NCBI RefSeq assembly: GCF_001429545.1
Contig: NZ_LMSP01000023.1
Coordinates: forward strand, 276,339 to 340,338
Direction of reading: 5' to 3'
Length of the DNA stretch: 64,000 nt
Source: Paenibacillus sp. Soil787
Lineage (GTDB): Bacteria > Bacillota > Bacilli > Paenibacillales > NBRC-103111
The notes under the pieces are model-generated. The model did no database searches. It saw nothing but the letters and a program-made list of their open reading frames with translations, and was not told the DNA's origin. This document shows, piece by piece, positions 1-64,000 of this stretch. A program made the position numbers and the translations under genes. Position 1 is the stretch's first letter. Every line of letters starts with the position of its first letter.

Positions 1-943
1 AATTAGAAACAGCAACCTCTTTAGAGGCATTTATAAATGGGTTGTCGGTTGATAAATCATCAACCTCTCCTAGTAGTTTTGTTAATCCTCCAAATTCTAG
101 CTCCATGAATTTTTTTGTAGCAGCCTCACGACGTAAATCCCATATACATTCATGTAATTCGCACTCGATTGGTACATCTAATCGTATCCGTGCCAAATCC
201 CTTGATATATGTAGCATTTCCATATTTTCCTTTATTTTATTTTTTATGCTCTTTGGCAGGAGTTCAATATTTTCAAGACAACCGTCAATTGATTTATACT
301 CAGCTAGTAACTTTTGTGCAGTTTTTTCTCCAATGCCTTTAACCCCTGGATAATTATCAGCAGTATCCCCCATAAATCCTTTTAAATCGATAATCTGCAA
401 AGGTGTCAATTGTTTCTCTGAATAAAGCGTCTCGAGGTCATAAGTAGCGTAATTTAATTTACCCTTTTTCATTATTACGACTTTTACTTTTTCAGTAATT
501 AACTGAAGCATGTCATGGTCCCCAGTTAAAATAAATACCTCAGAATCCTTCTGAAGTCTATTTGATAGGGTCCCAATACAATCGTCAGCTTCATAGCCGA
601 CTAAGCCAATATTGGGGATCCCCATCTCTGCAACGACTTCTTTTACCAAATCAAACTGCGGCAAAAGATCTAGAGGAGCTTCCACACGATTTTGTTTGTA
701 TTCGCTATAATTCTCATTTCGAAAAGTGCTGCTCCCCATATCCCAACAACAAATTACATGCGTTGGGTTAAACGTATTAATAGCATCAAAAAAATATTGA
801 ATAAATCCATACACAGCATTTGTCGGCAATCCATAGCTAGTTTTTCGAATATAACCTGAGTAAGAAGTCGCATAAAATGCTCTGAAAAGTATAGCCATTC
901 CGTCAACTAAAAGTACTTTCTTTTTAATTTCATTATTCAACAT
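1..943 (-). CDS. ypcP: 5'-3' exonuclease, YpcP type (C-terminus beyond window edge)
   Basis: The gene reads leftward off the window edge, so the C-terminus is missing; about 314 codons are present. It encodes a FEN-like 5'-3' exonuclease homologous to the nuclease domain of DNA polymerase I, likely used for RNA-primer or flap removal. Seen in order: an N-terminal LLVDGMAILFRAFYA motif, CCWDMGSSTFR, the metal-binding GYEADDCIGTLS and LTGDHDMLQL motifs, and the helix-hairpin-helix stretch GDTADNYPGVKGIGEKTA. The CCWDMGS and EADDCIGTL motifs match the standalone YpcP exonuclease better than full PolA. The ATG at 943 follows GGGGAG with a short spacer. The active-site acidic residues look intact, so I take it as functional. 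Confidence 0.9.
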   Translation of the reverse strand, partial: MLNNEIKKKVLLVDGMAILFRAFYATSYSGYIRKTSYGLPTNAVYGFIQYFFDAINTFNPTHVICCWDMGSSTFRNENYSEYKQNRVEAPLDLLPQFDLVKEVVAEMGIPNIGLVGYEADDCIGTLSNRLQKDSEVFILTGDHDMLQLITEKVKVVIMKKGKLNYATYDLETLYSEKQLTPLQIIDLKGFMGDTADNYPGVKGIGEKTAQKLLAEYKSIDGCLENIELLPKSIKNKIKENMEMLHISRDLARIRLDVPIECELHECIWDLRREAATKKFMELEFGGLTKLLGEVDDLSTDNPFINASKEVAVSN

Positions 944-1065
944 AATCTCCCCAATCAAAACAATATCGCTGCCCCGGATTATAAATGATAAATCGAAATA
1001 ATTCCACATTATAGACGGTATAAGTTCTACCTGTAGTATAGCATGGGAACGGTTGTTCAGCACAC

Positions 1066-1102
1066 AAAAAACCGCTGCTAGTAAAAGGTACCAGCAGCGG
1101 TT
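1066..1102 (-). terminator. Rho-independent terminator, probably the original ssuE terminator
   Basis: Perfect 10-bp arms (AACCGCTGCT at 1070-1079, AGCAGCGGTT at 1093-1102) are followed on the minus strand by a T-run. The minus orientation does not fit the plus-strand dctA gene to the right. It fits ssuE on the far side of dctA, from which it is now separated (see the direct repeats at 1081 and 2701). The rest of 944-1294 shows no gene; it should hold the promoters of ypcP and dctA. Confidence 0.75.
1081..1102 (+). repeat. Left copy of 22-bp direct repeat flanking dctA
   Basis: The 22-bp sequence starts GTAAAAGGTACC and ends CAGCGGTT. It recurs with one mismatch at 2701-2722. This copy is part of an intact terminator hairpin; the right copy is only half of one. 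Together they bracket the dctA transcription unit. Confidence 0.8.
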
Positions 1103-1294
1103 CTTCCCATAGCCGTTATTGTAGTTATGCAGTGTTAACAACGGGGGATTCTTATTTTGTATTTTCAAACAATGTTATAAAAATAAACTATCCATGTAAC
1201 ATAAGTTAACCTAGAATGATGAACAGAGCAGAAATGAAATACTCACATTAAAGACGATATTGATATCAATAAAATAAAGAAAAGAGGATGCATA

Positions 1295-2632
1295 GTGAAT
1301 CCAAAAACGGCACCCGAAAAGAAACCTTTTTATCAAGGCCTTTTTTTTCAGATTATGGTATCAATCATCGGAGGGATTTTAGTCGGTTATCTTTGGCCGA
1401 CAATTGGTGTCGCGCTAAAGCCAGTCGGCGACGGTTTCATCAAGCTTATCAAAATGATCATTTCGCCGCTTGTTTTTGGTGTTGTCGTCGTTGGTATCGC
1501 GAAGGTCGGCGACATCAAATCAGTTGGCAGGATAGGCGGGAAAACCCTCCTTTACTTTGAAGTCGTTACAACCTTTGCCCTAATCATTGGCATGGTAGTG
1601 GCGAACTTATTCAATCCCGGCGCTGGAATGCATATCGATCCTGGAACCTTGACAACGGAAGCTGTCAATAAAGTTACCAAGAGTTCTACACTTCCAAGCG
1701 GAGCGCAATTTTTCCTGAATATCATCCCAGATAGTGCCGTTTCAGCGTTTGCGAATAATACAATGCTGCAGGTACTGCTCGTTTCCTGCTTCTTCGGTTT
1801 TGCGATTATCCATGTAGGCGGACGAACCTCAGAGGTTGTTATTGATCTTCTAGAGCATTTCAATAAAGTCGTATTTCAAATTATGGGCTATATCATGAAG
1901 CTTACAGCTATTGCAACATTCGGCGCGATGGCGTTCGCTGTTAGTCAGTATGGGGTTACCACACTCGTGTCGTTCGGTAAACTCTTTGTGGCCATGACGA
2001 TCGCTTGTCTTGCTTTCATCATTGTGTTAGCTATTATCACACGGTTATTCGTAGGCATCAGCCTTTGGAAGTTGATCCTCTACATTCGAGAGGAGATCAT
2101 TCTCGCTTTTGCAACAGGTTCGACGGAAGCGGCCATGCCGCAGCTCATGAATAAATTTGAGCATGCCGGCTGCAACCGAGCTGTTGTCGGATTGGTTGTT
2201 CCGACCGGATATTCATTCAACCTCGACGGGGCGTCAATCTATTTATCACTCGCTCTTATATTTCTTGCCCAAGCGACCGGCGTCGAACTGAGTCTTGTCG
2301 AGCAGCTAATGATTCTGGGGGTGCTTTTGTTAACGTCCAAGGGGATGGCTGGTATACCAGGTTCTGCATTTGTGGCACTGTCAGCGACAGCGGCGGCGTC
2401 AGGTTCGATCTCCATGGCCGCCGTTGCTCTAATGCTTGCACCGGACCGATTCATGGGAAATTATCGTACGACAGTGAATATTATCGGCTACGCTGTTGCC
2501 ACTTTCGTCATTGCACGTTGGGAGGGTTTGCTTGATCATCATCGCGCGAAAAGCGTCCTCGATGGCAGTCTTCCCTATACTTCGGTTGAAAATAACGTTT
2601 TAGCTGTGAATAAACAGCAACTGAATGCTTAA
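1295..2632 (+). CDS. dctA: C4-dicarboxylate/cation symporter, DctA type (DAACS family)
   Basis: This is a 445-residue membrane transporter of the dicarboxylate/amino acid:cation symporter family. It likely imports succinate, fumarate or malate with protons or sodium; aspartate or glutamate is possible. The N-terminus (PFYQGLFFQI), the GGKTLLYFEVVTTFALI stretch and NLFNPGAGMHIDP closely follow DctA. The transport core has PTGYSFNLDGASIYLSLA (HP2/TM7 region). HP1 reads ATGSTEAAMP where DctA usually has a serine-rich SSS stretch, so substrate preference may differ. The GTG start at 1295 is chosen because AGAGG lies just upstream; an overlapping ATG at 1288 is in another frame. The gene has its own terminator and is bracketed by a 22-bp direct repeat, suggesting it was inserted as a unit. 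Confidence 0.88.
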   Translation: MNPKTAPEKKPFYQGLFFQIMVSIIGGILVGYLWPTIGVALKPVGDGFIKLIKMIISPLVFGVVVVGIAKVGDIKSVGRIGGKTLLYFEVVTTFALIIGMVVANLFNPGAGMHIDPGTLTTEAVNKVTKSSTLPSGAQFFLNIIPDSAVSAFANNTMLQVLLVSCFFGFAIIHVGGRTSEVVIDLLEHFNKVVFQIMGYIMKLTAIATFGAMAFAVSQYGVTTLVSFGKLFVAMTIACLAFIIVLAIITRLFVGISLWKLILYIREEIILAFATGSTEAAMPQLMNKFEHAGCNRAVVGLVVPTGYSFNLDGASIYLSLALIFLAQATGVELSLVEQLMILGVLLLTSKGMAGIPGSAFVALSATAAASGSISMAAVALMLAPDRFMGNYRTTVNIIGYAVATFVIARWEGLLDHHRAKSVLDGSLPYTSVENNVLAVNKQQLNA

Positions 2633-2644
2633 AATCAAATTACT

Positions 2645-2696
2645 AACGGAATTGTCTCCTCAAGTAAAACCTGCTTGAGGAGACAACTCCGTTTTT
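2645..2696 (+). terminator. Strong terminator of dctA
   Basis: Long arms (AACGGAATTGTCTCCTCAAG and its near-complement ending AACTCCGTT) enclose a short loop and are followed by TTTTT, 12 bp after the dctA stop. Confidence 0.9.
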
Positions 2697-2700
2697 ACAA

Positions 2701-2722
2701 GTAAAGGGTACCAGCAGCGGTT
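2701..2722 (+). repeat. Right copy of 22-bp direct repeat flanking dctA
   Basis: This matches 1081-1102 at 21 of 22 positions. Read on the minus strand it is the left arm and loop of the terminator found intact at 1066-1102, and it sits just downstream of ssuE. The matching second arm is missing here. Confidence 0.8.
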
Positions 2723-2740
2723 TTCATCTTCTATGCCAAC

Positions 2741-3283
2741 TTAACGGCTTGTATGCCACTTAATTTCTTGAATAAATTCAGTTACGGATTCTTGCAGTCG
2801 AGTTGAAATTTCTTCATCGAGGATCGCTTGTCCTTGATCGCCCCACGTTACTTGCTTATCAAGTACATACACACCTTGCAGAATGTTCTGCGCGCCTAAT
2901 GCAGACAGCACCGGTTTTAAAGCATAATCTATCGCGAGCAGATGAGATATCGTCCCTCCAACGGCTAACGGAAGCACGACTTTGCGCTCGAGGCCTTTTT
3001 GCGGGAGTAGGTCAAGGAAAGCTTTTAACACGCCTGTGTAAGAGGCTTTATAAACCGGCGTAGCGACGAATACAGCATCTGCCTCGGCAACATGCGCGTT
3101 CGCTTTCACAATAGCTTCGCTGTCAAATTTGGCATATAACAAATCCTCTGCAGGTATGTCTCGTACCTTAATCCATTCCACTTCCAAGCCCGCTTTCAAT
3201 AGTTCACTTTTTGCCACTTCGATAACGCCATGCAAACGGGACGTAGGTGTTGGACTTCCTGAAATAATAACAACTTTAGCCAT
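2741..3283 (-). CDS. ssuE: NADPH-dependent FMN reductase, SsuE type
   Basis: This is a 180-residue flavodoxin-fold reductase that supplies reduced FMN, typically to alkanesulfonate monooxygenase SsuD in sulfur scavenging. The N-terminus has the phosphate-binding loop GSPTPTSR, and the middle has ATPVYKASYTGVLKAFLDLLP, typical of SsuE. The ATG at 3283 is preferred over an upstream GTG at 3292 because GGAGA lies 9 bp before it and would abut the GTG. No ssuABCD genes are adjacent, so its partner must be elsewhere or it serves another flavin-dependent enzyme. Confidence 0.82.
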   Translation of the reverse strand: MAKVVIISGSPTPTSRLHGVIEVAKSELLKAGLEVEWIKVRDIPAEDLLYAKFDSEAIVKANAHVAEADAVFVATPVYKASYTGVLKAFLDLLPQKGLERKVVLPLAVGGTISHLLAIDYALKPVLSALGAQNILQGVYVLDKQVTWGDQGQAILDEEISTRLQESVTEFIQEIKWHTSR

Positions 3284-3312
3284 GTGATTCACTCTCCATT
3301 AAGGTTTGGATG

Positions 3313-3356
3313 AAAAAAAAGACTCCGCTGCCTTTGCTCTGTACAAAGTGGGAGTC
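3313..3356 (-). terminator. Minus-strand terminator upstream of ssuE
   Basis: An imperfect hairpin (GACTCC...GGAGTC, with CTTTG/CAAAG pairing inside) is followed on the minus strand by eight T. It would end transcription arriving from the decayed membrane-protein fragment to its right, isolating ssuE. Confidence 0.75.
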
Positions 3357-3494
3357 TCCTGTTGTTGGGTCGACTTATTTTAATTCACAGTAATTTACTT
3401 GGATTTATATTACCATTGCTTTTTTACGACGTCAATACAATTTTTTTAAAAGAATACGAATCAAAAGCCAAGTATCAAGAAGTTGAATTGCCTT

Positions 3495-3785
3495 TCAATG
3501 AACCAAATGAAGCCGAAAAAGCCAAGCTAAGAGAGGCACACATACGGCAAGAAGCATCAATTGACCGATCTCGACACGGTTGAAACCCAGAAGAGATGCA
3601 ACCAACCCGGAACGAGGAATTGAGATCTCCCCAAGGACATTCACGAAGCCAAAGCCACAAATGAGTCCGAAAAGAATGGCTGCATAACAAATCGTTCGTG
3701 CCAAAGCAACTTCAATCCATCGGGAGTTGATCTGAGCAATCTCTAAGGCCGCTAAAATAAGGCTATGTTGTGGGCAGCCGAGCAG
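3495..3785 (-). pseudogene. Remnant of an unidentified membrane protein (C-terminal end)
   Basis: An open minus-strand frame of about 95 codons ends in a stop at 3495. It encodes two hydrophobic segments (ICYAAILFGLICGFGFVNVL and LMLLAVCVPLLAWLF). The frame stays open upstream of its first ATG (near 3704) and then runs into the palindromic repeat at 3791, with no credible start or ribosome binding site. It is followed by a terminator in the right orientation. I read it as the surviving 3' end of a membrane-protein gene whose front was lost, perhaps when the repeat arrived. Family not recognised. Overlapping plus-strand frames look non-coding. Confidence 0.4.
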
Positions 3786-3790
3786 CCAAT

Positions 3791-3967
3791 GGGAACGACG
3801 GTTCGCTATTTCGGGAAATCCGCGCTAGAAATTGAATTAGAGGAACGTGAGTACGTTATTTGTTCAAAATGAACCCTCTGAACGCAAAAACCGAGAAATA
3901 ACGCACTGTAGTTCCTCTTCCTCTTGATTTCGGGTGCTTTTCGTCCAAATAGCGAATCGACGTTCCC
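3791..3967. repeat. Long palindromic intergenic repeat made of four 20-bp units
   Basis: Four versions of a unit close to GGAACKWSRRTDCGYTATTT lie at 3791-3811 (+), 3842-3861 (+), 3896-3915 (-) and 3947-3967 (-). The outer pair and the inner pair each form inverted repeats, so the whole 177 bp can fold into one long nested hairpin. No coding capacity is seen. It resembles a REP/MITE-like element that ends in palindromes. The flanking stretch 3968-4054 holds only the 3' flank of the next gene. Confidence 0.8.
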
Positions 3968-4054
3968 CCACCTTTGCGAATTCTGGTTACCTCAGGGCGA
4001 GAGATGGCCTAACAACCAAAAATGACTCTCGGGATAGCCCCTTTGCCTTTTTGT

Positions 4055-7000
4055 TTAAAAGAAATTCCAACCCGGCAACCACCGAAGGAAGAAGGAATAT
4101 TTGGATGGAATGATCATCCCCGAAAGAATCGGAAAGAAGAGAACGAATAGAACGAACACGGCAATTAAATATCCGTAGACCCACCTTTTCTTATGAAGTG
4201 GTCCTTCTTCTAAATACTCTTTGATGTAATAGGTTAAGATCAGCACAAGGAATGGCACCATCGCAAAATAGTGATAAATAAATGTGAGCCTTGGCACTAG
4301 GATCCATGGTAAATACTGCGAGCAGTAAGCGATTAGCAGCATCCGCAGCAGCTTATCTTTACGTGTAAATGCTACATAAAACGAAAGAATAACGGCGATG
4401 AAGCCCGGCCACCATACTAACGGATTCCCAAACGAGACGATGCTCGAAAGCATGCCCTGCGGCATGAGCTTTGCTTGGTAATACCATATCGGACGGAGCA
4501 TCATCGGCCACTCCCACCAAGGGGAAGAGAACGGATGCGTTGCGACCAAATCTTTATGATATTTGTACATATGCACCTGATAGGTGACCACATCCTTCAG
4601 ATTATGCCCCGGTCCGGGAACCATCATGAACGGAATATAGGATAACGTATACACAGCTAGCGGTATGATGATAAACGTGAGTACACACCATAGTAAAGTA
4701 AGCAGAGTGCTACGTATGAAAAACTTCTCTACAAGCTGTAGTCGACTGCGCTCGTGTTCTGTCAGTGGAGGTTCGATTTCCTCCTCGCGCAGCAAACTTC
4801 GTGCGAATCGGTATTCGCCGAACCGCTCTATTAAAGATAATAGCAGCAGCACAGCAAGTCCTGCACCGCCATAGATAACGATCCACTTGGATGCAGCTCC
4901 AATTCCGAAGAAAAGACCGGATAGCCCTAAGGGAATTAACGTCGTCCAAAGCTTTTCCCTATAGAAGCTAAGCGTTGTGTAACGATACATGAAATAGAAC
5001 ATCAGCATGATGAAGAATACGCCGTAAACATCTATCGTCGCGATACGCGTCTGCGCAAAATGCATGAAATCAAAGGTAAGCAGGAAAGCAGCGATAAAGG
5101 CATATTCTGAACGGCCGAACATTCGCTTAGCGAACACATACATGATTGGAATCATGCCGACACCGAACAGCGTTCCGATGATTCTCCAGCCAAACGGATT
5201 CAATCCAAACACATAAATGCCAATCGACATTAGCACTTTACCTAGCGGTGGATGCGTGCTTTCATAAGGCTCTATTTGATGAAGATGCTCATAGGCTGTT
5301 CTTGCATGATAGATCTCATCAAAATACGACCCATTCATATAGGTAGGCGTGTACGGTACTGTGGTAGGTTCATCGAACAAATTAGGCGTTGTACCTTCAT
5401 CAGCCGCGTTTACATCTTGTTCTGAAACCTTAGCAATCGGCAAGATAGTCGTGCTGCCATCTCCGAATATACCAATTTCATGAAGATGCAGCGCCGCTCC
5501 TTCCTGCGCATCAATGACCATTTTAACGTAACGCGCATCTTTCTTAGGCTCGACTGTGTTCCAAGTGAATACCTTGGTGTGGTCGGATTTCACCGATATT
5601 TGATCCTGCCACTGCGTACCGTCCTGTGAAAACCAGAACGAATAAGCCCCTTCACCTACACCAGCAAAGGTGTTAATTCTTGTAATATTGTGTGAGCTGC
5701 CAAGGTCCGCAATAACTGTTTCGCCCCCGCTTGTTGGCTTCCAAAACGTTGTAGGAGCTTTATGCCCGCCTAGATGGAACAAAGCAATTATCGTGTAAAC
5801 TAACACTAAAGCTCCAAGATACAGCGCATCCTTTTTGGTGAAAAAACGTCCCTTTATGCTTCTTTCTACCTCATCCAAACTTGGTTTGAAAATCGCATTC
5901 CACCGTTTGGACTCTGTATGAATTTCTATGTTAATTTCTTGCTCGATTGGCAGCGGAACTAGCGGAACTGGCCCCTCCACCTTCTGTTCTTGTTGTGATT
6001 CCACGAAAAGCCTCCATCCCAATAAACATGCATAGGCAAACATCATAACATTGATGGCCGAAACGACCAACATCAAAGGATCATATCTCGGAATGTGATA
6101 ATCCTGATGAAAACTGCGTAACAGCACATCGGCTATATTAATAAAATGGGTGATGCTAAAACCAATAAAGAGCCCCAGAATCCGGCGATCCTTTATGTAA
6201 ATGAAGCTGGTCAGCGCCAGCAATAATCCGTAGTGCAAATAGCGCTCGTGCATTTTGGTCATACATATGAAAACGGCCGTGATAAATAAGAAAGCCGCAT
6301 AAAGTAAGGCGCCACGCTGATCTTTACTGCGAATATATAAATAGCAAACATAGATGATGGATAGCGCCATAAGCACCCATCCCATCCATTGATAAGAGAT
6401 GTGCAGGATACCGTTATTCATATCGATAAAATTGCCACCCAAGAGGGCCATAAGATTGAACGCGTTCAAGGAGGCGTATGGATAGGAAGCTAAGGTGCCT
6501 GAGTATAGTCCGATCAACCATCCATACCCTCTGCCAACGGCAAAAGGGAGTGAAATCACGGCCATCGTCGCAGCTCCGCTTAGAACACTCAACAACAATA
6601 CCATCATGCTGCGCTTTCGTATAACATCGATAAGTAGAAAAATACCGAAAAGCAGTGCCTGTGGCTTAAGAAGTAGTGCTAAGGCTATAAAAACCGCGGC
6701 TTGCGGGAGTTTCCCCCGCTGTTGCAGCAACAAAGTTGCAAGAATAAATAACATGAAAAATGAGTCAACCTGTCCCCATATCGCGGAGTTCGACCAAATC
6801 GCTGGATTGAAGGCAAACAAAGCAGCAATCTGAATGGCTTGTACCCATGTCCTTGCCCCGCCCAGGCGGCTAATCGCTAGCTGAAACAAGAGGTAAGCCG
6901 TTACTATGTCAGCCAGAATGGCAGGAAGCTTCAGAATAATTAACGACCCTGCACTTTCCCAGGGAATCGACAGCTTGTGGTGCAGTAAGCCAACTAGATA

Positions 7001-7240
7001 TAGGACATACATATACCCAGGAGGATAATCGAGAAAGTATTCTTTGGCATTCGTGTACAATCCGGATAAACCTACTGAATATGCGCGATCCGCCCACGCT
7101 AGGAACGTTCGTACGTCAGTATCATAGCCCACCCAGAGGGGAGCTAGATATAATCTTAGTAATAACGCGGTTAATAGCAGTAAACCCAGAAGAAATAATT
7201 TATGGGGAGCCCCCCACAATTGCTTGAACCAGCTTACCAT
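4055..7240 (-). CDS. Multidomain membrane glycosyltransferase (GT-C + discoidin-like + PMT/GT39)
   Basis: This 1061-residue polytopic protein appears to join three parts. Roughly residues 1-430 form a GT-C-type membrane domain with an acidic first-loop motif (WVGYDTDVRTFLAWADRAY). Around 510-610 is a soluble beta-sandwich resembling an F5/8 type C (discoidin) domain. From about 640 to the end is a PMT-like GT39 domain with DEIYHARTAYEHL and THPPLGKVLMSIGIYVFG. GT39 enzymes move mannose or another sugar from a polyprenyl phosphate donor to proteins or cell-wall polymers on the outer face of the membrane. The start is ATG 7240, preceded by AAGGAG at 7 bp; the upstream in-frame start at 7285 has no such site. 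A TATAAT box lies at 7271-7276 on this strand. It appears monocistronic. Confidence 0.82.
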   Translation of the reverse strand: MVSWFKQLWGAPHKLFLLGLLLLTALLLRLYLAPLWVGYDTDVRTFLAWADRAYSVGLSGLYTNAKEYFLDYPPGYMYVLYLVGLLHHKLSIPWESAGSLIILKLPAILADIVTAYLLFQLAISRLGGARTWVQAIQIAALFAFNPAIWSNSAIWGQVDSFFMLFILATLLLQQRGKLPQAAVFIALALLLKPQALLFGIFLLIDVIRKRSMMVLLLSVLSGAATMAVISLPFAVGRGYGWLIGLYSGTLASYPYASLNAFNLMALLGGNFIDMNNGILHISYQWMGWVLMALSIIYVCYLYIRSKDQRGALLYAAFLFITAVFICMTKMHERYLHYGLLLALTSFIYIKDRRILGLFIGFSITHFINIADVLLRSFHQDYHIPRYDPLMLVVSAINVMMFAYACLLGWRLFVESQQEQKVEGPVPLVPLPIEQEINIEIHTESKRWNAIFKPSLDEVERSIKGRFFTKKDALYLGALVLVYTIIALFHLGGHKAPTTFWKPTSGGETVIADLGSSHNITRINTFAGVGEGAYSFWFSQDGTQWQDQISVKSDHTKVFTWNTVEPKKDARYVKMVIDAQEGAALHLHEIGIFGDGSTTILPIAKVSEQDVNAADEGTTPNLFDEPTTVPYTPTYMNGSYFDEIYHARTAYEHLHQIEPYESTHPPLGKVLMSIGIYVFGLNPFGWRIIGTLFGVGMIPIMYVFAKRMFGRSEYAFIAAFLLTFDFMHFAQTRIATIDVYGVFFIMLMFYFMYRYTTLSFYREKLWTTLIPLGLSGLFFGIGAASKWIVIYGGAGLAVLLLLSLIERFGEYRFARSLLREEEIEPPLTEHERSRLQLVEKFFIRSTLLTLLWCVLTFIIIPLAVYTLSYIPFMMVPGPGHNLKDVVTYQVHMYKYHKDLVATHPFSSPWWEWPMMLRPIWYYQAKLMPQGMLSSIVSFGNPLVWWPGFIAVILSFYVAFTRKDKLLRMLLIAYCSQYLPWILVPRLTFIYHYFAMVPFLVLILTYYIKEYLEEGPLHKKRWVYGYLIAVFVLFVLFFPILSGMIIPSKYSFFLRWLPGWNFF

Positions 7241-7301
7241 GTCACAGCTCCTTAGATATAGACTACTACCATTATACTCGTCCACTCTCTTGCAGAAAAG
7301 G

Positions 7302-7330
7302 AAAAAAGCACCGACCGGATAGGTCAGTGC
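7302..7330 (-). terminator. Terminator after the DUF7667-like gene
   Basis: GCACTGACC / GGTCGGTGC arms with a 5-nt loop are followed by TTTTTT on the minus strand. The stem overlaps the last codons of the gene to its right. Confidence 0.85.
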
Positions 7331-7551
7331 TTGGGTTCAAGCTTTTCGATGCGCTCGCAAATTTCATGCAGCCAATCATAGTCTCCAGTAAACGAAGCAC
7401 AGAGCGATAAATTTTCCAGTTTCAAACGGTTCCATACATATGTCGCGTTAGCTTCCATACACAGCAGTAATTCATCCTGCTCTGCTCGTGTTAACTCACG
7501 CGCTCTGCGTAATGTCCATAACTCCGCCATACGTTGATGAACGGCCAACAT
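7324..7551 (-). CDS. Small helical protein of unknown function (DUF7667-like)
   Basis: This 75-residue charged protein has no signal peptide or membrane segment and is predicted mostly helical (ELWTLRRARELTRAEQDELL...). Small proteins of this appearance, starting with a MAELWxLRRARxLT-like stretch, recur in Paenibacillus-type genomes and are annotated as DUF7667; I make that link from memory. AGGAGG precedes the ATG by about 12 bp. Its terminator stem overlaps the 3' end of the reading frame. Function unknown. Confidence 0.65.
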   Translation of the reverse strand: MLAVHQRMAELWTLRRARELTRAEQDELLLCMEANATYVWNRLKLENLSLCASFTGDYDWLHEICERIEKLEPKH

Positions 7552-7629
7552 AGTCTGAGATACCCTCCTGCTAGTTAAGTAGCTACATTATGCAGTATGG
7601 TCAAAAATGGGAAGACTGAAACAATATGT

Positions 7630-7980
7630 CTACTGAATGGTTGTCCCTTGATATGGGAATTGCGTTGAATAATTAGAAAACTGTTGAAAGGATTGATCCA
7701 GTTTCGTTTGTTCTTCGGCCTCTAATTTGTAGTGCCCTTTTCTGAACATCATTTCAAATAGTTCATATTGACATTGATGTGTCTCGTTCAAAATCGTCAT
7801 AATATCCTGATGCAGGGAAGTGTGACTTGCTTCTCTGGCAGATACGTTAAAGCTATCCGTTAAGTATTTTTCCGTCGCCAAAATATCGTTTACCCGGTCA
7901 CGATCATTCAATTCGGGACCTTTGACTTGCGGCTCATTGGCAGGTTTAGGATTCTTGATGACTTGTGGATTCTGATTCAT
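7630..7980 (-). CDS. Spore coat protein, CotF family
   Basis: This 116-residue protein has a proline-rich N-terminal tail (residues 1-25) followed by a helical CotF domain: DRDRVNDILATEKYLTDSFN, then ASHTSLHQDIMTILNETHQCQYELFEMMFRKG. CotF-domain proteins are coat or spore-associated proteins made in the mother cell. It ends YSTQFPYQG, a tail common in this family. The start ATG 7980 has AAGGAGG upstream. It lies 13 bp after another CotF-like gene, so the two are probably co-transcribed. A sigma-E or sigma-K promoter was not located. Confidence 0.85.
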   Translation of the reverse strand: MNQNPQVIKNPKPANEPQVKGPELNDRDRVNDILATEKYLTDSFNVSAREASHTSLHQDIMTILNETHQCQYELFEMMFRKGHYKLEAEEQTKLDQSFQQFSNYSTQFPYQGTTIQ

Positions 7981-7993
7981 ATACGATCCTCCT

Positions 7994-8272
7994 TCATTGT
8001 TGTGTTTGAGGAACTTTTTTCATTTCCTCTGAATTATTATTTTGCAGGTGTTTTAATAAGAGCATGTAATGTTTTTGATGCATTTGACCGGCTTTATCAA
8101 TCAATTGTCCAATTTCTGAATCCGAGCATTCCTGTGCAAAATGGCGGCATTTTTTCATGGCTAAGAGCTCCCACGATAATTGGTCTTTTAAATACTGAGA
8201 GTCCTTGGTTGTAATTACCTGAGGTGTTACCTGCATAATGGCGTTTTGTTGTTGTTCTTGTTGAGTTTGCAT
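7994..8272 (-). CDS. CotF-like spore coat/ferritin-like small protein
   Basis: This 92-residue protein starts with a Gln-rich leader (MQTQQEQQQNA). A helical segment follows with the CotF-like pattern LKDQLSWELLAMKKCRHFAQECSDSEIGQLIDKAGQMH. That pattern is typical of the small partner usually encoded just before a CotF protein in Bacillales. AAGGAGG lies 5 bp before the ATG. It is first in a two-gene unit with the gene ending at 7630. A role in the spore coat is inferred from family and position. Confidence 0.75.
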   Translation of the reverse strand: MQTQQEQQQNAIMQVTPQVITTKDSQYLKDQLSWELLAMKKCRHFAQECSDSEIGQLIDKAGQMHQKHYMLLLKHLQNNNSEEMKKVPQTQQ

Positions 8273-8402
8273 GTTGCCTCCTTTGTTTTATCGAGAATAC
8301 ATATAGCTTGCACATATTCATAAATTTTTATGACAAAGTTTGGATAATCGGGAACAGCCTTTCTAATAATACCCCCTTCCGTTTCAACGGCCTAAAATAA
8401 CT

Positions 8403-8578
8403 GCGAAAGTGCATGTATTTTGTAAAATCTCGTTTCAAAAATGGAAAAGCCTGCTAATATGCAAGAATTTTTTGCTTTTCCATCCTGAAAATTAAAAAAA
8501 GAGTGAAAAGCCTGCACAATTGCAGAAATTTACGAATATGAGCTACTTAAAGAAAAAAAGCCTGCACAATCGCAGGTA
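8403..8578. repeat. Cluster of short hairpin repeats (AAAAGCCTGC units)
   Basis: Three clear units of about 25 bp (AAAAGCCTGC, a 5-6 bp spacer, then GCAGaaattt or similar) lie at about 8444-8470, 8506-8531 and 8556-8578. A more degenerate one sits near 8403-8421. Each can form a small CTGC/GCAG hairpin, and spacing is about 50-60 bp. No coding frame covers them. The remaining parts of 8273-8683 show no gene, though two near-identical 16-bp stretches (AAAGTCNCTCCAGNTC) lie at about 8588-8626. Confidence 0.7.
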
Positions 8579-8683
8579 TACCAAAGCCAAAGTCACTCCA
8601 GTTCGTTAAAAGTCTCTCCAGCTCAAAACTTATTCTAGGGTACCCCTAACGCTTTAGTCGGTGAAGAACTTAAACATTCTGGC

Positions 8684-8720
8684 AAAAAAAAGACAAATGA
8701 GATCAATCTCTCATTTGTCT
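8684..8720 (-). terminator. Terminator of the DGQHR operon
   Basis: The 12-bp perfect stem AGACAAATGAGA / TCTCATTTGTCT has a 6-nt loop and is followed on the minus strand by seven T. It sits directly after the 8734 stop. Confidence 0.92.
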
Positions 8721-8733
8721 TTTCGCCTGTGTT

Positions 8734-9918
8734 TTATGAAGCAGACGAAGCTGCATCATCCTCATCCGCACTTGCGCTATCCGTGCCTTCAAGGAAGAAT
8801 TGTACAAGTTTCACATGCTTTTTCAGTGATTTCTCGTGGATCAGATTGATCTTACCGTTATCCAACGCGCCAAATACGTAGATCAATTCCTCATTGTCAT
8901 GCGACCAATCGAAGCCTTCCAGAAGCTGCAAAGAATTCGTCCATTCCTCGTTATACTCACCGTTCGGGAATAAGAAGCGATTCGCATACAGCGCAATACT
9001 TTCTTGAATCACACGATTGGCAGATGTATATTGCGCCAAGCCCGGTTGCTCTGGCATCATCGGCAGGACCGTATTAAAAAATTGGTGCAAAATCTCTACA
9101 TACGTCGATGGATCGTGGCGAATTTTACGCTGAAGCTCATAAGATGGCTGCATTCTGCCTGAAAAAAGCATCGTCGCCGTCGCATATAACCAGCTGAAGC
9201 AAGTAAAGTTACGATTGAACGAAGTCAAGTTGTTGCGACGCTCAACACCGGCTGCTTTGAGATACACATTATGATCGACAACCTGTTGAATAACCAGATT
9301 TAACGGGTCAATGGAATCGAAGGAGTGACCAAGCTCTTTACTCACCAGCTGGACTTTAGAGTTAATGTCGCCGAACAACTGCTGTTCTTCTTCCTCTGTT
9401 AAGCCAATATAGATTTGCACAGCAAGCTGTGTTTCCATCAAATCTAGACGTCTTCCCTCAAGCTGATTAATCGTACCTTCGGTTTCCTCAACCTCTTGCC
9501 TAATTTCTGTATCCTCTGGAAACTTCCGTTGTTTGATCTTTAGCACCACTAATTTTTTCTCATACCGTCTAACTTCTTTTTGCATCTGATCGTTCACATA
9601 GCCTAGCGCTAGGATACGATGCTGACCGTCCAAAATAGACAGCTTGGAGCCATGCTTCAGAAGGAATTCCTTCTCGCCCTTGGACAGCTGATTCACTTCA
9701 CGCAATGACAGCGTAACAGGTCCGAAGAACACATGGTCGAGCTCCCGCTCCTGTAAATAGGTGGAGATTTTGCGTCGTTGCATGTTGCTCAGCTTACGCT
9801 GCACCATAGGGTCAATCATCGTATAATTCAGCAGATCCTGAACGCGTAAAGCTACAGTTGAAAGTCCGAACTTATCGCAAAAAGGATGAATGGTCATCTT
9901 AAGGCGTAATCCTTCCAT
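8734..9918 (-). CDS. DGQHR-domain protein (DndB-like), second of a coupled pair
   Basis: This 394-residue soluble protein has the signature DGQHRILALGYV (DGQHR at residues 97-101). That signature defines the DGQHR family containing DndB, the regulator of DNA phosphorothioation, with a fold related to ParB-type nuclease domains. A coiled-coil segment rich in K/E/R follows (about 110-155), then FGDINSKVQLVSKELGHSFD, a conserved block of the family. The C-terminal tail is acidic. The start codon overlaps the stop of the upstream gene (TAATG), with GGAGG 10 bp before it, so translation is probably coupled. No dndACDE or restriction genes are in the window. Molecular function in this setting is unknown. 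Confidence 0.8.
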   Translation of the reverse strand: MEGLRLKMTIHPFCDKFGLSTVALRVQDLLNYTMIDPMVQRKLSNMQRRKISTYLQERELDHVFFGPVTLSLREVNQLSKGEKEFLLKHGSKLSILDGQHRILALGYVNDQMQKEVRRYEKKLVVLKIKQRKFPEDTEIRQEVEETEGTINQLEGRRLDLMETQLAVQIYIGLTEEEEQQLFGDINSKVQLVSKELGHSFDSIDPLNLVIQQVVDHNVYLKAAGVERRNNLTSFNRNFTCFSWLYATATMLFSGRMQPSYELQRKIRHDPSTYVEILHQFFNTVLPMMPEQPGLAQYTSANRVIQESIALYANRFLFPNGEYNEEWTNSLQLLEGFDWSHDNEELIYVFGALDNGKINLIHEKSLKKHVKLVQFFLEGTDSASADEDDAASSAS

Positions 9919-11072
9919 TAGCTCACGTCCTCCTTGGAATTGTAAGAATCGGCATCGCTGATCAGAAATGCATTCTGATCTTGATAAAAGTTTTTGATAT
10001 AGTTGTAAGCTTTCATAATGCGAGTCCGTCTCGGCAACCGATCCTTCTCTTCTCCCGCATAAATATTGTTCCAGTTCACATGAGGAAGTATTTTCAATAC
10101 GTGCTCAAGTGCATAGCGATTAAATTTACCTGGTTTCGTAGCTTCTTCATGCATAAACATGGCTAGTGCAATTTGGATATTCTCAGACCACACGATTTCA
10201 CCCTTAGCTGGTTCGGGCAAGTAATTCAGCAAGCCATTGAAATAGGTACCCGCCAAGGAAACAAGATCTTGCAGCTCTTTATCCTCATATTGATAGCCAT
10301 TATTACGCGCTGCTGATTTCATTCTGCCTTCGAACAAAGCAATCAATATTTCGATCAGCAAGTGATAGGAGAACAAATACTCAGGTGACTTTCCGCGTTC
10401 AGAGAACATATCTACAGTCAGCTTCTGCATAGCTGGCGCTTTGGCAGCAAGCTCCGATGCAGCAACGTGATAGAATCTGCGCTGATCGCGAAGTACCGCC
10501 AGGTTGCCGCCAAGCTTACGCGGAAGCTTATTAATGTCGGAGAACAACTGACGCTCTTGACGAGCATTAATATCCAAGTATGTCATAGTTGAGATAGGGA
10601 ACGCGTACAAACGGCGCAGCTTCTCCGTGATCTCTTCCATCTTGTCGTACTCACGACGATCCTTAGCACGTGCCATTTGACTTTGTAATGTCTCCATAAT
10701 GCGTTGGAAAGCGGCCAAACGATGTTGACCATCCACTACATATAATTTCTCAATCGGCTGCAAGCGAAGCGCTTGCCCCTCTTCGTCATAATGACCTGCA
10801 CCTCTTGCCGAGAAAATGATTCCCGGGAAATAAATAGGCTGGCGATCTTCTAAATACAAATTAACGTAATCAATTAGCTTAGAAAGATTACGCGGAATAA
10901 TCGCACGTTGAACTTCTAAATCAACTTCATAGATTGAAAATAGTTTGCTCATGGGCAATGTAGCTGCAATTGTTGCTTGCCCAAAGGTTTGCCCCAAAAT
11001 TCCGGGAATTTCTACGAACGATGAAGGCTTCTGGTCAGCTAAAAGCTCAGATAATGAGGAAATGGCATCCAT
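9918..11072 (-). CDS. DGQHR-domain protein (DndB-like), first of a coupled pair
   Basis: This 384-residue protein is a distant paralogue of the gene that follows it. It carries YVVDGQHRLAAFQRI (DGQHR at 114-118), a short charged helix (about 128-150) and the block QERQLFSDINKLPRKLGGNL, matching the second family motif. AAGGGG precedes the ATG. The 3' end overlaps the next start by one base, so the two proteins are probably made together and may form a heteromer; that is inference. There is no signal peptide or membrane segment. Confidence 0.8.
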   Translation of the reverse strand: MDAISSLSELLADQKPSSFVEIPGILGQTFGQATIAATLPMSKLFSIYEVDLEVQRAIIPRNLSKLIDYVNLYLEDRQPIYFPGIIFSARGAGHYDEEGQALRLQPIEKLYVVDGQHRLAAFQRIMETLQSQMARAKDRREYDKMEEITEKLRRLYAFPISTMTYLDINARQERQLFSDINKLPRKLGGNLAVLRDQRRFYHVAASELAAKAPAMQKLTVDMFSERGKSPEYLFSYHLLIEILIALFEGRMKSAARNNGYQYEDKELQDLVSLAGTYFNGLLNYLPEPAKGEIVWSENIQIALAMFMHEEATKPGKFNRYALEHVLKILPHVNWNNIYAGEEKDRLPRRTRIMKAYNYIKNFYQDQNAFLISDADSYNSKEDVS

Positions 11073-11163
11073 ATGCTTACCCCTTTCAACTAATAAGTTT
11101 TATTTCACTACTTAAACATCTATATGTCTCTCATTCTCCTATTTTTACCAAAATCTCTAATTT

Positions 11164-12339
11164 TCATTCTAATGTACGAAGCCAATCTCCTATGCGCTTT
11201 GCCGCCTCAAGTAATCGACCCTCTTCTTGTACCAATGCGATTCGTACAAAGCCTTCTCCCTCAGCCCCGAAAGCGTCTCCAGGAATAACGACAACACCAG
11301 CATGATATAACATTTCCCGGGAAATTTGTCGAGATGTCCATCCTTTTGGAATTGGAGCCCAGATAAACATTGTTGCCTTGGGTGGTGGTATGAGCCAACC
11401 CGCTTCCGCTAGTGCCGAGATAAACACATTTCGTCTTCTTTCATACACATGGGCAACGGAGTGATTATGCGCCATGTCTTCCTCTAATGCTGCAATTCCA
11501 GCCGCTTGAATGGCACTGAATACACCGTAATCGATATTGGATTTCAGCGTTTTAAGAGCATTCACGGCGCCTTCATTTCCAGTTAGGAAAGCAATTCTAC
11601 AACCTGCCATATTAAAACTTTTTGACAGTGAATGAAACTCGACAGCAACCTCCTTAGCGCCTTCTATCTCCAAAATGCTGATAGGCTGATAGCCATCAAA
11701 AGCCATTTCGGAGTAGGCAAGATCGTGTACGACAAGCAAGTCATGCTTCTTGGCATAGGTAATCAAATGCTCAAAGAAAGCGCGATCTGCAACAGCAGAC
11801 AATGGATTGCTTGGATAGTTAAGCAGGATGAATTTTGCCTTAGCAGCCACGTCTACTGGGATGTCCTCTAATTGGGGTAAAAAGTTATGTTCTGCGCGCA
11901 GCGGCAGCAAGTAAGGTTCAACTCCCGCCAACACAAGACTTGCCGAATATATGGGATAACCTGGATCAGGGACAATGGCAATGTCCCCAGGATCACAGAG
12001 TGAAAGCGCTAAGTGAGCAAGACCATCTTGTGAGCCCATCAGAGTCAATATTTCACTTTCCGGACTCAGCTCCACACCGAATCGATAGCTGTACCATCTC
12101 GCTACTGCTTCTCGAAATGCCAAACTACCTTCAGATGTTGGATAACCGTAATGCGCGGGGTTGCGAACGGCTTCAGCAATCGCTTCAATAATTCGATCAG
12201 AAGGAGGTAGATCAGGGCTTCCTATACCTAAATCTATGACGTCTACCCCTTGGTTCATAACCTCTCTCTTCCAATCTGCTACTTCTGAAAAAATAGCCGA
12301 TCCTAGTTGACTAAGTCTCTTTGATCCTGTAATTTTCAT
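11164..12339 (-). CDS. PLP-dependent aminotransferase class I/II (DapL/AlaT-like)
   Basis: This 391-residue fold-type I aminotransferase keeps the class landmarks: DLGIGSPDLPPS near the N-terminus, NYPSNPLSA, and the PLP lysine in HSLSKSFNMAGCRIAF. C-terminal motifs include VVIPGDAFGAEGEGFVRIAL. It is most like enzymes annotated LL-diaminopimelate aminotransferase or aspartate/alanine aminotransferase; the substrate cannot be fixed from sequence. AAGAGG precedes the ATG. It stands alone between the DGQHR pair and the site-2 protease gene. Confidence 0.85.
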   Translation of the reverse strand: MKITGSKRLSQLGSAIFSEVADWKREVMNQGVDVIDLGIGSPDLPPSDRIIEAIAEAVRNPAHYGYPTSEGSLAFREAVARWYSYRFGVELSPESEILTLMGSQDGLAHLALSLCDPGDIAIVPDPGYPIYSASLVLAGVEPYLLPLRAEHNFLPQLEDIPVDVAAKAKFILLNYPSNPLSAVADRAFFEHLITYAKKHDLLVVHDLAYSEMAFDGYQPISILEIEGAKEVAVEFHSLSKSFNMAGCRIAFLTGNEGAVNALKTLKSNIDYGVFSAIQAAGIAALEEDMAHNHSVAHVYERRRNVFISALAEAGWLIPPPKATMFIWAPIPKGWTSRQISREMLYHAGVVVIPGDAFGAEGEGFVRIALVQEEGRLLEAAKRIGDWLRTLE

Positions 12340-12402
12340 GGTTGATATCCTCTTTATGCTGAATTCACTTCATATCTAATTAATAGGGCGGACTGGAAAG
12401 TG

Positions 12403-13530
12403 TTAGCCGATAATTCCAACTTGATGAACAAGTCTTATCATATAAAGCAAAAACAAAACGAGCGCAAGATAAGCGATTCCGAATTTCCAACGGGTTTTCG
12501 CAGGGACTTCATAGTAAAGCTCCTGTATCCCTAGAGGTGAATAATCCACTTTTACTTGTAACCCTAAATAAAACCCATTCTCTTTCTGCATACGTTCCAC
12601 TTTGGTTAACTGGACTCTTTTAATGATGGATTGCTGAGGCAATAAAGCATGACCCTCGAATCCGATCCCCTGCCAGTACAACACAATGGTTTGTCTACTC
12701 TCCCCAGGCCCCTGTAAATCCGAGTATGTCGTATAGTCTAGATCTCGTGTGTGATTTTCACCTGGAATGATATATCCCTGCTGGAGCAAATGATCCGCTC
12801 TAAAATCGAAACGAGTGGAAACCGAAAGAAGCTCTTCGCGATTTCTGTATTTCACGTATTTTTTGTACAAATCCCAAGCAAACATAGCCCATATGACAAA
12901 GAAAACAAATTGACTTACACGACTATTTATATAGTAAATAAATACCAAACCGCCGATTAAACCCAGAATCCACAACCAACGGGTTACCGCTGTAGAAATA
13001 CGCCCGCCATCTAAAGGATGAATAGGGAGTAAATTAATTAAATTTAAATAGAATGCAGCGTAGGCAACCGAAACAATGACAGGAGAATCCGTATATACGC
13101 CCAATCCAAAAGCGGCAGCACCACCAATGGTCCCAAGAATAGGCCCTCCTATGCCAATAAACGCTTCTGTTGCTGCATCGGTTGGATTCTTTTTCATTGT
13201 AATCAGTGCTCCAAGAAAAGGAATAAATACGGGCGCTGACACTGGAAGCCCCTTTATCTTGGCGGCGAATACATGACCGAGTTCATGTATGAGAATCATC
13301 AGAACAATGCCTATTGCAAAAGGCAGCGGAGCGAGATAGGCATAGGCCCAAATTGTAATGAACATCGAGATGATGGCTCCGCCAACTTTACCAAACTTTA
13401 GTAAGCCTAAGAGCAGCTTCCCTTGGGATAATAGTACTGCTATGAAACCACCAATGGCTAGTGGTGACTTTTTACCAGCAGGTTTCTTCTCTTCCAATCT
13501 AAGATCACCCCTTCGCCCATACTTCATCAT
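12403..13530 (-). CDS. Site-2 protease family zinc metalloprotease (M50)
   Basis: This 375-residue membrane protease carries the zinc-binding HELGH motif (MILIHELGHVFAAKIKG) in a transmembrane segment and the third-ligand motif NLLPIHPLDGGRI further on. S2P enzymes cut membrane-embedded substrates such as anti-sigma factors. After the core (to about residue 230) there is an unusual soluble region of about 100 residues with a final transmembrane helix at the C-terminus. The first 26 bp overlap the 3' end of the ArsC/Spx-like gene upstream, with AAGGAA inside that gene 8 bp before ATG 13530, so the two are likely co-transcribed. Confidence 0.85.
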   Translation of the reverse strand: MMKYGRRGDLRLEEKKPAGKKSPLAIGGFIAVLLSQGKLLLGLLKFGKVGGAIISMFITIWAYAYLAPLPFAIGIVLMILIHELGHVFAAKIKGLPVSAPVFIPFLGALITMKKNPTDAATEAFIGIGGPILGTIGGAAAFGLGVYTDSPVIVSVAYAAFYLNLINLLPIHPLDGGRISTAVTRWLWILGLIGGLVFIYYINSRVSQFVFFVIWAMFAWDLYKKYVKYRNREELLSVSTRFDFRADHLLQQGYIIPGENHTRDLDYTTYSDLQGPGESRQTIVLYWQGIGFEGHALLPQQSIIKRVQLTKVERMQKENGFYLGLQVKVDYSPLGIQELYYEVPAKTRWKFGIAYLALVLFLLYMIRLVHQVGIIG

Positions 13531-13870
13531 ACTGAGCTTCCTTGAAGCCGACTGTTACTTTATGGCCATCGGTTACGATCGGACGCTTAATCAACCTGCC
13601 GTTCGAGGCGAGCAATTCGAGCATTTGTTCTTGCGACATGCTGGGAAGCTTGTCTTTCAAACTCATCTCTTTATATACTTCCCCGGAAGTATTAAAAAAC
13701 CTTTTGATTTCCAGACCGCTATCACTTAGCAGCTTAGCCAATTCCTTGGCAGAGGGCGGTGTTTCGAATAAAGGGACATTTTCTGTAATATCTACATGAT
13801 GCTCTTTCAACCACTTTACGGCACTACGGCATGTCCCGCATTTATCGTAACAAAATATTTTTACTCCCAT
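13505..13870 (-). CDS. ArsC/Spx/MgsR family thioredoxin-fold protein
   Basis: This 121-residue protein starts with a CxxC active site (YDKCGTCRSAVKWL, residues 10-13) and has the conserved RPIV motif of the ArsC/Spx superfamily. The pattern KLPSMSQEQMLELLASNGRLIKRPIV is typical of YffB/Spx-like reductases and regulators. It could be a glutathione-independent thiol reductase or an RNA-polymerase-binding stress regulator; true Spx is longer by about 10 residues and has a different C-terminus. It overlaps the downstream protease gene. Confidence 0.82.
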   Translation of the reverse strand: MGVKIFCYDKCGTCRSAVKWLKEHHVDITENVPLFETPPSAKELAKLLSDSGLEIKRFFNTSGEVYKEMSLKDKLPSMSQEQMLELLASNGRLIKRPIVTDGHKVTVGFKEAQYDEVWAKG

Positions 13871-13961
13871 GATGTTAAAGCTCCTTTAAGTCTAAGTTGA
13901 AAAGAAACGAACTACTTAAAATTCTGAGGTAATTGATACGGAAAGTCAAGTTATAACAAAG

Positions 13962-13989
13962 AAAAACCATCCTACCTAAGGGATGGTTT
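13962..13989 (-). terminator. Terminator at the end of the B12-rluA operon
   Basis: AAACCATCC / GGATGGTTT arms with an 8-nt loop and a T-run on the minus strand lie directly after rluA. Confidence 0.88.
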
Positions 13990-13997
13990 CTGTTTAT

Positions 13998-14939
13998 CTA
14001 GTTACTTCCCTGCAGCCATGATTGCAAAATAGTTAAATCCGCAGGCAAAGGAGCACGAAACTCCGTCCATTCCCTTGTTCCTGGATGCACAAAGCCCAGT
14101 TTATAAGCGTGCAGAGCCTGACGACCCAGTCTTCTACTTGCTTCAACTGCTGATAAACTCTGCTCAAACTCAGGAAGTGTGTACATCTTATCCCCAAGCA
14201 GCGGATGACCCAAATGTCGCATGTGAACGCGAATTTGATGCGTCCGTCCGGTTTCAAGCCATATGCGTACTAAAGCGGCATGTGCGAATTGTTCCACGAC
14301 CTCATAATGAGTTACGGCCGAATAGCCGTCAGCGGTAACGATACGAACATGCGGCTGTTCAGGATCGCGATCAATGGGTTCATTTATCGTTCCGCTTTTT
14401 GCTGTGACGACGCCCCACACAAAGGCCAGGTATTCTTTTTTCACCTGATGCTGAATCATCTGCTCCGATATTTGCTGGTGCACATAGGGCGTCTTTGCGA
14501 TTGCCAATACACCTGAGGTTTCTTGGTCTAGCCTATGCACGGGGCGGAAACGGCACGTAATGCCCGCTTGCTGCCAGTGATACACAACGCCATTGGCGAT
14601 CGTGTTCAAATAATGCCCATGCGTCGGATGTACGATAATACCGGCATCTTTGGCTAGTATCAACAGATGCTCATCTTCATGCAGAATGTGCAGAGGAAGA
14701 TCCTGAGGCAAGATATCCTCGGATTGCTCTTCTTCCATACGAATCTCTACACGATCGCCAGCCTTCACCTTTATGTTGATGTATTGTCTAACCCCATTCA
14801 CCGTTATGCCCTGCTCGGTCAGTTTAATGCGGGATAGCAATTTGCGAGAGACCATCAATCTTTTTTGCAGCACCGTCTTGAGAATGAAGCCCTCTTCCTC
14901 CGGCGGTACGATGTATACTAACGGTTCATAATAACTCAT
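13998..14939 (-). CDS. RluA-family 23S rRNA pseudouridine synthase
   Basis: This 313-residue enzyme isomerises uridine to pseudouridine in large-subunit rRNA (RluD/RluA group). An S4-like N-terminus (KLTEQGITVNGVRQ) is followed by the catalytic motif HRLDQETSGVLAIAKT with the essential Asp, and the RTHQIRVHMRHLGHPLLGD motif. Its ATG overlaps the stop of pduO, so it is the last gene of the B12 operon. An rRNA-modifying enzyme here would fall under the cobalamin riboswitch unless it has an internal promoter. Confidence 0.9.
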   Translation of the reverse strand: MSYYEPLVYIVPPEEEGFILKTVLQKRLMVSRKLLSRIKLTEQGITVNGVRQYINIKVKAGDRVEIRMEEEQSEDILPQDLPLHILHEDEHLLILAKDAGIIVHPTHGHYLNTIANGVVYHWQQAGITCRFRPVHRLDQETSGVLAIAKTPYVHQQISEQMIQHQVKKEYLAFVWGVVTAKSGTINEPIDRDPEQPHVRIVTADGYSAVTHYEVVEQFAHAALVRIWLETGRTHQIRVHMRHLGHPLLGDKMYTLPEFEQSLSAVEASRRLGRQALHAYKLGFVHPGTREWTEFRAPLPADLTILQSWLQGSN

Positions 14940-15505
14940 GATTTACGTCTAAACACCTCAGCGCTTCGTACATATTCCACATCCGTAATCCCTTCACGGT
15001 GATTCGCAGTGCGGGCAATGGTGAAGAATAAATCGGACAGTCGGTTCAAGTATCTGCGCACTTCTGGATTAATTGCCTGTGTGCGAGCTAGCGTTACAAC
15101 CCGGCGTTCTGCTCTACGGCATACGGTACGGCAAACATGAAGTGTGGATGAAACGGTGCCGCCGCCCGGCAAAATGAATCGTGTAATATCCGGAGTTTCA
15201 GCATCGTATTTATCAATCCAAGTCTCAAGCATATCAACCATTTCCGCTGTTACTTTATAAGGACGCAGCTCTTGTTTCAAGAGAGCAAGATCTGAACCGC
15301 AATCAAACAATTCATGCTGCACCTGCAGCAAATCCGGGAGTAAATCAGGGTACTTCGCAGGATCCATAAAGCTCATCGCCTGACCCACAAAACAGTTCAG
15401 TTCATCCGTTGTGCCATAAGCCTCAACACGATCATCGTCTTTATCCACACGACCACCGATTACGCCAGTTTGCCCCGCATCTCCAGTTCGAGTATAAATT
15501 TTCAT
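14936..15505 (-). CDS. pduO: Cob(I)alamin adenosyltransferase, PduO type
   Basis: This 189-residue enzyme adds the 5'-deoxyadenosyl group from ATP to cob(I)alamin or cob(I)inamide. Seen: MKIYTRTGDAGQTGVIGG (ATP-binding start), FILPGGG, and the RRAERRVV helix, all hallmarks of the PduO fold. ATG 15505 is preferred over the one at 15514 because GGGAGG lies 9 bp before it and would touch the earlier ATG. One base separates it from cbiP and it overlaps rluA by four bases, so translation is coupled along the operon. Confidence 0.92.
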   Translation of the reverse strand: MKIYTRTGDAGQTGVIGGRVDKDDDRVEAYGTTDELNCFVGQAMSFMDPAKYPDLLPDLLQVQHELFDCGSDLALLKQELRPYKVTAEMVDMLETWIDKYDAETPDITRFILPGGGTVSSTLHVCRTVCRRAERRVVTLARTQAINPEVRRYLNRLSDLFFTIARTANHREGITDVEYVRSAEVFRRKS

Positions 15506-15506
15506 T

Positions 15507-17111
15507 TCAAGCATCCTCCCTTTTCCAAGGCTTTGATATATCCATCATCTCATAAACACGGTTCATATCCAAGTGACATCTAACGTGGTCAGCCAATCTA
15601 TCGAAAGCAGCCTCTCGTCGCTCTTTAAAACGAAGGCCACCCTCGATTAGGGATAATCCTTTGTGCTTGCGAATACGATTTAACCAGGCTCTGCGGAAGT
15701 CATCATTATGCAATATCCCGTGTAAATACGTCCCCCAAACACGCCCATGATCCGCAGCTGCTCCGTCTCCGTGCAGATCATTGTCAGAGCTATCTTCATC
15801 GAGGCTGGAAAGAGCCTTAATCTGGAAAGGCGTTACCGTTTCTTGCAAATAACGCGTCCGCCCCATGTGGATTTCATAGCCATCAATGACAATCTGAGAT
15901 TTATTTTCAGCAAAGAGTGTGCTGCTTCCCTGAACTTGAACCGTCCTTTTATCGGAAGTAAATACCGTCTCCGTTGGTAAAAGCCCTAGTCCCTCTAGCT
16001 CCGGATGATCGGATTCGTAGCCGTGTGGATCAAGCAGCTTGACGCCTAGCATCTGATAGCCTGCACAAATACCAGCGACCCAACCATTCTCTATTTGCGC
16101 GAATACCTTCACTCGTTCTGCCAGACCAGATTCGTTCAAATACCGTAAATCGTCCATCGTATTCTTGCTGCCTGGGAGCAAGACGACATCCGGTTCCCCC
16201 CACTCGGAAAGGTGTGTAATATAGCGGAAACGGACATCTTTCTCCTCTTGCAAAGGATCGAAATCCGTAAAATTAGAGAGGCGGGGCAAACGAATGACCG
16301 CGATATCCAGCTGATCTGTCTGTTTTCCTTGAGAGCCCTCATTCCGCTTACTCTGCATGCGTTTGGAATCTAGTGAAGCTGAGTCTTCATCCTCGATGCC
16401 TAACTGCGGCAGATAAGGAATGACCCCAAGAACAGGCTTCCCCGTTCTTTCCTCTAGCCAATCCAAGCCCGGTTTCAGTAGACTAACATCTCCACGAAAC
16501 TTATTAATAATAAAGCCTTTAACCCGGTCCCTTTCCTCCGGCGTCAAGATCTCCAGTGTTCCTACGATTGAGGCAAATACGCCTCCACGATCAATATCAG
16601 CAACAAGAAGCACAGGAGCGTCTGCCCAACCTGCCAGCCGCATATTTACAATATCGCGGTCCTTCAAATTAACCTCAGCAGGGCTTCCCGCCCCCTCTAA
16701 CACCACTACGTCATATTGACTGCGTAAACGGGTTAAAGCTTCCTTCACAATCACTTCAGCCTGCGGCAAATAAGTCTCTCTATACGTTCTTGCATCTAGA
16801 TCAGAGTATGGTTTCCCGTGAACAACGACCTGAGCAACCATGTCTTGCTTCGGCTTAAGCAGGATCGGATTCATATCCGTTGTGGCTAAAATACGACAGG
16901 CATCCGCCTGCACACCTTGTGCTCGGCCAATCTCTTTACCATCAAAAGTAATATAAGAATTGAGGGACATATTTTGCGATTTAAATGGCGCCGTTTGCCA
17001 GCCGTCTTGAACAAGAATACGGCATAGTGCGGCCGTTAGAATGCTTTTCCCCACATCCGAAGCTGTGCCCTGGACCATCAATGTTGCAGCTTGCACAGTC
17101 TTATTCGTCAT
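15507..17111 (-). CDS. cbiP: Cobyric acid synthase (CbiP/CobQ)
   Basis: This 534-residue amidotransferase makes four glutamine-dependent amidations on adenosylcobyrinic a,c-diamide to give adenosylcobyric acid. The N-terminal synthetase domain starts VQGTASDVGKSILTAALCR (P-loop). The C-terminal class I glutaminase-like domain has GICAGYQMLG with the catalytic Cys and a terminal YLHGILHND His motif. It is about 25-30 residues longer than usual, explained by a charged insertion near residues 245-275 between the domains. It overlaps cobD by 11 bp. Confidence 0.94.
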   Translation of the reverse strand: MTNKTVQAATLMVQGTASDVGKSILTAALCRILVQDGWQTAPFKSQNMSLNSYITFDGKEIGRAQGVQADACRILATTDMNPILLKPKQDMVAQVVVHGKPYSDLDARTYRETYLPQAEVIVKEALTRLRSQYDVVVLEGAGSPAEVNLKDRDIVNMRLAGWADAPVLLVADIDRGGVFASIVGTLEILTPEERDRVKGFIINKFRGDVSLLKPGLDWLEERTGKPVLGVIPYLPQLGIEDEDSASLDSKRMQSKRNEGSQGKQTDQLDIAVIRLPRLSNFTDFDPLQEEKDVRFRYITHLSEWGEPDVVLLPGSKNTMDDLRYLNESGLAERVKVFAQIENGWVAGICAGYQMLGVKLLDPHGYESDHPELEGLGLLPTETVFTSDKRTVQVQGSSTLFAENKSQIVIDGYEIHMGRTRYLQETVTPFQIKALSSLDEDSSDNDLHGDGAAADHGRVWGTYLHGILHNDDFRRAWLNRIRKHKGLSLIEGGLRFKERREAAFDRLADHVRCHLDMNRVYEMMDISKPWKREDA

Positions 17112-18210
17112 CAGCTTGCCCCCGGTTCTGCATGAATTCGGCCATCATGTGACGTAACCCGGCTATTAACCGTTCGTTGTCTTCGCGAAGACGTATCGCA
17201 ATCCGGCAATAGCGTTTATTGAGGCCTTCAAATAAAGACGCATCTCGGATCAAAATCCCTTGGTGCCCCAAATGCTTCTGGGCCATCTTCACATCGATAT
17301 CCATCCCCTCAGGGAATGAAAAAAGCAAAAAATTCACATCACTAGGTACAACCTCAAGACCTAATTGCTCGAGCTGCCGGGTGAGCCATGGCTTCTCTTC
17401 CTCCAGCCACTGCCAGCTGGACTGCTCAAAATCCACATCATCAAGCACGGCTGTTCCGATGCGCTGAGCTAAATAGTTTACGCTCCACTGCACCTGAAGA
17501 TGTTGGATTTGCCGAATCCTATCGGGGTGAGCCACCATGAATCCTAAGCGTATACCCGGGATGGAATAAAACTTCGTCATCGAGCGGATAACGACAAGCT
17601 GCTCACTGGTGGAAGCAAGTTTGAGTAAAGAGTGTTCTTGCTCATTCGGCACAAAATCCATGAACGCCTCATCGAGCACCAATCTTCGGTTACTCTGAAT
17701 AAGCATATCCAACACTTGACGAGGAACCCGCTTCCCTGTTGGATTATTGGGATGACCTAGAAAGAACAAGTCCGCTGCCGAATAGGCGGCTTCGATATCT
17801 TGCTTCTGCAATTCAAAATAATGAATTGGCGATAGAGGGATGTTATAGATACCGCCGCCTGATTTATGAACCGCCTCCTCATATTCACTAAAAGAAGGCC
17901 TCGCTAATCCGGTTACAGTGGGCTTTAACACTCGCGCCGTCAGATCGATCAGTTCCGCTGCCCCGTTGCCAACCAGGATGCTTTCCACTTCGATATCATA
18001 TTTCAACGAAAGCTTGTTTCTCAGCTCACGCACGGCGGGGTCGGGATATTTGACCATATCACGCCATCCGTCTTTGAGAATATGCTTAACAACCGAAGGA
18101 GGACCTAACGGATTCATATTCGAGCTGAAATCCAAGAATTGCTCCTTCGGACGGCCAAAGGCTTCTTCTGCGGTCCAGAGGTCGCCTCCATGCCCATAGC
18201 GTTCTAGCAT
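17101..18210 (-). CDS. cobD: L-threonine-O-3-phosphate decarboxylase (CobD, enteric naming)
   Basis: This 369-residue PLP enzyme makes (R)-1-amino-2-propanol phosphate, the linker attached to cobyric acid by CbiB. It starts MLERYGHGGDL with FSSNMNPLGPP, typical of CobD, followed by VGNGAAELI, FLGHPNNPTG and the PLP lysine in VIRSMTKFYSIPGIRLGF. ATG 18210 is chosen because AAAGGAG lies 8 bp upstream; an earlier in-frame GTG at 18219 abuts that site. It sits between cobS and cbiP in the operon. Confidence 0.92.
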   Translation of the reverse strand: MLERYGHGGDLWTAEEAFGRPKEQFLDFSSNMNPLGPPSVVKHILKDGWRDMVKYPDPAVRELRNKLSLKYDIEVESILVGNGAAELIDLTARVLKPTVTGLARPSFSEYEEAVHKSGGGIYNIPLSPIHYFELQKQDIEAAYSAADLFFLGHPNNPTGKRVPRQVLDMLIQSNRRLVLDEAFMDFVPNEQEHSLLKLASTSEQLVVIRSMTKFYSIPGIRLGFMVAHPDRIRQIQHLQVQWSVNYLAQRIGTAVLDDVDFEQSSWQWLEEEKPWLTRQLEQLGLEVVPSDVNFLLFSFPEGMDIDVKMAQKHLGHQGILIRDASLFEGLNKRYCRIAIRLREDNERLIAGLRHMMAEFMQNRGQADDE

Positions 18211-18264
18211 GAAATTCACTCCTTTCTCTGTGTTGGAATATCTCTTTTTCAGGATGTTACAAAC

Positions 18265-19116
18265 CTACATGTGGGAAGTAACGAAAATGGTAATGCCCAA
18301 CAAAAGTAGTGTTTCAAGAAGTTCATTCAAAGCACCGTATGTATCTCCGGTTAAACCGCCTAATTTACTGCTTATATATGTGGCCAAAATCCAGCCTGTT
18401 AGAATTGTGCCAATAGCAAAGCTAAAAGTGATAGCTAAACCATTGGCGAAGGAGAACAATGTAACGCTAGAGTCAGCTTGCCACATGGAAAATATTACAA
18501 TAAAAAGCGTAGTAGTAAAGAGGGCTACTAAGCTAGACAGAGTTACATGCCATTTGGTAACTCCGCGAAAAAAACTCCCTAAGCCTGAATTTTGCCGGGC
18601 ATAGGGCCAACCATGAATTGCTGCAACCATAAACCATCGGCTCCAGATGGGAACGATGGCAAGTAAGAAGCATATACCGCCCATTCCACCAGTATCTAGC
18701 AAGGTGTAAAGAAGCGAAAACTTGAGGAGCAGGTGGAGAACACAAACGATGACACCCATGGCGCCTACGCGACTGTCTTTCATGATTTCAAGCATTTGCT
18801 CACGGGGTCTGTGGCTGAGAATACCATCAGCGGTATCCATTAACCCGTCTAGATGCAGGCCCCCTGTTAGGACGACCCAGAACCCCAGCAGCAGAACGGC
18901 TGCGGGCATCGCAGGCAGGACGAGGCTTAACCCTTCGCCTGCAAGGAGTAAAAGAAGACCGATGACGAATCCCGCTAGCGGATAGAATATCACACTTCTT
19001 TGGAATACTCGGTCTGTATAGTCAATTTGCACAGGAATGGGCAAACGGGTTAAAAACTGAAAGGCTGCTATGCAAGCACGCAGCCAATCTAGTAAAACAG
19101 TACGAGCAGTATGCAC
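18265..19116 (-). CDS. cobS: Cobalamin synthase, adenosylcobinamide-GDP ribazoletransferase
   Basis: This 283-residue integral membrane enzyme joins adenosylcobinamide-GDP to alpha-ribazole in the last assembly step. Seen: FQFLTRLPIPV near the N-terminus, the substrate and metal motif GGLHLDGLMDTADGILS, and RDSRVGAMG-like KDSRVGAMGV, all classic for CobS. The start is GTG 19116, with GGGAGG 6 bp upstream and lying inside the end of cbiB (28-bp overlap). Confidence 0.93.
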   Translation of the reverse strand: MHTARTVLLDWLRACIAAFQFLTRLPIPVQIDYTDRVFQRSVIFYPLAGFVIGLLLLLAGEGLSLVLPAMPAAVLLLGFWVVLTGGLHLDGLMDTADGILSHRPREQMLEIMKDSRVGAMGVIVCVLHLLLKFSLLYTLLDTGGMGGICFLLAIVPIWSRWFMVAAIHGWPYARQNSGLGSFFRGVTKWHVTLSSLVALFTTTLFIVIFSMWQADSSVTLFSFANGLAITFSFAIGTILTGWILATYISSKLGGLTGDTYGALNELLETLLLLGITIFVTSHM

Positions 19117-20081
19117 AGCAATCCTCCCATCACTACAAAGCTGACGCCGTAAAGCATCCTCACGGCGTAGACAATATCCTGCTGCGTTCGGGGACGCAGC
19201 GGCCAGCCCAGACGGGCGCGCTCACTCGCAGCGCCGCCATAGATGTTCAGCCCGCCCAGCTCAATTCCGAGTGCCCCGGCTACCGCCGACTCTGGAATTC
19301 CGCTATTCGGGCTGGGGTGTAGGTGCGCGAAGCGGCGAGTCGCTGCCGCTGCGCGCTGCGCCGAGAGGCCCGGCTGCAGCAGGGCGACGAGGATCAACAG
19401 GAGGCCGGTCAGCCGAGCCGGGATCCAGTTCATAACGTCGTCCCAGCGAGCCGACGCCCAGCCGAAATGACGGTATCTGTCATTTCGGTAGCCGACCATC
19501 GAATCCAGTGTATTCGATGCCCGGTACAGCATCGCGAGCGGCGCTCCGCCGATCAGCGCATAGAACAAGGGCGCGATGACCGCGTCGACGATGTTCTCCG
19601 CCACGGTCTCTACGACCGCGCGCGTCAGTTCTTCCTCGCCGAGCTCATCCGTATCGCGGCCTACGATGTAGCCCGTGTACTTGCGAGCATCTGCGAGATT
19701 TCCTGTACGCAGCGGATTGTAAACAAGATAAGCGGCATCCTTTAATCCTTTAATAGCAATCGTTGTGGAAATAAACCACGTAGAGACCAAGTATCCGAGC
19801 CACTCATGTATAGAGCGAGCAGCAAGAATGAGCAGCAGCATCACGCTAAAGCTAAGCACTACAGTAGAAACAGTAAGCATGACACCCTTCGTTCGCAGCC
19901 ATCCAGACGATGATATAACTGATGTCTCTTTTCCTTTATGTAACTTGCCTTCTACCCAGCGAATGAATCGTCCGATGAGAATAACCGGATGTGTCGGCCA
20001 CTTCGGATCACCAATCAGCCAGTCCAGCACAATGGCAGCAGCCGTCATACTAACGATCTCCTGCCAAGAATATATCCACAT
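19089..20081 (-). CDS. cbiB: Adenosylcobinamide-phosphate synthase
   Basis: This 330-residue membrane protein attaches aminopropanol phosphate to cobyric acid. Motifs: DWLIGDPKWPTHPV at the N-terminus, the TSLALKG-like STTIAIKGLKDAA, and SNTLDSMVGYRNDRYRHFGWASAR. ATG 20081 is preferred because GGTGATC just upstream pairs perfectly with the 16S rRNA 3' end; the GTG at 20090 overlaps that site. The central part of the gene (about 19200-19680) is visibly GC-richer than its neighbours. Confidence 0.92.
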   Translation of the reverse strand: MWIYSWQEIVSMTAAAIVLDWLIGDPKWPTHPVILIGRFIRWVEGKLHKGKETSVISSSGWLRTKGVMLTVSTVVLSFSVMLLLILAARSIHEWLGYLVSTWFISTTIAIKGLKDAAYLVYNPLRTGNLADARKYTGYIVGRDTDELGEEELTRAVVETVAENIVDAVIAPLFYALIGGAPLAMLYRASNTLDSMVGYRNDRYRHFGWASARWDDVMNWIPARLTGLLLILVALLQPGLSAQRAAAATRRFAHLHPSPNSGIPESAVAGALGIELGGLNIYGGAASERARLGWPLRPRTQQDIVYAVRMLYGVSFVVMGGLLCILLVLFY

Positions 20082-20112
20082 ATTGATCACCGTTCCATGC
20101 CTAATGACTTAT

Positions 20113-20673
20113 TCATTCCAGTCGATAAGCTCTGCTTTTTAGCTCCATGGGTATGCCAACCGTGACAAGGAATACCTGCTTACATACCCCAGCTAAGCGT
20201 TGATTCATTCGTCCTGCCAAGTCACGAAAACTGCGGCCAAGCGGATATTCCGGCACAATGCCGTCACCCACTTCATTCGTAACCAAGATGAGATGTCCAC
20301 TGTAAGAAGACACTGCTTCTACAAGCTCGTCTATGCGTTTCATTACCTGAGCAGAAGCATCTGCTTCTCCCTCATGATGGAGCAGCCAGTTGGACAGCCA
20401 AAGTGTCAAACAGTCGACCAAGACCACGGCATCTTCCCCGCTCTCCTGCAGATGAAGCAGCAGCTCCCGCAGTTGGAAAGGCTCCTCCCGGGTATCCCAT
20501 GGATACCCCGAGGCAAGCCTCATCTGCAGATGCAGCTCAACCCGCTCCTTCATTTCCTCATCGTAGATGTGGGAAGTCGCGATATAAATCCCTCGCTCGC
20601 TGCCATGCATGGCGAGCTTCTCCGCGAATGAACTCTTGCCGCTGCGCGCGCCGCCCGTAACCAAAACCGCCAT
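20113..20673 (-). CDS. cobU: Adenosylcobinamide kinase / adenosylcobinamide-phosphate guanylyltransferase
   Basis: This 186-residue bifunctional enzyme phosphorylates adenosylcobinamide and then adds GMP. The P-loop GGARSGKSSFAE is at residues 7-18, followed by YIATSHIYDEEM, VDCLTLWLSN and VTNEVGDGIVPEYPLGRSFRDLAG, all conserved in CobU. AAGGAGG precedes ATG 20673. It lies between cobT and cbiB with short gaps. Confidence 0.94.
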   Translation of the reverse strand: MAVLVTGGARSGKSSFAEKLAMHGSERGIYIATSHIYDEEMKERVELHLQMRLASGYPWDTREEPFQLRELLLHLQESGEDAVVLVDCLTLWLSNWLLHHEGEADASAQVMKRIDELVEAVSSYSGHLILVTNEVGDGIVPEYPLGRSFRDLAGRMNQRLAGVCKQVFLVTVGIPMELKSRAYRLE

Positions 20674-20739
20674 GGCGCCTTCGCCTCCTTATCGATGCTT
20701 ACTGCGTAAGCTTGCCTTTACCGGCATGCCGCCAAGCGT

Positions 20740-21813
20740 CTAACCCCGCGACACGCCTGCGCTCTCGAATGTCGCCATTTCCTTCATGATCTTGCCTGCG
20801 GCATCGATCAAGTTAAAGACAAGCACCGCGCCCGTTCCTTCGCCCAGGCGCATATCCATATGCAGCATCGCTGCGAGGCCAACCGCTTCGAGCAGCTTCG
20901 CATGTCCCTGCTCCTGCGATAAGTGCGAGGCGAGCATGTAGGACGCGCTTAGCGGTGCTAATCGGCTCGCCACAAGCGCCGCTGCCGACGAGATGAAGCC
21001 GTCGACAACTACCGGACAGCGATTCTTCGCTGCGCCGAGAATCACGCCAACAAGTCCGGCGATCTCTAGTCCGCCGACCTTCATCAACACATCGAGCGCA
21101 TGCTCAGCGCTTGATCTTCCATCTTCACTCACACGAAGTCCATTCACATCCAGCGCCTTATTCACAACAGACACTTTATGCAGCCATTTGCCATCATCAA
21201 TGCCCGTTCCGCGTCCTACAGCAAGACTGGCATCCAAGCCCGTCAATGCGCACAGAATCGCTGCGCTGGCCGTTGTATTGCCAATCCCCATCTCTCCCAT
21301 AGCAAAGAGTCGATAGCCCTTTTCCACCAACTCGTCCACAACTTCTACTCCGGCTTGTATCGCCAGCACAGTCTCATCCAGCGTTAATGCCGCTTCACGC
21401 GCCATATTACGCGTTCCTTTTCTTACTTTACGGGAAACGAGATTAGGATGCTCCAGATCAGCATTAACCCCCATGTCAACACAGACGACTTCAGCGCCGG
21501 CATGCCTAGCAAGAACATTGACAGCAGCCCCGCCATAAAGGAAATTAAGCACCATTTGAGGCGTTACTTCCGCAGGGAATGCACTAATCCCTTCTTCACA
21601 TACACCGTGATCTCCGGCCATAACAATAACCGCTTTTTTCTCAAAAATCGGCATCACTTCGCCTGTAATTCCAGCAACCTGACGCGCTATATCTTCCAGT
21701 TTCCCGAGACTTCCCTGCGGTTTCGTCAATTGATTCAAATGCTCGTTCGCTTGGTTCACCACATCTTGATCAACAGGCTTAATGCTATCTATAATTGCTT
21801 GCATCTTATTCAT
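20740..21813 (-). CDS. cobT: Nicotinate-nucleotide-dimethylbenzimidazole phosphoribosyltransferase
   Basis: This 357-residue enzyme makes alpha-ribazole 5'-phosphate, activating the lower ligand base. Seen: LTKPQGSLGKLE at the N-terminus, MAGDHGVCEEGISAFP, GEMGIGNTTASAA, and the catalytic-glutamate end MRLGEGTGAVL. GGAGG lies 8 bp before ATG 21813. No alpha-ribazole phosphatase (cobC) is in the operon, so that step must rely on a gene elsewhere or on phosphorylated intermediates. Confidence 0.95.
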   Translation of the reverse strand: MNKMQAIIDSIKPVDQDVVNQANEHLNQLTKPQGSLGKLEDIARQVAGITGEVMPIFEKKAVIVMAGDHGVCEEGISAFPAEVTPQMVLNFLYGGAAVNVLARHAGAEVVCVDMGVNADLEHPNLVSRKVRKGTRNMAREAALTLDETVLAIQAGVEVVDELVEKGYRLFAMGEMGIGNTTASAAILCALTGLDASLAVGRGTGIDDGKWLHKVSVVNKALDVNGLRVSEDGRSSAEHALDVLMKVGGLEIAGLVGVILGAAKNRCPVVVDGFISSAAALVASRLAPLSASYMLASHLSQEQGHAKLLEAVGLAAMLHMDMRLGEGTGAVLVFNLIDAAGKIMKEMATFESAGVSRG

Positions 21814-21836
21814 GATTGTGTCCTCCGATAGCTTAA

Positions 21837-22613
21837 CTATTTTCCTGGCTGTAATAAAATTTGCGGAGCAGCGTTAACAGGGTGCTGCAGGACAATCGGT
21901 TCAGTTCCATACACTTCGCTGATTAATCCGCTAGTAATAATTTCATCTGGTGTTCCAATCGCTGCAAGCTCGCCATTATGTACAACCATTAATCGCGTGC
22001 AGTACTGCGCAGCCAAGTTCAAGTCATGCAGGACAGCTACAACCGTCAACTCGGATTCGCGCTGCCATTCCTTGATGTAGTCCATCATCTGTACTTGATA
22101 GCCAATATCTAGGAACGTTGTTGGTTCATCCAACATAAGCAGCCGTGGCTGCTGAGCCATCACTTTAGCAAGCGCAACACGCTGCCGTTCACCGCCGCTG
22201 AGGCGCTCGATTGTTCGATCAATCAGCGGTTCCAAGTGCAGCTTCCGGACAATCCCATCAATTAATCCTTCCGCATCAGAGGGCTCCTCACCAAGCCAAT
22301 TTTGAAAAGGATACCGGCCCATCTCCACCACTTCACGGACCGTAAAACCTACTGGAGGCAGCGCATCCTGTTGGAGAACAGCAAGCCATCTAGCCAGCTC
22401 TTTTCGTGAATAGGAGGATACTAACCGGCCACCCAGGTCAACACTTCCATTTTTAACAGGATCAATCCCTGATAGTAGACGGAGCAGCGTCGACTTACCG
22501 CTGCCGTTTGGCCCGATAATGCCAAAAAATTCACCCTGCTTAATCTCAAAGCTGATGTTCTCCAGCACTTGCTGTTCCCTAAAGCTTTGGGAAAGGTGCT
22601 CCACTTTAATCAT
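21837..22613 (-). CDS. btuD: Corrinoid ABC transporter, ATP-binding protein
   Basis: This 258-residue ABC ATPase belongs to the iron-siderophore/B12 uptake class. It has Walker A GPNGSGKST, the signature LSGGERQRVALAK, Walker B LLMLDEP and the switch His in VAVLHDLNLAAQYC. ATG 22613 is preferred over an upstream TTG because GAGG lies before it. It follows btuC by five bases. The B12 role rests on the riboswitch and the cob genes in the same operon; sequence alone would also allow iron-siderophore uptake. Confidence 0.9.
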   Translation of the reverse strand: MIKVEHLSQSFREQQVLENISFEIKQGEFFGIIGPNGSGKSTLLRLLSGIDPVKNGSVDLGGRLVSSYSRKELARWLAVLQQDALPPVGFTVREVVEMGRYPFQNWLGEEPSDAEGLIDGIVRKLHLEPLIDRTIERLSGGERQRVALAKVMAQQPRLLMLDEPTTFLDIGYQVQMMDYIKEWQRESELTVVAVLHDLNLAAQYCTRLMVVHNGELAAIGTPDEIITSGLISEVYGTEPIVLQHPVNAAPQILLQPGK

Positions 22614-22618
22614 GTTGA

Positions 22619-23656
22619 TCAACCTCTTAACGTTTTCTTATCCTTGTGGAGCAAATAAGCAAAAAATGGCGCACCCAGAAATGCCGTGATGACCCCAAGA
22701 GGAATTTCGGTGGGACTCAGCAGGGTACGGGCAAGTGTATCTGCCCAGAGGACATAAATGCCGCCGCCAATTGCTGACAACGGAATAATCAACCGATAAT
22801 CCGGCCCTGCCAAGAGTCGCACTAAATGCGGCACGATGAGCCCGACAAAGCCGATTACACCAGCAACCGATACTGCAGCGGCAGTAAGAAATGTTGCCAC
22901 AATAAGCACAATAAGCTTCGTACGCTCTACACTCACACCGAGATGTGATGCCTGCCGCTCACCAAGAGCCAGTAAATTTAACGACCTTGCATAGCTAAGC
23001 AGCACGACAAATCCGATAATTAAATAGGGTGCAATGATATATGTATATGACCAACCTCGCATGGCCAAGCTGCCCATTAGCCAGAAAATAATTTCATTAA
23101 TGACTTGTTTGGAAATAGATACCATGAAGGATACGATTGCCCCTAGAAATGCCTGCATGACCACGCCTGATAAAATAAGCGTCTCCATCTTCAGCTTCCC
23201 ATCGATCTGAGCAAGCTTTAGAACCAGAAATAAAGAAATAAGTCCCGTTACGAAGGCAACAATAGGGATCGACCATTGCCCAAACCACGCCACTTGCAGT
23301 CCGAAATAAATTAAAAATGCGGCTCCTACAGAAGCCCCCGAGGATACACCGAGTGCATAAGGATCCGCAAGTGGATTGCGCAGCACACCTTGAAAAGCTG
23401 CCCCTGCGATCGAGAGTGAAGCCCCTACAAGAATCCCTAGTAATACACGGGGAAATCGTACTTTATTGATGATTTGTTCCGACGACTGCGGCCAGGCGGC
23501 ATCGATGTGATCTCCCAGCCAAGGGATATGCTTGGCGAGAATACTGGCAATTTGCAGAACCGGTAGATTAGCAGTACCCAGTGACAAGCTCGCCACAATA
23601 GAAAGAAGAAGGAGTATAACCCCTACTCCTCCCCATAGCATTAATTTTCTCTTCAT
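22619..23656 (-). CDS. btuC: Corrinoid ABC transporter, permease (FecCD family)
   Basis: This 345-residue permease has about ten hydrophobic segments. FecCD/BtuC motifs include RFPRVLLGILVGASLSIAGA, GVLRNPLADPYALGVSSGAS, and GFVGLIVPHLVRLLAGPDYR near the coupling helix. The last motif is the one that contacts the ATPase. Its ATG lies one base after the btuF stop, with GGTG inside the end of btuF. Confidence 0.92.
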   Translation of the reverse strand: MKRKLMLWGGVGVILLLLSIVASLSLGTANLPVLQIASILAKHIPWLGDHIDAAWPQSSEQIINKVRFPRVLLGILVGASLSIAGAAFQGVLRNPLADPYALGVSSGASVGAAFLIYFGLQVAWFGQWSIPIVAFVTGLISLFLVLKLAQIDGKLKMETLILSGVVMQAFLGAIVSFMVSISKQVINEIIFWLMGSLAMRGWSYTYIIAPYLIIGFVVLLSYARSLNLLALGERQASHLGVSVERTKLIVLIVATFLTAAAVSVAGVIGFVGLIVPHLVRLLAGPDYRLIIPLSAIGGGIYVLWADTLARTLLSPTEIPLGVITAFLGAPFFAYLLHKDKKTLRG

Positions 23657-23657
23657 T

Positions 23658-24671
23658 TTATTTCACCAGTTCGGGATAAATGCCTTTCGCCATTTCAAGC
23701 AATCCTTCGGTCAGTCTTGGACCCGGACGGCTGAGCATGTTCTGGTCGAGGCCGACCACCTGCTTATTCTTCACGGCATCAATAGCATCCCAACCGCTTC
23801 GTGTACGGATAATTTCCTCTAGTGGTTTCTTGCTCTTGCTATCGACTACTCCGTTGGCGAACAGAATAACACCAGGGTTTTGTTGAATGATTTTCTCTTC
23901 ACTGATTTCATACCAGCCACTTTTGTCTCCTGCAACATTAACACCGCCAGAAATCTTGATCAATTCATCCATAAACTCGCCGCTGCCCACTGTCCATCCC
24001 GGGGCAAATTCAATGTATACCTTTTTCTTGTTCTCTTGCTTCACGTCTTTTACCGCATTAACAACCTTTTGAAGGTCCGCTTTCATCTTAGCAACCACTT
24101 TTTCGGCTTGCTCCTGATGATCTGTAATTATTCCATACGTTTGAATATTCGCGATGGCATCGTCCACCGTTTTGGGCTCCACTTTAAACACGTTAATATT
24201 CAAAGCACGCAGCTTTTCTACCGTATCTGATTTCATCGAAACCCCAGTAAATACAACATTTGCGTTAGAAGCGATCACCGCTTCTTGGTTAGGCTTCGTT
24301 ATGCTGCCAAGCTTCGGCTTCGATTTAGCCGCTTCTGGATAATCATCATAATCAGATACCCCAACAATATTAGCCTCCAGCCCTATTGCAAAAAGAGCTT
24401 CAGTCTCCGCCGGGGAGACGGATGCAATACGCTCAGGCGCTTTATCAAATGTAAACTCCTTGCCTGTAGCATCCTTTATTTTCAATGGATAGACCGTTTT
24501 TTTTGCTGCTGTTGTTGGTGTTGCCGTTGCAGCAGGGGCTTTCGTCCCTTCCCCGCCAAGCTTAGACGGATTAGTGATTTCCGTTTCCTTTTTACCGCAA
24601 GCTGCTAGACTCATTGCTGTTACTAGCGCTACTGTAAGAATAAGTGCTTTTTTTACTGAATTCTTTTTCAT
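23658..24671 (-). CDS. btuF: Corrinoid-binding lipoprotein (BtuF-like)
   Basis: This 337-residue extracellular solute-binding protein has a lipoprotein signal ending LAAC (Cys about 25), a Thr/Ala-rich linker, then a BtuF/FhuD fold. Family features are PERIASVSPAETEALFAIGLEANIVGVSDYDDYP and TKPNQEAVIASNANVVFTG. ATG 24671 is preferred over 24695 because GAGAGAGGG lies 8 bp upstream. It is the first gene behind the riboswitch and terminator, so it heads the 11-gene operon. Confidence 0.9.
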   Translation of the reverse strand: MKKNSVKKALILTVALVTAMSLAACGKKETEITNPSKLGGEGTKAPAATATPTTAAKKTVYPLKIKDATGKEFTFDKAPERIASVSPAETEALFAIGLEANIVGVSDYDDYPEAAKSKPKLGSITKPNQEAVIASNANVVFTGVSMKSDTVEKLRALNINVFKVEPKTVDDAIANIQTYGIITDHQEQAEKVVAKMKADLQKVVNAVKDVKQENKKKVYIEFAPGWTVGSGEFMDELIKISGGVNVAGDKSGWYEISEEKIIQQNPGVILFANGVVDSKSKKPLEEIIRTRSGWDAIDAVKNKQVVGLDQNMLSRPGPRLTEGLLEMAKGIYPELVK

Positions 24672-24716
24672 CTGGCAAACCCTCTCTCTAAACAATTTAT
24701 GTCGATTGACCCCAAG

Positions 24717-24797
24717 GATAAACGGCTGCGTCGTCTCTCAGTGACGAGCGCGTTTGTCAAGGTTGATGTGGAGCAAAAGTATAAACTTATACTTTCT
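24717..24797 (+). repeat. Interspersed ~80-bp repeat, copy 1 (in the btuF leader)
   Basis: This segment aligns along its length with 63812-63895. The last ~50 bp are near identical: GCGCGTTTGTCAAGGT, then GCAAAAGTATAA and the palindrome AAGTATAAACTTATACTT. The front part holds a small hairpin whose sequence differs between copies while its pairing is kept. It sits between the riboswitch terminator and the btuF ribosome binding site. Confidence 0.8.
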
Positions 24798-24806
24798 TAT
24801 CAACTA

Positions 24807-24843
24807 ACAAAAAAGCCCCTTTGTTCTCGAAGGAACAAAGGGG
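24807..24843 (-). terminator. Expression-platform terminator of the cobalamin riboswitch
   Basis: The 11-bp perfect stem CCCCTTTGTTC / GAACAAAGGGG has a 6-nt loop and is followed on the minus strand by TTTTTTG. Its place between aptamer and btuF fits premature termination when B12 is bound. Confidence 0.92.
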
Positions 24844-24869
24844 ACGATAAATCGCGGCGCTCAGCAACC

Positions 24870-25065
24870 TAGGGTTGCTTCCTGATTTAACGCGATCCTT
24901 TTCCTCGAAGGATGTCGTAAACGGCACCATGGGCAGGTATCCTGACTCTCCCGGCAACTCATGCCTGGATTACAGTGGCGGGACCGCGCTGGATTTCAAC
25001 CGGCTTCCCTTTTAAGTGGCAATCTCTCCGTAGTGAGCTTACCATCACCTATGGCTGCATATTTT
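24870..25065 (-). promoter_or_regulatory. Cobalamin riboswitch aptamer
   Basis: Read on the minus strand the leader contains GGGAAGCCGGTTGAAATCC, the conserved GCGGTCCCGCCACTGTAA core (B12 box, around 24971-24990), and a GAGTCAGGATACCTGCCC stretch. These come in the order expected of the B12 riboswitch. A terminator follows and then btuF. Effect: high adenosylcobalamin should shut off uptake and synthesis genes. The outer aptamer boundaries are estimates. Confidence 0.95.
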
Positions 25066-25084
25066 ACTATCAATCTATTTGTCG

Positions 25085-25113
25085 ATTATAGACCTCTTGT
25101 TACTTTTGTGCAA
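25085..25113 (-). promoter_or_regulatory. Promoter of the B12 operon
   Basis: On the minus strand TTGCAC (25108-25113) and TATAAT (25085-25090) are 17 bp apart, about 20 bp before the riboswitch aptamer. The -35 box lies inside the last codons of the upstream lipoprotein gene. Confidence 0.8.
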
Positions 25114-25627
25114 TTACTTTGAGCACTTGCTTCGACTCATTCAGCTTCGGAGCATTTTGAGGAATAAAAGCCACCAAGCCTTTCCCTTCAAAACCCTGCT
25201 CTTTCATCCATTTGTTTCCTGCAAGTGGAATACCATACAGATGCTTTTCAGCAGGCTTGCCCTCTTCAGCTATTTGAATAACGCCATCCGGATAATCTTC
25301 CGGTTTGATCGTATCATCCAAAGAAACGAAACCCGCTTGATTACTTAGTGATTTGAATTGATCTTCGGCAAGAATCAAGATACCATTTTCTCCTGCAGCC
25401 AGCTCCACAATCATTTTTTCCAACGAGAAAATAGGCGATGCATTGATTTTGACTGTAGGTACCTCGCCTACCTTGGATTTCAAAGAACTTTCCAGCTTGC
25501 CCCCCGCTTCACTTGGAAAACCATTAGCACCCATAATAAATATTGATACATCCGGCTTCGGCCCGCCGCAACCCGTAAGCATCACCATAAGCCCCACTAT
25601 CATAACCAACAGCCATTTCACTTTCAT
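25100..25627 (-). CDS. Lipoprotein of unknown function
   Basis: This 175-residue protein has a lipoprotein signal (VGLMVMLTGCGG, Cys about 19) and a single soluble domain with no family I can name. The domain begins PDVSIFIMGANGFPSEAG and contains GENGILILAEDQF. Alternating beta and helix patterns suggest an alpha/beta binding fold. ATG 25627 is chosen because the lipobox then sits at the usual distance; GGAGG lies about 12 bp upstream. The B12-operon promoter overlaps its 3' end, so read-through from this gene could feed the riboswitch leader. Confidence 0.75.
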   Translation of the reverse strand: MKVKWLLVMIVGLMVMLTGCGGPKPDVSIFIMGANGFPSEAGGKLESSLKSKVGEVPTVKINASPIFSLEKMIVELAAGENGILILAEDQFKSLSNQAGFVSLDDTIKPEDYPDGVIQIAEEGKPAEKHLYGIPLAGNKWMKEQGFEGKGLVAFIPQNAPKLNESKQVLKVIAQK

Positions 25628-25672
25628 GTTGTGAGCGTACCTCCGTTTGTTATCTGAATCCATCGATAGTCG

Positions 25673-25703
25673 TGAGAAAAGTCGGTTTTCACCGACTTTT
25701 TTT
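25673..25703 (-). terminator. Bidirectional-looking terminator overlapping the Spo0E-like stop codon
   Basis: AAAAGTCGGT / ACCGACTTTT arms with a 4-nt loop have T-runs on both strands. On the minus strand the stem includes the last three codons and stop of the Spo0E-like gene. Confidence 0.8.
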
Positions 25704-25955
25704 CCCATTATGCATATATTCATTTATTTTTTGGTCTAGTATTGTGCTCAATTCAACGACGGAATCAGATGTCATTTCTTCCCCATCAAAAACCATCTGT
25801 TCTAACCTTTTTCGCAGAGAATGAATCTCTTCTTCTAATAAGGTAAGGGAGTTTTTCTTCTTCGCACGCTTGGTCAACCAACGTTGTCCGAAATCCTGTT
25901 CACGAATTTGAAAATGTTTTTGATAGGTTGATAGTTGATATTCCATAAAAGCCAT
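25689..25955 (-). CDS. Spo0E-like aspartyl-phosphate phosphatase
   Basis: This 88-residue protein ends with the Spo0E-family pattern: a helix IHSLRKRLEQMV, a turn, then VVELSTILDQKINEYM with the S-x-x-L-D signature. Spo0E-type proteins dephosphorylate the response regulator Spo0A and delay sporulation. An additional basic N-terminal part (residues 1-40) is not typical of the shortest members. ATG 25955 is used since AAGGAGGG touches the earlier ATG at 25961. Confidence 0.75.
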   Translation of the reverse strand: MAFMEYQLSTYQKHFQIREQDFGQRWLTKRAKKKNSLTLLEEEIHSLRKRLEQMVFDGEEMTSDSVVELSTILDQKINEYMHNGKKSR

Positions 25956-26023
25956 GCTCATCCCTCCTTACTACAAGAATACCAGTTTTCATCAATAATG
26001 AACATATTTATTTACGTTATACA

Positions 26024-27229
26024 TTACAATTTTCTCATGAAATTTCCAATTCTCTCTAATGCTTCATTCAGTTGAGAAACACTATAGGCATATGAGCAAC
26101 GTAAGAAGCCTTCTCCACCTAAACCAAACACATCTCCAGGCACGGCAGCAACCTTTGACTCAAATAATAGCCGCTGCGCAAACTCTTCTGAAGTTAATCC
26201 TGTAGCGACAATACTTGGAAATGCATAGAAAGCGCCTTGCGGCTCATGGCATTCGAGACCAATATCTCGAAACCCTTTTACGATCAGACGTCTGCGCTGG
26301 TTATAGGACTCGATCATCCGATCCTTCTCTTCCATACCATTCGTCAACGCCTCGTGAGCAGCAACCTGACCCATGACCGGTGCGCACATCACGGTATATT
26401 GATGAATTTTGGTCATCGCCGAAATCAGCTCCGAATGACCGCAGGCATATCCCATCCGCCAGCCTGTCATGGCAAAAGCTTTGGAGAAACCGCTAACCAG
26501 GATTGTCCGGTCTTTCATGCCAGGAATAGCTGCGAAGCTCACGTGCTTCTGACCATAAGTCAGCTCCGCATATATTTCATCAGAAATGACAATAAGATCA
26601 TTCTCTTCGATGACTTTAGCAATCGGAAGCCAATCCTCGTAGGTCATAATACCGCCTGTTGGATTGCTAGGATAACAGAGAATTAATATTTTGGAGCGTG
26701 GTGTAATCGCGTCGCGAAGTGCTTTCTCAGTCAGCTTGAACTGGTCCTTCGCGAAGGTCTCGATTCCAACAGCTACACCGCCGCTTATGCTCGTGATAGG
26801 GGAATACGAAATATAACAAGGCTCAGGTATAAGAATCTCGTCGCCTGGCGTTATCAAAGCTCGGAGTGCTAAGTCAATCGCTTCACTGCCGCCAACCGTT
26901 ACAAGGACTTCATTCGATGGCTCATATTTCACTTTAAAGGACGTATGAAGGTAATCGGCGATCGCTTCACGAAGCTCAGGAATACCTGAGTTTGGTGTAT
27001 ATTTCGTTCTACCGCGCTCCAAAGAATGCACAGCTGCTTCACGAACATGCCAAGGTGTTGAGAAATCCGGTTCCCCCACACCAAGAGAAATAATATCTTC
27101 CTTGCTGTTACTCACCAAATCAAAAAACTTCCGAATACCTGAAGGCTTCATTTCACGTACGGCAGGAGCGAGGTAGTCCTTCATCGATTTTACCTTATTC
27201 TGCTGGATCGTTATCTCATCTTTGATCAT
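26024..27229 (-). CDS. alaT: Aminotransferase class I/II, alanine transaminase-like (AlaT)
   Basis: This 401-residue PLP aminotransferase has SLGVGEPDFSTPWHVREAA, CYPSNPTGG, and the PLP lysine in LVSGFSKAFAMTGWRMGYA. The close pairing with an Lrp-family regulator 15 bp upstream is the same as yugH/yugG (alaT/alaR) in Bacillus subtilis, where the enzyme makes alanine. That context, more than sequence alone, is the reason for the name. AAGAGGG precedes ATG 27229. Confidence 0.82.
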   Translation of the reverse strand: MIKDEITIQQNKVKSMKDYLAPAVREMKPSGIRKFFDLVSNSKEDIISLGVGEPDFSTPWHVREAAVHSLERGRTKYTPNSGIPELREAIADYLHTSFKVKYEPSNEVLVTVGGSEAIDLALRALITPGDEILIPEPCYISYSPITSISGGVAVGIETFAKDQFKLTEKALRDAITPRSKILILCYPSNPTGGIMTYEDWLPIAKVIEENDLIVISDEIYAELTYGQKHVSFAAIPGMKDRTILVSGFSKAFAMTGWRMGYACGHSELISAMTKIHQYTVMCAPVMGQVAAHEALTNGMEEKDRMIESYNQRRRLIVKGFRDIGLECHEPQGAFYAFPSIVATGLTSEEFAQRLLFESKVAAVPGDVFGLGGEGFLRCSYAYSVSQLNEALERIGNFMRKL

Positions 27230-27244
27230 GGCGTTCCCTCTTCT

Positions 27245-27736
27245 TTACGGCGAAACGAGCATTCGGTGATCATCTTCCTGATCCTCGAATATAATGCCGT
27301 CTTGTTTGTATTTTTTTAATATAAAATTCGTCTTTGTTGAAAGTACACGATCAATTGGCGAGAGCTTGTTAGACACGAAAGAAGCGACTTGTTTGAGGGA
27401 ACTTCCCTCAATTTCCACAAGCAAATCATAAGCGCCAGACATGAGATAAACCGATTTGACTTCTGGATATAAATAGATCCGTTCCGCGATAGCATCAAAC
27501 CCGTGTCCGCGTTCCGGCGTAATTTGCACTTCAATCAGGGCGGTAACCTTTTCGTCATCCACTTTACTCCAGTTAACTACTGTCGCGTATTTGACGATGA
27601 CCTTATCCGCTTCCATCTCGCTTATCGCTCGCGCCACCTCGGCCTCCGCCGTTCCTAGCATAGTGGCGATCAAGTCCGCACTCCTGCGGGCATCTTCCTT
27701 CAGTAGTTCGAGAATTTTAAGCTTCAAAGCATCCAT
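27245..27736 (-). CDS. alaR: Lrp/AsnC family regulator (AlaR-like)
   Basis: This 163-residue protein has an N-terminal winged HTH (LKEDARRSADLIATMLG...VARAISEMEADKVIVKYATVVNW) and a C-terminal RAM/AsnC effector domain (TALIEVQITPERGHGFDAIAERI). It probably controls the aminotransferase that follows in the same transcript. ATG 27736 is preferred since AAAGGTAGG lies 7 bp upstream; the ORF could be extended 12 codons to 27772 without a good ribosome binding site. Confidence 0.85.
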   Translation of the reverse strand: MDALKLKILELLKEDARRSADLIATMLGTAEAEVARAISEMEADKVIVKYATVVNWSKVDDEKVTALIEVQITPERGHGFDAIAERIYLYPEVKSVYLMSGAYDLLVEIEGSSLKQVASFVSNKLSPIDRVLSTKTNFILKKYKQDGIIFEDQEDDHRMLVSP

Positions 27737-27871
27737 GGTTAAACCTACCTTTCTGAAATCTGATTCGTTCATCCTTTAATCTTACAATGAATTGCTGTCC
27801 TAATTCAATTACTGAGCTTGTTTTAGAGCGGAATATTTTTGTATAACCGAAATTTCCACCTTACAAATTGC

Positions 27872-27901
27872 AAAAAGGCCATCCGGTTCTCCGAATAGCC
27901 T
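27872..27901 (-). terminator. Terminator after the GNAT-like gene
   Basis: The AGGCTATTCGG / CCGGATGGCCT stem has one or two mismatches and is followed by TTTTT on the minus strand, 18 bp after the 27919 stop. Confidence 0.8.
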
Positions 27902-27918
27902 CTGATTACCAGTAATCT

Positions 27919-28215
27919 TCAGGATTGAGCTTGAACCAAACTAACCTTCGATTCGGCTTGCAGCAATTTGTTCATCATGGATCCAATTTCACGATGCTCG
28001 TACGTAGGACGCACATGAACATGACATTCTCCCGCCATACAACCGATTCCGACTAGTTTATTCTCATCATAAACCGAGATAACGTGATCCGATTCGAAAT
28101 CGTTCCAATTGACAATCGCTTGAGCTCCAAATGTTATGCATTCTTCTGTATATGTCCGTATAAATTCCTGGAATTGATCTTTTTCAGGAAGCGCATTAAT
28201 ATAGGCTAGTTTCAC
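27919..28215 (-). CDS. Small GNAT-like protein
   Basis: This 98-residue protein resembles the core of a GNAT acetyltransferase: strand VISVYDENKLVGIGCMAG followed by VHVRPTYEHREIGSMMNKLLQAE, which mimics the beta4 / acetyl-CoA loop / helix 3 region. The loop lacks the full Q/RxxGxG/A motif, so catalysis is uncertain. The start GTG 28215 has GGTGG 7 bp upstream; a longer frame to 28266 has no ribosome binding site. Confidence 0.65.
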   Translation of the reverse strand: MKLAYINALPEKDQFQEFIRTYTEECITFGAQAIVNWNDFESDHVISVYDENKLVGIGCMAGECHVHVRPTYEHREIGSMMNKLLQAESKVSLVQAQS

Positions 28216-28323
28216 AGTATTTCCACCTTTCATACCAAACCTTCTTATACTCATAATTATACTCAATTATGAATTTTTATTCAATATTTTTTCATCGTCT
28301 TTTTGTTAAAAAATAATGTAGAA

Positions 28324-28357
28324 CGGCCCATCCGAATCATTTTGATCCGATGGGCCG
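28324..28357 (-). terminator. Terminator after cysK
   Basis: The long stem CGGCCCATCGGA / TCCGATGGGCCG has a short loop between the cysK stop and the GNAT-like gene. The T-run is interrupted, so strength is uncertain. Confidence 0.7.
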
Positions 28358-28386
28358 CTTTATATTCGCTAAGCTTATTCATGCAT

Positions 28387-29313
28387 CTAATCAAAAATGT
28401 CCATACTCAAATATCTTTCTCCCGTATCCGGAGCAATACAGAGCACTCTCTTGCCAGCGCCTAGCTTACGAGCAACCTGCATACCTGTCCACACCGAGGC
28501 TCCGGCTGAGGGTCCCACAAGAATGCCTTCCTTGCTGGCCAGATCTTTCATGGTTCGGATCGCATCTTCGTCCGTCACCTGTACGATTTGATCGTATATG
28601 CTTGTGTTGAGAATAGCGGGTACGAAGCCTGGACTCGTACCGACGAGTTTATGCGGACCCGGGCTTCCTCCAGATAGAACCGGTGAACCTTTCGGCTCCA
28701 CCACATAGATCTGGATATCCGGCAGCTTCTCTCGGAGCACCTCGCCTGTTCCAGTAATCGTTCCGCCAGTGCCTGAAGTTGCAACGAATGCATCCAGACG
28801 CCCATCCATTTGCTCCAAAATTTCCGGAGCCGTTGTCGTGCGATGAATACTCGGATTCGCTGGATTCTCGAACTGCTGTGGAATATAGCTGCCAGGTATC
28901 TGGTCGCGCAGCTCCTTCGCTTTCTCAATTGCACCCGGCATCCGCAGCGCGGCGGGAGTGAGTACAACCTCTGCGCCATAGGCCTTGAGCAAGTTAATGC
29001 GTTCTTTGGTCATGTTGTCCGGCATGATCAGAATGGCTTTGTAGCCTTTGGCTGCCGCATTCATGGCAAGTCCAATGCCAGTATTACCGCTAGTCGGCTC
29101 GATAATCGTAGCGCCAGGACGAAGCAGCCCATCTTTCTCCGCCTGCTCGATTAAATTAAACGCAGCGCGGTCTTTCACACTGCCGCTTGGATTGAAGTAT
29201 TCAAGCTTCACGTAAAGCTCCGCATCATTCGGACCTACCAATCGCTTAATCCGCACGGCTGGTGTATCACCAATCAGCTCTGTGATGCTATTCACCATTT
29301 TTTTATGTGTCAA
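28387..29313 (-). CDS. cysK: Cysteine synthase A (O-acetylserine sulfhydrylase)
   Basis: This 308-residue PLP enzyme makes L-cysteine from O-acetylserine and sulfide. Seen: KLEYFNPSGSVKDRAAF with the PLP lysine, EPTSGNTGIGLAM, and the phosphate loop SGTGGTITGTG. GPSAGASVW near the C-terminus is also typical. The start used is TTG 29313, about 9 bp after AGGAGGGGG; the next in-frame ATG (29298) is 24 bp from it. It has its own terminator and no neighbouring sulfur genes. Confidence 0.93.
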   Translation of the reverse strand: MTHKKMVNSITELIGDTPAVRIKRLVGPNDAELYVKLEYFNPSGSVKDRAAFNLIEQAEKDGLLRPGATIIEPTSGNTGIGLAMNAAAKGYKAILIMPDNMTKERINLLKAYGAEVVLTPAALRMPGAIEKAKELRDQIPGSYIPQQFENPANPSIHRTTTAPEILEQMDGRLDAFVATSGTGGTITGTGEVLREKLPDIQIYVVEPKGSPVLSGGSPGPHKLVGTSPGFVPAILNTSIYDQIVQVTDEDAIRTMKDLASKEGILVGPSAGASVWTGMQVARKLGAGKRVLCIAPDTGERYLSMDIFD

Positions 29314-29382
29314 GGGCTATACCCCCTCCTCTTCCCAATAAAACAATCTATACCCACATTTTTACGGGAAGCACGAAAGATG

Positions 29383-30696
29383 TCAAGTTCTTAATACAGT
29401 CAACTGCTTCTTCATAAAGTACCAGCTGACGAGTGGTGAACTGCCAATGATCAATAACAGTACGTTTATCACGAGCGGCGCCGTACTCCACGAAATGACA
29501 CAAATGAATAAGAGCACACCGCTCACACGCCCTACATTGAGTGAAAGCTCACGAAGAACAACATACTCTTCCCGCTGCTTAGCGCTGGCTTCATTTGAAC
29601 CAATTAGATCGAATACAGCCGACACCATAGGCACCGAATACAACGGAAAGAAGAGCGAAGCTCCTATGCCGAAAATAAGTAAAGTGCTATACCCCATTTT
29701 CCAGAAAAAAGGAATAATAACGGCCACGATCATCGCCGCGCCAATCAGCATACTTATCTTACGAAAGTGAGGCTTAATAAATCGTCCCGCCGCCCAGAAA
29801 CTCACTAAAGATACCGCAGAAGTAATCAATACGAAACTCCCTAGTCTCGCTTCACTAGATGTGGATATATAGACGAGAAGAGCAATCATGAAACCAAAGA
29901 CACCCTCTCGAACTCCTTGAAATACCAAGGCTAAGCACACGCGCTTCCATGGTGTTTCGGCTTGCCTTAGACAACGAACGGGAAACAACCATTCGTAGCT
30001 ACCTTGTACTTTCCGTTTTTTCAAAAAGAAACTGATAATCACGCCTAGCACAAAGATACCTAACGAGATGGAAAAGATTAACCGATAACCAGCACCATCT
30101 CCCAAACTCACAATGAGTAAACCGGAGATCCATGGTGCAATTATTCCTGCGCCAGAACCCAATAGCCCAACCCAACCATTGAACCGATCTCGATTATCGG
30201 GGTCCGTCACTTCAAAATAAACAACATTAAAAGCAATCCAGAATAAGCCCGCTGAAATTCCCTGGACCATACCTAACCAAACAAAATAGTGAAAGCTGCT
30301 TGATCCAAGCCACAATACCAGCATATAAAAACCCGCGGAAACCGCTACGCCAAGCCGTAAGCAGTTCATTTTATTGTGTTCCTTCACCCATTTCCCTGCT
30401 AACCAGAAGGTCAGCGCCATTGTCAAATGCGTCGTTAACGTAAACCAACCGATTAAAGCGTAGTCATTTTTGGCCTTCCACAAATACACACCAACAAAAG
30501 TCCCCGACAAGGCATTTGCACTGCCAAACAGCGTGTGAACGATGAGCAAAAGAATCGCTTGCGCATCTAGTCGGCCTTTCTTCTGTGAACCCTTAACTTG
30601 GGCGGCTCCACTTGCTCGGTCTTCAAAATAATTGCCTTTAGCGCCATCTATCGCCCTACTTGGCCCAACAAATTGCTTACTCTTTTCCTTTTGCAT
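29383..30696 (-). CDS. MFS transporter, YqgE-like
   Basis: This 437-residue permease has about 12 membrane segments. The first motif (SANALSGTFVGVYLWKAKNDYALIGW, written here in parts) and the WIAFNVVYFEVTDPDNRDRFNG loop are like the poorly characterised YqgE group of Bacillales. The substrate is unknown. ATG 30696 is preferred because GGTGAGGAGG lies just upstream; the open frame extends to 30900 but would overlap the zinc-ribbon gene and its terminator. Confidence 0.78.
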   Translation of the reverse strand: MQKEKSKQFVGPSRAIDGAKGNYFEDRASGAAQVKGSQKKGRLDAQAILLLIVHTLFGSANALSGTFVGVYLWKAKNDYALIGWFTLTTHLTMALTFWLAGKWVKEHNKMNCLRLGVAVSAGFYMLVLWLGSSSFHYFVWLGMVQGISAGLFWIAFNVVYFEVTDPDNRDRFNGWVGLLGSGAGIIAPWISGLLIVSLGDGAGYRLIFSISLGIFVLGVIISFFLKKRKVQGSYEWLFPVRCLRQAETPWKRVCLALVFQGVREGVFGFMIALLVYISTSSEARLGSFVLITSAVSLVSFWAAGRFIKPHFRKISMLIGAAMIVAVIIPFFWKMGYSTLLIFGIGASLFFPLYSVPMVSAVFDLIGSNEASAKQREEYVVLRELSLNVGRVSGVLLFICVISWSTAPLVINVLLLIIGSSPLVSWYFMKKQLTVLRT

Positions 30697-30778
30697 ACTC
30701 CTCCTCACCTTTCCCCATAGATCGAAATAGCTCTTGTTAAGCTTCCCCAATCGTGTGAAAATATGAGGCTGGGCATAT

Positions 30779-30808
30779 AAAAAAACCGAATCCATGAAGG
30801 ACTCGGTT
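30779..30808 (-). terminator. Terminator after the zinc-ribbon gene
   Basis: AACCGAGTCC / GGATTCGGTT arms with a 5-nt loop and seven T on the minus strand separate the PspA-DUF350 cluster from the MFS gene. Confidence 0.9.
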
Positions 30809-30814
30809 CCACCA

Positions 30815-31315
30815 TTACTCCGATTTAATACGTTCAACCATGAGCAGTCGATCTGTATCAGATAAGATTTTCTCCACCTTAAAGCAAGATGGGCACACAA
30901 AGATATTCGAAGTAAAGGGACCTGTTAGGAAAGCACTTCCTAACGTTTTGGGAATAACTGGCGTGAAAGAGGAGCCACTCGTTACCTCGGCACCTGCAAA
31001 CAACATCAGTTCATGACAACTTGAGCACTCGGGTGCCTCTTCTTGTTCGTCCGTAATATGCTGAACTTTTTCTCCGTATTTATCGAGAGGTTCATCCGAA
31101 TCATCCCAAGCCAATGACAAATCTTCATCCGAATCGGCATATTCTTGTTCATCAAAGCGAAGCGGTTGACCTGTTTGTTTCACTTTTAAATCAATGCTTC
31201 TATAATCATTCAGTTCGTTAAAACAGTGCGGACATTCGTCCTCTGGTCCAATTTCTGGATCCCAAACGATCTCCGTTTGACACCATGGACAAACTATTTC
31301 TTCATTGGTACTCAT
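30815..31315 (-). CDS. Double zinc-ribbon protein linked to the PspA/DUF350 cluster
   Basis: This 166-residue soluble protein has two Cys4 zinc ribbons. The N-terminal one is CPWCQTEIVWDPEIG...CPHC (residues about 9-33). The C-terminal one is ECSSCHELMLF... and FVCPSCFK. They are separated by an acidic linker of about 50 residues. The IVCPWCQTEIVWDPEIGPED wording is found in zinc-ribbon proteins next to PspA-like genes. ATG 31315 follows GGTGGAGG by 8 bp. Function unknown; it may be an RNA-, DNA- or protein-binding adaptor. Confidence 0.78.
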   Translation of the reverse strand: MSTNEEIVCPWCQTEIVWDPEIGPEDECPHCFNELNDYRSIDLKVKQTGQPLRFDEQEYADSDEDLSLAWDDSDEPLDKYGEKVQHITDEQEEAPECSSCHELMLFAGAEVTSGSSFTPVIPKTLGSAFLTGPFTSNIFVCPSCFKVEKILSDTDRLLMVERIKSE

Positions 31316-31339
31316 TGCGTAATCCTCCACCTAATGCAT

Positions 31340-31423
31340 TCATGCATATTTCAATAAATAATAAACCCCTGCCGCCACAAATACAAATGCAATGGCAAAC
31401 AAAGTGCCCCACAGGTATTTCAT
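31340..31423 (-). CDS. 27-residue single-span membrane peptide
   Basis: A short frame encodes MKYLWGTLFAIAFVFVAAG, then VYYLLKYA and a TGA stop. It has one hydrophobic helix flanked by Lys. GGAGG sits 8 bp upstream of ATG 31423, as good as any site in the cluster. It lies between the DUF350 gene and the zinc-ribbon gene with about 25-30 bp on each side, so it is probably translated from the same transcript. It is too short for most gene callers. Function unknown; it might be a partner of the DUF350 membrane protein. Confidence 0.7.
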   Translation of the reverse strand: MKYLWGTLFAIAFVFVAAGVYYLLKYA

Positions 31424-31452
31424 TGTTCATGCCTCCAAGATTATGTATGATT

Positions 31453-31872
31453 CTAAGTTACACAAGCTCCGACCACGTAGGAAAGAGAGACAGACAGCGT
31501 CAAGGACAGGAAACCTACAGCACGATTATCTTTTTTGATTTCTTCATCAATTTTGAAATAAGGCGTCAAGAATTCAAAAATGAAGTAGGCAACTAGCAAA
31601 AGCAAGAATCCGTACCCTGCCCAGATGAGGGAATGCATCATCGTGTCATTGTTTAGGATAGCGAATCGGAACAGATTACAAATCCCAAAAATCTTCCCAC
31701 CTGTAGCCATCGCTACAGATAAGTTGCCTTTTTTGATCTCAGCCCAGTCATCATATTTGGTGACCATCTCGAAAATCGTTAGAAATACAACAAGCGCGAC
31801 TACAGCAACTGCAAAAAAGGCAAGCGTTGATAAATACGGGTTACCTAGCAATACATCCACCTCTTCGTTCAT
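31453..31872 (-). CDS. DUF350 membrane protein (YshE/YjfL-like)
   Basis: This 139-residue protein has four hydrophobic segments, with the DUF350 pattern FEMVTKYDDWAEIKKGNLSVAMATGGKIFG and a second half repeating the layout (FEFLTPYFKIDEEIKKDNRAVGFL). DUF350 proteins sit beside mutS2 in Bacillus (YshE) and beside a PspA-family gene in the Escherichia coli yjf operon; both contexts are combined here. AGGAG precedes ATG 31872. Function unresolved; a membrane-stress role is inferred from PspA next door. Confidence 0.85.
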   Translation of the reverse strand: MNEEVDVLLGNPYLSTLAFFAVAVVALVVFLTIFEMVTKYDDWAEIKKGNLSVAMATGGKIFGICNLFRFAILNNDTMMHSLIWAGYGFLLLLVAYFIFEFLTPYFKIDEEIKKDNRAVGFLSLTLSVSLSYVVGACVT

Positions 31873-31905
31873 TTCGTCTCCTGCCTTCCTTCACGAAAGA
31901 TAGAA

Positions 31906-31928
31906 GAGACTGAGTTTGACTCAGTCTC
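31906..31928 (-). terminator. Hairpin between pspA and the DUF350 gene
   Basis: The perfect 10-bp stem GAGACTGAGT / ACTCAGTCTC has a 3-nt loop. Only a broken T-tract follows on the minus strand, so it may act as a partial terminator or an mRNA stabiliser that lowers downstream expression. Confidence 0.6.
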
Positions 31929-31951
31929 TCGCAGGTACTATTAGTATAGCA

Positions 31952-32632
31952 TTAGGATTGTTTTTTTTCAGCAAGCTTTGCTTTCATTGCTGCCAATTCG
32001 TCATCAATTCCGCTGCTGCTTCCGCCAAGTCCGTCAAGCTCATCATCTAAGCTGCGGTTTTTAGCACGGATCTCACCGCTAGCTTGCGCTTCAGCTTCCA
32101 TTTGAAGCACTTTCTCACCCATACGGTCAAAACCTTTAGCTGCATTGTCCGTACCAAAGCCAGACATCGCTTGATTGATTTGTTTTTGAGCTTTTGCTGT
32201 TTCAGCACGAGCAATCAACAAATCCTTCTTGTTCTTCATTTTGTTGAACTCGTCTTTCATTTCCGTTAATTGGCTGCGAAGTTGATCCGCATTCGTTTTC
32301 GCAAGATCATATTGGCGTTTCAATTCATCGTAGCGTCCTTGGTGCTCTTTCTTGTCTTCCAGTGCGCGGCGAGCCAGGTCTTCATTGCCTGATTCAAGAG
32401 CTTTCATAGCCTGCTCTGTACGCTTCTTAACCATCTCTTCGGATTCTTCGAATTGAAGCTTGAATTTCTTTTCGATCGCGATTGACTTAGCTACCGCAGT
32501 CTCTGCCTCCAAGATATCTTCTTCCATATCACGCAAAAACTGATTTAACATTTTAACCGGATCTTCTGCTTTGTCGAGCAAGTCATTGATTGAACCCATT
32601 GTCATATCACGAAGTCTTTTAAAAATTCCCAT
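31952..32632 (-). CDS. pspA: PspA/IM30 family membrane-stress protein
   Basis: This 226-residue coiled-coil protein starts MGIFKRLRDMTMGSINDLLDKAEDP, the standard amphipathic N-terminus of PspA/Vipp1 (ESCRT-III related). Long charged helices follow (about 25-190) and a flexible Gly/Ser-rich stretch before a final helix. Such proteins polymerise on damaged membranes. TAGGAGG precedes ATG 32632. It heads the cluster with DUF350, a 27-residue peptide and a zinc ribbon. Confidence 0.9.
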   Translation of the reverse strand: MGIFKRLRDMTMGSINDLLDKAEDPVKMLNQFLRDMEEDILEAETAVAKSIAIEKKFKLQFEESEEMVKKRTEQAMKALESGNEDLARRALEDKKEHQGRYDELKRQYDLAKTNADQLRSQLTEMKDEFNKMKNKKDLLIARAETAKAQKQINQAMSGFGTDNAAKGFDRMGEKVLQMEAEAQASGEIRAKNRSLDDELDGLGGSSSGIDDELAAMKAKLAEKKQS

Positions 32633-32770
32633 TTTTGAATTCCTCCTAAGGTTTATAAAACGTATATTCATATTTGGGTATGCGAATTCTTTTTTTAATC
32701 ACCGGTGCTTACACATATTACATACGCAGTCCCAAAGAATGAGTTTCAAAAAGATGAAAAAATTTAAAAG

Positions 32771-35131
32771 CTATTTCAATTCGACGATCGTAACTCCTGC
32801 TCCGCCTTCGTTGTAATTCCCCATACGGTAGCTCTTCACATGCTTATGACGGCGCAAGTATTCTTGCATTCCAGTACGCAGCACACCCGTTCCTTTGCCA
32901 TGAATCAAGTAAACTTGACCCAGGTTGCCCAAGAAAGATTCGTCCAAGAATCGATCAGCCTCGATCAGGGCGTCCTCCATATTGAGACCGCGCATATCCA
33001 GTTCCATCCGGATGTTATCATCTCGTGTTCGTTTGACGGTTGTAGCCACTTGATGAGCTGGCTTTTTCTGAGCCGTGCTGCCGATCTTCTCGAGATTCGA
33101 CAACTCGACCTTCATTTTCATAATGCCCAACTGCACCGTTGCTTCTGTGGCGCTAACAATCTCTACAACGTGACCCTTCTGACCTAGGGTCACGACACGC
33201 ACTTCATCCCCGGCCTCGATTCTCTCAGGCCGCTTCTTCGCCGCGCGAACCTGCTTCTCGCGCAGTTCTGGAGCCGCCTGTTCAAGGCGGCGCTTCGCTT
33301 CTACCAACCGGTGGTCCTTGACGCCACCGGCTTCCTCCTGCGCCATGCGCCGCAGATCGGCGATGATTTCATCCGCCTCGCGGCGCGCCTTGGCGACAGC
33401 CTCACGCGCGTCGCGCTCAGCCTTCTCGAGCAGCTTATCGCGCTGCTCATCGAACTTAGCCTGCTGAGCCTCTAACGTCAGGCGCATCTCTTCCGCATCT
33501 CGTCGCATCCTCTCAGCGCTTTGGCGCTCAGCTTCCGCAATCAGGCGGTTCTCCTCAAGCGACGCGATCATTGACTCGACGCGCTTATCCTCCTCGCCTA
33601 CCTGCGTACGTGCGTGCTCAATAATACGCTTCGATAAGCCTAGGCGCTCTGCAATCGCAAACGCATTACTTCGACCAGGAACACCTACAAGCAATCGGTA
33701 AGTCGGACTTAACGTTTGTATATCAAACTCCATGCTTGCGTTAATGGTGCCTTGTTTTTGATAGGCATAAGCCTTTAACTCCGAATAATGCGTCGTTGCA
33801 ATAATTCGGCAGCCGATTTGATGAATATAATCCAAAATGGAGATCGCTAATGCCGAACCTTCAGCAGGATCCGTACCTGCTCCAAGTTCATCCAGCAAAA
33901 CCAAGCTCTTTGGAGTCATATCCCTTAAAATGCTTATGATATTCGTCATATGACTCGAAAAAGTACTTAAATTCTGCTCTATGCTCTGCTCATCACCAAT
34001 ATCCGCATAAATCGCATCGAATACACATAACTGGCTGCCTTCCTCAGCTGGTACAAACAACCCTGACATCGCCATTAAGCTAAGGAGTCCCACTGTTTTG
34101 AGGGAGACTGTTTTACCTCCTGTATTAGGCCCAGTTACAATGATTTGTGAGAAGTCATTGCCGAGCTCCAAATCAAGCGGCACAACGGAATCAGCCGCGA
34201 TAAGCGGATGACGGCCGCGCTTTATTTTAATGAAGCCGCGATCATTTAATCTAGGCATTGTAGCTTTCAGTTCCCTAGCTAGACCAGCTTTTGCAAAAGT
34301 AAAATCAAGCTCAGCCAATTGATCCACATCAAGCACGAGCAAATCCACTTGTTCAGCAACTAGCTCAGTTAGTGCACGTAAAATCTTCTCAATCTCAACT
34401 TCTTCCTTAAACTTTAATTCACGAACTTTGTTATTTAATTGAACAATAGTATCTGGCTCAATGTATAGCGTCGCACCCGATGCCGACTGATCATGAATCA
34501 TCCCGCCAAAGCTGGATCTATACTCCGATTTAACGGGGATTACAAAACGATCGTTACGAATAGTGATCAATACGTCTTGTAACATTTTCTGAACAGATGA
34601 GTTGCGAAGCATCTGCTCTAATCTCTCGCGGACTCTTCCTTCACCTGTGCGTAATTCGCTTCTCACACGTCCCAGTTCAGGGCTCGCACCGTCAACAACA
34701 AAAGCATTCTCATCAATACAACTATTAATTTTATCTTCTAATGACTTATTTTCAGTGAGTAATTCAACCTGCCCTTTGAGCATCGGAATCGCGTATTCTT
34801 CGTGAACCGCGAGAACAAATCGCTTTAACCTGCGTGTACTGAACATAGTCGTAGAAATATCGAGCAGTTCTGAAGGGTTTAACATCCCGCCAATTCTAAC
34901 CCGGTGCAAGGAAGATCTAATATCACGAATCCCACCAAAAGGGGCATTTCCCTTCAAACGCTCTACATTAACAGCCTCATCAGTTGCTTGCAGCCGAAGC
35001 TTGACGAGTTCAAAATCACCCTTAGGTTCAAGCTTCTCCACGGCGTTCTTACCAAGCGAAGTAGACGCATGATGAGCTAGTTTATGTAAAATCTTCTGAT
35101 AATCTAATGTTTTAATTATTTTCTTATTCAA
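32771..35131 (-). CDS. mutS2: MutS2 family ribosome-rescue/endonuclease protein
   Basis: This 786-residue homologue of MutS lacks the mismatch-recognition domain. Order seen: core domain, Walker A GPNTGGKTVSLKT, the DELGAGTDPAEGSALA Walker B region, a long charged coiled coil (roughly 510-640), a KOW-like segment (GDEVRVVTLGQKGHVVEI), and a C-terminal Smr nuclease domain with LDMRGLNMEDAL and IHGKGTGVLR. MutS2 resolves collided ribosomes and limits recombination in Bacillales. The start is TTG 35131 behind GAGGTTGG. The usual upstream neighbour polX is missing. Confidence 0.94.
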   Translation of the reverse strand: MNKKIIKTLDYQKILHKLAHHASTSLGKNAVEKLEPKGDFELVKLRLQATDEAVNVERLKGNAPFGGIRDIRSSLHRVRIGGMLNPSELLDISTTMFSTRRLKRFVLAVHEEYAIPMLKGQVELLTENKSLEDKINSCIDENAFVVDGASPELGRVRSELRTGEGRVRERLEQMLRNSSVQKMLQDVLITIRNDRFVIPVKSEYRSSFGGMIHDQSASGATLYIEPDTIVQLNNKVRELKFKEEVEIEKILRALTELVAEQVDLLVLDVDQLAELDFTFAKAGLARELKATMPRLNDRGFIKIKRGRHPLIAADSVVPLDLELGNDFSQIIVTGPNTGGKTVSLKTVGLLSLMAMSGLFVPAEEGSQLCVFDAIYADIGDEQSIEQNLSTFSSHMTNIISILRDMTPKSLVLLDELGAGTDPAEGSALAISILDYIHQIGCRIIATTHYSELKAYAYQKQGTINASMEFDIQTLSPTYRLLVGVPGRSNAFAIAERLGLSKRIIEHARTQVGEEDKRVESMIASLEENRLIAEAERQSAERMRRDAEEMRLTLEAQQAKFDEQRDKLLEKAERDAREAVAKARREADEIIADLRRMAQEEAGGVKDHRLVEAKRRLEQAAPELREKQVRAAKKRPERIEAGDEVRVVTLGQKGHVVEIVSATEATVQLGIMKMKVELSNLEKIGSTAQKKPAHQVATTVKRTRDDNIRMELDMRGLNMEDALIEADRFLDESFLGNLGQVYLIHGKGTGVLRTGMQEYLRRHKHVKSYRMGNYNEGGAGVTIVELK

Positions 35132-35374
35132 CTATCCCAACCTCTTTTCTCTACCCTATATTATAAACCAAAACAAGCCCGATTAGCTACGGAGACAATC
35201 GTTATATGGAAGATGCTGCCTACCATAAAATTCATCGAATTGGATACACTAAGCTGTGCACCTATCTTCCTGCCAAAAGGAATGCAAGACTTGAACACAC
35301 GAAGCATTGTTTGCAAAAAATCACTTCTTGTCATGAGAACTTGTTCTCATCACAAAAAGAAGGAGGTTCACGAG

Positions 35375-35743
35375 ATGCATCTTCTCGGACATCTGGTAAG
35401 GTTTATTGTTTCTGCTTTGGTTTTAATGTTTGTCAGCTGGTTAGTTCCAGGTTTTAAAGTCGGCGGTTTCTGGAGCGCATTTTTTCTAGCTTTGGTCATT
35501 GCTGTTGCTGCTTGGATCATTGAAGGGATCTTCGGCAAACAAATCACTCCCTTTGGCAGGGGAATCGTAGGCTTTCTGGTGAGTGCGCTTGTCATTTGGG
35601 CCGCCCAGTTTGTTGTAAGTAACGTATCTACGAGTATCATAGGTGCCATTTTAGCTGCTTTAGTCATTGGAATCATCGACCTATTCATTCCTGTGAAAAC
35701 CCCCTTTGAACAAGGGATCTCAGGAAAAGAAAAGCGTCGATAA
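35375..35743 (+). CDS. Phage holin-like membrane protein, YvlD/phage_holin_4_2 type
   Basis: This 122-residue protein has four hydrophobic segments with LVPGFKVGGFWSAFFLALVI and GFLVSALVIWAAQFVV. These are typical of the small YvlD-like family found in many Gram-positive chromosomes. AGGAGG at 35361-35366 fixes ATG 35375; an open frame extends to 35213 but has no ribosome binding site. It lies on the opposite strand to mutS2 and is divergently transcribed. The role is unknown; YvlD sits in envelope-stress operons in Bacillus. Confidence 0.82.
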   Translation: MHLLGHLVRFIVSALVLMFVSWLVPGFKVGGFWSAFFLALVIAVAAWIIEGIFGKQITPFGRGIVGFLVSALVIWAAQFVVSNVSTSIIGAILAALVIGIIDLFIPVKTPFEQGISGKEKRR

Positions 35744-35788
35744 AAAGTATCAGTTTCGATAACTGATACCCATGCTAAAGCCCAAAAA

Positions 35789-35835
35789 AGATCGGTCTGC
35801 CGCGTATTCACTCGCCGGACCGATCTTTTCTTTTA
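35789..35835 (+). terminator. Terminator after the YvlD-like gene
   Basis: AAGATCGGTC...GACCGATCTT stems with inner pairing are followed by TTTTCTTTT. A second hairpin without a T-run (AGTATCAGTT/AACTGATAC) lies just before it at about 35747-35770. Confidence 0.85.
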
Positions 35836-35924
35836 TCAATTTCTTTCACGAGTTTGTCACTGTTTTTTTAGAAGAGGTCGTGTACAATGATGAGGGAAAC
35901 CAATACAATCTCGGAGGGGTATAC

Positions 35925-36311
35925 ATGAAGAAATTACTTGTTCTTTTAATGGGAATAGTCTTAGTCATTGCGATAGCTGCTTGTGGAAACAAAGATACAA
36001 AATCAGCACAATCAACTGCATCTCCCGCCGCTACAACGCAAGCTGCAGGTCAACAAGTTGTATTGAAAGCCTCTAACTTCAAATTTGACCAATCCGAATA
36101 TCGCGTCAAAAAAGGAGAGCCCGTTACAATTACACTTGATAATACTCAAGGCGTTCATGGCGCATCCATTAAAGAATTCAAAATAAATCTCGATAACAGC
36201 AACAAAACAGTCACCTTTACGCCAGATAAAGCAGGATCTTTCCCAATTAACTGTTCCATCATGTGTGGCAGTGGTCACGCTAATATGAAAACAACATTGA
36301 TTGTAGAATAA
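35925..36311 (+). CDS. CuA-type cupredoxin lipoprotein
   Basis: This 128-residue protein has a lipoprotein signal (VIAIAACGN, Cys about 20), a Thr/Ala/Ser-rich linker, then a cupredoxin domain. The domain carries the copper ligands of the CuA site seen in cytochrome oxidase subunit II: CSIMCGSGHANM (C-x3-C-x3-H-x2-M) plus an upstream His in GVHGAS. No oxidase genes are adjacent, so it is a stand-alone electron carrier or copper chaperone on the outer face of the membrane. CGGAGG precedes ATG 35925. Confidence 0.88.
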   Translation: MKKLLVLLMGIVLVIAIAACGNKDTKSAQSTASPAATTQAAGQQVVLKASNFKFDQSEYRVKKGEPVTITLDNTQGVHGASIKEFKINLDNSNKTVTFTPDKAGSFPINCSIMCGSGHANMKTTLIVE

Positions 36312-36340
36312 ATTAAGCTATCAGTTCATAAGACCTTAGA

Positions 36341-36375
36341 CCTTATCGCGGCAATACAGCGGTAAGGCTTTTTTA
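36341..36375 (+). terminator. Terminator after the cupredoxin gene
   Basis: CCTTATCGC / GCGGTAAGG arms (one mismatch) are followed by CTTTTTT. Confidence 0.85.
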
Positions 36376-36433
36376 TATTTACATAGTATTACATTTCCTC
36401 TGAATTCGCATTTCATAAGTGAATAACGTTACG

Positions 36434-37039
36434 TCAAAGCACTTGACAATACCTTAAAAAGACAGGAAACAAATAAACAGATAAGAAAGCATCCATCCAC
36501 TTTCTAAACAAAACATCCTCAACATACTTAATGCTCTTGGAATTAGTGAACATATATGTACAGAAGTTGGTATTGATCTTTTGAGAGTTGACGGTTAAAT
36601 ACTTTCTTTTATTTTGGCTGGACTTTACTTTCTTTTTACGCATCCTGTCCGCGCCTGAACCCATGCGTGAGTATTGCTTATATAAAGCTAGTTGCAGCTT
36701 CTCCAGCATCAACTTAGCAGTTCGATAATTCACTTCAAGCAAGCTTGCGAACGCTGCAATCGAATAAGTTTGGCGATCCTGGATCAATGCTCGTATAGCT
36801 TTGAACCAAATCATCAAAGGAAGCTTAGATTTATGCATAACTGTTCCAGCAGTTAATGAAATTTGCGTGCGGCATTCTTTACACTCCAATAAATTACGAG
36901 TTTTCACTAAATAAAATAAATGATTATCGCAACTCGGGCAACAAAACCCACCCGCCCACCGTCTTTTCGTCAAAAATCTTACACAATCTTCCTCCGTCTT
37001 GAGAGTGTCATCCAACGATTCATATAAATATGTATCCAT
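36434..37039 (-). CDS. Transposase-derived zinc-ribbon/HTH protein (IS1595-like N-terminal half)
   Basis: This 201-residue protein contains the front end of an IS1595/ISXO2-type transposase. It has a zinc ribbon (FCCPSCDNHLFY...LECKECRTQISLTAGTVMHKSKLPLMIWF) and a helix-turn-helix-like part (IAAFASLLEVNYRTAKLMLEKLQLAL). The catalytic ISXO2 (DDE/DDN) domain that should follow is absent; instead there are a Lys-rich stretch and about 50 residues unlike a transposase. The start is intact, with AGAGGGGG before ATG 37039. No terminal inverted repeats with target duplications were found around it. It is either a truncated element or a domesticated DNA-binding protein. Confidence 0.7.
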   Translation of the reverse strand: MDTYLYESLDDTLKTEEDCVRFLTKRRWAGGFCCPSCDNHLFYLVKTRNLLECKECRTQISLTAGTVMHKSKLPLMIWFKAIRALIQDRQTYSIAAFASLLEVNYRTAKLMLEKLQLALYKQYSRMGSGADRMRKKKVKSSQNKRKYLTVNSQKINTNFCTYMFTNSKSIKYVEDVLFRKWMDAFLSVYLFPVFLRYCQVL

Positions 37040-37531
37040 GAGTCGCCCCCTCTCAATATTAATGCAACTCTTAAATTATTTCCTATATTTGTATTATACA
37101 GAACATTTGTTTGTATGTAAAGAAATTTATTTTTCCGAGATTAATACTCTTAAATATTCATTTTCTGTAGTATCTACATTGAAAAAATCTATCAATTATC
37201 GGCTAATCAATAATTTGATAGCAGTATTTCCGGTCTCTTCCCATTTAGGGATATAGAATGTTTTAAGGCTTCTGAAGAGTTTTTGATGATTGTAGATACC
37301 ACAGAAAACATAATTTTAGAATATATCGGTTCGAGTAAAGGTATTTTTCGACAATATAGGGTTAAAGTTCTTACCATGTCGCAAATTACGAGGCTCGATA
37401 GAGGTAGTGGCTTTGGCTTTCGGCCTGTAGCTGCCGGGGCTGGTGCTGTAGTGATGGGTGTCACTTTAGTTGTGGTTGTTTCTATGGGTGTGGGTGTGGC
37501 TCTTGTGGCTGTGGCTGTGTGTGGGTAGTGT

Positions 37532-37609
37532 GGGTTTGGGTAGTGGGTTTGGGTAGTGGGTTTGGGTAGTGGGTTTGGGTAGTGGGTTTGGGTAGTGGGT
37601 TTGGGTGTG
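37532..37609 (+). repeat. 13-bp tandem repeat (GGGTTTGGGTAGT)
   Basis: Five perfect head-to-tail copies start at 37532, 37545, 37558, 37571 and 37584, followed by a partial sixth. Runs of GGG every 3-6 bases give G-quadruplex potential on the plus strand. Confidence 0.95.
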
Positions 37610-37655
37610 GCTCCTGTGGCTATGGCTATGGCTGGGGCTATCGTTGTTGGCTGCA

Positions 37656-37826
37656 GTTATGGTTATGGTTATGGTTATGGTTATGGTTATGGTTATGGTT
37701 ATGGTTATGGTTGTGGTTGTGGTTATGGTTGTGGTTATCGTTGTGGTTGTGGTTGTGGTTGTGGTTGTGGTTATCGTTGTGGTTATGGTTGTGGTTGTGG
37801 TTGTCGTTCTCGTTGTGGTTGTCGTT
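37656..37826 (+). repeat. 6-bp tandem repeat tract (GGTTAT / GGTTGT)
   Basis: About 28 hexamers, first mostly GGTTAT, then mostly GGTTGT with some GGTTATC variants. The plus strand is almost free of C and the minus strand almost free of G over about 170 bp. It looks telomere-like but lies inside the chromosome. Low-complexity frames here (for example the minus frame 37466-37900, nearly all Thr/Ile) are not regarded as genes. Confidence 0.95.
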
Positions 37827-37926
37827 GTAGATACTACAGAACTCATACGTGTAGTGGATGTAAGTCGGGAGTACTGGTGCTGGTGCTCGTACTGATACAA
37901 GTACTAGGCTGCATGGTGTAACTTAT

Positions 37927-37962
37927 AAAAGCTGCCTTTCTATATTAGAAAAGTAGGCAGCT
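37927..37962 (-). terminator. Terminator after cvpA
   Basis: AAGCTGCCT...AGGCAGCTTTT stems with an inner TTTCTA/TAGAAA pairing end in a short T-run on the minus strand directly after the cvpA stop. Confidence 0.8.
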
Positions 37963-37963
37963 T

Positions 37964-38518
37964 CTATAGGGGGAGTCCTTGTTTCCAGAGTTCTTGGAGT
38001 TTACCTGCTATATTGGGTAATTCGTTAATTAAATATGGAGCTATGGTTGAGCTTGAGAGCAGCTTTTGAAGTCCATCTGAGGGCATGATGGTGATTACAT
38101 TGACGGCTATAATGATGATCAAAAGTGCTTCAGCTAAGCCCAACAATGCGCCGCTCCAACGGTTGATGAAGTTTAGACCTGGGGTTTTTGCTAGAATATT
38201 AAGTGCTCTGCCTATGATGACTAGTGCGAATTTTACGCCAAAAAACAATATAGCAAAGGCTAAAGCGTTTAGGATGTAGGTATCCAGATTAAGGCCTTTT
38301 ACGATAAATTCGTATTTTTGGTAATTTTGATAGGTAGGCAGTGAAATTGCGTTTCGAAGCAGAGGAGCAAAATCCCTGTAAAAATAAAATGCAACGAGGT
38401 AAGCGAGAACAAAACCTGAGAGTGAAACAATCTGGGCTATAAATCCTCTAAAGTAACCAAGCAGGAGACCCAAAGCTACTATCGACAACATGACATAGTC
38501 TAATGTATTCAGTGTCAC
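37964..38518 (-). CDS. CvpA family membrane protein
   Basis: This 184-residue protein has four hydrophobic segments. It starts LNTLDYVMLSIVALGLLLGYFRGFIAQ and includes PGLNFINRWSGALLGLAEALLI, both diagnostic of the CvpA/colicin V production family. It starts with GTG 38518 preceded by GCAGG. It follows zapA by 6 bp, the usual order in Bacillota. The exact function is not known; homologues affect envelope stress and secretion. Confidence 0.88.
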   Translation of the reverse strand: MTLNTLDYVMLSIVALGLLLGYFRGFIAQIVSLSGFVLAYLVAFYFYRDFAPLLRNAISLPTYQNYQKYEFIVKGLNLDTYILNALAFAILFFGVKFALVIIGRALNILAKTPGLNFINRWSGALLGLAEALLIIIIAVNVITIMPSDGLQKLLSSSTIAPYLINELPNIAGKLQELWKQGLPL

Positions 38519-38524
38519 TGTGGA

Positions 38525-40051
38525 TTACCTGCCAGGACTATCGGTTTCTACAAGCTCGATCCACTCATTGTATTCATTCTGCAGTTTAGCATATTCCTCG
38601 CGTAGTTCTTTATACTCTTCTTTGATGTTTTGAAGTTCTTTTTGTTGAGCTTCATCGTTCAAGCTTTGGTGCATTAACTCTTCTTTTTCTCTGCGGGCTT
38701 GGGCTAAAATCCGTTCTTTTTCTTCTTCATAATGTTGAGTAAGAGAAATTCGCTCTAATTGCTGCTGCTCTAGTAAGGCGTCAATTTGAGCTTGATATTG
38801 TGTAATAATGGTTGATTTTTGGTCTTCAAGCTGTTGAATAATGTTTGTTTGTCGTTCTTGGAATTCCCCGACTAGATTGCCCTTATCTTGCTCAAAACGC
38901 AGAATCTTAGCTTCTGCCTCGTCCTGGTAAAGGGAGGTGAGTGTTTCTAACTCCTCTTTGTGCTTGAATGAGAGGGTTTCTAGTTCCTCTTGATGTTGAT
39001 TTGTAATAAGATTTATTTTCTCTTTATGTTGGTTTGAAATTGTATGTATTCTCTCTTGAAGTTGGTTCGTGATTGTTTCAAGTTCCGTTTGATGTTGGAA
39101 TGTGATGTGTTCTAGTTCTTCGTGATGTTGATTAACGAGTGTTTCCTTTTCCATTTGATACTGATTCGAAAGCTTCGAGATCTCTTCTTGATGTTGCATG
39201 TTTATGATTTCTTTATCCTGCAGATGTTGATGCATGAGTGCTTCTTTGTCTTGTTGATATTGCTGGTTTAGCATTTCTTTGTCTTGTTGGTGGATTTCTG
39301 AAAGGGTCAGTTTTTCGACTCTGTGTTGTTCGTTCAGCTTTTGCAGCTGTTGTGCCTTTTGTTGTTTCTCTTGTTCGAATTGTTGCTTTGTTTGTTGGTG
39401 TTGTTGTTTTTCTTGATCTAGCAGTTGTCTTACTTGTATTTGTTGACGTTTTTCCTGCTCTAGCTGTTGTTTGACTTGTTCTAATTGTTGCGTGACTTGC
39501 TCTTGCTGCTGCTTTGCTTGTTCTTGCTGTTGTTTAGCTTGCTCTTGTTGTTGTTGTTTGGCTTGCTCTTGTTGTTGTTTGGCTTGCTCTTGCTGTTGTT
39601 TAGCTTGTTGCAGTTGTTGCCTCAATTGTTCTTGTTCTTGTTTTGCTTTCTGCACTTCTTGTTTCAATTGCTCTTGCGTTTGGTTTCCTTGCACTAGCTT
39701 AGCATTTTGTTCGCTTATGGATGTCTGTTGTTGCTCGTATTCTTGTTTCAAATCGTTAAATTTAACGATTAATTTGTCATAGGCGGCTTTGGACGCCTCT
39801 TGGTCCTTTTGGGCTTTGCTCAGTTCTTCCATAATTTCGTTCATACGGAAGCACTCATCAGCCATGTTTACTGCAGCTAGAACGGCGATTTTCTGTGAAT
39901 CTAACCGCGGATAGCCTTTTGCAATACGAAACATTTGTTCGTTCACGTATTCAGCCACTCGCTTCATGTAATTGGTGCTGGTGCTTGCTTTTAATTTGTA
40001 TTGGTGTCCATATATATCAACGGTAATCCTCGTTTTATCTTCAGCGTTCAC
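38525..40051 (-). CDS. zapA: Cell-division protein ZapA fused to a ~400-residue coiled coil
   Basis: Residues 1-80 are a clear ZapA domain (TRITVDIYGHQYKLKASTS, YVNEQMFRIAKGYPRLDSQK, VLAAVNMADECFRMNEIMEE), which bundles FtsZ filaments at midcell. ZapA is normally about 85-110 residues; this one is 508. Residues 150-200 are built from Gln-rich heptads (QAKQQQE). Residues 251-382 hold twelve exact 11-residue repeats (pattern xNQHQEELETL). The C-terminal part (about 385-508) is a further charged coiled coil. It starts with GTG 40051 behind GGGAGG. It sits between pheT and cvpA, the conserved place for zapA, so it is the resident copy. Confidence 0.9.
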   Translation of the reverse strand: MNAEDKTRITVDIYGHQYKLKASTSTNYMKRVAEYVNEQMFRIAKGYPRLDSQKIAVLAAVNMADECFRMNEIMEELSKAQKDQEASKAAYDKLIVKFNDLKQEYEQQQTSISEQNAKLVQGNQTQEQLKQEVQKAKQEQEQLRQQLQQAKQQQEQAKQQQEQAKQQQQEQAKQQQEQAKQQQEQVTQQLEQVKQQLEQEKRQQIQVRQLLDQEKQQHQQTKQQFEQEKQQKAQQLQKLNEQHRVEKLTLSEIHQQDKEMLNQQYQQDKEALMHQHLQDKEIINMQHQEEISKLSNQYQMEKETLVNQHHEELEHITFQHQTELETITNQLQERIHTISNQHKEKINLITNQHQEELETLSFKHKEELETLTSLYQDEAEAKILRFEQDKGNLVGEFQERQTNIIQQLEDQKSTIITQYQAQIDALLEQQQLERISLTQHYEEEKERILAQARREKEELMHQSLNDEAQQKELQNIKEEYKELREEYAKLQNEYNEWIELVETDSPGR

Positions 40052-40077
40052 TTGTTTATATCCTCCCTTAGATGAAA

Positions 40078-40115
40078 GGCTGGCCCTATCGAGTGTAATT
40101 TCGATAAGACCAGCC
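40078..40115 (-). terminator. Terminator or attenuator between pheT and zapA
   Basis: GGCTGGTCTTATCGA / TCGATAGGGCCAGCC is a 15-bp near-perfect stem with an 8-nt loop; a weak T-tract follows on the minus strand. Confidence 0.7.
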
Positions 40116-40145
40116 TGTTTTCCTGCAACTTAAATGAAAGTTACA

Positions 40146-42599
40146 CTATTTTCTTAACTCTGCCTCATATTGTTGTTCAAGGGTTTGCACAACTTTGGAA
40201 TGGAGCTCTGTTACTTCTTCATCCAGCAGTGTTCTCTCTGCGTGACGGTATACTAAGGCAATGGCTACGCTTTTGCGATTTGCGCCTAAACGTTCACCTG
40301 TATAGATATCGAATACTTGAATAGATTCTAACAAGTCTCCGGCAACTTCGGCGATGGTTTGCTCCATAAGACCTACTGGTACACTAGTGTTCACTACTAC
40401 AGCAAGATCGCGCCCAATGGACGGATAACGCGGCAGCAATTTATATACGATTGCATCTCCTGCAGCTTCCAAGATTGGAGAAAGTTCAACCTCTAGCACA
40501 TAAGTGTCATCAAGATCACGCTGCTGTTGGACGGTAGGATGCAGTTGGCCGATTCGACCTATGACTTGCTCACCTTCAGCTGTGTTTAAGAGAAGCTCAG
40601 CTGTTCGGCCTGGATGGAAACCATCTGGTGATGCAGATTTATAGGTAAGCCCTTTAACGCTTAGGTAGTTTACAAGGCGGCCAAAAACACCTTTGATATC
40701 ATAAAAGTCGACAGCTTCGGACTTCTGTGCCCAATGTGCTTGACGACGTTTGCCTGTCAATACGATGGAGAGAAGCAGCTTCTCTTGCGGCAAGGCTGTA
40801 AGTGTAGACTCATCTGTGATGAATACTTTGCCGATTTCGAAAATAGCCACGTCATCCATCGTACGGTTACGATTGTAGCTAACAACGTCTAGCAAATGCG
40901 GCAGCAAGCTAGTACGCAGTTGGCTGCGATCCTCGCTCATTGGCATAGCGAGCGAGATGGGCTTCGCCGCTGGGTATAGACCCGGAAGCGCAACGGTTTG
41001 ATCCGGCTGCGTGAAGGAGTAAGTGATAACTTCATGCAGTCCGCTCTGTGTAAGGAGATTCCGCGTGATGCGACGGATCGACTGCTCTTTGGTCAAGGAG
41101 CCGGGTGTCGTCACGCCGGTCATTAAGGTTGTCGGGATGTTATCGTAGCCGAAAAGACGAGCTACTTCTTCGATCAAATCGACATCCCGCGTGATGTCTC
41201 CGCGGCGGCTCGGCACATGCACGAGCAGCTTGCCTTCGCCTGCCTGCTCGAATGTAAAGTGCAGGCGCTCTATGATTTGACCCATCTCAGCCAAAGAAAG
41301 TTCAGTGCCGAGATAATTATTCACACGGTCAGCAGCTAGCTCGATGCTGACCGGCTTGTGTGAGCCTGCTACGGCTTGGACGATGCCGTCAGCGACTTGA
41401 CCTGCTGCGTACTGAGCCATTAATGCAGCAGCACGGTTTAATGCCGGAAGCACTGCTTCCGGGTTCACTTCTTTCTCGAAGCGAAGACTTGCTTCAGAGC
41501 GAAGACCTAGCTGGCGTGATGTGCGGCGTACAGAGCTGCCAGCGAACTTGGCGGATTCAAGCAGAATCCGCGTGGTGCCTTCGATCACTTCGGAGTTAGC
41601 GCCGCCCATAACACCGGCAATCCCTACCGGCTTCATGCCGTCCGTGATAAGCAGCATATGCGGCTCTAACGTACGCTCCACATCGTCGAGCGTGACGAGC
41701 TTCTCGCCAGCCTCAGCGAGACGTACATCGATGTGGCCATTGTTAAGCTGATCGGCATCGAATGCGTGAAGCGGTTGGCCGTATTCAAGCATCACAAAGT
41801 TTGTGATGTCTACGATGTTGTTGATCGGGCGGATACCAGCCGCCATCAAACGGTTCTGCATCCACAGCGGAGAAGTGCCCACGCGCACGCCTTCAATAAG
41901 GCGAGCCGCGTAGTGCGTGCATTGCTCCGTCGCAGTGATCTTCACACTGATGCGATCAGCAGCTTTCACTGCGGCTGTTCCAGCCGCCCCGCGCGCTGCT
42001 TCCGCATCAGGCAATTTGACGCCGCGTCCTAGGATCGCTGCGATCTCATAAGCAGCTCCCAGCATGCTCAAGCAATCGGAGCGGTTTGGTGTCAGGTCAA
42101 GCTCTAACACCTTGTCGTTAATAGCAAGGACGTCTAGAATTGAGCTGCCAATTTCGGTATCTTCAGGCAAAACTAGGATGCCTTCTTGAATTTCCTTCGG
42201 CAGCAGCTTATCGTTCAGACCAAGTTCTTTGGCTGAACAGATCATTCCTTGTGACTCTACGCCGCGCAGCTTAGCGCGTTTGATTTGCAATCCGCCAGGC
42301 AGCACAGCACCAATCATGGCGACAGGCACCTTTTGTCCCGCATCAATATTTTTAGCCCCGCAAACGATTTGCAAGTCTTCGCCTTGTCCGGCATCGATGA
42401 TACATACACTTAATTTATCTGCGTCTGGGTGTTTTTCGCGTGATTTGACAAATCCAACGACTACGTTCGTTACACCCTTATTGCGATCTTCCACGATATC
42501 CACTTCGATGCCGCTTCGGGTCAGTTTTTCTGCTAATTCCTCGGCTGTAAAGCCTGATACATCGACATATTCCGATAACCATTGATAAGAAACCTTCAT
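40146..42599 (-). CDS. pheT: Phenylalanyl-tRNA synthetase beta subunit
   Basis: This 817-residue subunit has an N-terminal tRNA-binding OB domain (to about 150) and the B3/B4 editing core. A B5 domain with RRGDITRDVDLIEEVARLFG and a C-terminal FDX-ACB domain (PRYPSIGRDLAVVV) complete it. Length and order are normal. AAGGAGG precedes ATG 42599, 25 bp after pheS, so both share the T-box-controlled transcript. Confidence 0.97.
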   Translation of the reverse strand: MKVSYQWLSEYVDVSGFTAEELAEKLTRSGIEVDIVEDRNKGVTNVVVGFVKSREKHPDADKLSVCIIDAGQGEDLQIVCGAKNIDAGQKVPVAMIGAVLPGGLQIKRAKLRGVESQGMICSAKELGLNDKLLPKEIQEGILVLPEDTEIGSSILDVLAINDKVLELDLTPNRSDCLSMLGAAYEIAAILGRGVKLPDAEAARGAAGTAAVKAADRISVKITATEQCTHYAARLIEGVRVGTSPLWMQNRLMAAGIRPINNIVDITNFVMLEYGQPLHAFDADQLNNGHIDVRLAEAGEKLVTLDDVERTLEPHMLLITDGMKPVGIAGVMGGANSEVIEGTTRILLESAKFAGSSVRRTSRQLGLRSEASLRFEKEVNPEAVLPALNRAAALMAQYAAGQVADGIVQAVAGSHKPVSIELAADRVNNYLGTELSLAEMGQIIERLHFTFEQAGEGKLLVHVPSRRGDITRDVDLIEEVARLFGYDNIPTTLMTGVTTPGSLTKEQSIRRITRNLLTQSGLHEVITYSFTQPDQTVALPGLYPAAKPISLAMPMSEDRSQLRTSLLPHLLDVVSYNRNRTMDDVAIFEIGKVFITDESTLTALPQEKLLLSIVLTGKRRQAHWAQKSEAVDFYDIKGVFGRLVNYLSVKGLTYKSASPDGFHPGRTAELLLNTAEGEQVIGRIGQLHPTVQQQRDLDDTYVLEVELSPILEAAGDAIVYKLLPRYPSIGRDLAVVVNTSVPVGLMEQTIAEVAGDLLESIQVFDIYTGERLGANRKSVAIALVYRHAERTLLDEEVTELHSKVVQTLEQQYEAELRK

Positions 42600-42624
42600 C
42601 CTTAACCCCTCCTTTTCCTAATGC

Positions 42625-43659
42625 TTACAAGTGTAAGAATTGCTTTAAGAACCGCAAATCGTTCGTGTAGAAATGACGAATATCTTCAATCCCGTATTTC
42701 AGCATCGCAATGCGCTCAACGCCCATTCCAAATGCAAATCCTGTGTATTCCTTCGGATCATATCCACCCATCTCCAGAACGCGTGGATGTACCATGCCCG
42801 CTCCGAGGATTTCTAACCAGCCCGTTTGTTTACAAGTACGGCAGCCAGCGCCGCCACACATTGCACAGCTCACATCCACTTCAACGCTCGGCTCTGTGAA
42901 TGGGAAGAAGCTTGGGCGCAAGCGAATTCTCGTCTCTTTGCCGTACATCTCTTGAACGAATTGAAGCAAGGTTCCTTTCAGATCACTCATCCGTACGTTA
43001 CGGTCGATGACCAGACCTTCGATTTGGGTAAACATATGGGAATGTGTCGCATCGTCATCATCGCGGCGGTATACTTTGCCCGGACAAATGATTTTGATCG
43101 GAACTTCCCCTTTGCGTTTCTCCATCGTTCTAACTTGAACTGGGGAGGTTTGTGTACGCATTAAAATCTCATCCGTGATATAGAACGAGTCCTGCATATC
43201 CCGAGCTGGGTGATCCTTCGGCAGATTAAGCGCCTCAAAGTTGTAGTAGTCCTGCTCTACCTCTGGACCTTCAGCGACTGTGTAGCCCATCCCTATGAAG
43301 ATGTCTTCAATTTCTTGAATAACTTTGCTTAAAGGATGCACAGCACCTTGCTGTGACGGACGACCTGGCAGTGTTACGTCAATCATTTCCGCACGCAAAC
43401 GGTTTTCGGTTTCTTGCTGTTGGTACGCTGCTTGCTTCTCTTCAATAACGGCTTCAATCGCTGTACGAACGTCGTTCGCTACTTGGCCGATAACCGGTCT
43501 TTCTTCCGCACTTAATGCGCCCATACCGCGTAGAACTTCGGTTAACGGCCCTTTTTTACCCAAATACTTGATACGTAAATCGTTCAGCTCCTGCTGACTT
43601 TGTACGCCGCTTAGCTCCTGCAGCGCTTCCTGCTTCAAAGCTTCTAACCGCTCTTTCAT
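42625..43659 (-). CDS. pheS: Phenylalanyl-tRNA synthetase alpha subunit
   Basis: This 344-residue class II catalytic subunit has a coiled-coil N-terminus, [17 protein letters not shown], motif 2 ([28 protein letters not shown]) and motif 3 ([18 protein letters not shown]). ATG 43659 with AGGAGGG upstream is preferred over the open frame to 43731, which would run into the T-box terminator. Confidence 0.97.
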
Positions 43660-43711
43660 CGAAATCCCTCCTGAATTAGGCCCCTGAATCACCCTAAATG
43701 AAAACACAAAA

Positions 43712-43985
43712 AAGACTTTCCGCTCCCTCACAAGGGACGAAAAGCCGTGGTACCACCCTAATTAGATTCGTTCATTGGTATAGGCCAAAAGAAACGATTC
43801 TCACTTCATTTCAGATAACGGACGATGTGTCCGGTTCCCTCTAATTAGAAGCCATTGGTTAAGCTTCCGTTCAAAGGACTGCTCGGGAGCGAACTTCAGC
43901 AGCCTGATTCTCGGGGATAGCTCTCAATCAACGGCTTTCCCTCCCTGTCAAGAAGCACTGCGTACTCTTCTCCGTCAAAGCATTT
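43712..43985 (-). promoter_or_regulatory. T-box riboswitch leader of pheST
   Basis: On the minus strand the leader has a K-turn/AGTA-type start (GAGAAGAGTACG), a stem I region, and the T-box AGGGTGGTACCACGGC (43744-43759). The terminator GGCTTTTCGTCCC / GGGAGCGGAAAGTC with TTTTTT (about 43712-43746) follows. A TTC triplet at 43891-43893 is a candidate specifier codon for Phe, in agreement with the genes. Uncharged tRNA-Phe should stabilise the antiterminator. Confidence 0.93.
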
Positions 43986-44004
43986 TCACGTATATGTATC
44001 AATT

Positions 44005-44033
44005 ATTATATGCAAGATATGCCTGATATGCAA
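44005..44033 (-). promoter_or_regulatory. Promoter of pheST
   Basis: TTGCAT (44028-44033) and TATAAT (44005-44010) on the minus strand are separated by exactly 17 bp, just ahead of the T-box leader. Confidence 0.85.
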
Positions 44034-44064
44034 GTTAACTAGCCTCGGATACTGAATTTCCCTA

Positions 44065-44111
44065 TTGACTTCGGATCATCATCGGCGTATATTTTATTTA
44101 AACAGTTTAAA
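44065..44111 (+). promoter_or_regulatory. Promoter and candidate operator of the marR-efflux operon
   Basis: TTGACT (44065-44070), a 17-bp spacer and TATATT (44088-44093) form a sigma-A-type promoter. The palindrome TTTAAACAGTTTAAA (44097-44111) falls at the expected transcription start, the usual place for an autorepressing MarR protein. The remaining stretch to 44183 is AT-rich leader. Confidence 0.75.
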
Positions 44112-44183
44112 CATTAATTCATATAAATATTTTATTGTTTAATGATTTGACACTTTAATAAAGCGGTAAGGGAGGTTTTATAA

Positions 44184-44612
44184 ATGGAAGATGAATTGCT
44201 TGCTTATACGAATCGGTTCCGCACAACATTTGAAACCGCACATCGGAAAATTGGCCATATAGTACTTAGTCAGTTAAATTCGGAGTTAACGAAGCCACAA
44301 ATATTCATGTTATTCATGATTTCTAAAGAAGGCGCTCCGAAACAAACTCATCTCGCTGATAAACTGGGCGTTAAACCGAGTGCAATCACCGTTATGATTG
44401 ATCGACTTGTCCAGAGTGGGCATGTTATTCGTAAACACCATGAGACAGATCGACGGATTGTGCTGGTTGAAATAACCGAAACCGGGAAGGCCATACTCAA
44501 ACAAGCAGAAGATGTCCAGAAAGAAGTAATTGCTCGCGGACTATCACAACTTCCCCCGGAAGAAATGCGCATTCTTGTGAGTGCCTTTGAAAAGCTTACT
44601 AATTATTATTAA
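44184..44612 (+). CDS. MarR family transcriptional regulator
   Basis: This 142-residue winged-helix repressor has the HTH around residues 55-85 (TKPQIFMLFMISKEGAPKQ, LADKLGVKPSAITVMIDRL) and the beta-wing with RKHHETDRRIVLVEIT (the DxR motif). It has GGGAGG before ATG 44184. It precedes a DHA2-type efflux gene by 28 bp, so it most likely represses its own operon and responds to a ligand exported by the pump. Confidence 0.92.
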   Translation: MEDELLAYTNRFRTTFETAHRKIGHIVLSQLNSELTKPQIFMLFMISKEGAPKQTHLADKLGVKPSAITVMIDRLVQSGHVIRKHHETDRRIVLVEITETGKAILKQAEDVQKEVIARGLSQLPPEEMRILVSAFEKLTNYY

Positions 44613-44640
44613 TTTCATCATTATTCAAGGAGTGGTACAA

Positions 44641-46299
44641 GTGGAAACTATACAAAAAACAGCTTCAGAGAAATCCATAGAAGCAGAAGGACCAGAACTC
44701 AAAAATCGAGGTCTCCTGCTTACCGGTCTTATCATTGCTATGCTATTTGGCGCATTGGACGGTACAATTGTTGGAACTGCAATGCCGCGTATCGTCGGTG
44801 AATTCGGCGGTCTTGGCCTCATGGCTTGGTTGACTACTGCTTACATGTTGACATCAACAGTTGTCGTTCCTATTGCAGGTAAACTTGCCGATTTAATTGG
44901 TCGTCGTGTCATCTATGTAACAGGTTTAGTCATCTTTATCGCGGCTTCCGCCTTATGCGGGATGTCTCAGAATATGACCGAACTGATTCTGTTCCGCGGT
45001 TTGCAAGGTCTTGGCGGCGGTATTATGATGCCAATGGCGATGATTATTATCGGGGACTTATTTACTGGTAAACAACGTGCCAAATGGCAGGGCGTTTTCG
45101 GTGCAATCTTCGGTCTTTCATCGGTTATTGGTCCCCAAATCGGCGGTTGGATCGTTGACGCATTGGACTGGCGCTGGGTGTTCTACATCAACCTTCCTGT
45201 CGGTATCCTTGCTGTTGTCTTAATTGCAATTGCCTTACCAAAGCATAAAGCAAACGGCAAAGTGAAATTCGATATTCCGGGTATTGTCACCATGATTGTA
45301 GGGGTTGTCAGCTTATTGCTTGCTTTAACATTTGGCGGCAAAGACTTCGCTTGGTTCTCTTGGCAAATCATTGGGCTTTTTGCATTGGCTATTGTATCCT
45401 TGGTTTCCTTCGTATTTATTGAAAGCAAAGCAGAAGAGCCGATCCTTCCTGTTCGATTATTTAAAAATAGAACATTTACAACCATTAACGGTGTAGGGTT
45501 CCTTATGGCTGTCGGTATGTTCGGAGCTATTATGTTCGTTCCTCTCTTCATGCAAGGCATCGTCGGAATCAGTGCTTCAGCATCAGGTACAGTGATGACG
45601 CCGCTCATGATTACGATGATTGCAGCCAGCATCGTTTCCGGTCAATTCATTCAAAAAATCGGCGTTCGTAAACAAATGCTTGGCGGGATGATTATTATGG
45701 CTATCGGCTTCTATTTCCTTGGGACAATGGGCATAAGCACGACGAAGTTGATTGCTTCAAGCTATATGCTGATTCTAGGTCTGGGAATGGGTCTAGTTAT
45801 GCCAATCCTAACACTCGCTTTACAAGAGAGCTTCCCGAAATCCGAGCTTGGTGTCGTTACATCCTCCAGTCAATTCTTCCGTCAAATTGGCGGTACATTC
45901 GGTATGACGATTCTCGGAGCCATTATGAATCACAAGTCAACTGTGCTGTTAGAGCAAGATCTAACTCCTGTTGTCAATAAGCTTCCCGCGGAAGCAGGCG
46001 GGCTGGCTACACAGATGACGGATATGATTCATACCAACCCACAAGCCTTATATTCTTCCTTACTAAGTCCTGAGTATTTGGCCAAAATGCCAAAAGAATT
46101 CGTAGACCACATGCTGCCAATTCTAAAAAACGCCCTGGTTACATCGCTTCACCAAGTGTTTATTGTAGGGCTAGTATTCGTTTTACTCGGGGCTGTTCTG
46201 ACACTATTTATCGGTAACATTAAAGTATCTGACCGTAAATCTAAAAAATCAGATGACAAAAAAGAAAACGAAAAAGAACTTTCACCAGGACTCGCTTAA
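44641..46299 (+). CDS. DHA2 family multidrug efflux MFS transporter (EmrB/QacA type)
   Basis: This 552-residue protein has about 14 membrane segments. Motif C-like and DHA2 hallmarks: LDGTIVGTAMPRIVGEFGG, WLTTAYMLTSTVVVPIAGKLADLIGRR, and GPQIGGWIVDALDWRWVFYIN. The GTG at 44641, 8 bp after AAGGAG, is preferred over the in-frame start at 44581 that lies inside marR. A large loop before the last helix carries the EmrB-type DLTPVVNKLPAEAGG region. It probably exports drugs or an endogenous compound under MarR control. Confidence 0.92.
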   Translation: METIQKTASEKSIEAEGPELKNRGLLLTGLIIAMLFGALDGTIVGTAMPRIVGEFGGLGLMAWLTTAYMLTSTVVVPIAGKLADLIGRRVIYVTGLVIFIAASALCGMSQNMTELILFRGLQGLGGGIMMPMAMIIIGDLFTGKQRAKWQGVFGAIFGLSSVIGPQIGGWIVDALDWRWVFYINLPVGILAVVLIAIALPKHKANGKVKFDIPGIVTMIVGVVSLLLALTFGGKDFAWFSWQIIGLFALAIVSLVSFVFIESKAEEPILPVRLFKNRTFTTINGVGFLMAVGMFGAIMFVPLFMQGIVGISASASGTVMTPLMITMIAASIVSGQFIQKIGVRKQMLGGMIIMAIGFYFLGTMGISTTKLIASSYMLILGLGMGLVMPILTLALQESFPKSELGVVTSSSQFFRQIGGTFGMTILGAIMNHKSTVLLEQDLTPVVNKLPAEAGGLATQMTDMIHTNPQALYSSLLSPEYLAKMPKEFVDHMLPILKNALVTSLHQVFIVGLVFVLLGAVLTLFIGNIKVSDRKSKKSDDKKENEKELSPGLA

Positions 46300-46306
46300 T
46301 ACAATC

Positions 46307-46346
46307 AGGCTCTTTTCTCTTCAGGGAGAGGAAAGAGCCTTTTTTC
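46307..46346 (+). terminator. Terminator of the marR-efflux operon
   Basis: AGGCTCTTTTCTCT / AGAGGAAAGAGCCT arms with a 6-nt loop are followed by TTTTTTC. Confidence 0.92.
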
Positions 46347-46412
46347 TTTTTGACACGGAGCAAGCTATAGCGTTTAATAAACTTGGATACCTTAAAAAGG
46401 AGAGTGCTCGCC

Positions 46413-47333
46413 ATGAAATATCGCAGACTTGGTAAAACGGATTTGAAAGTTTCCATCGTTGGTGTTGGGACTTGGCAGTTCGGCGGAGAGTGGGGACTTA
46501 CCTACACGCAAGCTGAAGCAGATGCTATTCTCGATCAAGCAGCTGAACTTGGTATAAATCTGATCGATACAGCAGAATGCTATGGTGACCATCTATCCGA
46601 ATCTCTTATCGGTAACTACTTATCTCGGCGCAAACGCGAGAACTGGATCGTGGCTACGAAATTTGGCCACCATTTCCACGATCTGTTCACCCGAACAGAT
46701 GATTTCAGTTCCGAAGGCGTTGTTAAACAACTGGATGATTCTCTGAAAGCTTTGCATACGGACTATATTGACTTATATCAATTCCATTCCGGACCTGATG
46801 ATTTATTTGATAATGATGATCTTTGGACGACTTTGGACAAACAAGTTCAAGCCGGGAAAATCCGCCATTTGGGAACATCCATTGGTAGTAATGCTAATAT
46901 TCATCAAACAGAAGCCTCCAGCAAGGTCAATTCCAAAGCCATTCAAGTCGTGTACAATCGATTGGATCGAGCCCCAGAAGAGCTTGTTTTCCCTTCCTGT
47001 GTGAATCAAGATCTTGGCGTTCTAGCACGTGTTCCTTTGGCTAGCGGCTATTTGAGCGGCAAGTATAAGCCTGGTGCGGTGTTCGGAAATACTGATGTTC
47101 GCCATCGACATGATGCCGAGAGTGTGAAACAGAAGCTTGAGGACGTGCAGCGCATCCAAAAAGAAGAAGTTCCTGAAGGAATGGATATGGCCAAATGGGC
47201 ATTAGCTTGGTGTTTGAAGCATGATGCGGTTACAACGGTCATTCCAGGTTGCAAAAACCCAGAACAGGTTATTGCGAATGCAAGCGCAACGGAGCTTATC
47301 AGCGATAACCACCCGCAGGCTTGGAAAGCTTAA
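46413..47333 (+). CDS. Aldo/keto reductase
   Basis: This 306-residue NADPH-dependent TIM-barrel oxidoreductase retains the catalytic set: Asp and Tyr in NLIDTAECYGDHLSE, Lys in IVATKFGHHF and His in IDLYQFHSGP. The YGDHLSESLIG and ALAWCLKHDAVTTVIPGCKNPEQV blocks are typical of the aryl-alcohol/YccK group. AAGGAGAG precedes ATG 46413. The physiological substrate cannot be told. It is 27 bp ahead of glsA on the same strand and may be co-transcribed. Confidence 0.9.
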   Translation: MKYRRLGKTDLKVSIVGVGTWQFGGEWGLTYTQAEADAILDQAAELGINLIDTAECYGDHLSESLIGNYLSRRKRENWIVATKFGHHFHDLFTRTDDFSSEGVVKQLDDSLKALHTDYIDLYQFHSGPDDLFDNDDLWTTLDKQVQAGKIRHLGTSIGSNANIHQTEASSKVNSKAIQVVYNRLDRAPEELVFPSCVNQDLGVLARVPLASGYLSGKYKPGAVFGNTDVRHRHDAESVKQKLEDVQRIQKEEVPEGMDMAKWALAWCLKHDAVTTVIPGCKNPEQVIANASATELISDNHPQAWKA

Positions 47334-47359
47334 ACGAATAAGGAAGGGATGACTTCTGA

Positions 47360-48313
47360 ATGAGTCATACACAACACGCAGAAACATGGAAGCATCTCAA
47401 TGAAAACTTATCGAAATGGGTTACGGAGAGCAAGGAACATACATCAGACGGACATGTGGCTTCCTACATTCCTGAACTTGCAAACGCTCCAGCCGATGTC
47501 CTTGGTATCTGTATAATGGATGCCAATGGAAATATCTCTGTGGCTGGCGAATCTGATTTCCGTTTTACTTTGCAAAGTATTTCGAAAGTATTTACACTCA
47601 TTTTGGCGTTAATGGATAACGGTGAAGAGATTGTTTTCTCCAAGGTGGGGATGGAGCCTACCGGTGACGATTTCAACTCCATGCTAAAGCTCGAACTTGT
47701 TGAGCCCGGCATTCCTTTCAACCCGCTTATCAATGCTGGAGCCATTGCGATCTCATCCTTGATTGCAGGCAGTGATACTAAGGAGCAAGTTGAACGGATT
47801 CTCCTTTTTTTCCGCGACATTGCTCATAATCCTTCACTTGAAATTAATCAAAATGTGCTCCGATCTGAGTCGGATACCGCACACCGGAATCGTTCGTTAG
47901 CTTACTTCCTGAAAGACAACGGTGTGCTGGATCGCGACGTGGAGGACGTCCTCCACGTCTATTTCAGCCATTGTGCCGTCGAAGTGAGTTGTACCGACTT
48001 GGCTAGAATGGCCCTCGTTCTAGCGCATAATGGCGTAGATCCGATTCGTAATCAACGCCTTATCCCGCGGCGATTCGTGCAGATCGCTAAGACGTTCATG
48101 TTTACCTGTGGTATGTACAATGCCTCTGGTGAATTCGCTATGAACGTTGGGCTGCCCGCCAAAAGCGGGGTGTCTGGCAGCATCTTGACGATGGTACCGG
48201 GACGATATGGTATCGGCTTGGTTGGCCCCGCGTTGAACCGCAAAGGCAACAGCACAGCTGGAGTTCACCTTCTGGGAACGCTGTCACAGGAATTTGATTG
48301 GAGCTTATTTTAG
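47360..48313 (+). CDS. glsA: Glutaminase
   Basis: This 317-residue serine-dependent beta-lactamase-fold glutaminase converts glutamine to glutamate and ammonia. It has the catalytic S-x-x-K in FTLQSISKVFTLILALMDNG, NPLINAGAIAISSLI, and the C-terminal KSGVSGSILTMVPGRYGIG with SG-rich substrate loop. GGAAGGG precedes ATG 47360. Length is standard for the family. Confidence 0.95.
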   Translation: MSHTQHAETWKHLNENLSKWVTESKEHTSDGHVASYIPELANAPADVLGICIMDANGNISVAGESDFRFTLQSISKVFTLILALMDNGEEIVFSKVGMEPTGDDFNSMLKLELVEPGIPFNPLINAGAIAISSLIAGSDTKEQVERILLFFRDIAHNPSLEINQNVLRSESDTAHRNRSLAYFLKDNGVLDRDVEDVLHVYFSHCAVEVSCTDLARMALVLAHNGVDPIRNQRLIPRRFVQIAKTFMFTCGMYNASGEFAMNVGLPAKSGVSGSILTMVPGRYGIGLVGPALNRKGNSTAGVHLLGTLSQEFDWSLF

Positions 48314-48398
48314 GCTGTGCCCAAGACATAATGCCTAACATACGCTTGATTATCCGTTCCAGCCAAAAGTAGCTAAATAACCTATAAAAGGTCTAAAA

Positions 48399-48470
48399 AT
48401 GTTGTACAGAATACAACATCCTTAGTATTTCAAGCAGAAATCAAGAAAATTGTTGTACGCAGTACAACTT
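48399..48470. repeat. Pair of 21-bp palindromic repeats (TTGTAC...GTACAA type)
   Basis: ATGTTGTACAGAATACAACA (48399-48418) and TGTTGTACGCAGTACAACTT (48451-48470) are similar palindromes about 32 bp apart in the gap after glsA. There is no open frame. They resemble short dispersed repeats or paired operator sites. The wider gap 48314-48716 also holds a terminator and a 9-bp tandem repeat, and no gene. Confidence 0.7.
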
Positions 48471-48565
48471 GCTCATCTAGTCCATGCATGCTAATACGGG
48501 GTAAACCTCGGTTCAGCTTCGGCTATGGCTATGGCCTTTGCTTTTGTTTTGGCTTACACAGCTTC

Positions 48566-48600
48566 AAAAGAACCTTCCCATTAGTCGGGAAGGTTCTTTC
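48566..48600. terminator. Bidirectional terminator between glsA and the GH27 gene
   Basis: The perfect 10-bp stem GAACCTTCCC / GGGAAGGTTC has a 7-nt loop. AAAA before and TTTC after suit both converging transcripts. Confidence 0.8.
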
Positions 48601-48628
48601 GCCTTTTCGGGTATTTTCGTGGCAATTC

Positions 48629-48682
48629 TGGTACTTCTGGTACTTCTGGTACTTCTGGTACTTCTGGTACTTCTGGTACTTC
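48629..48682 (+). repeat. 9-bp tandem repeat (GGTACTTCT)
   Basis: Six head-to-tail copies start at 48629, 48638, 48647, 48656, 48665 and 48674, the last ending in CC. The tract lies 35 bp past the GH27 stop. It has no in-frame gene context. Confidence 0.95.
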
Positions 48683-48716
48683 CGGGGTTACTGAGGTATG
48701 TCAGGAAAACAATTGA

Positions 48717-50411
48717 TTAGTTCAATGGAATCAACTGGAACGTCATATTATCCGCGGCGGAATACGGCCATTGAATCATTTTACCGCCAGCGATAAGTGA
48801 GTTATTGGCTACATTTAGTGACTTACCGGATAGCCTGTTAATAATTTTGAAATAACCGCCGCCTACGCCCTGAATTTCCCACTGATCATTGAGTGTCGAG
48901 CCGAAATCCCATTGGATCACGTCTTCACCGTCCATCAAGGAGGCGTTTTTGACAGCCATTGCCTTACCGCTCTTCACGTTGATAATTTTATTAATGCCTG
49001 CCGTTGTCGATGTAATCACCCATTGATCATTTTGCGCAGTGCCGTAATCCCATTGGAATATTTTCGCTCCATTGTTTAAGGCAGCTGCTTCAACGGCAAC
49101 GGATAAGCCCGTCGATTTGGGTACGATTCGGTACGTTTTACCTGAGATAAAGGAACCGCTCGTTGTTTCTGATCCCGTCAATTTCACCATAACCGTCCCA
49201 TGAGAAGGTATATTCACGGTGTAGCTGTTAGTAAACGATCCCTTCTCGGTCTTGGACCATAAATCCCTGATGCTAGCGGTAGCATTGAGACCAATGCTCG
49301 AAAAATTGACCGTCATGTTCGCAGCCGCACCTGTACGATTAAACAACACAACCGCACGCGTTCCAGTAGTCTGCAGTTTTTTGGAGTACACCTGCAATCC
49401 TCCGAGATCAGTTACTAAGATGCCTTGGCTGCCAAGCGCATCCTGATTTACTGCAATTACTTCAGAATTCATAAGTGTATCTTTCGTGAATTGACTCATC
49501 GCGCTCAAATTATTTCCCGCAATCAATGGCGAAGCCATAATCGTCCACATCGAGAAATGCGAACGGTATTCCGTATCCGTCATGCCTCCACCGAAGACGG
49601 CGCCTGTTCCATAATTGCCGACCATGAGCATATCTGCGTTATTCCAGCCTTTGGTAGGCCTCGCAAAATCGGCAAGCGGAGCGTTCTGATCAATGATCCA
49701 AGTTACTCGGTCCCAGTAGTCGAAGATATCGTCCGTTGTCCTCCACATATTGCCCGTAGCCGCACCCCACACCCAAGGTTTGTTGATGCCCCAATTGCAA
49801 ATGCTGAATAGGATGGGCATTCCCGAGTTAGCGAGCGCATCCCGGATGATCGTATACCTGGTTTGCGGATCCATGCCCCCATTGTCGCACCAATCAATCT
49901 TGACGTAATCCACGCCCCAGGAAGCAAACGTATTCGCATCCTGTACTTCATGCGAATACATCCCTGGTCTTCCGGCACAAGTAGTAAATCCGGCATCCGT
50001 GTAGAGACCGAATTTTAAACCTTTGCTATGCACATAGCTCGCAAGTGATGCCATCCCACTTGGGAATTTGGCCGGATCGGCGATAATGGTACCGTCGCTG
50101 GTTCGACCTGTTTGCCAGCAATCATCGATCACAATATACTTGTATCCGGCTGCCTGCATACCGCTGCTTACCATTGTATCGGCTGCTTGTTTAATTTTCA
50201 CTTCATCCACGTTACAAGCATAAAAGTTCCAGCTATTCCAACCCATAGGTGGAGTTGGCGATAAGCCATTATTTAAGGCAGAGGCCATTTGCGGAGCGAT
50301 GCTGCCTGACAGGACAATAGGCAATGCAAGCAGGAAAGCGAGTAGGATTTGCACGATAAAATGAATTTTTTTCCGAGTCGATTTCCCATAAAAAACCTCC
50401 ATTTTGGACAT
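48717..50411 (-). CDS. Secreted GH27 alpha-galactosidase-type enzyme with ricin-B lectin domain
   Basis: This 564-residue protein has a signal peptide (hydrophobic IVQILLAFLLALPIVLSG, cleavage after about ASA, residue 45). A GH27 catalytic domain follows with PTPPMGWNSWNFYACNVDE, YKYIVIDDCWQ and the nucleophile motif VDYVKIDWCDNGG. Residues about 420-564 form a ricin-type beta-trefoil with three QxW motifs (FQWDYG, IQWDFG, IQWPYS). GH27 enzymes remove alpha-galactosyl or beta-L-arabinopyranosyl groups. Beside GH76 genes, an alpha-galactosylated mannan is the likely target. The start is unclear: no ribosome binding site precedes ATG 50411 (GGAGG lies inside the frame), so coupling to the upstream gene, 9 bp away, is likely. 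Confidence 0.87.
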   Translation of the reverse strand: MSKMEVFYGKSTRKKIHFIVQILLAFLLALPIVLSGSIAPQMASALNNGLSPTPPMGWNSWNFYACNVDEVKIKQAADTMVSSGMQAAGYKYIVIDDCWQTGRTSDGTIIADPAKFPSGMASLASYVHSKGLKFGLYTDAGFTTCAGRPGMYSHEVQDANTFASWGVDYVKIDWCDNGGMDPQTRYTIIRDALANSGMPILFSICNWGINKPWVWGAATGNMWRTTDDIFDYWDRVTWIIDQNAPLADFARPTKGWNNADMLMVGNYGTGAVFGGGMTDTEYRSHFSMWTIMASPLIAGNNLSAMSQFTKDTLMNSEVIAVNQDALGSQGILVTDLGGLQVYSKKLQTTGTRAVVLFNRTGAAANMTVNFSSIGLNATASIRDLWSKTEKGSFTNSYTVNIPSHGTVMVKLTGSETTSGSFISGKTYRIVPKSTGLSVAVEAAALNNGAKIFQWDYGTAQNDQWVITSTTAGINKIINVKSGKAMAVKNASLMDGEDVIQWDFGSTLNDQWEIQGVGGGYFKIINRLSGKSLNVANNSLIAGGKMIQWPYSAADNMTFQLIPLN

Positions 50412-50420
50412 AAATTGGGC

Positions 50421-51989
50421 TTACAAGCCATAAAGTTGGTCTACATTCAGCCAGTTATTGTTTCCTTTCGAGGTGTCATAGCCAAGTTGTATCGTATTCG
50501 ATCCTGCTTGAAGGGATATGGTCATAGAAACGGTGTTCCAGCTGCTCCAGCCGGAAGTTCCAGAAAAGTTCAAATTAGCAGCCACGTCTACACCATTTAC
50601 TTTGACGTATCGGCTCGCATTGCCGGTGCCTGCTGCATATCGGAACGTAATCGTCTTCGTTCCCACATTATTCTGATTCACATAGAAATCAAGCGATGTT
50701 CCGTTGGTATTCCAACCTGCGACATAGCCTCGGCCATTAAATCCAATCTGTGTACTTTCGTTGATCATGCCAACACCGCTGGCTAAGGTGCGCTGGGCAT
50801 TTTCTGCTTCATAAAGACCGTTCCCCGCAATATTGCCCGTATAATTATCTGAAGGAACGAACTGAAGAATAGATGCGCCCGCAGCTGCAGTTAGGCTTTG
50901 GATATAGGCGGAGCCAGTAGGAGCCGTCCAATCACTTCCGATAATGCCGTCCGAAGTTCTTCTATGATTCCATGCTTGCGTAGCATTTTGCTGTAAAAAG
51001 TTTAGATATTGCGATTGGCCTGCTTGTACGCGAAGCTGATTCAGATTGCGAGCAAAGATCATTTTAAATCCAGGAGCATCATTCTCCCCTTCGTACATCA
51101 AGGTAGTAGCCGCAGTCATTTTATCTATCACATATCCAGCTGCATTATTCGCATCCGTTAGGTAGCTGCTCGTACCAGTAGCCCCATATAAAGCGGTCGC
51201 CGCTCCAAGAAAAGTTCCGTAGTTGTAGGTGAAATCCCAATCCTTGACGATACCCGCTCCAGTACCTTCCATGTGATCATTTACTTTACTGCCATTGACC
51301 AACTTCGTTTTGATCCAAGTGTACATTTGCTGGGCTTTCGTTAGATAAGTGTTGTTATTATAGGCATTTTTTAGCTTAATAGCCATCATCACCATAGGAG
51401 CATTGGTAGCCATATTTTTCTGAGCATTGCTGCTGATCGCTGGGCTTGTTGCATCCTTTCTCCACCAGATTCCTCCTCCGTAATAGGTCGTATCCCAGTA
51501 AGCGTAGACTTGATCGAAAAGAAAGGATCCGCGGTTCAAATATTCTTGCGTACCGGTAATTTCGTATGCACGCAGACAAGCAAGCGCCCACCATCCAAGG
51601 TCATCATTGAATTGGTTATCAATCATGTTCGTATATTTTGCATTGAAACCGGTGTAAATATCATCGATCATTGTGCGGTAAGTGCTGTTTCCCGTCCGCT
51701 GATAAGCATCCATGACCGTTTCCCACATCTGAGCCTCCCACCAGAAATCGGTGTACAGTCCTCCGTCGGGTCCAAAAGCATGAGCAGCATGTATGAGATG
51801 ATCGCTGTTCGTGTAGAAGTATTTAGCGTTAGCATCGTAGAATACGTTTACTAATGAATTCATTGCGGTATCTGCATTCGACGCTGTGAAAGCAGATGCA
51901 CGATTTGCACCTCCCCAAACGGATAGGAAAAGGGCCACTACCAAACTCACACTTAACCATTTGACAGTTGATCTTTTTTGCATGATCAC
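50421..51989 (-). CDS. Secreted GH76 alpha-1,6-mannanase with C-terminal CBM
   Basis: This 522-residue secreted enzyme has a signal peptide ending near NRASA. The GH76 (alpha/alpha)6 domain shows the paired catalytic aspartates in NQFNDDLGWWALACLRAYE and conserved WWEAQMWETVMDAY and GGGIWWRKD. Residues about 400-522 are a CBM6/35-like module (YEAENAQRTLASG, ending NNWLNVDQLYGL). GH76 enzymes cut alpha-1,6-mannan backbones of fungal cell walls. The start is probably GTG 51989, 9 bp after AAGGAG; ATG 51980 and TTG 51998 are alternatives. Confidence 0.88.
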   Translation of the reverse strand: MIMQKRSTVKWLSVSLVVALFLSVWGGANRASAFTASNADTAMNSLVNVFYDANAKYFYTNSDHLIHAAHAFGPDGGLYTDFWWEAQMWETVMDAYQRTGNSTYRTMIDDIYTGFNAKYTNMIDNQFNDDLGWWALACLRAYEITGTQEYLNRGSFLFDQVYAYWDTTYYGGGIWWRKDATSPAISSNAQKNMATNAPMVMMAIKLKNAYNNNTYLTKAQQMYTWIKTKLVNGSKVNDHMEGTGAGIVKDWDFTYNYGTFLGAATALYGATGTSSYLTDANNAAGYVIDKMTAATTLMYEGENDAPGFKMIFARNLNQLRVQAGQSQYLNFLQQNATQAWNHRRTSDGIIGSDWTAPTGSAYIQSLTAAAGASILQFVPSDNYTGNIAGNGLYEAENAQRTLASGVGMINESTQIGFNGRGYVAGWNTNGTSLDFYVNQNNVGTKTITFRYAAGTGNASRYVKVNGVDVAANLNFSGTSGWSSWNTVSMTISLQAGSNTIQLGYDTSKGNNNWLNVDQLYGL

Positions 51990-52081
51990 ATAAAACAACT
52001 CCTTTTCTCATTTAAAATTAGCTGCTGTGAGTGCGCTTTCAAAAATTTTAAATTTCACCTCCCTTCCGCACCAATTTGTCT

Positions 52082-53113
52082 CTACTTCGTTTGAAGTGAA
52101 GCATACGCCTCCAGTAACATAACCCCGCTTAGCATCACACTTAACTGAATGGAGCCTTCAGGGGGCTTTCTCCAATCTGTGCCGACACGTCCGATGCCAT
52201 CTAGGCCATTCTCCATAAGCATGATTGCATTTTGCTCAATAAGCTTAGCCGGCAGCTCAAATTCGGGGTAAATCTCCGTCAAATTCAGCAGATACCTGAT
52301 CAGTATCCCTTTGAATAAACCTGTATCGTCGATTCCTTCATCGGGCAGCATCCCTGCAGCAATGTCGCACAATCGGTTTTTCACCGCAGCTGCCGTTCGG
52401 CAGGCATCCTCCAGATAAACTGAATCCCCTGTACAGATGTATAATTCGATGCCAGCACCGATGAAGACGCCCTGACAATAAGTAAACTGCCAGTCCTTAT
52501 CTATCTTCTCGTCGCCGAGTCGATTGATGCCATCGAATACGAATCCATCAACGGGATCGGTTAACGTCCTTCTGTTCCAATCATAGATTTTTTGCGCCCA
52601 AGCCAAATCCGCTTCATCGCCAAATCGTTGAAACAATCGCACTGCTAGGATAACGGCTGGAGCATTAGCTGGCGTGTTTTTGTAATCCAGCTGATTTTTT
52701 CGCCAAGCAATCCCTCCGCCCATATGCTCATTCCATCCGCCTCGAATGTCTTCCCACAAGTCGGCAACGCTCTCCCGGTACATCTGGGCACCTGTCAAGT
52801 CGTAAGCCCTTAGCCAAGCCAGCGCCATCCACTGCATGTCATCATAATACTGATGGCGAAACGTTCCTCCATTAGAGCGAAGAATGCCGTGGAACAGCTG
52901 ATCTAAACGGTTTGAATATTCCGCATTGCCAGTTCGCACATAGCCGTCAAGGATGACATCCGCAGCATGCGCTTGCCACCAATAATAGTAATTTTCGTCA
53001 GGTCGATTGACACTTAAACTGTCGTCCCATTGATTCATAATCTGTGTATCCGGATTCCAATAAAGATTGTGCAAAGTCGTTTGCAGTTGTTCAGCCATCG
53101 CTGCTGCATTCAT
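52082..53113 (-). CDS. Cytoplasmic GH76-family protein
   Basis: This 343-residue GH76 protein has no signal peptide; the N-terminus (MNAAAMAEQLQTTLHNLYW) is hydrophilic. The catalytic Asp pair is kept in QYYDDMQWMALAWLRAYDL, as are YYYWWQAHAADVILDGYVRTG and GGGIAWRKNQLDYKNTPANA. It is therefore predicted to act inside the cell on imported alpha-1,6-mannooligosaccharides. GAGGG precedes ATG 53113. It is strongly similar to the gene upstream (53180-54358), so the two arose by duplication. Confidence 0.88.
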   Translation of the reverse strand: MNAAAMAEQLQTTLHNLYWNPDTQIMNQWDDSLSVNRPDENYYYWWQAHAADVILDGYVRTGNAEYSNRLDQLFHGILRSNGGTFRHQYYDDMQWMALAWLRAYDLTGAQMYRESVADLWEDIRGGWNEHMGGGIAWRKNQLDYKNTPANAPAVILAVRLFQRFGDEADLAWAQKIYDWNRRTLTDPVDGFVFDGINRLGDEKIDKDWQFTYCQGVFIGAGIELYICTGDSVYLEDACRTAAAVKNRLCDIAAGMLPDEGIDDTGLFKGILIRYLLNLTEIYPEFELPAKLIEQNAIMLMENGLDGIGRVGTDWRKPPEGSIQLSVMLSGVMLLEAYASLQTK

Positions 53114-53179
53114 CTATCCCTCGACTCCTCTGTGTAGAAAATAAAAGGGCAGATTCTCGGCTGCCCTGTTCTTAATGCC

Positions 53180-54358
53180 TTAGTTCTGTTTCAGCAATCC
53201 TTGCTTCTCCAACGCAGCCATTCGCTCCAGCAGCATAACACCGCTTAGATTCACACTCAAATCCTCAGCAGGCTCAGGTGTTGCCGCCCATGATTTACTG
53301 AACATGACGCGCTGCTCATCTCTCCCGTATTTCCAAAGGCTGTCTGCATTCGTTACAAGAAGCTCAAGCGACTCCTTCTGACCAGGGTCCGCAAGAACAA
53401 GCTCTGCCAAATAACGCACGTATATGCCTTTGAATAACCCGCCATCTCCATTGCTTTCACTAGGAAGCATACCTGTTGCCGGACTTGTCAATCTGAGCTT
53501 CGATGCTTGAGCAGTCCGGGCCGCATCCGCCAGATAGCTCTTGTCCCCAGTCGCTTGATACAGCGCAACCCCTGCTCCGATGTAAACACCTTGGCAATAG
53601 GAGAATTCCCAGCTCTTATCAATCTTGCCGTCTCCCTCGCGGTTTTTCCCATCCCAGACGAAGCCCGTATCTGGATCAACGAGATTGGCCTTCTGCCAAT
53701 CGTAAATCTTTTTCGCCAAAGCTAGATCCTCCGACTTGCCGAACTGCTTATATAATCTAGCAGCTAAAATGACTGCTGGAGCATTCGCCGGCGTATTCTT
53801 ATAATCAAGCTGCGGCTTACGCCATGCAATGCCTCCGCCTTGCTCTTCGTTCCAGCCCGTCTTAATATCTTCCCAAAGCTCGAGCGAAGCTTCCTTGTAT
53901 TTCTCATCGCCTGTAACGTTATAAGCACGGAGCCAAGCTAAAGCCAACCATTCCATATCATCGTAAAAATCATTCGGCCATACGCCGCTATTGCGGTCCA
54001 GTATCCCCTGATACATGTTCGCCAGGTAGCCCTTATACGCTGCATCGCCGGTTCTTGCATAAGCGTCCACTAACGTATCTACACCATGCGCTTGCCACCA
54101 ATAATGGAACTTCTCATTGCATAAATCGTTGCAAGGCGACAAATTATCGAATAAGTTCAGCTTTCCGTTCCAATATTGCTTAAGCAACCCGGCTTGAGCT
54201 AAATCCGCACGCCGCTCCCAGGTTTCTCTATTTGTGCTCACTTGCACATCGGTCATCTTATTGTTTTTGTCCATTGTCTCCACTCCCCAGCTAGCAGCCA
54301 CGATGATGCCTATCCCAACAATCATCAGGGCTATGATCATTCTTAATCGAATTGTCAA
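53180..54358 (-). CDS. Membrane-anchored GH76-family protein
   Basis: This 392-residue GH76 protein has an N-terminal hydrophobic helix (MIIALMIVGIGIIVAASWG) without a clear cleavage site, so it is probably tethered to the outer membrane face. The Asp pair is in DFYDDMEWLALAWLRAYNV; FHYWWQAHGVDTLVDAYARTG and GGGIAWRKPQLDYKNTPANA match its paralogue. A PCNDLC motif before FHYWW may form a disulfide. The start is TTG 54358 behind AGGTGA. It lies 30 bp after the ABC permease. Confidence 0.87.
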   Translation of the reverse strand: MTIRLRMIIALMIVGIGIIVAASWGVETMDKNNKMTDVQVSTNRETWERRADLAQAGLLKQYWNGKLNLFDNLSPCNDLCNEKFHYWWQAHGVDTLVDAYARTGDAAYKGYLANMYQGILDRNSGVWPNDFYDDMEWLALAWLRAYNVTGDEKYKEASLELWEDIKTGWNEEQGGGIAWRKPQLDYKNTPANAPAVILAARLYKQFGKSEDLALAKKIYDWQKANLVDPDTGFVWDGKNREGDGKIDKSWEFSYCQGVYIGAGVALYQATGDKSYLADAARTAQASKLRLTSPATGMLPSESNGDGGLFKGIYVRYLAELVLADPGQKESLELLVTNADSLWKYGRDEQRVMFSKSWAATPEPAEDLSVNLSGVMLLERMAALEKQGLLKQN

Positions 54359-54388
54359 TTCGCTTCACCTATCTGTCCGACTTTCGTA

Positions 54389-55258
54389 CTATCCCTTCGT
54401 TCCTGTAAAAGCGATTCCTTGCACAAAATACTTCTGCAGCAGCAAGAACAAAATCAGTATCGGCACTACCGCAATTAAAGCACCTGCCATCAACGGGCCG
54501 AAGTCGACCTGTTTGTTATAAGTAAAAGCAGCTAAGCCTAGCTGAATCGTTTTCTTGGCAGGGTCGTTAAGCATAATGAGCGGACCGAGAAAGCTGTTCC
54601 AGCCTGCTTGAAAGGTAAATATACCGAGTGTAGCCAACGCCGGCTTCGCGAGCGGAATATAAATGTTCCAAAAGATACGAAGCTCTCCGCTGCCTTCAAT
54701 TCGGGCCACTTCTTGCAAATCACTAGGTAAAGAAACGAAAAATTGCCTCATAAAAAATACCGCAAAGGAACCCGACGCTCCTGGCAAAATAATCGCCCAA
54801 AATGAATTGAGCAAGCCGTTGCCGCCACCGCCCAGCCAATCATTCCCTCCCATTAAAGGAATGTGCTTCAGCACGAAAAATTGCGGGATCATCGTCACAA
54901 CACCAGGTATCATCATGGCAGCGAGCAGAATTTTGAACATCATATCTCTTCCGCGGAAATGAAGCTTAGCGAAGGCATAGCCGCTTAAAGAGCCAAAAAG
55001 CAAGTTGAAGAGCACGCCCATGAACGCAAGGTAAAATGAATTCCAGAAATAAAGGCCGAATGGAACGAGCTCAAACGCCTTGCGATAATGCTCAATCGTT
55101 ATGCTGGAAGGAATCCATTGAATCGGCAGCATGAAAATCTCTTCATCCGACCGGATTGAAGTGATAAGACTCCATACAAACGGGACGACCATGATGATGC
55201 AGACGGCGATGGAAATGATATACATGATTGTCGTTTGCCAATAGTATTGCTGTTTCAC
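54389..55258 (-). CDS. Carbohydrate ABC transporter permease (MalG family)
   Basis: This 289-residue inner-membrane subunit of a CUT1 importer has six membrane spans. The EAA loop reads DLQEVARIEGSGELRIFWNIYIPLAKPALATLG, and the C-terminus ends QKYFVQGIAFTGTKG, standard for MalG/LacG. It starts with GTG 55258 after GGAGGG. The ATPase is not encoded here; as in many Bacillota, a shared MsmX-type ATPase elsewhere is likely. Confidence 0.93.
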   Translation of the reverse strand: MKQQYYWQTTIMYIISIAVCIIMVVPFVWSLITSIRSDEEIFMLPIQWIPSSITIEHYRKAFELVPFGLYFWNSFYLAFMGVLFNLLFGSLSGYAFAKLHFRGRDMMFKILLAAMMIPGVVTMIPQFFVLKHIPLMGGNDWLGGGGNGLLNSFWAIILPGASGSFAVFFMRQFFVSLPSDLQEVARIEGSGELRIFWNIYIPLAKPALATLGIFTFQAGWNSFLGPLIMLNDPAKKTIQLGLAAFTYNKQVDFGPLMAGALIAVVPILILFLLLQKYFVQGIAFTGTKG

Positions 55259-55270
55259 GTTCCATCCCTC

Positions 55271-56155
55271 CTAGATCACGGATTCCTCTTTGTTTAGTCT
55301 CATATTAATGAGCGAAAATACTAAAATAATAATAGATAACGCAAACGCCATCGCATCGGCATAGCCCATCTGGAGCTGGTTGAAGCCCTGCTGATAAATG
55401 TGATAAACCGTTGTTTTCGTCGAGTTGGCGGGGCCGCCCTTGGTCAATACGAACGCCTGGTCAAACAACTGCAGCGCGCCAATAATGGCCATTGTACTTA
55501 CGAAAAAGGTGGTCGGTCTCAGCACTGGCCAAGTAATATAGCGAAAGGACTGCCAAGCATTAGCTCCGTCCAACTTTGCGGATTCATACAGATGTTCGGG
55601 TACCCCGTTAAGTCCCGCTAAATAAATGATCATGTTCGAACCAACGGATTGCCACAAGGTCACTAACACAATGGACAGCATGGCATAAGGCATTTCAGCC
55701 AACCAGGAAGGTCCTGTGATTCCAAATTTGCTCAGGATATCGTTCACGAGTCCGAACTCTGGGTTTAACAGCCATATCCACACCGTGGCCGCAGCAACGC
55801 CAGAAGTTAACGTTGGCAAGTACCCGGCTGTACGAAACAGCTTTACGCCGAAACGGCTGCGCATAAACAGCAAGGCCATCGATAAAGAGATGGCAATATT
55901 CAGCGGAATATAAAGGACGGAGTAAAACAAAACGTTTTTCAACGTCGTCCAAAAGATGTTATCTTCTGCTAGGCGCTTATAGTTATCCAATCCAACGAAA
56001 TCGTTTTTACTCACAATGTCATAATTCGTGAAGCTTAAATAGAACGCCATGATGACCGGAATAATCGTAAAAATAATAAATAGCAAAATTGTCGGCGTAA
56101 TAAAGAGATAACCCATCCTAGCTTGATGTCGACCCAGCTTGGTTATCGATGCCAA
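55271..56155 (-). CDS. Carbohydrate ABC transporter permease (MalF family)
   Basis: This 294-residue permease has six spans. It starts RQARMGYLFITPTILLFIIF-like, with FVGLDNYKRLAEDNIFWTTLKN and the EAA loop EHLYESAKLDGANAWQSFRYITWP. It partners the MalG-type gene 12 bp downstream. TTG 56155, preceded by GAAGGGGG, is chosen. A longer frame back to 56200 would begin inside the intercistronic hairpin. Confidence 0.9.
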   Translation of the reverse strand: MASITKLGRHQARMGYLFITPTILLFIIFTIIPVIMAFYLSFTNYDIVSKNDFVGLDNYKRLAEDNIFWTTLKNVLFYSVLYIPLNIAISLSMALLFMRSRFGVKLFRTAGYLPTLTSGVAAATVWIWLLNPEFGLVNDILSKFGITGPSWLAEMPYAMLSIVLVTLWQSVGSNMIIYLAGLNGVPEHLYESAKLDGANAWQSFRYITWPVLRPTTFFVSTMAIIGALQLFDQAFVLTKGGPANSTKTTVYHIYQQGFNQLQMGYADAMAFALSIIILVFSLINMRLNKEESVI

Positions 56156-56173
56156 GAGAATTCCCCCTTCCAC

Positions 56174-56198
56174 AAAAAGGGAGGGATGCCCCTCCCCC
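56174..56198 (-). terminator. Intercistronic hairpin between binding protein and permease
   Basis: GGGAGGGG / CCCTCCC with TTTTT on the minus strand lies between the binding-protein gene and the first permease. Such partial terminators keep the binding protein in excess over the membrane subunits. Confidence 0.8.
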
Positions 56199-56208
56199 AC
56201 ATTTCTAG

Positions 56209-57537
56209 TTACTTCCCTGCTGCGTTCTGATCGAGCAGCTTATCACCTTGGTCTTGCCCCTTCTTTAGCGTTGTGGCCGCATCCTGCTTGCCTTGAATGA
56301 ATAGCTCAATATTCGGCATCAGACCGTCGCCTTCCATAACCGAGTATCCTGGATGCTGCGGACGAATTTTCGCGAATTCCAATGTATCCATGAATGGCTT
56401 CCAGTTCGGATCATCCTTGAAGAACGGATCCTGTAGCGCTGGTTTGAAGCCCGGCAGGTTTAAGCTTGTTTTCGCCCATAGCAGCGCGTTGTCTTTATTC
56501 GCTAACCACCATTTCTCAAATTCCCATGCCTCGTCTTTATGCTTGGAGCCCGCTGGAATCACGAGACCGAAGCCGCCCATTACGCTTCCTTTGGCGCCGC
56601 CAGGTCCAGCTGGAGGAGGTACAACACCGAAATCAAGATCCTTGCCGTATTTCTTATAAGTTGAGAGCATCCATGGACCTGTATAAGTCATAGCTACTTT
56701 TCCTGTCACAAAAGCATCCGTGCCTTCGCCAAGACCTTTTTCAAACCCAACCTTATACACCTTATCCTTATTGATCAGCTTATCCCAGAAATCCAATACT
56801 TGTTTGCCTTGTTCATTATTGAAATTCGTTTTCCTCAGATCGCTTGTCATCATAGAGCCACCTGCTTGCTGCAACCACATATTGTACAGGCCATTATCCT
56901 GCATCGACATACCGGAGCGAACCAGCTTATCGCCTTCCCATACCGTTAACTGCTTAGCCGCATTCTCCAGCTCATCCCAGGTTTTCGGCGGCTGAAGTCC
57001 TTTCTCAGCAAACAACTTTTTGTTGTAAAACAATGCGCGTGCATCAACCGTCAAAGGAAGACCATACAGCTTACCCCCAGAGGAAAGCTCCTTTAAGGCT
57101 TCATCGTAATAATCGCCACGGTTAACGTTGTCTTTCTTCAAATAATCGTCGATCGGGTGAAGCACGTTCTTGGATGCATACAGCGAAGTCCGCCATCTGT
57201 CCCAGAACATAATATCAGGCGAGCCGCCTGAGGTAGCCGCTGTCAGAAACTTCGTGATCATATCTTCCTGCAGAACATATTTAACTTTAATCTTATCTTG
57301 CGATTTATTGAATGCATCAGCCATCATCACAAACTGCTTTTCACCTTCTCCGCCCCAGTCACCCCAGAATGTAATTTCTACCGGTGCTGTTTTGGTGGCG
57401 GCTGTCGAGGCTGCCGGTGCTGTCGTGGCCTCAGGCTTCTTGCTTTCAGCCGGTTGATCCCCGCCAGTTTTCGTGCTGCATGCTGCCAAACTAAATGTGA
57501 GCGAGAGAGCAGTTAAAACGGTCATCCATTTTTTCAT
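56209..57537 (-). CDS. Extracellular sugar-binding lipoprotein of the mannan locus
   Basis: This 442-residue CUT1 solute-binding protein has a lipoprotein signal (LTFSLAACSTK, Cys about 20), a Pro/Ala/Thr-rich linker and a family 1 SBP fold (EITFWGDWGGEGEKQFVMMADAF, VTGKVAMTYTGPWMLSTYKK). Likely ligands are alpha-manno-oligosaccharides released by the neighbouring GH76 enzymes. GGGAGG precedes ATG 57537. It is the first gene of the importer-hydrolase operon that runs to 48717. Confidence 0.92.
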   Translation of the reverse strand: MKKWMTVLTALSLTFSLAACSTKTGGDQPAESKKPEATTAPAASTAATKTAPVEITFWGDWGGEGEKQFVMMADAFNKSQDKIKVKYVLQEDMITKFLTAATSGGSPDIMFWDRWRTSLYASKNVLHPIDDYLKKDNVNRGDYYDEALKELSSGGKLYGLPLTVDARALFYNKKLFAEKGLQPPKTWDELENAAKQLTVWEGDKLVRSGMSMQDNGLYNMWLQQAGGSMMTSDLRKTNFNNEQGKQVLDFWDKLINKDKVYKVGFEKGLGEGTDAFVTGKVAMTYTGPWMLSTYKKYGKDLDFGVVPPPAGPGGAKGSVMGGFGLVIPAGSKHKDEAWEFEKWWLANKDNALLWAKTSLNLPGFKPALQDPFFKDDPNWKPFMDTLEFAKIRPQHPGYSVMEGDGLMPNIELFIQGKQDAATTLKKGQDQGDKLLDQNAAGK

Positions 57538-57612
57538 GTTTCTTCCTCCCTTTTTAAGTAAACGTTATAAGTGCAGTTGCTATGTTAAAAGGGGTTCCAC
57601 CCCCTGTATAAC

Positions 57613-57849
57613 CTAAGATGAGTGCGATGCGTTCACGCGATCTTTCAGCAGCTTCTTAATCGATAAGCCGCATACGTCTAACACCAACTCGCTGAACATG
57701 GAGTTCTCCCAAGAGAACCATGGCCGCGTAATTGCAATGGATCGTCTACGTGGAAGCCCTCATGCATCAGTCCGGTTCCTGCATCGGTGTCGGCTAGTAT
57801 ATCAAGGATACGCAGCTTTTCCTCCCGGCTGGAAGCCGTAAGACCTTAT
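57613..57849 (-). pseudogene. Frameshifted C-terminal remnant of a GH125 exo-alpha-1,6-mannosidase
   Basis: Translating the minus strand by eye gives GLTASSREEKLRILDILADT, then DAGTGLMHEGFHVDDP in one frame. After a one-base shift near 57733 it continues TRPWFSWENSMFSELVLDVC, then GLSIKKLLKDRVNASHSS and a TAG stop at 57613. This wording (TDAGTGxMHExFxVDDP...TRPWFSWxNSxFxEL) is that of the C-terminal end of GH125 exo-alpha-1,6-mannosidases. The rest of the gene is missing; a stop lies just upstream at about 57849. It sits between the regulator's terminator and the binding-protein gene. I infer an ancestral GH125 gene in this locus that has been deleted. Confidence 0.75.
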
Positions 57850-57963
57850 CTATTCCGATAAATAAACCGCTTACATTTACGATTATATTGGTATGCACAC
57901 GGTATGTCAATATATATTTATCATACTATTTATATATCATTTAAATCGTTTAATGTATCAATT

Positions 57964-57991
57964 AAAAAGAGACTACTAGATTAGCAGTCTC
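57964..57991 (-). terminator. Terminator of the GntR/LacI regulator gene
   Basis: GAGACTGCT / AGTAGTCTC arms with a short loop are followed by TTTTT on the minus strand, 34 bp after the regulator stop. The stretch 57850-57963 to its left is AT-rich and carries a TATATCAT motif at about 57933-57940. Confidence 0.88.
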
Positions 57992-58024
57992 AAGTTTCGA
58001 TATCCATGCTGATTTATTCACCGA

Positions 58025-59155
58025 TCATTTGGAGGGTCCCGTTGACTCCCCAATGATTAGTTTGGCTTCCAGACTTATTTTATTGGTTACCTTCTCGCCT
58101 CGCTTCAGTTTTAACACATTCTCTACAGCGAGCTTGCCGATTTCATCTTCCGATTGGATCAGATGGGTAAAGCGATAGCCGCTGCCAAGCGTCGTAGGAG
58201 GGCTATCAAAACAAATAATTGAAATATCCTCAGGTATCTGAAGTCCCATTTGTTCCACGGCTGCCTTAGCTAATAGAGCAATATTATACTCCATAGCGAA
58301 CAAGGCAGTAATTTGCGGATTGCTTCGCAGGTGCTCCTTAATCATATCGATATCTTTATCAATATTAGGTGAATGAAAAGAATTGGGCAGTGTTGAGGTG
58401 ATTTCATCTAACCAGAGTGACCGGTCAACCATGACCCCGCGTTCCGCATGAGCTCGCACGAAGCCTTCAATACGGTCCTCAATAGCTGTAGTATCCATAG
58501 GCGGCGGCGTAAGTAAGCAAATCTGCTTATGCCCCAAATCAAGTAAATAGTCAGCACCCGTGCGAGCAGCGGTTATATTATCCGTACTAATCGAAGCCGC
58601 GGCTACCCCTTTGAGATGACGGTCAACTAGAACTAAGGGAAATTGTTGTATGACCAGCTTCAGAAGTTCATCATTATAGAACTCCCCTTGTGCAGGAAAC
58701 ACAATAATGCCATCCACGCCTAATTCAAGAAACGATCGAATAGCTTTTACTTCATTCTCAGGCACACCAAACGATCTGCGCAATACTAGAAAGCTATCGT
58801 GCTCAGCCGAAGCCTGCTCCATCCCATAAATCATCTCCGTACCGAAGGTATTGCCGAAATCCGTAATGACTAAGCCAATTAGCGTATGCTTCGTTCTTTC
58901 ACCCACAGATAGTCCTTCAGAGGGAATTCCCCCGCCTTCCATGACAAAGGAGCCTCTCCCTGGCTTACGCACAATGAGACGTTCTTCTGCCAGCATCTCC
59001 AGCGCCTTTTTACTCGTGATACGACTCACGTTATATTCATCCGCCAGTTCCTTCTCGGAAGGAACGCGGTCTCCAACGTTATATTTACGTTGTATTATTT
59101 CTTCACGCAGCGTTTCGAATATTCGCTCGTAAATGGGTCTCGAATCCGTTGACAA
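58025..59155 (-). CDS. GntR-LacI hybrid regulator (AraR type) of the mannan locus
   Basis: This 376-residue protein has an N-terminal GntR winged HTH (PIYERIFETLREEIIQRKYN, GDRVPSEKELADEYNVSRIT, GRGSFV) fused to a LacI/PBP1-type sugar-binding domain (LIGLVITDFGNTFGTEMIYGMEQ, GVDGIIVFPAQGEFYN, ISTDNITAARTGADYLLDLGHK). This is the AraR architecture, a sugar-released repressor. It appears to start with TTG 59155 behind AGGGGGT. Position suggests it controls the importer and GH76/GH27 operon downstream. Confidence 0.9.
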   Translation of the reverse strand: MSTDSRPIYERIFETLREEIIQRKYNVGDRVPSEKELADEYNVSRITSKKALEMLAEERLIVRKPGRGSFVMEGGGIPSEGLSVGERTKHTLIGLVITDFGNTFGTEMIYGMEQASAEHDSFLVLRRSFGVPENEVKAIRSFLELGVDGIIVFPAQGEFYNDELLKLVIQQFPLVLVDRHLKGVAAASISTDNITAARTGADYLLDLGHKQICLLTPPPMDTTAIEDRIEGFVRAHAERGVMVDRSLWLDEITSTLPNSFHSPNIDKDIDMIKEHLRSNPQITALFAMEYNIALLAKAAVEQMGLQIPEDISIICFDSPPTTLGSGYRFTHLIQSEDEIGKLAVENVLKLKRGEKVTNKISLEAKLIIGESTGPSK

Positions 59156-59207
59156 TGCTACCTACCCCCTGCACTCAACCAAATGTTATATCATACGATA
59201 CCTTTAA

Positions 59208-59221
59208 TATATCATGATATA
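59208..59221. promoter_or_regulatory. Candidate operator upstream of the GntR/LacI regulator
   Basis: The perfect 14-bp palindrome TATATCATGATATA lies 53 bp before the regulator start. A further TATATCAT half-site is 20 bp nearer the gene (about 59188) and another downstream of the gene near 57933. It is a good candidate for autoregulation. The rest of 59156-59384 is AT-rich and includes TATAAT at 59315-59320 ahead of the SDR pseudogene. Confidence 0.5.
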
Positions 59222-59384
59222 CGCATTTTGGATAGAGTCAGAAGGAAAGCTATTATTCTATTAATTAAATGACAAAAAAATATTATTGTCACTCGATTTT
59301 CGTTTCACGCCTGTTATAATCAAATCCATATCAACGAAGTTTGAATCAACGGATCTGTAAGAATCAATATGAGGAGGAACTACA

Positions 59385-60118
59385 ATGGAGAAGAAATTAG
59401 CAGGTAAAGTAGCGTTAGTCACAGAAGCGTCTAGAGGAATGGGACGTGAGATCGCAGAGGAGTTGGCTCGAAACGGAGCTAAAGTCGTTGTAAACTATGC
59501 CAGCAATCCAGCGAAAGCAGCGGAAGTCGTTCATGGGATTGAACAGAACGGTGGAATAGCAACAGCCATTCACGCTGATATTAGCCGCGTATCGGACATT
59601 GAGCTCATGTTCCAGAAAACAATTGAAGCCTATGGCAAAGTCGATATTTTGATCAATAACGCTGGCCTAATGATTACTAAGCCAATATCACCGAAGAAGA
59701 TTATAAACAGTTTAACGCCAACGTCAAAGGTACTTTCTTTGCTTACCAACAAGCAGCCAAATACTTAAGTGAGAAAGGCCGAATCATTAACTTCTCAACC
59801 TCTGTCCTCAGTAGTATGTTCCCGACCTACAGCGTTTATGCCGGTACCAAAGGAGCTGTTGAACAATTTACTCGCCAACTTGCGAAGGAATTTGGTCCAA
59901 AAGGCATTACGATTAATGCAGTAGCCCCCGGTCCAGTTAATACAGAACTCTTTACAGTGGGAAAAACAGAAGAGCAAATTGAAGGCATTCGCAAAATGAA
60001 CGCTTTTGGGAGAATCGGTGAGCCTGACGATATTGCGAGTGTTGTCTTATTTTTGGCAAGTGAAGAATCCCAATGGATTACGGGTCAAACCATCCGCGTC
60101 AATGGTGGGTTTATCTAA
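59385..60118 (+). pseudogene. Short-chain dehydrogenase/reductase, frameshifted
   Basis: The first 100 residues (KVALVTEASRGMGREIAEEL, DILINNAGLM) and the last 115 (VYAGTKGAVEQFTRQLAKEF, the catalytic Y-x3-K) lie in different frames. One missing base near 59685-59690 separates them; across the break the protein continues ITEEDYKQFNANVKGTFFAY. In addition the cofactor motif TGxxxGxG reads TEASRGMG, with Glu for the first Gly. Both suggest a decaying gene, although the frameshift alone could be a sequencing error. The start has GAGGAGG upstream. Intact relatives are about 245-250 residues. Confidence 0.85.
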
Positions 60119-60168
60119 GAGGGAGTTAAGGAATGTGTCGCACTAACTACACGTACCCTTATCAACGC

Positions 60169-60190
60169 AAAAAGGGGCACAATGTGCCCC
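60169..60190 (-). terminator. Terminator after the 61-residue gene
   Basis: The perfect palindrome GGGGCACAATGTGCCCC is followed by TTTTT on the minus strand, 20 bp past the gene's stop. It may also stop the converging SDR transcript. Confidence 0.88.
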
Positions 60191-60209
60191 TCCTCCTACA
60201 GAAGCCATC

Positions 60210-60395
60210 CTATTGAATGGCTTGTTTAATACGTTGTAAAGCCTCGATCAGATCATCTATCTCATTTTCATTTAAACGAATGGTTACATAATTAGGCGAG
60301 ATGCCGCCATCATTGATCTCCAGCAATGCCATCTCATCCTGATCATCAAATTTGACCGACAAATGTTGTTTGTCGAGCACTTGAATCCATGCCAT
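60210..60395 (-). CDS. Small conserved-looking protein of unknown function
   Basis: This 61-residue soluble protein begins MAWIQVLDKQHLSVKFDDQ with beta-strand-like character, and ends in a charged helix ENEIDDLIEALQRIKQAIQ. No family recognised. ATG 60395 is preferred since AAGGTGG lies 9 bp upstream; a GTG 9 bp earlier overlaps it. It lies 40 bp after the CopC-CopD gene on the same strand, with a terminator after it, so it is probably the last gene of that unit. Confidence 0.65.
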   Translation of the reverse strand: MAWIQVLDKQHLSVKFDDQDEMALLEINDGGISPNYVTIRLNENEIDDLIEALQRIKQAIQ

Positions 60396-60435
60396 TATCG
60401 CCACCCACCTTCAGCCATCATGTATTCAAACCATT

Positions 60436-62088
60436 TTAATACACCATAAATTCTTTGTTGTACACTGTTTCATTATCATCCGCGTCCATGACACGCATCT
60501 CTAATTCCCAATTACCGCGGAACGGCAGGTATGCCCCCTGTGCTTTGTAACTGAATTTCACAAACCCATAAGATTCTTCTTGTGTGTTGTCTTCGTACAT
60601 TGTTACTGGCACAGAAATTGGCGCCATTTCTTTATCGTCTAAATAATGAAGCAGCATAAGCACTTGCTTCGGTTTCCCTGCTTTTTCTGGAAGCCATACT
60701 TTCGCTACGAAGGTATTGGTGCCCTGGATTTTAGGCGTAATATCAGCAGATACGTGGACCTTCTCGCCCATCTGATGCCACTGCAGCGGCTCATTGACAG
60801 GAATTGGCGCCATATATGTGATGAGCCCTACCAGCAGCACGATAATCACCATAAAGGTAAGATCAACCTTAATCCAGACAACCGATTGTTTCGCCTTTTG
60901 TTTGCGCAAATTGAGCCGAATAATAAAACCAATGAGTATCACAAGTACTACAGCACTAATTTTCACAAGCATCAATATTCCCCACGAAGTGTAAAGCAAG
61001 TAACGTAAGTTTGGCAGGAACAACAAGACGGATAAAGATCCGGATAGGGTTAGTACAAGGATGGAGATCAAAGCCATTTTCGAAAATTGCTGCATATAGG
61101 AACTGACATCATCACTTTTTTGACGCCATTTCGCATAGAGCAGCACTAAGCCCCCAACCCAACATGCCGCGCCGACGAGGTGAATAAAATCCAGCCCGAT
61201 TGTTGCCCATATAGGAGTGAAGGAAGCCGCGTGACCGCTAAAGCTTTTCACAGCCAGGAAACACAAAGGCCATAATAAATCTAACCACTTTGACCTGCCT
61301 ACAAGTACAAATCCAAGGAAGGATAGCACTAGCATAAACGCCCAGGAAATACCGATAGTGGTTGCACTAAATAATTTCCATATCTCTTCCACCCCACCGC
61401 CACCAAGAAGATCTTCGATATGTGTGAAAATGAGCAGCAATAGGGCCACTAATTGTGCACGCTGGAGATTGAGTGTCCAAGCTGAAAGTGATTTCCGTGT
61501 CTCTGCCCCACTAGCTCTCAACAACCTTAACCAGATTACCCATCCAGATAGCGTCAAAATCATCAAATACCAAAGTCCGCGAGACGCATATTGGAGAATA
61601 TCTTTCGTTGTTAACTGACCCGTTCCATGATTGTGCCCACCATATACGGAAGGCAGATCAAGAGCTTCTTCTTGCGGCGGATTGCCAATCGTTATCGGAT
61701 AACTCCCTGCAACGGGGTGACCGTCAGCGGAAATGACGTGATAACTGATCAAATAAAAGCCCTCAGCTAACTTCGGCAGATCAAGAATTAAACCAGTCTG
61801 CTCTTTGTTCATATAAGCTTTATTCTTTGTAATTTCGTCACCGTTATGATCCAATACTTTGATATAAAAAAGTCCTGCATCTAACTGTTCATTAAAGGTA
61901 ACAGCAACTTGAGGGGGTGAGCTTTCAAGCTTGGTGCCCGCTTCAGGTTGGGCCTGCACTAATGACGCATGAGCAGAGGCCGTCTGAGGAACAGCAACTG
62001 CGCTCAAGAGAATGAAGGCGAACATGCATATCAACAATGAAGGCATAATCACAAAGCGGTTGAACGTATACCGTAAAGATCTTTGCAT
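60436..62088 (-). CDS. ycnJ: CopC-CopD copper resistance/uptake fusion (YcnJ-like)
   Basis: This 550-residue protein has a signal peptide ending SAHA, making the first His the mature N-terminus. A CopC domain follows (HASLVQAQPEAGTKLESSPP, EGFYLISYHVISADGHPVAGS), then eight or so membrane spans of CopD (residues about 165-420). A C-terminal YtkA/FixH-like beta domain ends it. The mature N-terminal His and HxxxxxDGH residues are the copper ligands in CopC. YcnJ imports copper in Bacillus. ATG 62088 has GAGGA upstream. NikR nearby hints at metal homeostasis. Confidence 0.88.
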   Translation of the reverse strand: MQRSLRYTFNRFVIMPSLLICMFAFILLSAVAVPQTASAHASLVQAQPEAGTKLESSPPQVAVTFNEQLDAGLFYIKVLDHNGDEITKNKAYMNKEQTGLILDLPKLAEGFYLISYHVISADGHPVAGSYPITIGNPPQEEALDLPSVYGGHNHGTGQLTTKDILQYASRGLWYLMILTLSGWVIWLRLLRASGAETRKSLSAWTLNLQRAQLVALLLLIFTHIEDLLGGGGVEEIWKLFSATTIGISWAFMLVLSFLGFVLVGRSKWLDLLWPLCFLAVKSFSGHAASFTPIWATIGLDFIHLVGAACWVGGLVLLYAKWRQKSDDVSSYMQQFSKMALISILVLTLSGSLSVLLFLPNLRYLLYTSWGILMLVKISAVVLVILIGFIIRLNLRKQKAKQSVVWIKVDLTFMVIIVLLVGLITYMAPIPVNEPLQWHQMGEKVHVSADITPKIQGTNTFVAKVWLPEKAGKPKQVLMLLHYLDDKEMAPISVPVTMYEDNTQEESYGFVKFSYKAQGAYLPFRGNWELEMRVMDADDNETVYNKEFMVY

Positions 62089-62099
62089 CGTAAGTTCCT

Positions 62100-62504
62100 C
62101 TATTCCGAAATCGGTTTACGTCCAGCAAATCCATCCTGTTTGCCATGGTAATAACGAATTCTATCCTCTCCCTGTTTCCAACAAAGCAGTACTTCTTGTC
62201 CTTCCATCAACGCGGGAAAATCGACAAGACCAGTATTTATATCCTTGAGTTCCACACCCGTAAGCTGAAAATTGTGAATAAGCCCTCGCGCTTCGATTTG
62301 AAGAAATTCCAGCTCTGCTTCCATGACGAAAAACGGGTCCTTCTCTGCGCCAGGTTTCTCTGCATGGTCGTTTTTCTTTATACGGAGCTCTGCATATTTT
62401 TCCTCAAAATTGTGCTTCAATGCTTGCATTTTCTTCAATTCCTGATCAACAAACGGCAGCATGTCATTTGCCTCTTCTAAACTGAACCACTTTTTAACCG
62501 ACAT
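62100..62504 (-). CDS. DUF2203 family protein
   Basis: This 134-residue soluble protein has the DUF2203 pattern: WFSLEEANDMLPFVDQELKKMQALK, a coiled-coil segment, then GLIHNFQLTGVELKDINTGLVDFPA and CWKQGEDRIRYYHGKQDGFAGRKPI. Function unknown. ATG 62504 follows GGAGGTG by 5 bp; the longer frame to 62546 lacks a site. It ends 12 bp before copCD, so co-transcription is likely. Confidence 0.85.
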   Translation of the reverse strand: MSVKKWFSLEEANDMLPFVDQELKKMQALKHNFEEKYAELRIKKNDHAEKPGAEKDPFFVMEAELEFLQIEARGLIHNFQLTGVELKDINTGLVDFPALMEGQEVLLCWKQGEDRIRYYHGKQDGFAGRKPISE

Positions 62505-62555
62505 ATCGCACCTCCGTACGGTAATTTTAACAAAAAAACATGACAACTACGAATT

Positions 62556-63011
62556 CTACAAATGAGAATGAGGATGCTCATGCGAGTGCCCATGCTCGTC
62601 CACATGCGTAACAGACAGCTCCGCATAACCTACACCTTTGAGTACTTGAATTCGCTGTTGAAGCTCTCTGAGTTTCTGAACCTTACCGCGAACAACTAAA
62701 ATTTCCAAGCATTGCTGATGGTTTAAATGGATATGCATCGTTGAAATAATCGCAGAGTGGTAATCATGTTGCAGCTCCATCAAGGTAATCGGCAAATCAT
62801 GAATATGATGGTCATATACCATCACGATCGTTCCAGCTACGGTTTCGTCGGGCTGCATGCTGCTAGAAGTTAACAGCGCTTTGCGCGTAAGATCACGTAT
62901 GGCTTCAGAACGATTATCATAGCCCTGTAAAGCAATGAGCCGGTCATATTGCTCTATGAGAGATTGCGGCATGGAGATACCGAAGCGTACAAGATTTTCT
63001 TTGTCAGACAA
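62556..63011 (-). CDS. nikR: Nickel-responsive regulator NikR
   Basis: This 151-residue protein has an N-terminal ribbon-helix-helix (LVRFGISMPQSLIEQYDRL, NRSEAIRDLTRKAL) and a C-terminal ACT-like nickel domain. The four square-planar ligands are seen: His in DYHSAIISTM, the HIH pair, and Cys in NHQQCLEILVVRG. A His-rich tail (about ten His in DEHGHSHEHPHSHL) could store or sense metal. TTG 63011, 8 bp after AAGGAG, is chosen over a GTG touching the site. No nickel transporter or urease gene is in view; the neighbour is a copper protein. Confidence 0.9.
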   Translation of the reverse strand: MSDKENLVRFGISMPQSLIEQYDRLIALQGYDNRSEAIRDLTRKALLTSSSMQPDETVAGTIVMVYDHHIHDLPITLMELQHDYHSAIISTMHIHLNHQQCLEILVVRGKVQKLRELQQRIQVLKGVGYAELSVTHVDEHGHSHEHPHSHL

Positions 63012-63122
63012 CCGCCCCACTCCTTTTCCTGTATCATTTCCTATACCCTTACTCTAGCAGAAAGCAGCTCTGCCGCAAACCTTAGCCGGATTGAATTCGC
63101 AAATTAAACACAATATGGTAAG

Positions 63123-63796
63123 GTGTATTCATCAGAGGAAATGCTTGCCATTACCCGCGAGTTGAACTTCTCCGAAACAACGTTTATCATGTCCGAAGAG
63201 CCTATTAATGGTGGATATGATGTACGTATTTTCACCCCGAAAGAGGAGGTTTCGTTCGCCGGTCATCCGACTTTAGGTACAGCGTACATCATTCAACAAG
63301 ATATCATAGGACACCCTGTCCATCAAATTGCGCTTAATTTAAAAATCGGTCAAATACCGGTCACTTTTGATGAGGATAACCCCAGTATGGCTTGGATGCA
63401 GCAGAAGCCGCCTGTATTTGGAGAGATTATCGATCTAGATACAATCGCATCAGTTCTAGGAATTCCAGCGTCGGGCATTGATTCACGCTATCCTATTCAG
63501 GAGGTTTCTACTGGGCTGCCAGCCCTAATTGTCCCTCTAAAAAGCTTGAAAGACGTTCAGTGCTGTAAGGTGAATCGTGATCTATATTTCCAACTCATTG
63601 AGCCAATGGCGATTTGGCCGGATACTTGGTCAAGTATCGCTATTTCGGCAATGAATCCATCGATATCAGCGTTGAACAAGGCTTTGAAATCATGCGTCCT
63701 TCCATTCTGTATCATCGAGCATCTCATAAGGAAGACCATATCTCAATTCAAATCGGCGGTAAAACCATATATACAGCAAAAGGCGAGTGGGTATAA
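63123..63796 (+). pseudogene. PhzF-family epimerase-like gene, truncated and internally deleted
   Basis: The first part reads SEEMLAITRELNFSETTFIM, then VRIFTPKEEVSFAGHPTLGT (the PhzF core). About residue 160 it jumps into another frame where the true C-terminus is ANGDLAGYLVKYRYFGNESI ending TAKGEWV and stop at 63796. The N-terminal strand with the catalytic Glu region and the middle segment including the usual DPATGSA motif are missing. So the gene lost its 5' end, about 60-70 internal codons, and its frame. The open frame reported through 63908 is read-through into the repeat. Confidence 0.85.
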
Positions 63797-63811
63797 GCAA
63801 AATAATAATGA

Positions 63812-63895
63812 GGATAAACAACTCCGTCATCCTTCTAGGAAGAGCGCGTTTGTCAAGGTAGATGCGAAGCAAAAGTATAAAACTTATACTTTCTG
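63812..63895 (+). repeat. Interspersed ~80-bp repeat, copy 2
   Basis: This aligns with 24717-24797 in the same orientation: AGCGCGTTTGTCAAGGT, then GCAAAAGTATAA and an ACTTATACTTTCT end. The stem at the front (CTTCTAGGAAG) differs in sequence from copy 1 but also forms a hairpin. It starts just after the phzF pseudogene stop. The last 105 bp of the window hold no feature I can identify. Confidence 0.8.
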
Positions 63896-64000
63896 CCCTG
63901 AAAATTAAAAATTTTCATTCATCATTGGTGCCGCAATGCGGCATGGAAGTCTTATCTACTGAGAAAAAACCTCAGGCTGGTCCTTGGTGTAACCCATTCT

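Follow-up and report, generated by a model that had tools for sequence, protein, structure and literature searches.

A ZapA with a long predicted coiled-coil rod and a conserved C-terminal tip in Paenibacillus and related families

Introduction

ZapA is a widespread, small FtsZ-bundling protein whose tetramer is believed to line up FtsZ filaments and to crosslink them. The stretch of DNA analyzed here (the window, 64,000 nucleotides from Paenibacillus sp. Soil787) carries a zapA gene of 508 codons, which raises the question of what such a long ZapA consists of, whether it is genuine and shared with relatives, and what its extension could do in the Z ring. An earlier note, made from the sequence of this DNA, had described a ZapA domain prolonged by about 400 residues of coiled coil. 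Below, the anatomy and evolution of this protein are well supported by gene structure, repeat periodicity, selection and comparison among relatives; from these we infer its assembly and cellular role, namely a parallel arm, a tip-to-tip clasp and long-range crosslinking of FtsZ.

Results

The window protein is a ZapA head carried on a long repetitive rod

The zapA gene (38525..40051, minus strand) is an open reading frame with a GTG start, 508 codons and a TAA stop, preceded by a ribosome-binding site, AGGGAGGA (40061..40068, minus strand), comparable to sites in other members of the genus. Its upstream neighbor is pheT (phenylalanyl-tRNA synthetase beta chain; 40146..42599, minus strand), assigned by Pfam and, in other loci, by tblastn; its downstream neighbor is cvpA (Colicin V production family, Pfam PF02674; 37964..38518, minus strand). 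Among named loci (best 80 of 301; tblastn), pheT is located upstream of zapA in 80 of 80 and cvpA downstream in 54 of 80, the 26 misses including short contigs.

Residues 1-95 (39767..40051, minus strand) form the ZapA head, for which FtsZ binding and dimerization are predicted by homology. This region was identified by the Pfam ZapA domain PF05164 (residues 9-93, 57.8 bits, E = 1.4e-15, curated cut-off 23.8), by invariant columns of 37 heads, and by a sequence match to the solved ZapA 2MMV (E = 1.5e-9). The cut-off of the NCBIfam equivalog PRK14126 (ZapA) was not reached (59.8 vs 80 bits, residues 2-84), and judged by these profiles the protein is a member of the wider Pfam ZapA family only. 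ZapA is its sole Pfam match at E <= 0.001, with neither an EzrA match (PF06160) nor a DivIVA domain at the N terminus.

The head is followed by two kinds of repeat. Residues 96-250 (39302..39766, minus strand) make up a Gln-rich section of heptads, evident in a periodicity map and in a lag-7 identity of 0.42 (0.21 shuffled). Residues 251-382 (38906..39301, minus strand) are twelve hendecads without interruption, with a lag-11 identity of 0.41 (0.09 shuffled; reached by none of 2,000 shuffles) and a lag-7 identity of 0.03. Sequence identity between units then weakens, and the hendecad phase is carried on through residues 383-470 (38642..38905, minus strand), as indicated by a hydrophobic lag-11 count of 14 for residues 383-475 (5.7 shuffled). 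Hendecads thus total ~20 units, with a hydrophobic 11-residue phase running to about residue 470. The AlphaFold2 single-chain model of the 508 amino acid protein (pTM 0.25) contains long helices, with a pLDDT of ~90 near residues 410-480, and the rod is helical apart from low-confidence breaks at 167-183 and 320-330; this model is informative on little beyond helix. These data agree with the earlier description of a genuine ZapA head on a long extension, of about 400 residues of coiled coil, and of Gln-rich heptads preceding twelve uninterrupted 11-residue repeats; the extent given for the repeats was correct for residues 251-382 and too short overall.

The hendecad units have diverged at the DNA level, with a mean nucleotide identity of 0.52 (best pair 0.76), and residues identical between units use the same codon in 150/249 cases (0.60, vs 0.53 expected from the codon usage of the tail). 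The proposal that the repeats are unlike at the codon level, and hence not a fresh slippage product, is borne out. A recent repeat expansion was ruled out because codon differences are about as expected and close relatives also have long proteins. An artefact or early stop of zapA was likewise ruled out by the open frame with its ribosome-binding site, by selection acting down to the last codons, and by the same form in other assemblies.

Long ZapAs are widespread and extremely variable in length

ZapA was found in 98 of 99 related genomes (own genome included), 94 of them by the Pfam family search, with the own genome and three further ones making up the rest; none was found in one genome that is 68% complete (G051). 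Five relatives from genus g35 (G087, G090, G091, G093, and G097) were left out, giving 93, and seven proteins were cut by contig ends, giving 86 complete proteins. These span 123-1,892 amino acids: 183-822 in the genus (n = 29), 138-1,892 in the rest of the family (n = 25), and 123-1,218 in the rest of the order (n = 32). More than 300 amino acids are present in 28/29, 21/25, and 17/32 of these groups, respectively, and in 66/86 overall. Thus, an elongated ZapA is widespread in its family, and several further families within the order also have it. Since 15 of the 32 proteins from the rest of the order have 253 amino acids or fewer, some members evidently do without a very long rod. As a side observation, the genome search with PF05164 overlooked ZapA in the own genome and in three other long-ZapA genomes, despite an hmmscan E of 1.4e-15, so that searches of this kind can undercount long ZapAs.

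The genus minimum of 183 amino acids is a broken frame in Paenibacillus sp. N3.4 (G020; L150, L041), with the remaining rod and the tip located downstream, which may be an assembly error or a real loss; the shortest genus ZapA with an unbroken frame has 303 amino acids. All of the nearest named records belong to Paenibacillus (sp. V4I3, P. alginolyticus, sp. Root444D2, P. phytorum, and sp. yr247); their heads are 89-95% identical. The named loci (best 80 of 301) gave 72 complete proteins of 183-1,740 amino acids and eight cut by contig ends. The earlier note had asked for ZapA lengths across Paenibacillaceae, and it named short close relatives or an early end of translation as evidence against its reading. 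The comparison revealed long forms in most members of the genus and family, the seven proteins with the most similar heads measure 377-541 amino acids, and purifying selection acts on the frame down to its last 45 codons. The head with its long rod is genuine and no fresh slippage product, as proposed there; it is not confined to the window organism, being widespread, and it varies greatly in length.

Outside the order, the open frames of ZapA among the class members listed comprise 81-219 amino acids, and 30 ZapA loci among the phylum matches listed have 82-129 residues counted from the domain start, these being short ZapAs without a rod, unlike the long form described here. Apparent ZapAs of 660-687 amino acids in distant members of the phylum were rejected on the basis of four of them (L225, L241, L242, and L243), each an ordinary ZapA of 87-88 residues ending an open stretch; five further genomes have ZapA frames of 248-354 and 676 amino acids. 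Separately, one ZapA from another family of the class (L132, genome G168) has an open frame of 219 amino acids that includes RERDELRR repeats and closes with ELFLLLD; it may be a similar extension that arose independently.

The rod ends in a conserved tip

The first reading of the protein was incomplete, as it overlooked its decisive feature, a conserved C-terminal tip, EYKELREEYAKLQNEYNEWIELVE (residues 479-502; 38546..38617, minus strand), recognized through sequence profiles and patterns, whose counterpart in short ZapAs is apparently their C-terminal helix. Irrespective of rod length, the C-terminal sequence is EYxKLQxEYNEWIxLV. Its core, [YFH][NDH][ED]W, is present 10-22 residues before the end in 84/86 complete ZapAs and in 0/1,720 shuffled tails; it is missing from the broken frame of G020 and from the shortest protein (G061, 123 amino acids). 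In a wider set the core was found in 121/125 ZapAs, the two additional misses being masked records, and among the complete named loci the tip was found in 69/72, the exceptions being the broken frame L150 and two proteins with masked stretches in which the tip lies farther on (L167 and L202). As Trp was part of this first pattern, and hence invariant by construction, Trp was counted with a pattern leaving its position open, which matches 80/86 proteins; Trp is present in 80/80 of those, and four of the six misses still have [ND]EW.

Pro and Gly together account for 0.2% of tip residues, 2.8-3.2% of the 30 residues preceding the tip, and 1.8% of the rod (1,319/71,657 residues), and at least one of them occurs at positions -40 to -16 in 55/121 proteins. 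The raised content ahead of the tip suggests that a flexible joint may precede it in some proteins. The four tips for which charge was computed are all acidic (net -1 to -5), and a membrane anchor at the tip is not favored on this ground. A search of the own genome for other proteins with the same tip gave zapA as the only significant match (two others, E = 2.5 and 4.1).

The rod is under purifying selection

Comparisons with the six closest relatives show purifying selection on the rod, where dN/dS is 0.12-0.21; the corresponding values are 0.04-0.10 for the head and 0-0.08 over the final 45 codons. Length nevertheless differs among seven close species including that of the window (468-541 amino acids), and since exact rod length is not conserved, the rod is no precise ruler. 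In the same six comparisons, 9/9 hendecad-zone indels have lengths divisible by 11, whereas of those in the heptad zone 3/4 are of 7 residues and one of 29; some of these counts represent a single event counted repeatedly. In a set of 52 close pairs, a length divisible by 11 was found for 43/90 indels in hendecad context (about 8 by chance) and one divisible by 7 for 26/42 in heptad context (6 by chance), the remaining 47/90 and 16/42 being of other lengths. Pairs and species share ancestry, so that indel and arrangement counts are non-independent; in addition, slippage of unit-sized repeats would favor the same lengths, and unit-sized indels alone are therefore no proof of selection.

Likeness of the tip to the end of short ZapAs

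A profile of 84 tips was run on 50 short ZapAs from outside the order (20 hand-picked class members and the 30 phylum loci among the matches listed, no random draw). The best score fell within the C-terminal helix in 48/50 proteins, and for 42 of those 48 it was reached by <=1% of shuffles. The consensus of these matches, DELFKLQEEYDELVKLLE, aligns with the tip's EEYAKLQNEYNEWIELVE. A score of at least 5.0 was obtained for 28/50 short ZapAs vs 11/38,437 interior rod windows, and so the likeness exceeds general coiled-coil resemblance. The tips themselves score far above the short ZapAs (median 61.9, minimum 40.3), 12/50 of which score below 0.

Based on these alignments, the rod appears to separate the head from the segment that ends ordinary ZapAs. 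As this kind of helix joins dimers in solved tetramers, the rod is likely to have arisen between the head and the clasp. A clasp-like sequence was also detected directly after the head in 3/11 long or related proteins scanned (scores 7.6-12.5), which makes a duplication of the segment possible instead of an insertion. The position of Trp in the tip is mostly Leu in short ZapAs, which could mean a new partner.

In the predicted fold of a relative of 149 amino acids, the ZapA head leads into a long helix, and a short break then sets off the tip helix; in a Foldseek search the solved fold closest to this model is 2MMV (E = 4.1e-6), other ZapAs following at E = 0.001-0.015.

Order of the repeat zones along the rod

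Ninety proteins contain both kinds of repeat. Heptads lie on the head side and hendecads on the tip side in 24/24 such proteins of the genus, the order is reversed, with hendecads on the head side, in 9/10 proteins of family f10, and over all 90 neither order is dominant (42/90). The match of heptad and hendecad zones when the rod is laid end for end is 0.47, vs 0.57 by rotation, and lies under expectation in 68/90. With the caution that the species are related, this favors parallel, in-register arms, and the rod is best read as a parallel, in-register coiled-coil arm. Hendecads with large core residues may favor more than two chains, according to the available portion of PMC9858780, so the rod may have more than two.

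Discussion

A possible long-reach crosslinker of FtsZ

The explanation that we prefer, with a probability of roughly 0.45, is that long ZapA consists of an FtsZ-binding head, a parallel arm, and a dimer-dimer clasp at the tip, and crosslinks FtsZ at long range. A linking of FtsZ filaments over a distance, in the sense of the earlier note, would be compatible with the observations. According to this model, a coiled coil grew out behind the head, ahead of the short C-terminal segment with which ordinary ZapAs help join two dimers. The head dimer would bind FtsZ, and both chains would exit as a parallel, in-register rod of ~435 residues, which at 0.15 nm per residue gives ~65 nm by simple arithmetic. 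At the far end of the rod, the ancestral clasp would couple two dimers tip to tip into a giant dumbbell. By the same arithmetic, FtsZ filaments could be held up to ~130 nm apart, or one rod length apart under full overlap, and the longest ZapA would have an arm of ~270 nm. Rod length would be readily changed, preferentially in steps that keep the helix phase.

The pieces of this model have precedents in the available parts of a study of Klebsiella ZapA (PMC12216130), in which four C-terminal helices hold the tetramer together, the coiled-coil mutant I83E forms dimers with only sparse binding to FtsZ, and ZapA catches FtsZ by the N-terminal Phe of FtsZ, a counterpart Phe being proposed for Gram-positives. 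The frame of the own FtsZ starts MTHMFEFD; read from the second Met it becomes MFEFD, with Phe at position 4, and the protein would thus have the proposed hook Phe if translation starts at that Met.

A wider and more tentative proposal, which we consider possible but somewhat doubtful, is that the Z ring of Paenibacillus and its relatives is built with a giant, evolvable boom. Rods of ~10-270 nm, with the ancestral tetramer segment clasped tip to tip, would join filaments over distances near the Z-ring width or across the lumen, and length would change largely in whole heptads or hendecads. If true, nature has provided a length series for probing filament spacing in cytokinesis. A spacer stretched many-fold with both ends nearly fixed would offer natural variants to probe spacing, reach, or tethering in the Z ring, and suggests that models of ZapA drawn from E. 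coli and B. subtilis may not cover a large Gram-positive group.

Alternative explanations

EzrA is a long, helical, membrane-anchored Z-ring regulator of Firmicutes that lacks a ZapA head. Long ZapA is likewise long and helical and would act on the same ring, with the ZapA head as the difference. In one unlikely alternative, the head would sit on FtsZ and the Trp-bearing tip on some other partner (a divisome protein, the nucleoid, or a cell-wall enzyme complex), the rod serving as a boom. It would fit a tip as constrained as the head (dN/dS 0-0.08 vs 0.04-0.10), with Trp fixed in 80/80, and a possible EzrA vacancy, as the best EzrA match among the 99 genomes of the order, with short or long ZapA alike, reaches 71.9 bits vs >100 bits in 57/101 class genomes, all 57 outside the order (at most 12 candidates were scored per genome). 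This vacancy is blurred, however, because 25 of the 99 have a match at E <= 0.001 and 11 exceed the curated cut-off of 39.6 bits, mostly with partial matches, and many class genomes outside the order are likewise without a strong match. The order may be without EzrA, a lead that amounts to one event in one lineage. The tip itself also speaks against such tethering, since it can be aligned in register with the C-terminal helix of ordinary ZapAs and resembles it, and the acidity of the four computed tips is unlike that of a typical membrane-binding helix.

An improbable arrangement is full antiparallel overlap, in which dimers would pair along the entire rod, with a head spacing of one rod length and each tip beside the opposite head. 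This would account for tip conservation, but it would put unlike zones side by side, given the uniform order in the genus and its reverse in f10; the argument is strongest for these two groups, as over all 90 proteins neither order prevails.

The least probable reading is tolerated drift, with only head and tip mattering and the rod a functionless repeat expansion, as could be suspected from lengths that differ greatly among close species (468-541 amino acids in seven, 303-822 in the unbroken genus proteins, 123-1,892 in all), from the short proteins in 15/32 of the rest of the order, and from low-complexity Gln-rich stretches, but which fits poorly with a rod dN/dS of 0.12-0.21, a Pro and Gly content of only 1.8%, an excess of phase-keeping indels (although slippage could yield them), and >300 amino acids in 28/29 genus and 21/25 other family proteins.

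Comparison with known systems

Our preferred reading of long ZapA as a crosslinker with its own arm can be set beside several described systems. In E. coli ZapA-ZapB, a coiled-coil extension of the Z-ring layer is attached to ZapA; there the coiled coil is the separate protein ZapB, whereas here it is part of ZapA itself. Short ZapAs of solved structure (Geobacillus, PDB 2MMV; E. coli, 4P1M; K. pneumoniae, 9ISJ and 9ISK) have the head in common with the long form, and their C-terminal helix resembles its tip. ZapB is named in the accessible part of PMC12754632. The nearest analogue is FilP/Scy of Streptomyces, described in the available text of PMC9858780 as a division-protein head with a heptad/hendecad extension and family lengths ranging from <200 to >1,000. 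Its head is DivIVA-like, unlike the ZapA head found here, and the word ZapA is missing from the main text of PMC9858780 as far as that text was available.

We found no description of a long ZapA in the literature on ZapA, Paenibacillus, FtsZ, coiled coils, or hendecads, which is weak evidence of novelty as subscription papers were mostly outside reach. As far as sequence can tell, a long-rod ZapA with a conserved tip appears to be a new variant of ZapA.

Other features of the locus

A hairpin with a 16-bp stem (40077-40116, minus strand) lies between pheT and zapA, directly 5' of the zapA ribosome-binding site, and may be a terminator, an attenuator, or a processing site. Its fold z-score is -6.7, with 0/200 shuffles equally stable, and the stem is nearly constant across 14 aligned members of the genus. 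The exact pattern occurs once in the own genome and in 54/247 loci, several loci belonging to the same genome. The only Rfam match at this site scores 14.1 bits, under the gathering score of 50. Downstream of cvpA, the window contains simple G/T-rich tandem arrays with periods of 6 and 13 (37485-37828). A short ORF (36437-37039, minus strand) has as its sole Pfam match an IS1595-type transposase zinc ribbon, and is possibly a remnant.
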